From the NCBI GenBank assembly GCA_902783995.1, contig CACZTG010000059.1, positions 1 through 15,070 on the forward strand: a DNA stretch of 15,070 nucleotides, given 5' to 3'. The notes below the pieces were generated by a model. It made no database searches and was not told the origin of the DNA. It saw nothing but the letters and a program-made list of their open reading frames with translations. The translations under genes were made by a program, and so were the position numbers. Shown here in pieces: positions 1 through 15,070 of this stretch. Position 1 is the first letter of the stretch. Every line of letters starts with the position of its first letter. This stretch comes from an uncultured Ruminococcus sp. GTDB lineage: Bacteria > Bacillota_A > Clostridia > RUG12999.

Positions 1-2515
1 CCTCTGTTGACTTATAACCGGTATTTGAAGCCTGCGTGAAGGTGACACCGTTATCGGCAGATTTGGATACGCCTGATGTGCCAATCACAAATACATATTT
101 TTTGTAATTTGAATTGTCCGTATTTATAAGCGTTTCAACATCGTATGCATCCGAGCTTTTTGCTACGGTAAAGCTGTCACCGCGGTTTGTGCTTTTGTAA
201 AGAACTCCGCCTTTTGCGACAAACAGTGTTCCGTCATAAGGACTTACCGCGAGCTCTGCCGCGCCAAAACCCGAATTTATAAGCTCCCATGTGTATCCGC
301 CGTCTGTACTGCGGTACAAACCTTCGCCCTCGTTCCAGCCTTTTTCTATCTCGTATGCCGATATATCTCTCGTGTGCGCGGCAAGGCTGAAACCCGTTGA
401 AACAGTCGAATAATACACTACCGCGCTTCCGCCCGTACCATCGCACAAGCTCGCGTCATATGATGTCGGGTCCCACGCAAACGCGTCGCGTTTTCTCAGT
501 TTTTCACGCGGGCTTCCCGATGAGTCGACGTTATTGTCAACGTCGTTTATTATCATGGTCTGCGTAAAGGTTTCCGCTCCGTCCTCCGACAAATACAGAC
601 CTCTTCCCCTGTAATTCTGCTCGGTCAGCTGCTTGTATCCGCTGCTTCCGTAAACTCCCTGATACGTTCCGCCTATTACTCTGTCGGGATTACAGGGGTC
701 TATAACTCCCATACTGAGCCCTGAAGCACTTATATTTCTGCCGCATTCGCGCCATGTTGCTCCGCCGTCGGTGCTTTTGTTTATACAGCCGACATCCGCA
801 AAGGATAATATCATGCTTCCGTCCTTTGAAATTGACGTATATGTCTGCACCTGCCCTCCGGAGCCACCCGAATGCCCATGCGAGAGCTGTTTTTTTGATA
901 CTATCGGCACAGGTTCCCATTCTATGCCGCGACTGTTTGAAACGTCATAGGTATGCCCGGACTGATAACCGACAGAGGTTATGTCCAGCGTTTCTGATTC
1001 TGTAACCGGGCGTATGCTTTCACTACCGTTCCATAAAAAGGCCTTTGCCGTGCAGTTTTGCTCCGAAATCCCTTCAATTTGCACCGTATTACCATCACTT
1101 ACGGCGGTTTCCGTCAATTTACCGTCCCGGTATACGGCCGCAATTTTTTTTGTACCCTGCGGCGCGTTGCGGAATTTTGCGATAAATTCACTGTTTGCAA
1201 CACTCAGATCTATTGCTATCCGCGTCCCGGTCGTTACCGTCCAGACCTCCTCGCGATTTCCTAACGAAGCGGCATATTTCTTTGTAAGCGTTCCGTCCGA
1301 GTATGTCGTTTCGCTCATAGGAGTGATTTCGACTCCCGCTTTTTTATAAAATTCAACTTCATCTATATTGCCGTCCGAAAAGGTGATGCTTCTCTGCGCC
1401 GTATCCGCACAGATATATTTCCCGTCAAGCGTCGCTCCCATTATCAGCGAATTGTCCTCCGGTATTCCCGACGTCTGCCGCGACGTAAGCGTCAACGTCC
1501 ACCGGTTTATAACGCCGTTCATATTTCTCACGTACATCGGCGTCTGCAAAACATAGTTGTTTCCGCTCACAGTAACCTCAAGCGGAGCGCTGTCAAGGCT
1601 TACGCTGCATTCCTGCGGGTAATAATATCCACCGCCCGGTGAGCGACCGTCATCGGCGTCGGAGTTGTACAGCTCAAGGTTCAGATCCGACGCTTTTAGC
1701 TGCTCAAGCTTATCCTTTCTCATATTGTCAGGCAAACCGGCTGTCACCGTGTGGCTGAAATTATCGACCGTTACAGAGTTCCCCGATACTGAGCCGCCTA
1801 TAATGCTTTCGTCAAAGCTCTGCGCCTCGCTTTGCGTCTTGAAAAAAGCTATATACTTAAGATTTACACCGCCTGTGTGCTTATAATCCGAACTGTTATA
1901 TTTTAAATCTGCTAATGTAAACTTTAAATCGCTTTTGTTAAAAGACGATAATGACGGAAATTTGATTATGCTTGAAACATATTTTTTATATGTTATAGCG
2001 CCGCCTGAATTTACAATATTGCTTGAAGACAGCTTTGCCGTCGTAGTCTTTTCACCGTTTACACTGTATATGTCATAAACACTTACCGAGCTTGAGCCTG
2101 CCGATAGCTTGCCGCTTCCGAGATTTACCGACGAAGACGCTGCCGTATCGCCCTTAATCGTTGATATATCGTACGACATTCTTATATAGGGGTAGCTCTT
2201 TACGATACTGTTTGTCCCTGCAAATGTTATACTTTGAGCGTTTGTGCTCCATAACTGCAGTTCAAGCGCGGGTCCGCCGTAGTAGCACGAGCGCGGGAAC
2301 ATAAACTTAGCCAGCTGTGAAGAAGCAGAGTATGCGCCTGAGCCTCCGTTTATAAAGTTATTGACTTTTTCGAAGCTTGAAAAGTCATAAATATAATATG
2401 TATGACCCGAATTTGTCTTTGATTCACAGTAAGCAGATGCACCCATTGCCGAAATCGTAAGCAATGATGCGAGCATAATCAGCGAAATTGTTATACTTGT
2501 AATTTTTTTGAACAT
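1..2515 (-). CDS. Secreted BNR/Asp-box propeller protein, GH74-like (3' end outside window)
   Basis: An open frame of 838 codons runs from ATG at 2515 to the window edge without a stop, so the gene is partial. GAGGA lies 7 bases upstream of the ATG and overlaps the previous gene's stop codon. Residues 1-28 form a signal peptide (KK, hydrophobic stretch, then GASA). Residues 38-235 look like a jelly-roll binding module ending in YIAFFKT; about 236-345 and 430-510 look like small Ig-like beta modules. From about residue 530 a beta-propeller begins, with Asp boxes STDGGATW (581-588), SEDGAETF (643-650), STDGGYTW (737-744), STNRGDSF (775-782) and SADNGVTF (819-826). FADVG (572-576) resembles the TDVGG catalytic-Asp motif of GH74, pointing to Asp574. 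It is a clear paralogue of the 1110-aa product just upstream (shared WEPVP, SGLS, WDPTSYD, GWNEG). No SLH repeat is visible in this part; one could lie beyond the edge. Enzyme activity is inferred, and a binding-only role is possible. Confidence 0.88.
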   Translation of the reverse strand, partial: MFKKITSITISLIMLASLLTISAMGASAYCESKTNSGHTYYIYDFSSFEKVNNFINGGSGAYSASSQLAKFMFPRSCYYGGPALELQLWSTNAQSITFAGTNSIVKSYPYIRMSYDISTIKGDTAASSSVNLGSGKLSAGSSSVSVYDIYSVNGEKTTTAKLSSSNIVNSGGAITYKKYVSSIIKFPSLSSFNKSDLKFTLADLKYNSSDYKHTGGVNLKYIAFFKTQSEAQSFDESIIGGSVSGNSVTVDNFSHTVTAGLPDNMRKDKLEQLKASDLNLELYNSDADDGRSPGGGYYYPQECSVSLDSAPLEVTVSGNNYVLQTPMYVRNMNGVINRWTLTLTSRQTSGIPEDNSLIMGATLDGKYICADTAQRSITFSDGNIDEVEFYKKAGVEITPMSETTYSDGTLTKKYAASLGNREEVWTVTTGTRIAIDLSVANSEFIAKFRNAPQGTKKIAAVYRDGKLTETAVSDGNTVQIEGISEQNCTAKAFLWNGSESIRPVTESETLDITSVGYQSGHTYDVSNSRGIEWEPVPIVSKKQLSHGHSGGSGGQVQTYTSISKDGSMILSFADVGCINKSTDGGATWRECGRNISASGLSMGVIDPCNPDRVIGGTYQGVYGSSGYKQLTEQNYRGRGLYLSEDGAETFTQTMIINDVDNNVDSSGSPREKLRKRDAFAWDPTSYDASLCDGTGGSAVVYYSTVSTGFSLAAHTRDISAYEIEKGWNEGEGLYRSTDGGYTWELINSGFGAAELAVSPYDGTLFVAKGGVLYKSTNRGDSFTVAKSSDAYDVETLINTDNSNYKKYVFVIGTSGVSKSADNGVTFTQASNTGYKSTE

Positions 2516-2522
2516 TTTTTCT

Positions 2523-2527
2523 TCCTC
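2523..2527 (-). promoter_or_regulatory. Ribosome binding site overlapping the preceding stop codon
   Basis: On the minus strand this reads GAGGA, 7 bases before the ATG at 2515. It shares bases with the TGA stop (2526-2528) of the 1110-aa gene, which suggests translational coupling of the two propeller genes. Confidence 0.8.
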
Positions 2528-5500
2528 ACTTATTCAATTTATAAGGCGGAGCAAGCTTGTATGTGCCCGTATTTGCCATACCAACCCACAAATAACCTGT
2601 TTCAGGATGAACAAACATGGTTTTAATGTTATGGCGTCCTACTACCGGCCCTGTTTTCACAACCGTTTTATCGTTATCGACGGTTGAAATTACCTGCCAT
2701 GTTTCGCCGCTGTCACAGCTTCTGAGGATAGTGTAAAGCACATCCGATTCTTCGTGATAGCTTGAATCCGAGCTTGTACCGCCGACATAGATAACCTCCG
2801 GATTTATCGGATCCACTGCCATGCTCCATGCCCAGAAGGACTTTGTTATCTTTTTCATATTGGGTTCAAGCGACGTAAGAACGCCGTTTTGATATTTCCA
2901 CAAATACCCGTATTCGCCAAAATACAGAATATCGTTTTTGTAATCATAATCCACGGCATACTGTATGGAATTATATTCCCTCGAAGTATCAGGCTCAACC
3001 GATATAACCTTCTGCCAGGTTTCTCCGTTATCATCTGTTTTTAATATTTCATAACGCGAGGCGCCGATAGCAAAAATTGTCGGATAATCCTTATTGTATG
3101 CCATAACAGAATATATTCCTTCCATTTGCGCCCAATTATGACCTCCGTCTAAGCTCCTGTATTTTCCGCAGAATATTACATCGGGATCGGTAGGCGACTG
3201 GAACATTCTGTTATAAAGGTATCCGTTTTCTACCTCAAGAAGCGTTTCCCAATTCTCGCCACCGTCAAAGGTTGCCATAAGAGTTGAGTTTTTGCCTTCC
3301 CAGCCCTTGGTGTTACAAATAAACACCGTATTCTCATCAAGAGCATACCCGCCGTACAGATGGTGAAGATCCCACGGTTTTCCGAATTCTTTAATAAACG
3401 TAAATGTTTTTCCGCCGTCAAACGTGACCGCACCGTGGAAGTCCTGCGCAGGTATCATCATATAATCGGGATTATATGTGTTAGGCCGCCACCAGCCGTT
3501 TATACAGGTCGCAACGCCGCCGTCATAATCCCATTCAAGAGTTTTGCCTGCGTCGTGGCTGCACTGCACCATATCCGCAGTCACCCAGACTTTATTTTCG
3601 TCAGTCGGATGATATTCTATCATTTTAGCTCTTGGCTGAAGATCATAAAATCCGTTGCCCGTATACACCGACTGTGACCACGAATTTCCTCCGTCTACCG
3701 AATACATAATCTGATACCTGTCATTAACTATCGCGCTCTTTGTAAAATACGCCATATGCTGAGGATTTGCAGGGCTTACCCTGAACACCATCGCGCCGTC
3801 ACTTATGCTGCCCTTACCTATCTTTTTCCATGTTTTGCCGCCGTCCTCCGTTTTTTCAACTCCCGTCATTTTTGCTATATACACGCTTTTAGGCTCCGTA
3901 TGTATCAAATCATATGCCTCGACACCTGTTTGTATAACTGTGAAATTGACTCCTTTATCCGTACTCCTGTAGAGTGTTTCGTGCTGCAGGGCATAAAGTG
4001 TTCCGTCTTCAAAGCTCACCATCAGATCGGCATTTAACATATCGGGATTTACAAGCTTCCAGGTATAGCCGCCGTCATCGCTCCGGTAAAGACCGAGTCC
4101 CTCATTCCAGCCCTGCTCTGTTTCGTAATCCTTTATTTCTTTGGTTTCGCCATCTACGGTCTCGGAAATAGGAGAATAGTAAACAATACTGCTTCCGCCA
4201 ATTTTCTCATCATATGATGTGGGATCCCACGCGACAAGGTGCTTTGCTCTGGCAATCTCCCTGTCATTGTATCTCATCACCTGCTTGAAGTTTTCTGCGC
4301 AGTCTTCAGACAGGTATAAGCCCTCGCCTGTACGTTTCTGCCGTATGTAGTTTGCGGCGTTACCGTATCCTCTGTCACCCGAGATCGCTATGACTCTGTC
4401 CGAATTGTTAGGGTCGATTTCACCAACGCTAAGTCCCGACCCGTTCACGCCTCTGGCGACTTCCATCCAGTTATCGCCGCCGTCACAGCTGCGCATAACA
4501 TTTCCGACATCGGCAAAGGCTATAACAATATCACCTGTAGTGTCCGCCGTTATCCATGTAAGATACTGGCCGCCCTCGCCTCCGGGATGTCCCTCGTCAA
4601 GAAGCTTTTGCGAAACGAACGGAACGGGCTCCCACTGCGCTCCCCATGAATTGTACACGTCAAATTTTCCGTCAAGCAGAGCCGCGGCGCCGCTGCCGCC
4701 CGTTTTGCCTACAGAGCCGTCGGCAACGAGCATTATGTCAGAAAACGCCCAGAAGCTTCTCGGAACATCACTAAACAGCTCCTCAAAATCCCGGTCGCCG
4801 TCAGGCTTTATCCCCAAAACTCTGTTAAGTGTTTTCACTGCCTCCGCCCTTGTAAGATATGCGTCTGCCATAAACGTACCGTCCTCATATCCCGAAAAAA
4901 CATTTCCGGAATGCAAAAGTACGCCGTATAAATCATCTGTCACAGGCACATCGGAAAATTCCTTGTTTTCCTCCGAATCAAACGCGCCGAGACGGTATAT
5001 CATATACGCAAGCTCGCCCCTTGTCACATTATCCCCCGGTCTGAACGCGCCGTCGCTCAATATTATACCGTTTGCAAAAAGCTTGCAAATATCCTCATAA
5101 TACCATGCCGCCGCGTCCACATCGGTATAAGGAAGCTCTTCATTTTTGTCCGCTGCCGAAATTATACGCGAAAGCATAGCGCAGATCTCCGCACGCGTTA
5201 CAAGCCCGTTAGGTCTGAAGGTGCGCTCCGCATATCCCTTTACATACGACGCCGAATAATTAAGCATCAGCTTGCCGGCGCTGTCTCCCTCATTTTTCGT
5301 ATAAATAACGGGTCCTGTGCCGTCATCGTCATACTCATTATAAGCCTCCGCCGCGCTTTCGCTTTCAAAAAAACCTATATAGTCAATATAAAACGTACCG
5401 CCGGAGGACCATACGTCGGACCTTGCCGGATATAATGATATTTCCGATACGGCATTTGGTATTTTTGCCGGAATGACCGTTTCATACCACCGATTTTGGG

Positions 5501-5858
5501 CCTTGCCCGAAAACTTATCCAGAACATAGTCCGTATCACCTATATTCAGCTCGAGCTGCGCATCCGGGTTCACGGAGCTTCTGAAAAAATATCTGCATTT
5601 TATGTATCTCTTTCCCTGCAGCTCCTCTTTTTTCACCGGTATCACTGCGGCTATGTTTTTTTCGTAATTCACGCTTACCGCAAGGCATCCGAACAGCGTA
5701 TCTATGCCCGCCTTTGAATAGCCGGCGCCGTTTTTAATACACACCTCTGAATTGTTATCATTAAAGCCTACTATATATTCCGAATCTGCGAAAGCGCCGT
5801 TTGTACCGGCAAACAGCATACTGATAAGGAGTATAAGTAAAACCGTCTTCTTTTTCAT
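2526..5858 (-). CDS. SLH-anchored two-propeller BNR/Asp-box protein, GH74-like
   Basis: 1110 aa, exported. The start is ATG at 5858, because a signal peptide (MKKKTVLLILL to about residue 24) begins there; an in-frame start at 5915 would overlap the previous gene and put 19 polar residues ahead of it. Residues 26-175 form a jelly-roll-like module ending in DYIGFF. Residues 196-347 hold three SLH repeats with TRAE (221-224), TRGE (279-282) and TRAE (336-339), which normally bind pyruvylated cell-wall polymer. Residues 400-1110 carry about twelve Asp boxes, for example SDDGGYTW (593-600), SVDGGNSW (720-727), TFDGGENW (863-870) and SCDSGETW (1047-1054). About 710 residues fits two seven-bladed propellers, as in GH74 xyloglucanases. 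ADVG (449-452) and QDFHG (805-809) resemble the two GH74 catalytic-Asp regions, giving candidates Asp450 and Asp806. A sialidase-like or non-enzymatic propeller remains possible. Confidence 0.92.
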   Translation of the reverse strand: MKKKTVLLILLISMLFAGTNGAFADSEYIVGFNDNNSEVCIKNGAGYSKAGIDTLFGCLAVSVNYEKNIAAVIPVKKEELQGKRYIKCRYFFRSSVNPDAQLELNIGDTDYVLDKFSGKAQNRWYETVIPAKIPNAVSEISLYPARSDVWSSGGTFYIDYIGFFESESAAEAYNEYDDDGTGPVIYTKNEGDSAGKLMLNYSASYVKGYAERTFRPNGLVTRAEICAMLSRIISAADKNEELPYTDVDAAAWYYEDICKLFANGIILSDGAFRPGDNVTRGELAYMIYRLGAFDSEENKEFSDVPVTDDLYGVLLHSGNVFSGYEDGTFMADAYLTRAEAVKTLNRVLGIKPDGDRDFEELFSDVPRSFWAFSDIMLVADGSVGKTGGSGAAALLDGKFDVYNSWGAQWEPVPFVSQKLLDEGHPGGEGGQYLTWITADTTGDIVIAFADVGNVMRSCDGGDNWMEVARGVNGSGLSVGEIDPNNSDRVIAISGDRGYGNAANYIRQKRTGEGLYLSEDCAENFKQVMRYNDREIARAKHLVAWDPTSYDEKIGGSSIVYYSPISETVDGETKEIKDYETEQGWNEGLGLYRSDDGGYTWKLVNPDMLNADLMVSFEDGTLYALQHETLYRSTDKGVNFTVIQTGVEAYDLIHTEPKSVYIAKMTGVEKTEDGGKTWKKIGKGSISDGAMVFRVSPANPQHMAYFTKSAIVNDRYQIMYSVDGGNSWSQSVYTGNGFYDLQPRAKMIEYHPTDENKVWVTADMVQCSHDAGKTLEWDYDGGVATCINGWWRPNTYNPDYMMIPAQDFHGAVTFDGGKTFTFIKEFGKPWDLHHLYGGYALDENTVFICNTKGWEGKNSTLMATFDGGENWETLLEVENGYLYNRMFQSPTDPDVIFCGKYRSLDGGHNWAQMEGIYSVMAYNKDYPTIFAIGASRYEILKTDDNGETWQKVISVEPDTSREYNSIQYAVDYDYKNDILYFGEYGYLWKYQNGVLTSLEPNMKKITKSFWAWSMAVDPINPEVIYVGGTSSDSSYHEESDVLYTILRSCDSGETWQVISTVDNDKTVVKTGPVVGRHNIKTMFVHPETGYLWVGMANTGTYKLAPPYKLNK

Positions 5859-5868
5859 GATAATGTCG

Positions 5869-5872
5869 CTCC
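5869..5872 (-). promoter_or_regulatory. Ribosome binding site deciding the start at 5858
   Basis: On the minus strand this reads GGAG, 10 bases upstream of the ATG at 5858, a slightly long spacing. It lies just after the TAG stop of the 947-aa gene (5876-5878). It supports the short form that begins with the signal peptide. Confidence 0.6.
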
Positions 5873-5875
5873 ATT

Positions 5876-8719
5876 CTATTCGATAATAACAAACTGCGCC
5901 TCTGAATAACCCCATTTTCTTACCTGAATAACACGGTGACAGTTTTCTCCGTAGACCTTATAATCCTTGATATCCCTGTACGTCATTCCTCCGTTATTTA
6001 TCTGACCGTTGCTCATTACCTGATATTTGTTTTCTCTTTTATCAAGAAATATTGTTACATCATCACCAAAATCCTTTAACGTCGCAATATTGAAATCCAG
6101 ATTCTCAGGATTTTTAACCGAGCCGTCCTTCAGATTTTCATACGTGACACGTGCATATCCGTCCTTTATCTCATAAACATCAAAGAACTGTATTCCCGGA
6201 TAATCCAATATATCTCCCATCTGCCTCGGCATAGGGTCATTACCGCTTGAGTCGCCCTCAAGCCTTGACGACGCCTTAAACGCTTTAAGCGGCTCCGTTT
6301 CGCTCGCATCGTATATAAGCCTGACAACGGTTATCTCATCCCTTGAATTAAGATCATACCATATTATATCGCCTACGCCAAGCTCATAGGTCTGCTCATC
6401 CTTATCATAAAGCACTTTATTTGCCGGATCGCTGTAGGACTGCCCTGCCGCATATACTGCTTTACAGAATTTGTCCTCCGTCGCATAAATTTTTGTTGAC
6501 GAATAGCCTGTGCCCACAACAGTCAGCTCCGTTACGACCTCATCATTTCTTAAAACGGTTTTTATTTTTCTTATCATCCTGATGATATGCTGCGTAGGCT
6601 TTTCCTTGCTCGCATTACTTTCATCTCTTACAAGAATTACGTCCGCAGTAAAACCGTCGTCAAAGCTGTACGCCTCGATCTTGTATTCACTGTCGTTTTT
6701 AAAATACTTTGAAGGATCACCGAGATAGAATCTGAAATCATCCTCGGTAGCCTGCCTTACCTGCTGAGCGGTACCGGCCGGCGCCACTACAACGGTCGCC
6801 GCGTTATCGGCAACCACCTTTACGACGCGGCCGAACGTGTATGCGGCGCTCTTATACCAAAGCTTAGACGTATTTGTTCCGATATACGAGGAAAAAATTA
6901 TTCTGAAGCTCGATGCACTTTCAGTCTCGTTCGGTATGCGCTCCGTAAGCGGCGTAGGGTCGACCTCAAGCGGCTGATTGTTATACGGCGTGTCGATCTC
7001 CGTTATTTCCCCTTCATTGTTTTTCTTATAACGTATAAGCTGAGGCATTACCTCTCCCGTTCCCTTTGACAGCGCCTCAAGCGCAGAGTCAATGGTCATT
7101 TTTTTTCCGTCAATCTTGATTTTATCATCTTTTGAATAGAATACCTCAATCTTATTGTCTGATGTAAAAATGCTGAGTACAAGCGCCTCGCCTATAACCT
7201 CATGCCTTTCTGATTTTCTCGCTTCTTTCAAAAATCCAAGCTCTGAATTTTCGACTTCATTTTCTAAGAATACAAGTAATCCCTCGCTGTTTATGTACGC
7301 CGAAACCTCCATCCCGGCTCTGATATTTTTTACATATTTTGAAAAGTAATCATAACATAATTTATACTCGTTATTGTCTATTTTTATTATGCTGTTATCT
7401 TCGTCCGCGGCATACTCCGCAATGCTTCCTTTAACTTTTTTGGTTGAAAGCTTTATGCTTACTGATTTTCCCGTTTTGCTTTCATAAACCTGCAAAATAT
7501 TTCCTTGTTTAATTGAATCTACCGTTATTTCGGCGCCATCCTTTAAAACCTTCAAAAAATCAGCATCTTCATATGTTACAGGCAACTCGCCGTTAGTATC
7601 GTAAATTTTATACTCTTTACGGTCTGTGCTTGCCACAATAAGAGTTCTGTACTCATTTATGAATACAACATCATATCTGCCGTTATAATCGGTATCAACG
7701 AGCCTTATATCACCGTATTCCGGTTCTAAATCACTTGCAGTATATCCGGACCATTCAACACCGTTATATATTACTGTTTTAACCGTGTCAAGATTGGCGC
7801 GTTTCATTTTTTCTCCGTCATAATATTTATACAAATTACCGCTGTAGCTTACAATATCGGCTGCCGAAAACTGTACCACCCGGGAATTATAATCGGGATA
7901 TACATAAATAAGCTTACGTTTTTCTGTCTGCTCATTATTAATAGTTATAAAATTTATTTCACAGCCTAAATACGGATTCATATCAAGCTCTGTATTATAT
8001 AATTCGGAGCTGATTTTAACCTTTCCCTTACCTGCTCCGACAGGAGAATCGAGCGCCGTCATGTCGGTCGCTTCAACTTTGCCTTTCAGAGCTTGTGCAT
8101 CAAAATGGGCTTCTATATATCTTTCATCACTTTTTTCAAATAATATATCTTTGGAGTACGAAATTGCAGCCACTTTTTCATAAAGCGCATCTACCAATAT
8201 ATCTGCAAGCTTTGAAAAGGTTATTTCTGCGTCCTTATTTACATTTTTACATAAATTCAAGGACCTTGCCGCAGGAATATAACCTCCATAATACTTTGCA
8301 GCCATATTATAACCGAGCGACTTTATAACAAGTCTTATAACATCTGCCCCCACAATAGCCTTGTCTGCATTAAAAGAGCCCGACAATCCATCGTCCATAA
8401 GCTCAGATTCAACAGCAGTTACCACATATTGCGCCGATTTTTCATCTACATCATCGTAGCGCGAATTTGCAGAAAGCACATCCAGACCGTAAAATCTTAC
8501 GGCTACTTCGGCAAAATCCTTGCGCGTTACCTGTTCTGCTGCTTTTTCAAGCATCTCACCACTGTAAATGCCAAGAATTTGCAGAACTCTCATTCTCTCT
8601 GTCGCGGGCTCTGCAATTTTCTCTTCACCGTCATTTGCTGCGCCCGCGGCGCAGAACGGTAACATAATCAAAAAAATCATGCTGACAACGAGTAAAAATG
8701 CTATGCTTTTCTTCCTCAT
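5876..8719 (-). CDS. Large exported protein with degenerate N-terminal SLH repeats and beta-rich body
   Basis: 947 aa. The start is ATG at 8719, preceded by AGGAG; an in-frame GTG at 8737 would read through that site. Residues 1-28 are a signal peptide ending near CAAGAA. Residues about 40-185 read as three weak SLH repeats: VTRKDF (64-69) keeps the TRAE-type motif, while the repeats near 123-137 and 167-182 have lost it. The remaining 760 residues match no family I recognise. They look like a string of small beta modules. Two of them (about 428-488 and 735-805) share a pattern of short strands followed by a Gly turn and a hydrophobic strand carrying Asn/Asp-Gly-type turns (AGMEVSAYIN and VGDIIWYDLN). 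Residues 338-358 (DTDYNGRYDVVF) also have the look of a repeated surface domain. No catalytic signature is visible. Its place between SLH proteins suggests a wall scaffold, S-layer component or glycan-binding protein; this is inference. Confidence 0.9.
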   Translation of the reverse strand: MRKKSIAFLLVVSMIFLIMLPFCAAGAANDGEEKIAEPATERMRVLQILGIYSGEMLEKAAEQVTRKDFAEVAVRFYGLDVLSANSRYDDVDEKSAQYVVTAVESELMDDGLSGSFNADKAIVGADVIRLVIKSLGYNMAAKYYGGYIPAARSLNLCKNVNKDAEITFSKLADILVDALYEKVAAISYSKDILFEKSDERYIEAHFDAQALKGKVEATDMTALDSPVGAGKGKVKISSELYNTELDMNPYLGCEINFITINNEQTEKRKLIYVYPDYNSRVVQFSAADIVSYSGNLYKYYDGEKMKRANLDTVKTVIYNGVEWSGYTASDLEPEYGDIRLVDTDYNGRYDVVFINEYRTLIVASTDRKEYKIYDTNGELPVTYEDADFLKVLKDGAEITVDSIKQGNILQVYESKTGKSVSIKLSTKKVKGSIAEYAADEDNSIIKIDNNEYKLCYDYFSKYVKNIRAGMEVSAYINSEGLLVFLENEVENSELGFLKEARKSERHEVIGEALVLSIFTSDNKIEVFYSKDDKIKIDGKKMTIDSALEALSKGTGEVMPQLIRYKKNNEGEITEIDTPYNNQPLEVDPTPLTERIPNETESASSFRIIFSSYIGTNTSKLWYKSAAYTFGRVVKVVADNAATVVVAPAGTAQQVRQATEDDFRFYLGDPSKYFKNDSEYKIEAYSFDDGFTADVILVRDESNASKEKPTQHIIRMIRKIKTVLRNDEVVTELTVVGTGYSSTKIYATEDKFCKAVYAAGQSYSDPANKVLYDKDEQTYELGVGDIIWYDLNSRDEITVVRLIYDASETEPLKAFKASSRLEGDSSGNDPMPRQMGDILDYPGIQFFDVYEIKDGYARVTYENLKDGSVKNPENLDFNIATLKDFGDDVTIFLDKRENKYQVMSNGQINNGGMTYRDIKDYKVYGENCHRVIQVRKWGYSEAQFVIIE

Positions 8720-8727
8720 ATTTAAAT

Positions 8728-8732
8728 CTCCT
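8728..8732 (-). promoter_or_regulatory. Ribosome binding site deciding the start at 8719
   Basis: AGGAG on the minus strand, 8 bases before the ATG at 8719. It falls inside the frame extension from the GTG at 8737, so the ATG is the better start. Confidence 0.75.
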
Positions 8733-8740
8733 AACACTTG

Positions 8741-10996
8741 TTATCTTGCTTCCCTGACATTCATTAAAGCTGTTACTATAATTGTCGCTTCCGCCCTTGT
8801 CATATCACGTTTCGGCTCAAATCTGCCGTTACTTCCGTTTATCAGCCCCATCTGTTTTAATGTTGCAACAGCTTTTTTTGCATACCCCGCAATATCTTCG
8901 TCATCACCGAAATCCGAGCTGTCCGTTTCTTCCTCGATTTTTCCCATTTTCTTCAGAACATTTTCTGCAATTACTGCCATATCCTGTCTGATAATATTTT
9001 TGCCTGTGCCGAATTCTTTTTCGGAAATACCGCTTATAATTCCGGCTCCGACAGCCTTTGAAATGGCGTCATAATACCATTTGTCAGCTTCGACATCGAC
9101 AAATTCCACCTTACTTTTTTCATTTATATCGAAAGCCTTTACAATCATTTGTACAAATTCCTCACGGGTGATACTGTCTCCCGGCGCAAAGCTGCCATTG
9201 CCCCTGCCGCTTATTATGCCTTTTTGATAAAGCTCCTCAATACTCGGTTTTGCCCAATCATATCCTTCAAGATCCTTAAACCCGTCATTTTTTGCGCCGC
9301 CTGAAGGCGTATCCGTAACGGGAACAGAATCAGAAACCGTAACCGGCGCATTTGACGGTTTGGCTTTTGAAATTACCGCTCCGCCGCCGCCGCTGTTTCG
9401 TGAAGGCGTCTTTTTACCAACCGCGGTGACTGCCGCCTCAAAAGCTTCTTTTAGCCCTTCGATGCTGTCAAATTGTTGCAGAGTCAGCATTTTATAGGCG
9501 CTTGCAATATTATCCGTTTTTGCGCAGACCTCATTATACGAAGTACTGTCATATCCTATAACCGCAAGATTGTCCTCAAACAGCTCTTTGATAATTCCAT
9601 AGCCTTCCTTCATAGATACGCCTAAAAGAAACGATTTTTTTACAAGCTCGGTACAAAAGCTTTCATAAGACAATTCATTCTTCGCCATATTGAACACCGT
9701 TTCACGTTCTTCACCTTTGAGCTTATTTAAAAATATTTTACTTACGTCCGATGTCTGAAGCTCTGTTCCTTCAATCAGATTTTCAAAAGCCTCGGCGGTA
9801 TCGCAAGCGCGTATTTTAGCATAGAATAATTCACCCGATATAATATCCGCATAATTGTCAAGCGTATATTTACCGGCATATGAGGTCAAAATTTTGGCAA
9901 GATTTGTCTTTTCATCTTCAGTCAGGTCATCATAACCCGCAACAAGCTTTGCAAGACCGTCACCAAAATCGGCAATAAGCTCGTCGCTGAAATCTATCGT
10001 TAAACCGTTGAGCTTATTAATGAGATTGTTCATATAAGTATCGTCAATCGGAGTACAGTTGATTTTTATCTCCCATATTTCCTTTTTATACTCATTATCC
10101 TCATGCTTTTGCTCTAACGACTGAATTTCATATTTCAAGTTGAAGGTATCGGATATATCGGATTCGGCTTTTGTACACCTCCCGTCCAAAAGCGTTATTT
10201 CCAGGTTATCCAAAGACAGCGTTTCCGGCGTTATTTCACCGTCGGGCATATCTATTGTTGCTGTATACTTAAATAAATCAAGCTCCGCCGAAAACTTGTT
10301 TTCGCCGTTTGTATATGTTATACTCTTTACTGACGGATCAAAATTTTCAGCATCCTCCGCCGTTTTAAAAAGACCTATATATTTTATTATTATGTCACAG
10401 TTAACCGCATTTTCCCCCGCATCTGCCGGCGAGAAAATCAACTTACGGCTATCAGGTACCGATTCCATCTGTTCTGTTGTAAAGGAAAGAAATGAATATG
10501 ACCTTCTGTAAATACCTCGCTGCTCGCAAGAAACACCGTCCTTATCCTTTACCTCCTTATTGGTTCCGGACGAAACAACTGTCGCCAGCTTTGACGCCGC
10601 CGCCGCCCCATCATATTTTATCCATGCGTCAAAGCTTCCTGTATATGCTGTCTGCTGATTATAGCTCATGCAAACTCTCGCGTACGGGTATTTGGATAAA
10701 TCGAGCGCGTCGTCAAATTTTATTGAAACCGTAGGAGATGCTGCATCTGCAACATGTAAAAACAGTCCAAAGCCACCGCTTGTATTCCTTGAGGCAACAT
10801 CGCTGATACTATAAGCGCTTCCGTTTTCTTCATCGTCATCTTTTAATATATTTACATATTCGGTTACTTCTTCTTCATCACAAAAATTCATGAAAATATA
10901 ATCAGGTCCGGCAGCTTCTGCTCCCAACGACACTGTTCCCCCCAATAATAAGGGAAAGATAATTAAAACCGAAACAACTCTAAAAACAGCCTTCAT
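8741..10996 (-). CDS. Exported protein with jelly-roll-like module, helical middle and three C-terminal SLH repeats
   Basis: 751 aa. The start is ATG at 10996, 7 bases after GGAGG; the in-frame GTG at 11014 would overlap the permease gene and precede that site. Residues 1-29 are a signal peptide (to about GAEAA). Residues 31-220 resemble the jelly-roll module of the two propeller proteins and end in the same signature (KYIGLFKT, 205-212). About 222-315 is a small beta domain. About 320-525 is helix-rich with many acidic and Leu positions and no motif I know. A low-complexity Gly/Pro/Ser/Thr linker (528-570) leads to three SLH repeats at about 572-622, 632-683 and 695-746, with TREE, IRQD and TRAE in the wall-polymer-binding position. 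No catalytic residues are recognised. The first surface protein after the importer genes, it is probably a wall-bound glycan-binding protein that helps feed the transporter; that role is inferred. Confidence 0.93.
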   Translation of the reverse strand: MKAVFRVVSVLIIFPLLLGGTVSLGAEAAGPDYIFMNFCDEEEVTEYVNILKDDDEENGSAYSISDVASRNTSGGFGLFLHVADAASPTVSIKFDDALDLSKYPYARVCMSYNQQTAYTGSFDAWIKYDGAAAASKLATVVSSGTNKEVKDKDGVSCEQRGIYRRSYSFLSFTTEQMESVPDSRKLIFSPADAGENAVNCDIIIKYIGLFKTAEDAENFDPSVKSITYTNGENKFSAELDLFKYTATIDMPDGEITPETLSLDNLEITLLDGRCTKAESDISDTFNLKYEIQSLEQKHEDNEYKKEIWEIKINCTPIDDTYMNNLINKLNGLTIDFSDELIADFGDGLAKLVAGYDDLTEDEKTNLAKILTSYAGKYTLDNYADIISGELFYAKIRACDTAEAFENLIEGTELQTSDVSKIFLNKLKGEERETVFNMAKNELSYESFCTELVKKSFLLGVSMKEGYGIIKELFEDNLAVIGYDSTSYNEVCAKTDNIASAYKMLTLQQFDSIEGLKEAFEAAVTAVGKKTPSRNSGGGGAVISKAKPSNAPVTVSDSVPVTDTPSGGAKNDGFKDLEGYDWAKPSIEELYQKGIISGRGNGSFAPGDSITREEFVQMIVKAFDINEKSKVEFVDVEADKWYYDAISKAVGAGIISGISEKEFGTGKNIIRQDMAVIAENVLKKMGKIEEETDSSDFGDDEDIAGYAKKAVATLKQMGLINGSNGRFEPKRDMTRAEATIIVTALMNVREAR

Positions 10997-11003
10997 AAAC
11001 GTT

Positions 11004-11008
11004 CCTCC
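11004..11008 (-). promoter_or_regulatory. Ribosome binding site deciding the start at 10996
   Basis: GGAGG on the minus strand, 7 bases before the ATG at 10996 and directly after the permease stop (11011-11013). It argues against the overlapping GTG start at 11014. Confidence 0.8.
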
Positions 11009-11010
11009 AA

Positions 11011-11862
11011 TCACCCTTTGACCGCTCCTGCCATCATGCCTTGTGTTATATGCTTATTGCCGAGTATAAACGCTGCAAGTACAGGTACTATCGCAATAAC
11101 GGTTGCCGCAAACATCAGGTTCCACGCAGATGCCGACTCACCCGAATTCTTTAATGCCATAATACCGACAATGAGCGTCTGCTGATCCGGTCTTGACATC
11201 GTAAACAGCGTCGGATAAAGATAATTATTCCATGAGCCGTTAAATCCCAACATACCTATTGTTATCATAACAGGCTTTAACAGCGGTAAAATTATTCTGA
11301 AAAATGTGCCCGTAAAAGAGCAGCCGTCTATTCGCGCAGCATCGTCAAGCGCTTTCGGAAGCGAATTTACAAACCCCCTTACAAGATATACCTCTATAAT
11401 AGGCATACTGAAGCATTCCATAACTATAAGCCCCCATAAAGATGAGCTTAGCTTTATTCTTCCCAATGTTTCAAACTGGGGATAAATGGTAATAGGTCCG
11501 AGTTTTACAAACATCAATGCTGTGAAAATCGCAAATATGATCTTTTTCCCTTTAAACTCTCCTCTTGCAAACACATACCCCGCAACCGAAGATAAAAACA
11601 GCAATATAAAAACGCTTGTAAGCGAATACCAGATACTGTTAAAAAACATTTGTCCAACCCTGAAATTTTCCGAATTCCAGGCAAGCGCATAATTCTCAAA
11701 CGTCCACTTCTTCGGGAATATTTTTTCGGCAGAGGTCAGGATTTCCGCATTTGTCTTAAACGATGCCATAAAGACGATTATAAGTGGGAAAATAACTATC
11801 AGAAACGCAATTATCAATATGGCATATATACAAATTTCATATATTGTTTTTTTCCTTTTCAT
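11011..11862 (-). CDS. ABC sugar transporter permease, MalG/UgpE type
   Basis: 283 aa inner-membrane permease of the CUT1 carbohydrate importer class. It opens with a basic stretch (MKRKK), then a long hydrophobic helix (about 8-33), and has about six membrane segments in all. The cytoplasmic EAA loop that docks on the ATPase is at about 168-193, with DDAARIDG at 173-180 and ILP at 191-193. The C-terminus ends ITQGMMAGAVKG, which is characteristic of MalG-type subunits. Length is typical (about 275-300 aa). The ATG at 11862 follows GAGGAGGG (11868-11875), which overlaps the stop of the partner permease, so the two are probably translationally coupled and made in equal amounts. The substrate cannot be read from the sequence; the neighbourhood suggests an oligosaccharide released by the surface proteins. 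Confidence 0.96.
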   Translation of the reverse strand: MKRKKTIYEICIYAILIIAFLIVIFPLIIVFMASFKTNAEILTSAEKIFPKKWTFENYALAWNSENFRVGQMFFNSIWYSLTSVFILLFLSSVAGYVFARGEFKGKKIIFAIFTALMFVKLGPITIYPQFETLGRIKLSSSLWGLIVMECFSMPIIEVYLVRGFVNSLPKALDDAARIDGCSFTGTFFRIILPLLKPVMITIGMLGFNGSWNNYLYPTLFTMSRPDQQTLIVGIMALKNSGESASAWNLMFAATVIAIVPVLAAFILGNKHITQGMMAGAVKG

Positions 11863-11873
11863 ATGTGCCCTCC

Positions 11874-12791
11874 TCAGTACAGATTTTGTGCACTGCTTGT
11901 GGCTTTACTGTAAATGCTTGCAATTATTATGTAAATTATGGAATTGATAATTGCAATGGAACATCCGTATCCGACATTCACGGTACCGGATGCAAAGCCG
12001 GGCACAAATTCGCCTATAAGATATGACATGGGAGTATGCGTCATTCCGCCGGGGGCGCCGTTTGTCATTACAATAACATAATCTCCCGTTTGCAGAGTTC
12101 CGTTTATTGCTAAAAGTAAAATCGTCTGGAATACCGGAATTATCATAGGAAGCGTTATGTAAAAAAACCGCGCCGTTCGCCCTGCGCCGTCAATTTCGGC
12201 CGCTTCATAAAGCTCCTCCGGAACATTTGTCAGCGCAGCCGTAAAATAAAGCACATTTGTACCGAAATTACCCCATATGGAGCCCAAAATAAGCAAGACC
12301 ATCGCCGTACTCTTTTTTGAATACCATTCTATCGGGCTTGAAATAAATCCCAATTTCCCCAGCCAATGGTTTGCAAACCCGAAATATCCGAATATGTTTG
12401 TAAATATTACACTTATGATTACTGCGGATATGATTTTAGGCATAAAAAAGCTTGCTCTGAAAAACCCGCTTCCCTTTAGTTTACGGCTTAATACAGTTGC
12501 CAAAAACAATGAAAGCACCAATTCAATGGGCACTTTAATGAATGTAAACTGCAAAAGTGTTAACCATGTTTTCCAATATTTCACATTTGTAAGCGCCGTC
12601 AGATAGTTTTTAAATCCGACCATGTGCTCATGCCCCGGAATGAGATCGTAAAATGTAAATGAGTGAAAGCCAACCCAATACATCGGATATACCGTGAAAA
12701 TAAAGAATCCTATCAGCGGCAGTGCTATCAAAAGATAGCACTGCAACTGTATTGATGTCTTTTCCTTCAATTCAAGCTTATACTTTGGCAT
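11874..12791 (-). CDS. ABC sugar transporter permease, MalF/UgpA (LplB-like) type
   Basis: 305 aa, the first permease of the CUT1 importer and heterodimer partner of the next gene's product. A short charged N-terminus is followed by a membrane helix at about 17-40 (ending near TVYPMYWV) and roughly five more. The EAA loop is at about 192-217 (EELYEAAEIDGAG, then ITLP), the contact for the shared ATPase. NGAPGGMTHTP (244-254) is the periplasm-facing segment typical of MalF/UgpA-like proteins. ATG at 12791 has GAGGG 5 bases upstream, and only 15 bp separate it from the binding-protein gene. No ATP-binding subunit is encoded in the window, as is common in Clostridia and Bacilli, where one MsmK-like ATPase can serve several importers; that part is inference. 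Confidence 0.96.
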   Translation of the reverse strand: MPKYKLELKEKTSIQLQCYLLIALPLIGFFIFTVYPMYWVGFHSFTFYDLIPGHEHMVGFKNYLTALTNVKYWKTWLTLLQFTFIKVPIELVLSLFLATVLSRKLKGSGFFRASFFMPKIISAVIISVIFTNIFGYFGFANHWLGKLGFISSPIEWYSKKSTAMVLLILGSIWGNFGTNVLYFTAALTNVPEELYEAAEIDGAGRTARFFYITLPMIIPVFQTILLLAINGTLQTGDYVIVMTNGAPGGMTHTPMSYLIGEFVPGFASGTVNVGYGCSIAIINSIIYIIIASIYSKATSSAQNLY

Positions 12792-12806
12792 ATTTTCCCT
12801 CTATTC

Positions 12807-14198
12807 TTATCTTTTGGCATCCCAGTCTTTATCTATGTACGGTGTTGCATCGTAATCAGGATACAACTTCTTATATTCTTCTATGCCATCGTTAAGATTT
12901 TTCTGCCATTCTGCTCCGATTTCTTCAATTTCCTTGTCGGATAACATATTGGGCCATATTTTTTCAAGCCATTGCTTGCTCATGCTATCCTTTCCTGTTG
13001 TATCTGTTTTTATAGCCGCTTCCGAAGGTTTGCTTATATCCGCAAGCTTACAGAAAGCCTCCCAGTTCTCTCCCTGAACAAGACCGGAATCAATCTTTGC
13101 GCCTTCAACAAATGATGAATTCAAAGGAATATCAAGCCCCTCTTCATACGCTCTCTTTATATAGTCACTGCTGTAGAAGAGTTTTAAAACCTCAGCAAGC
13201 TTATCAGCGCCCTTTTCGTTCAGTGATGCTTTATTAACATAATATCCGCCCGATAAATCCATATGCTGCTTATAAACATGATCTAAATCTTTTACAGGAA
13301 ACGGCGCAACTCCCCAGTTTATTTTTGCAGGAAATTGGGTTGTAAGAACACCGTAATCAAAGCTGCCGGCAGTCTTCATACCAATGCCGCCTTCCGCAAA
13401 CAAAGCCCTCGCCGGGTCGTTATCCAGACCCTCAACATCGGGATAGTAGCTTCCGTCCTTCTTTATGCCAATGTGAATTTTAGCAACCTCGACCTCGCTG
13501 CTTGTATCAAATTTTCCCGTCGCCGGATTATATGAGCTTATAAACCCGATAGACGGAACAGCCATTTTGGCAACGTCTATTCCGTACCATGCGGAGAATT
13601 TGCCCGGATATATAATTCCATACTCTTTCTTTTCGGTATTTGTAAGAATTTTTGCGTACTCTCTCAACTCATCAAGTGTTTTTGGCGGAGTTGCTTCACC
13701 ATTCTCATCTACAAGCCCGGCCGCCTTGAACATATCAATATTATAGATAAGTCCGTATACGGTACAGCATCTCGGAACAGTATAGGTTTTTCCGTCTATC
13801 ATGCTTCTTGTCGGCAGTATGTAGTCGGAAAATCTTTCCATGATTTCTTCTGTTCCCGGTATATCCTCGAAAGCAGCAATCTGGTCATTTGCTACCATTT
13901 TTTCCATATCTCCGCCCTGGAAAATATCCGGCGCCGTTCCGTTCTGCATTGCAAGGTCTATTTTTTCGGACATGCCTCCGCTCTGAACGGTGTATTCAAT
14001 CCTTATATCCTTTTCCTTTCCCACGGTATTGTTCCATTCTTCAACAATACCGTTCACGAAAGCCTTATCATGACCATTGCCTGTCCATACCTTTACTACA
14101 GTTATGTCGTCGTTTGCTTTGTCCTTACAACCGGATGTAACGCCGATAAGCGACATACACAAAATCGCAACAATAACCTTTTTAAAACTCTTTTTCAT
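12807..14198 (-). CDS. ABC sugar transporter substrate-binding lipoprotein
   Basis: 463 aa family 1 extracellular solute-binding protein, the receptor of the importer and first gene of the operon. The start is ATG at 14198: GAGGTGAT lies 4 bases upstream and the lipoprotein signal begins there. An in-frame ATG at 14246 would add 16 polar residues and sit in the leader. The signal peptide ends in the lipobox VTSGC with Cys24 as the lipidation site, so the mature protein is tethered to the outer face of the membrane. Features typical of the family include the early VVKVWTG strand, PDIFQGGDMEKM, and YTVPRC followed by a hydrophobic hinge strand (TVYGLIYNIDMFKAAGL). Aromatic residues (Trp, Tyr) in the mature part would suit sugar stacking, but the sugar bound is not identifiable. 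It sits 66 bp downstream of a strong promoter. Confidence 0.95.
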   Translation of the reverse strand: MKKSFKKVIVAILCMSLIGVTSGCKDKANDDITVVKVWTGNGHDKAFVNGIVEEWNNTVGKEKDIRIEYTVQSGGMSEKIDLAMQNGTAPDIFQGGDMEKMVANDQIAAFEDIPGTEEIMERFSDYILPTRSMIDGKTYTVPRCCTVYGLIYNIDMFKAAGLVDENGEATPPKTLDELREYAKILTNTEKKEYGIIYPGKFSAWYGIDVAKMAVPSIGFISSYNPATGKFDTSSEVEVAKIHIGIKKDGSYYPDVEGLDNDPARALFAEGGIGMKTAGSFDYGVLTTQFPAKINWGVAPFPVKDLDHVYKQHMDLSGGYYVNKASLNEKGADKLAEVLKLFYSSDYIKRAYEEGLDIPLNSSFVEGAKIDSGLVQGENWEAFCKLADISKPSEAAIKTDTTGKDSMSKQWLEKIWPNMLSDKEIEEIGAEWQKNLNDGIEEYKKLYPDYDATPYIDKDWDAKR

Positions 14199-14202
14199 AG
14201 CT

Positions 14203-14210
14203 ATCACCTC
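14203..14210 (-). promoter_or_regulatory. Ribosome binding site of the binding-protein gene
   Basis: GAGGTGAT on the minus strand, 4 bases before the ATG at 14198. It fixes the start and rejects the upstream in-frame ATG at 14246, which has no proper site in front of it. Confidence 0.85.
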
Positions 14211-14263
14211 ATATTTTTTTGATTCAACAAATTTTTTTACATACATCTCTACTTACTAATATA

Positions 14264-14292
14264 ATTATATCATCATAAAATTACTAAATCAA
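14264..14292 (-). promoter_or_regulatory. Sigma-A promoter of the importer/surface-protein operon
   Basis: On the minus strand: -35 TTGATT (14287-14292), a 17-bp spacer, then a perfect -10 TATAAT (14264-14269) preceded by TGA, an extended -10. Transcription should start near 14257, leaving an AT-rich leader of about 60 bases in which I see no riboswitch or hairpin. It is the only good promoter seen for the seven downstream genes, whose spacing of 10-21 bp leaves little room for others. Confidence 0.8.
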
Positions 14293-14303
14293 GTTAATAA
14301 TTT
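14278..14303. promoter_or_regulatory. Dyad centred on the -35 box, candidate operator
   Basis: Plus strand arms AAATTACTAA (14278-14287) and TTAATAATTT (14294-14303) are inverted repeats matching at 9 of 10 positions around a 6-base spacer. The -35 hexamer lies across the centre, so a bound dimer would block RNA polymerase. It does not match the catabolite-repression (cre) consensus. The arms are pure A/T apart from one base, so chance is a real alternative. Confidence 0.35.
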
Positions 14304-14332
14304 GTAAACCGGCTGCAGCTTTTTGGCTTTTT

Positions 14333-15070
14333 TCACCGTTTTTTCTTTTCTTCCAAATACCGGCTTATTGAAAGATATGTCCCCGCTGTCCAACCCAGCA
14401 TCGTTGTCTGAGAATTGCTTACCGGTCTGTTATTTCCTTCGACCGCGTTGTATTTTTCCCAAAGCTCTCCCGTTTCTTCAAAAACCCTCTCGACCATATT
14501 TATATATTTTTTACCTATCCTTACGGCAATATCCGTAAACCCGTACCTTTCAAGTCCAAACACCGTAAGATACTGAATACATGGCCACGCGTTGGGATAC
14601 GCCCATTGAAAAACTCCTTTAACATCGTGCTTTTCACAAACTGTTATACCGTAATCGGTTTCAATACGCCCGATGTTTTCTGAAACAGCCTTTGCCTGTT
14701 CTTCATTTGCAAGTCCAAAAAAAAGAGGATACACGCACGCATCTGTGAACATTCCAAGCTCCTTTGTATCAAGCGAATAATCATAGAACAGCATATCCTC
14801 CGAAAGCAAAAACTCATTCATCAGCTTTTTCCTTTTTTCCGCGCGATTTATCCACAGCTCAGATTCACCCGTGCCGAGCACATCCGAAAAATATTCCATA
14901 TTTTTTTCAAGTCCGTACAGTATTGAATTTAAGTCAACCTGAACATACGAATGTCCTTCAATTCCCCATCTGTAGCACAGATGCAGTCCTGCCTCGCAGC
15001 ATATTAAATACTGCCTTGCCATATCGTACTCCGTCATATCGGGTCTATATCCGAGCCTTTCCGCAAATCC
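14333..15070 (-). CDS. GH37 trehalase-like protein, C-terminal part (5' end outside window)
   Basis: The frame is open to the right edge, so only the last 245 codons are seen. Family marks in order: EAGLHLCYRW, matching the trehalase segment SGWDFSSRW; VDLNSILYGLEKN; FYDYSLD; QWAYPNAWPCIQYL, matching the QWDYPNGWAPLQ signature; GELWEKYN, matching the EKY segment of the catalytic base; and LGWTAGTYL, matching GFGWTNGV. This order fits the alpha/alpha-barrel of GH37. However, the catalytic-acid Asp of SGWDFS (Asp312 in E. coli TreA) is His here (codon 14981-14983), and the Gly-rich GGEYPLQDG loop is replaced by an unrelated NNRPVSNSQ stretch. The EKY Glu is kept (codon 14456-14458). True trehalase activity is therefore doubtful; it could act on another glycan, or only bind. 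It is followed by its own 134-bp gap with the next operon's promoter. Confidence 0.85.
   Translation of the reverse strand, partial: GFAERLGYRPDMTEYDMARQYLICCEAGLHLCYRWGIEGHSYVQVDLNSILYGLEKNMEYFSDVLGTGESELWINRAEKRKKLMNEFLLSEDMLFYDYSLDTKELGMFTDACVYPLFFGLANEEQAKAVSENIGRIETDYGITVCEKHDVKGVFQWAYPNAWPCIQYLTVFGLERYGFTDIAVRIGKKYINMVERVFEETGELWEKYNAVEGNNRPVSNSQTTMLGWTAGTYLSISRYLEEKKKR

Follow-up and report, generated by a model that had tools for sequence, protein, structure and literature searches.

Two adjacent genes of an uncultured Ruminococcus sp. encode large Asp-box propeller proteins, here called protA and protB, and the locus raises the question of what such a pair does: whether both are enzymes of glycoside hydrolase family 74 (GH74), and whether they do the same work. 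The window, that is, the whole stretch of 15,070 nucleotides analyzed, contains eight genes, all on the minus strand. Its main features are as follows.

2..2515, minus strand: protB, first 838 residues, running on past the window edge; signal-peptide-like start (by eye), CBM-like jelly roll, beta-sandwich, FN3/Ig-like domain and the first part of a GH74-like propeller
2526..5858, minus strand: protA, 1110 residues, ATG at 5858; signal-peptide-like start (by eye), jelly-roll-like module, three SLH repeats and GH74-like double propeller
2526..4676, minus strand: GH74-like double propeller of protA, about residues 395-1110
4722..5258, minus strand: SLH wall-anchor region of protA, about residues 201-379, three repeats
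5876..8719, minus strand: protC, 947 residues, signal-peptide-like start (by eye), 17 bp upstream of protA
8741..10996, minus strand: protD, SLH protein (SLH 113.3 bits), with an N-terminal module like those of protA and protB
11011..11862, minus strand: carbohydrate ABC permease, MalG/UgpE-like (NCBIfam models under their cut-offs)
11874..12791, minus strand: carbohydrate ABC permease, MalF/UgpA-like (NCBIfam models under their cut-offs)
12807..14198, minus strand: extracellular sugar-binding protein of an ABC importer (SBP_bac_1 84.7 bits; sugar-binding relatives in the PDB)
14264..14292, minus strand: promoter-like TTGATT-17-TATAAT, TG before the second hexamer, 10/12 matches, just upstream of the binding-protein gene
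14333..15070, minus strand: edge gene, C-terminal part of a trehalase-like protein

Aligned by BLASTP, protA and protB are identical at 138 of 307 residues (45%; 224 bits, E 4e-65), and all seven motifs listed in the preliminary description occur once per protein in a common order, from WEPVP (4634-4620) to GWNEG (4112-4098) in protA and from WEPVP (919-905) to GWNEG (340-326) in protB; the likeness is therefore far beyond chance. The shared stretches proposed there, 4637-4059 and 922-287, do contain all seven motifs with short flanks. With the pattern used, Asp-box-like motifs number 11 in protA and 3 or 4 in the visible part of protB. The N-terminal halves, described as differing, do so in that SLH repeats are present only in protA, a Pfam scan having found none in the 838 visible residues of protB. 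The protA repeats (72.9 bits in three stretches, against a Pfam cut-off of 20.8) carry the motifs TRAE/TRGE at residues 221, 279 and 336, lie between the N-terminus and the propeller, and place protA among the SLH wall-anchored proteins. The first modules, however, are not wholly unrelated: those of protA, protB and protD have short stretches in common, chiefly a 'YIGFF/YIAFF' end strand, and hhalign, with profiles of only 10, 2 and 1 sequences, gave probabilities of 91% for protA and protB, 68% for protA and protD, and 96%, near the start, for protB and protD. The Ig-like modules ascribed to protB are supported in part, with an FN3/Ig-like domain at residues 432-515 and a CBM-like jelly roll at about residues 35-230 (model confidence only 70).

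The two proteins are a real, well-formed pair and resemble GH74 in fold, in profile and in their catalytic residues. The tandem propellers proposed from the sequence are borne out by model and profile matches to GH74: the AF2 model of the protA propeller region has a pLDDT mostly above 90, comparison with GH74 structures recovered a tandem seven-bladed double propeller, and rows 1-18 of the VIA-align result, covering model residues 391-1109, were all GH74. Foldseek gave TMq values of 0.36-0.45 for GH74 versus 0.14-0.18 for sortilin, whose chains appeared from E 4.2e-15 with low TM. Asp-box repeats are common to sortilin/Vps10 and Ycf48-type propellers, which are receptors or assembly factors and from which the generic Pfam and database names originate; Vps10/sortilin proteins are marked by a propeller of ten blades together with 10CC domains. 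The fold is also that of the oligoxyloglucan reducing-end-specific cellobiohydrolase (1sqj, 2ebs; GH74), and the GH74 endo-xyloglucanases Xgh74A (2cn2), PoGH74 (6mgj) and ClGH74a (6p2m) likewise have two seven-bladed Asp-box propellers with the Asp pair in places matching those of the protA clade. Identity to these three enzymes, however, is 16-18%, and the clade differs from them in being without the AWW Trp, the LGW Trp and the RTD Arg and in having an insert from WDPTSYD to GWNEG (in most members) and an invariant Gln before the second Asp.

That the sequences lie outside the range of the solved GH74 enzymes was found by single-sequence and family-HMM searches alike. Searched singly, protA matched no GH74 structure or chain in the PDB at E 0.1, whereas the GH74 reference L013 alone matched 17 PDB sequences with E values of 1e-30 or lower; the family HMM recognized only fragments in all seven GH74 references. 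Similarity to the characterized members of GH74 is outside their own range. The NCBIfam model NF045728 (F510_1955 glycosylhydrolase) matched in part, with 108.1 bits for protA and 52.7 bits for protB against a cut-off of 175. HMM score as the sole family test was rejected because many-repeat propellers (230-340 bits) outscore the GH74 references (56-91 bits), and a single domain spanning over 600 model positions was therefore used to define the family.

The residues on which the comparison with GH74 turns are numbered from the ATG at 5858. The alignment reference starts one codon after it, so that alignment positions 449, 742, 804 and 805 are residues 450, 743, 805 and 806, as a check of the codons bore out.

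4509..4511, minus strand: Asp450 of protA, counterpart of the first catalytic Asp in GH74 (RTDIGG)
3441..3443, minus strand: Asp806 of protA, counterpart of the second catalytic Asp in GH74 (GDxxGF)
3630..3632, minus strand: Arg743 of protA, at or adjoining the place of the GH74 LGW/GHW Trp
794..796, minus strand: Asp574 of protB, equivalent of protA Asp450

GH74 references were obtained from plasmid records via a stretch of 2cn2, and seven of eight were used. When the profile of 56 family representatives was aligned globally with these references, the alignment ran through both propellers (E 2.1e-55) and placed the first GH74 Asp at Asp450 with an hhalign posterior of 0.9999 and the second at Asp806 with a posterior of only 0.51. 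Because propellers are repeats, two shifted alignments also score well, though far below the unshifted one; in an earlier profile run they reached 1.2e-33 and 6.3e-26 versus 1.7e-45. In all three MAFFT modes both Asp residues of the seven references fall in the Asp450 and Asp806 columns. One such Asp is found in each propeller, the second with the posterior just given, and both columns hold Asp in 179 of 179 rows and 56 of 56 representatives. These rows comprise 173 of 322 proteins with a span over 600, P0161 (a 492-residue piece) and five others (P0182, P0220, P0222, P0228 and P0229) with a best domain starting at about model position 190; protA stands for P0001, the remaining 178 are relatives, and protB, being truncated, was excluded. 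Near-identical dockerin proteins make up many of the rows, which were therefore reduced to the 56 representatives, under 70% identity. In the homologue searches only the candidates with the most words in common, about 8000, were scored, and 120 or fewer were listed. The second catalytic Asp of protB, which would lie beyond the window, is present in eight of eight full-length relatives of its type (the B-types described below), from which the features given here for the B-types are drawn. Among GH74 structures, the first catalytic Asp is Ala in a 2cn3 chain, and a D60A mutant of PoGH74 has been deposited.

The recognition surface is less well kept than this pair. In PoXEG74, Tyr372, Trp347, Trp348 and Trp406 are groove residues affecting processivity, and Trp347 and Trp348 are required (PMC10317168); by counting along the chain, Trp347/Trp348 were matched to the AWW pair and Trp406 to the LGW Trp. 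Trp occupies the two AWW columns in none and two of the 56 representatives and neither of the two LGW columns in any, and the column at or adjoining the LGW/GHW Trp, that of Arg743, is Arg in 52 of 56 representatives and 171 of 179 rows. The GH74 references are themselves uneven, with Trp in four of seven and four or five of seven at AWW, and in five of seven at or beside the Arg743 column. Tyr, Trp or Phe occurs within the six columns at AWW in 47-48 of 56 representatives (in the column directly after AWW, an aromatic in 36), and a modified aromatic platform may thus persist; protA contributes a single aromatic to these six columns, a Tyr in the last part. Directly ahead of the second Asp, all 56 representatives have Gln, whereas GH74 has Gly or Ala. 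The RTD Arg, the GIEE Glu and the LDYA Asp, each invariant in the seven references, are lost in the clade, a loss that, from the alignment, could also be compatible with changed chemistry. As for the inserts that had been noted as foreign to standard GH74, a family insert around WDPTSYD and GWNEG with a predicted helix was recovered: the AF2 model has a helix at 569-581 in this stretch of protA, and Asp545 and Tyr560, in or adjoining the insert, are each kept in 177 of 179 rows. P0182 is visibly shorter here, so the insert marks subgroups and not the whole clade.

The explanation that we favor, and hold on balance to be likely as a whole, is that protA and protB are two members of a distinct GH74-type clade, split by an old duplication. 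In each, a polysaccharide chain would be gripped in the groove that separates two seven-bladed Asp-box propellers and would be cut in one inverting step, as in GH74, with one Asp from each propeller (in protA, Asp450 from the first and Asp806 from the second) as base and acid, roles that we take over from the GH74 literature. Because the clade lacks the stacking Trp residues and has a fixed Arg and a fixed Gln next to the active site, a substrate other than xyloglucan is probable; it would probably be another branched plant-wall polysaccharide, our leading guess being a uronic-acid or rhamnose-containing pectic chain. protA would be held on the cell wall by its SLH repeats, protB would be secreted without an SLH anchor but with carbohydrate-binding-like modules, and the released oligosaccharides would be taken up through the ABC importer that the operon encodes. 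A clade keeping the catalytic pair with a changed recognition surface would show the double-propeller scaffold moving to a new substrate, and the pair, with point mutants, would offer a handle on plant-fiber activity in proteins that databases name only sortilin-like or photosystem-assembly-like. It is doubtful that the more specific form of this proposal holds, namely an undescribed GH family with the GH74 fold and Asp pair that cuts an acidic rhamnogalacturonan-type chain by means of a fixed Arg/Gln grip replacing Trp, in an ancient wall-anchored and free pair.

The identical fold and Asp pair, the aromatics that most members have close to the AWW site and the sugar importer encoded in the operon would suit divergent but ordinary GH74 xyloglucanases, with unchanged substrate and altered stacking residues. 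In two sources, GH74 is described as xyloglucan-specific (PMC8245568, PMC10317168), and a Xanthomonas GH74 without the +3/+5 aromatics, with arginines instead, still cuts xyloglucan (PMC8245568); loss of these aromatics is thus tolerated there, and this calls for caution, as the substrate is not readable from platform residues alone. That protA finds no GH74 structure where a GH74 reference finds 17, and that positions invariant in seven references are lost, nevertheless makes ordinary xyloglucanases rather unlikely. The lost invariant residues would also fit non-catalytic glycan-binding proteins built on the GH74 scaffold, for which Vps10 receptors, which are Asp-box propellers but do not belong to the carbohydrate-active enzymes (PMC2716378), are a precedent; among general Pfam models, Sortilin-Vps10 matches protA most strongly (82.8 bits), and SLH anchoring would suit surface capture. 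However, the invariance of both Asp residues in every one of the 179 rows exceeds what mere binding should require, and dockerins occur in some relatives and a rhamnosidase in one, so that a purely binding role appears very unlikely.

The old duplication kept as a pair, which the preliminary description had proposed, agrees with a split in the tree and with three further contigs that appear to carry both copies. The tree was built from 55 propellers (53 of 120 listed relatives, 862 having been found, plus protA and protB). In it, the A-types (protA and P0002-P0008) and the B-types of 1274-1401 residues (protB, P0009-P0012, P0014, P0015, P0018 and P0019) lie on opposite sides of a 100/99 branch; protB fills 39% of the columns, and the short P0023 groups with B. 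As judged from equal size and source of the contigs, A and B would share a contig in P0005/P0009 (12,572), P0006/P0014 (15,531) and P0008/P0010 (21,716), and the four A-types and five B-types left over showed no partner on the longest contig. Because of the split and these further pairs, the duplication predates these lineages.

SLH repeats are present in eight of eight A-types and in none of the eight full-length B-types, which leaves the earlier placing of protB on the cell surface without support; since SLH also occurs in other branches of the tree, the B-types may have lost it. The same description saw in the pair two activities on one polysaccharide. Two chemistries, endo/exo or main-chain/side-chain, would be compatible with the explanation favored above, and the pair is old and kept together; its loops differ, since the B propellers nearest to that of protB have a greater length (P0012 755 and P0015 749 versus 715 residues). 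Nevertheless, with agreement in at least seven of eight members per group, A and B differ at no more than 7 of 715 positions. Signature residues are not among these seven and agree between the groups except for Glu428, which is Ser in two of eight B-types. Two activities find no support here, and we consider them improbable; the steady difference between A and B is anchoring, SLH or no SLH, and not visible chemistry.

From the binding-protein gene to protB the gaps are 10-21 bp, and a GGAG-like stretch precedes each gene. A seven-gene operon is probable, comprising the sugar importer, the SLH protein, protC and the propeller pair, with the binding-protein gene first. The promoter-like site upstream of that gene is weak evidence, since 55 such sites occur in the window versus 34.2 in shuffles. 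For protC, no Pfam or NCBIfam match over the cut-off was found.

Besides the proteins of the window, 21 family proteins were rescanned with Pfam. Dockerins were found in P0053, P0114 and P0215 (with a cohesin domain also in P0114), an F5/8-type domain in P0220, CBM4_9 in P0229 and a GH78 alpha-L-rhamnosidase in P0182, the only rhamnosidase fusion among the matches listed. These domains support polysaccharide degradation, and the GH78 fusion supports, from one case only, a rhamnose-containing polymer. In the open-access literature, with subscription papers and CAZy outside the search, no title among the matches listed concerned the clade, and we could not find a measured activity for any of its members there. 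A sample of Bacteroidia gave no match at 1e-20 in 295 genomes (no positive control; at most three candidates scored per genome). The genome scan with protA reached one Bacteroidales contig, at 24% identity, whose two propeller proteins matched the family HMM in fragments only (108 and 50 bits). No match was found in phage records; viral contigs gave four loci at 23-26% identity, and among the best 20 of 54 matches in plasmid records there were propellers at 22-27% identity, the others of these 20 being SLH. The viral structure library gave TMq values up to 0.22 with generic propellers, and its row 50 is named a beta-1,4-xyloglucan hydrolase (phage Motura, E 3.3e-6).

As a clue to the substrate of the propeller clade that includes protA and protB, the best candidate would be P0182, a natural fusion of a GH78 alpha-L-rhamnosidase and a propeller of this clade, in which both aspartates (the equivalents of protA Asp450 and Asp806) are kept. 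Two other relatives, P0038 and P0039, are sisters in the tree of 55 propellers, and the equal size of their contigs (10,481) suggests that they are a tandem pair which arose independently and recently, in a different branch of this clade. A further tandem pair, besides protA/protB, was observed on L001, a Bacteroidales contig, and its products showed only fragmentary matches to the protA/protB family.

L001 2194-4734: Asp-box propeller gene (846 aa)
L001 4741-7401: adjacent Asp-box propeller gene (886 aa)

The N-terminal modules of protA (2526-5858), protB (2-2515) and the SLH protein protD (8741-10996) are related and have a YIGFF/YIAFF end strand. All three proteins belong to the same probable operon, and the shared module may serve to bind the wall or a substrate.

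Window 5876-8719, minus strand: protC (947 aa), between protD and protA
Window 14333-15070: edge gene, C-terminal part of a trehalase/MGH1-like hydrolase, truncated by the window edge

Searches of Pfam and NCBIfam gave zero matches above the cut-off for protC, and the edge-gene product matched Pfam Trehalase with 125.1 bits.
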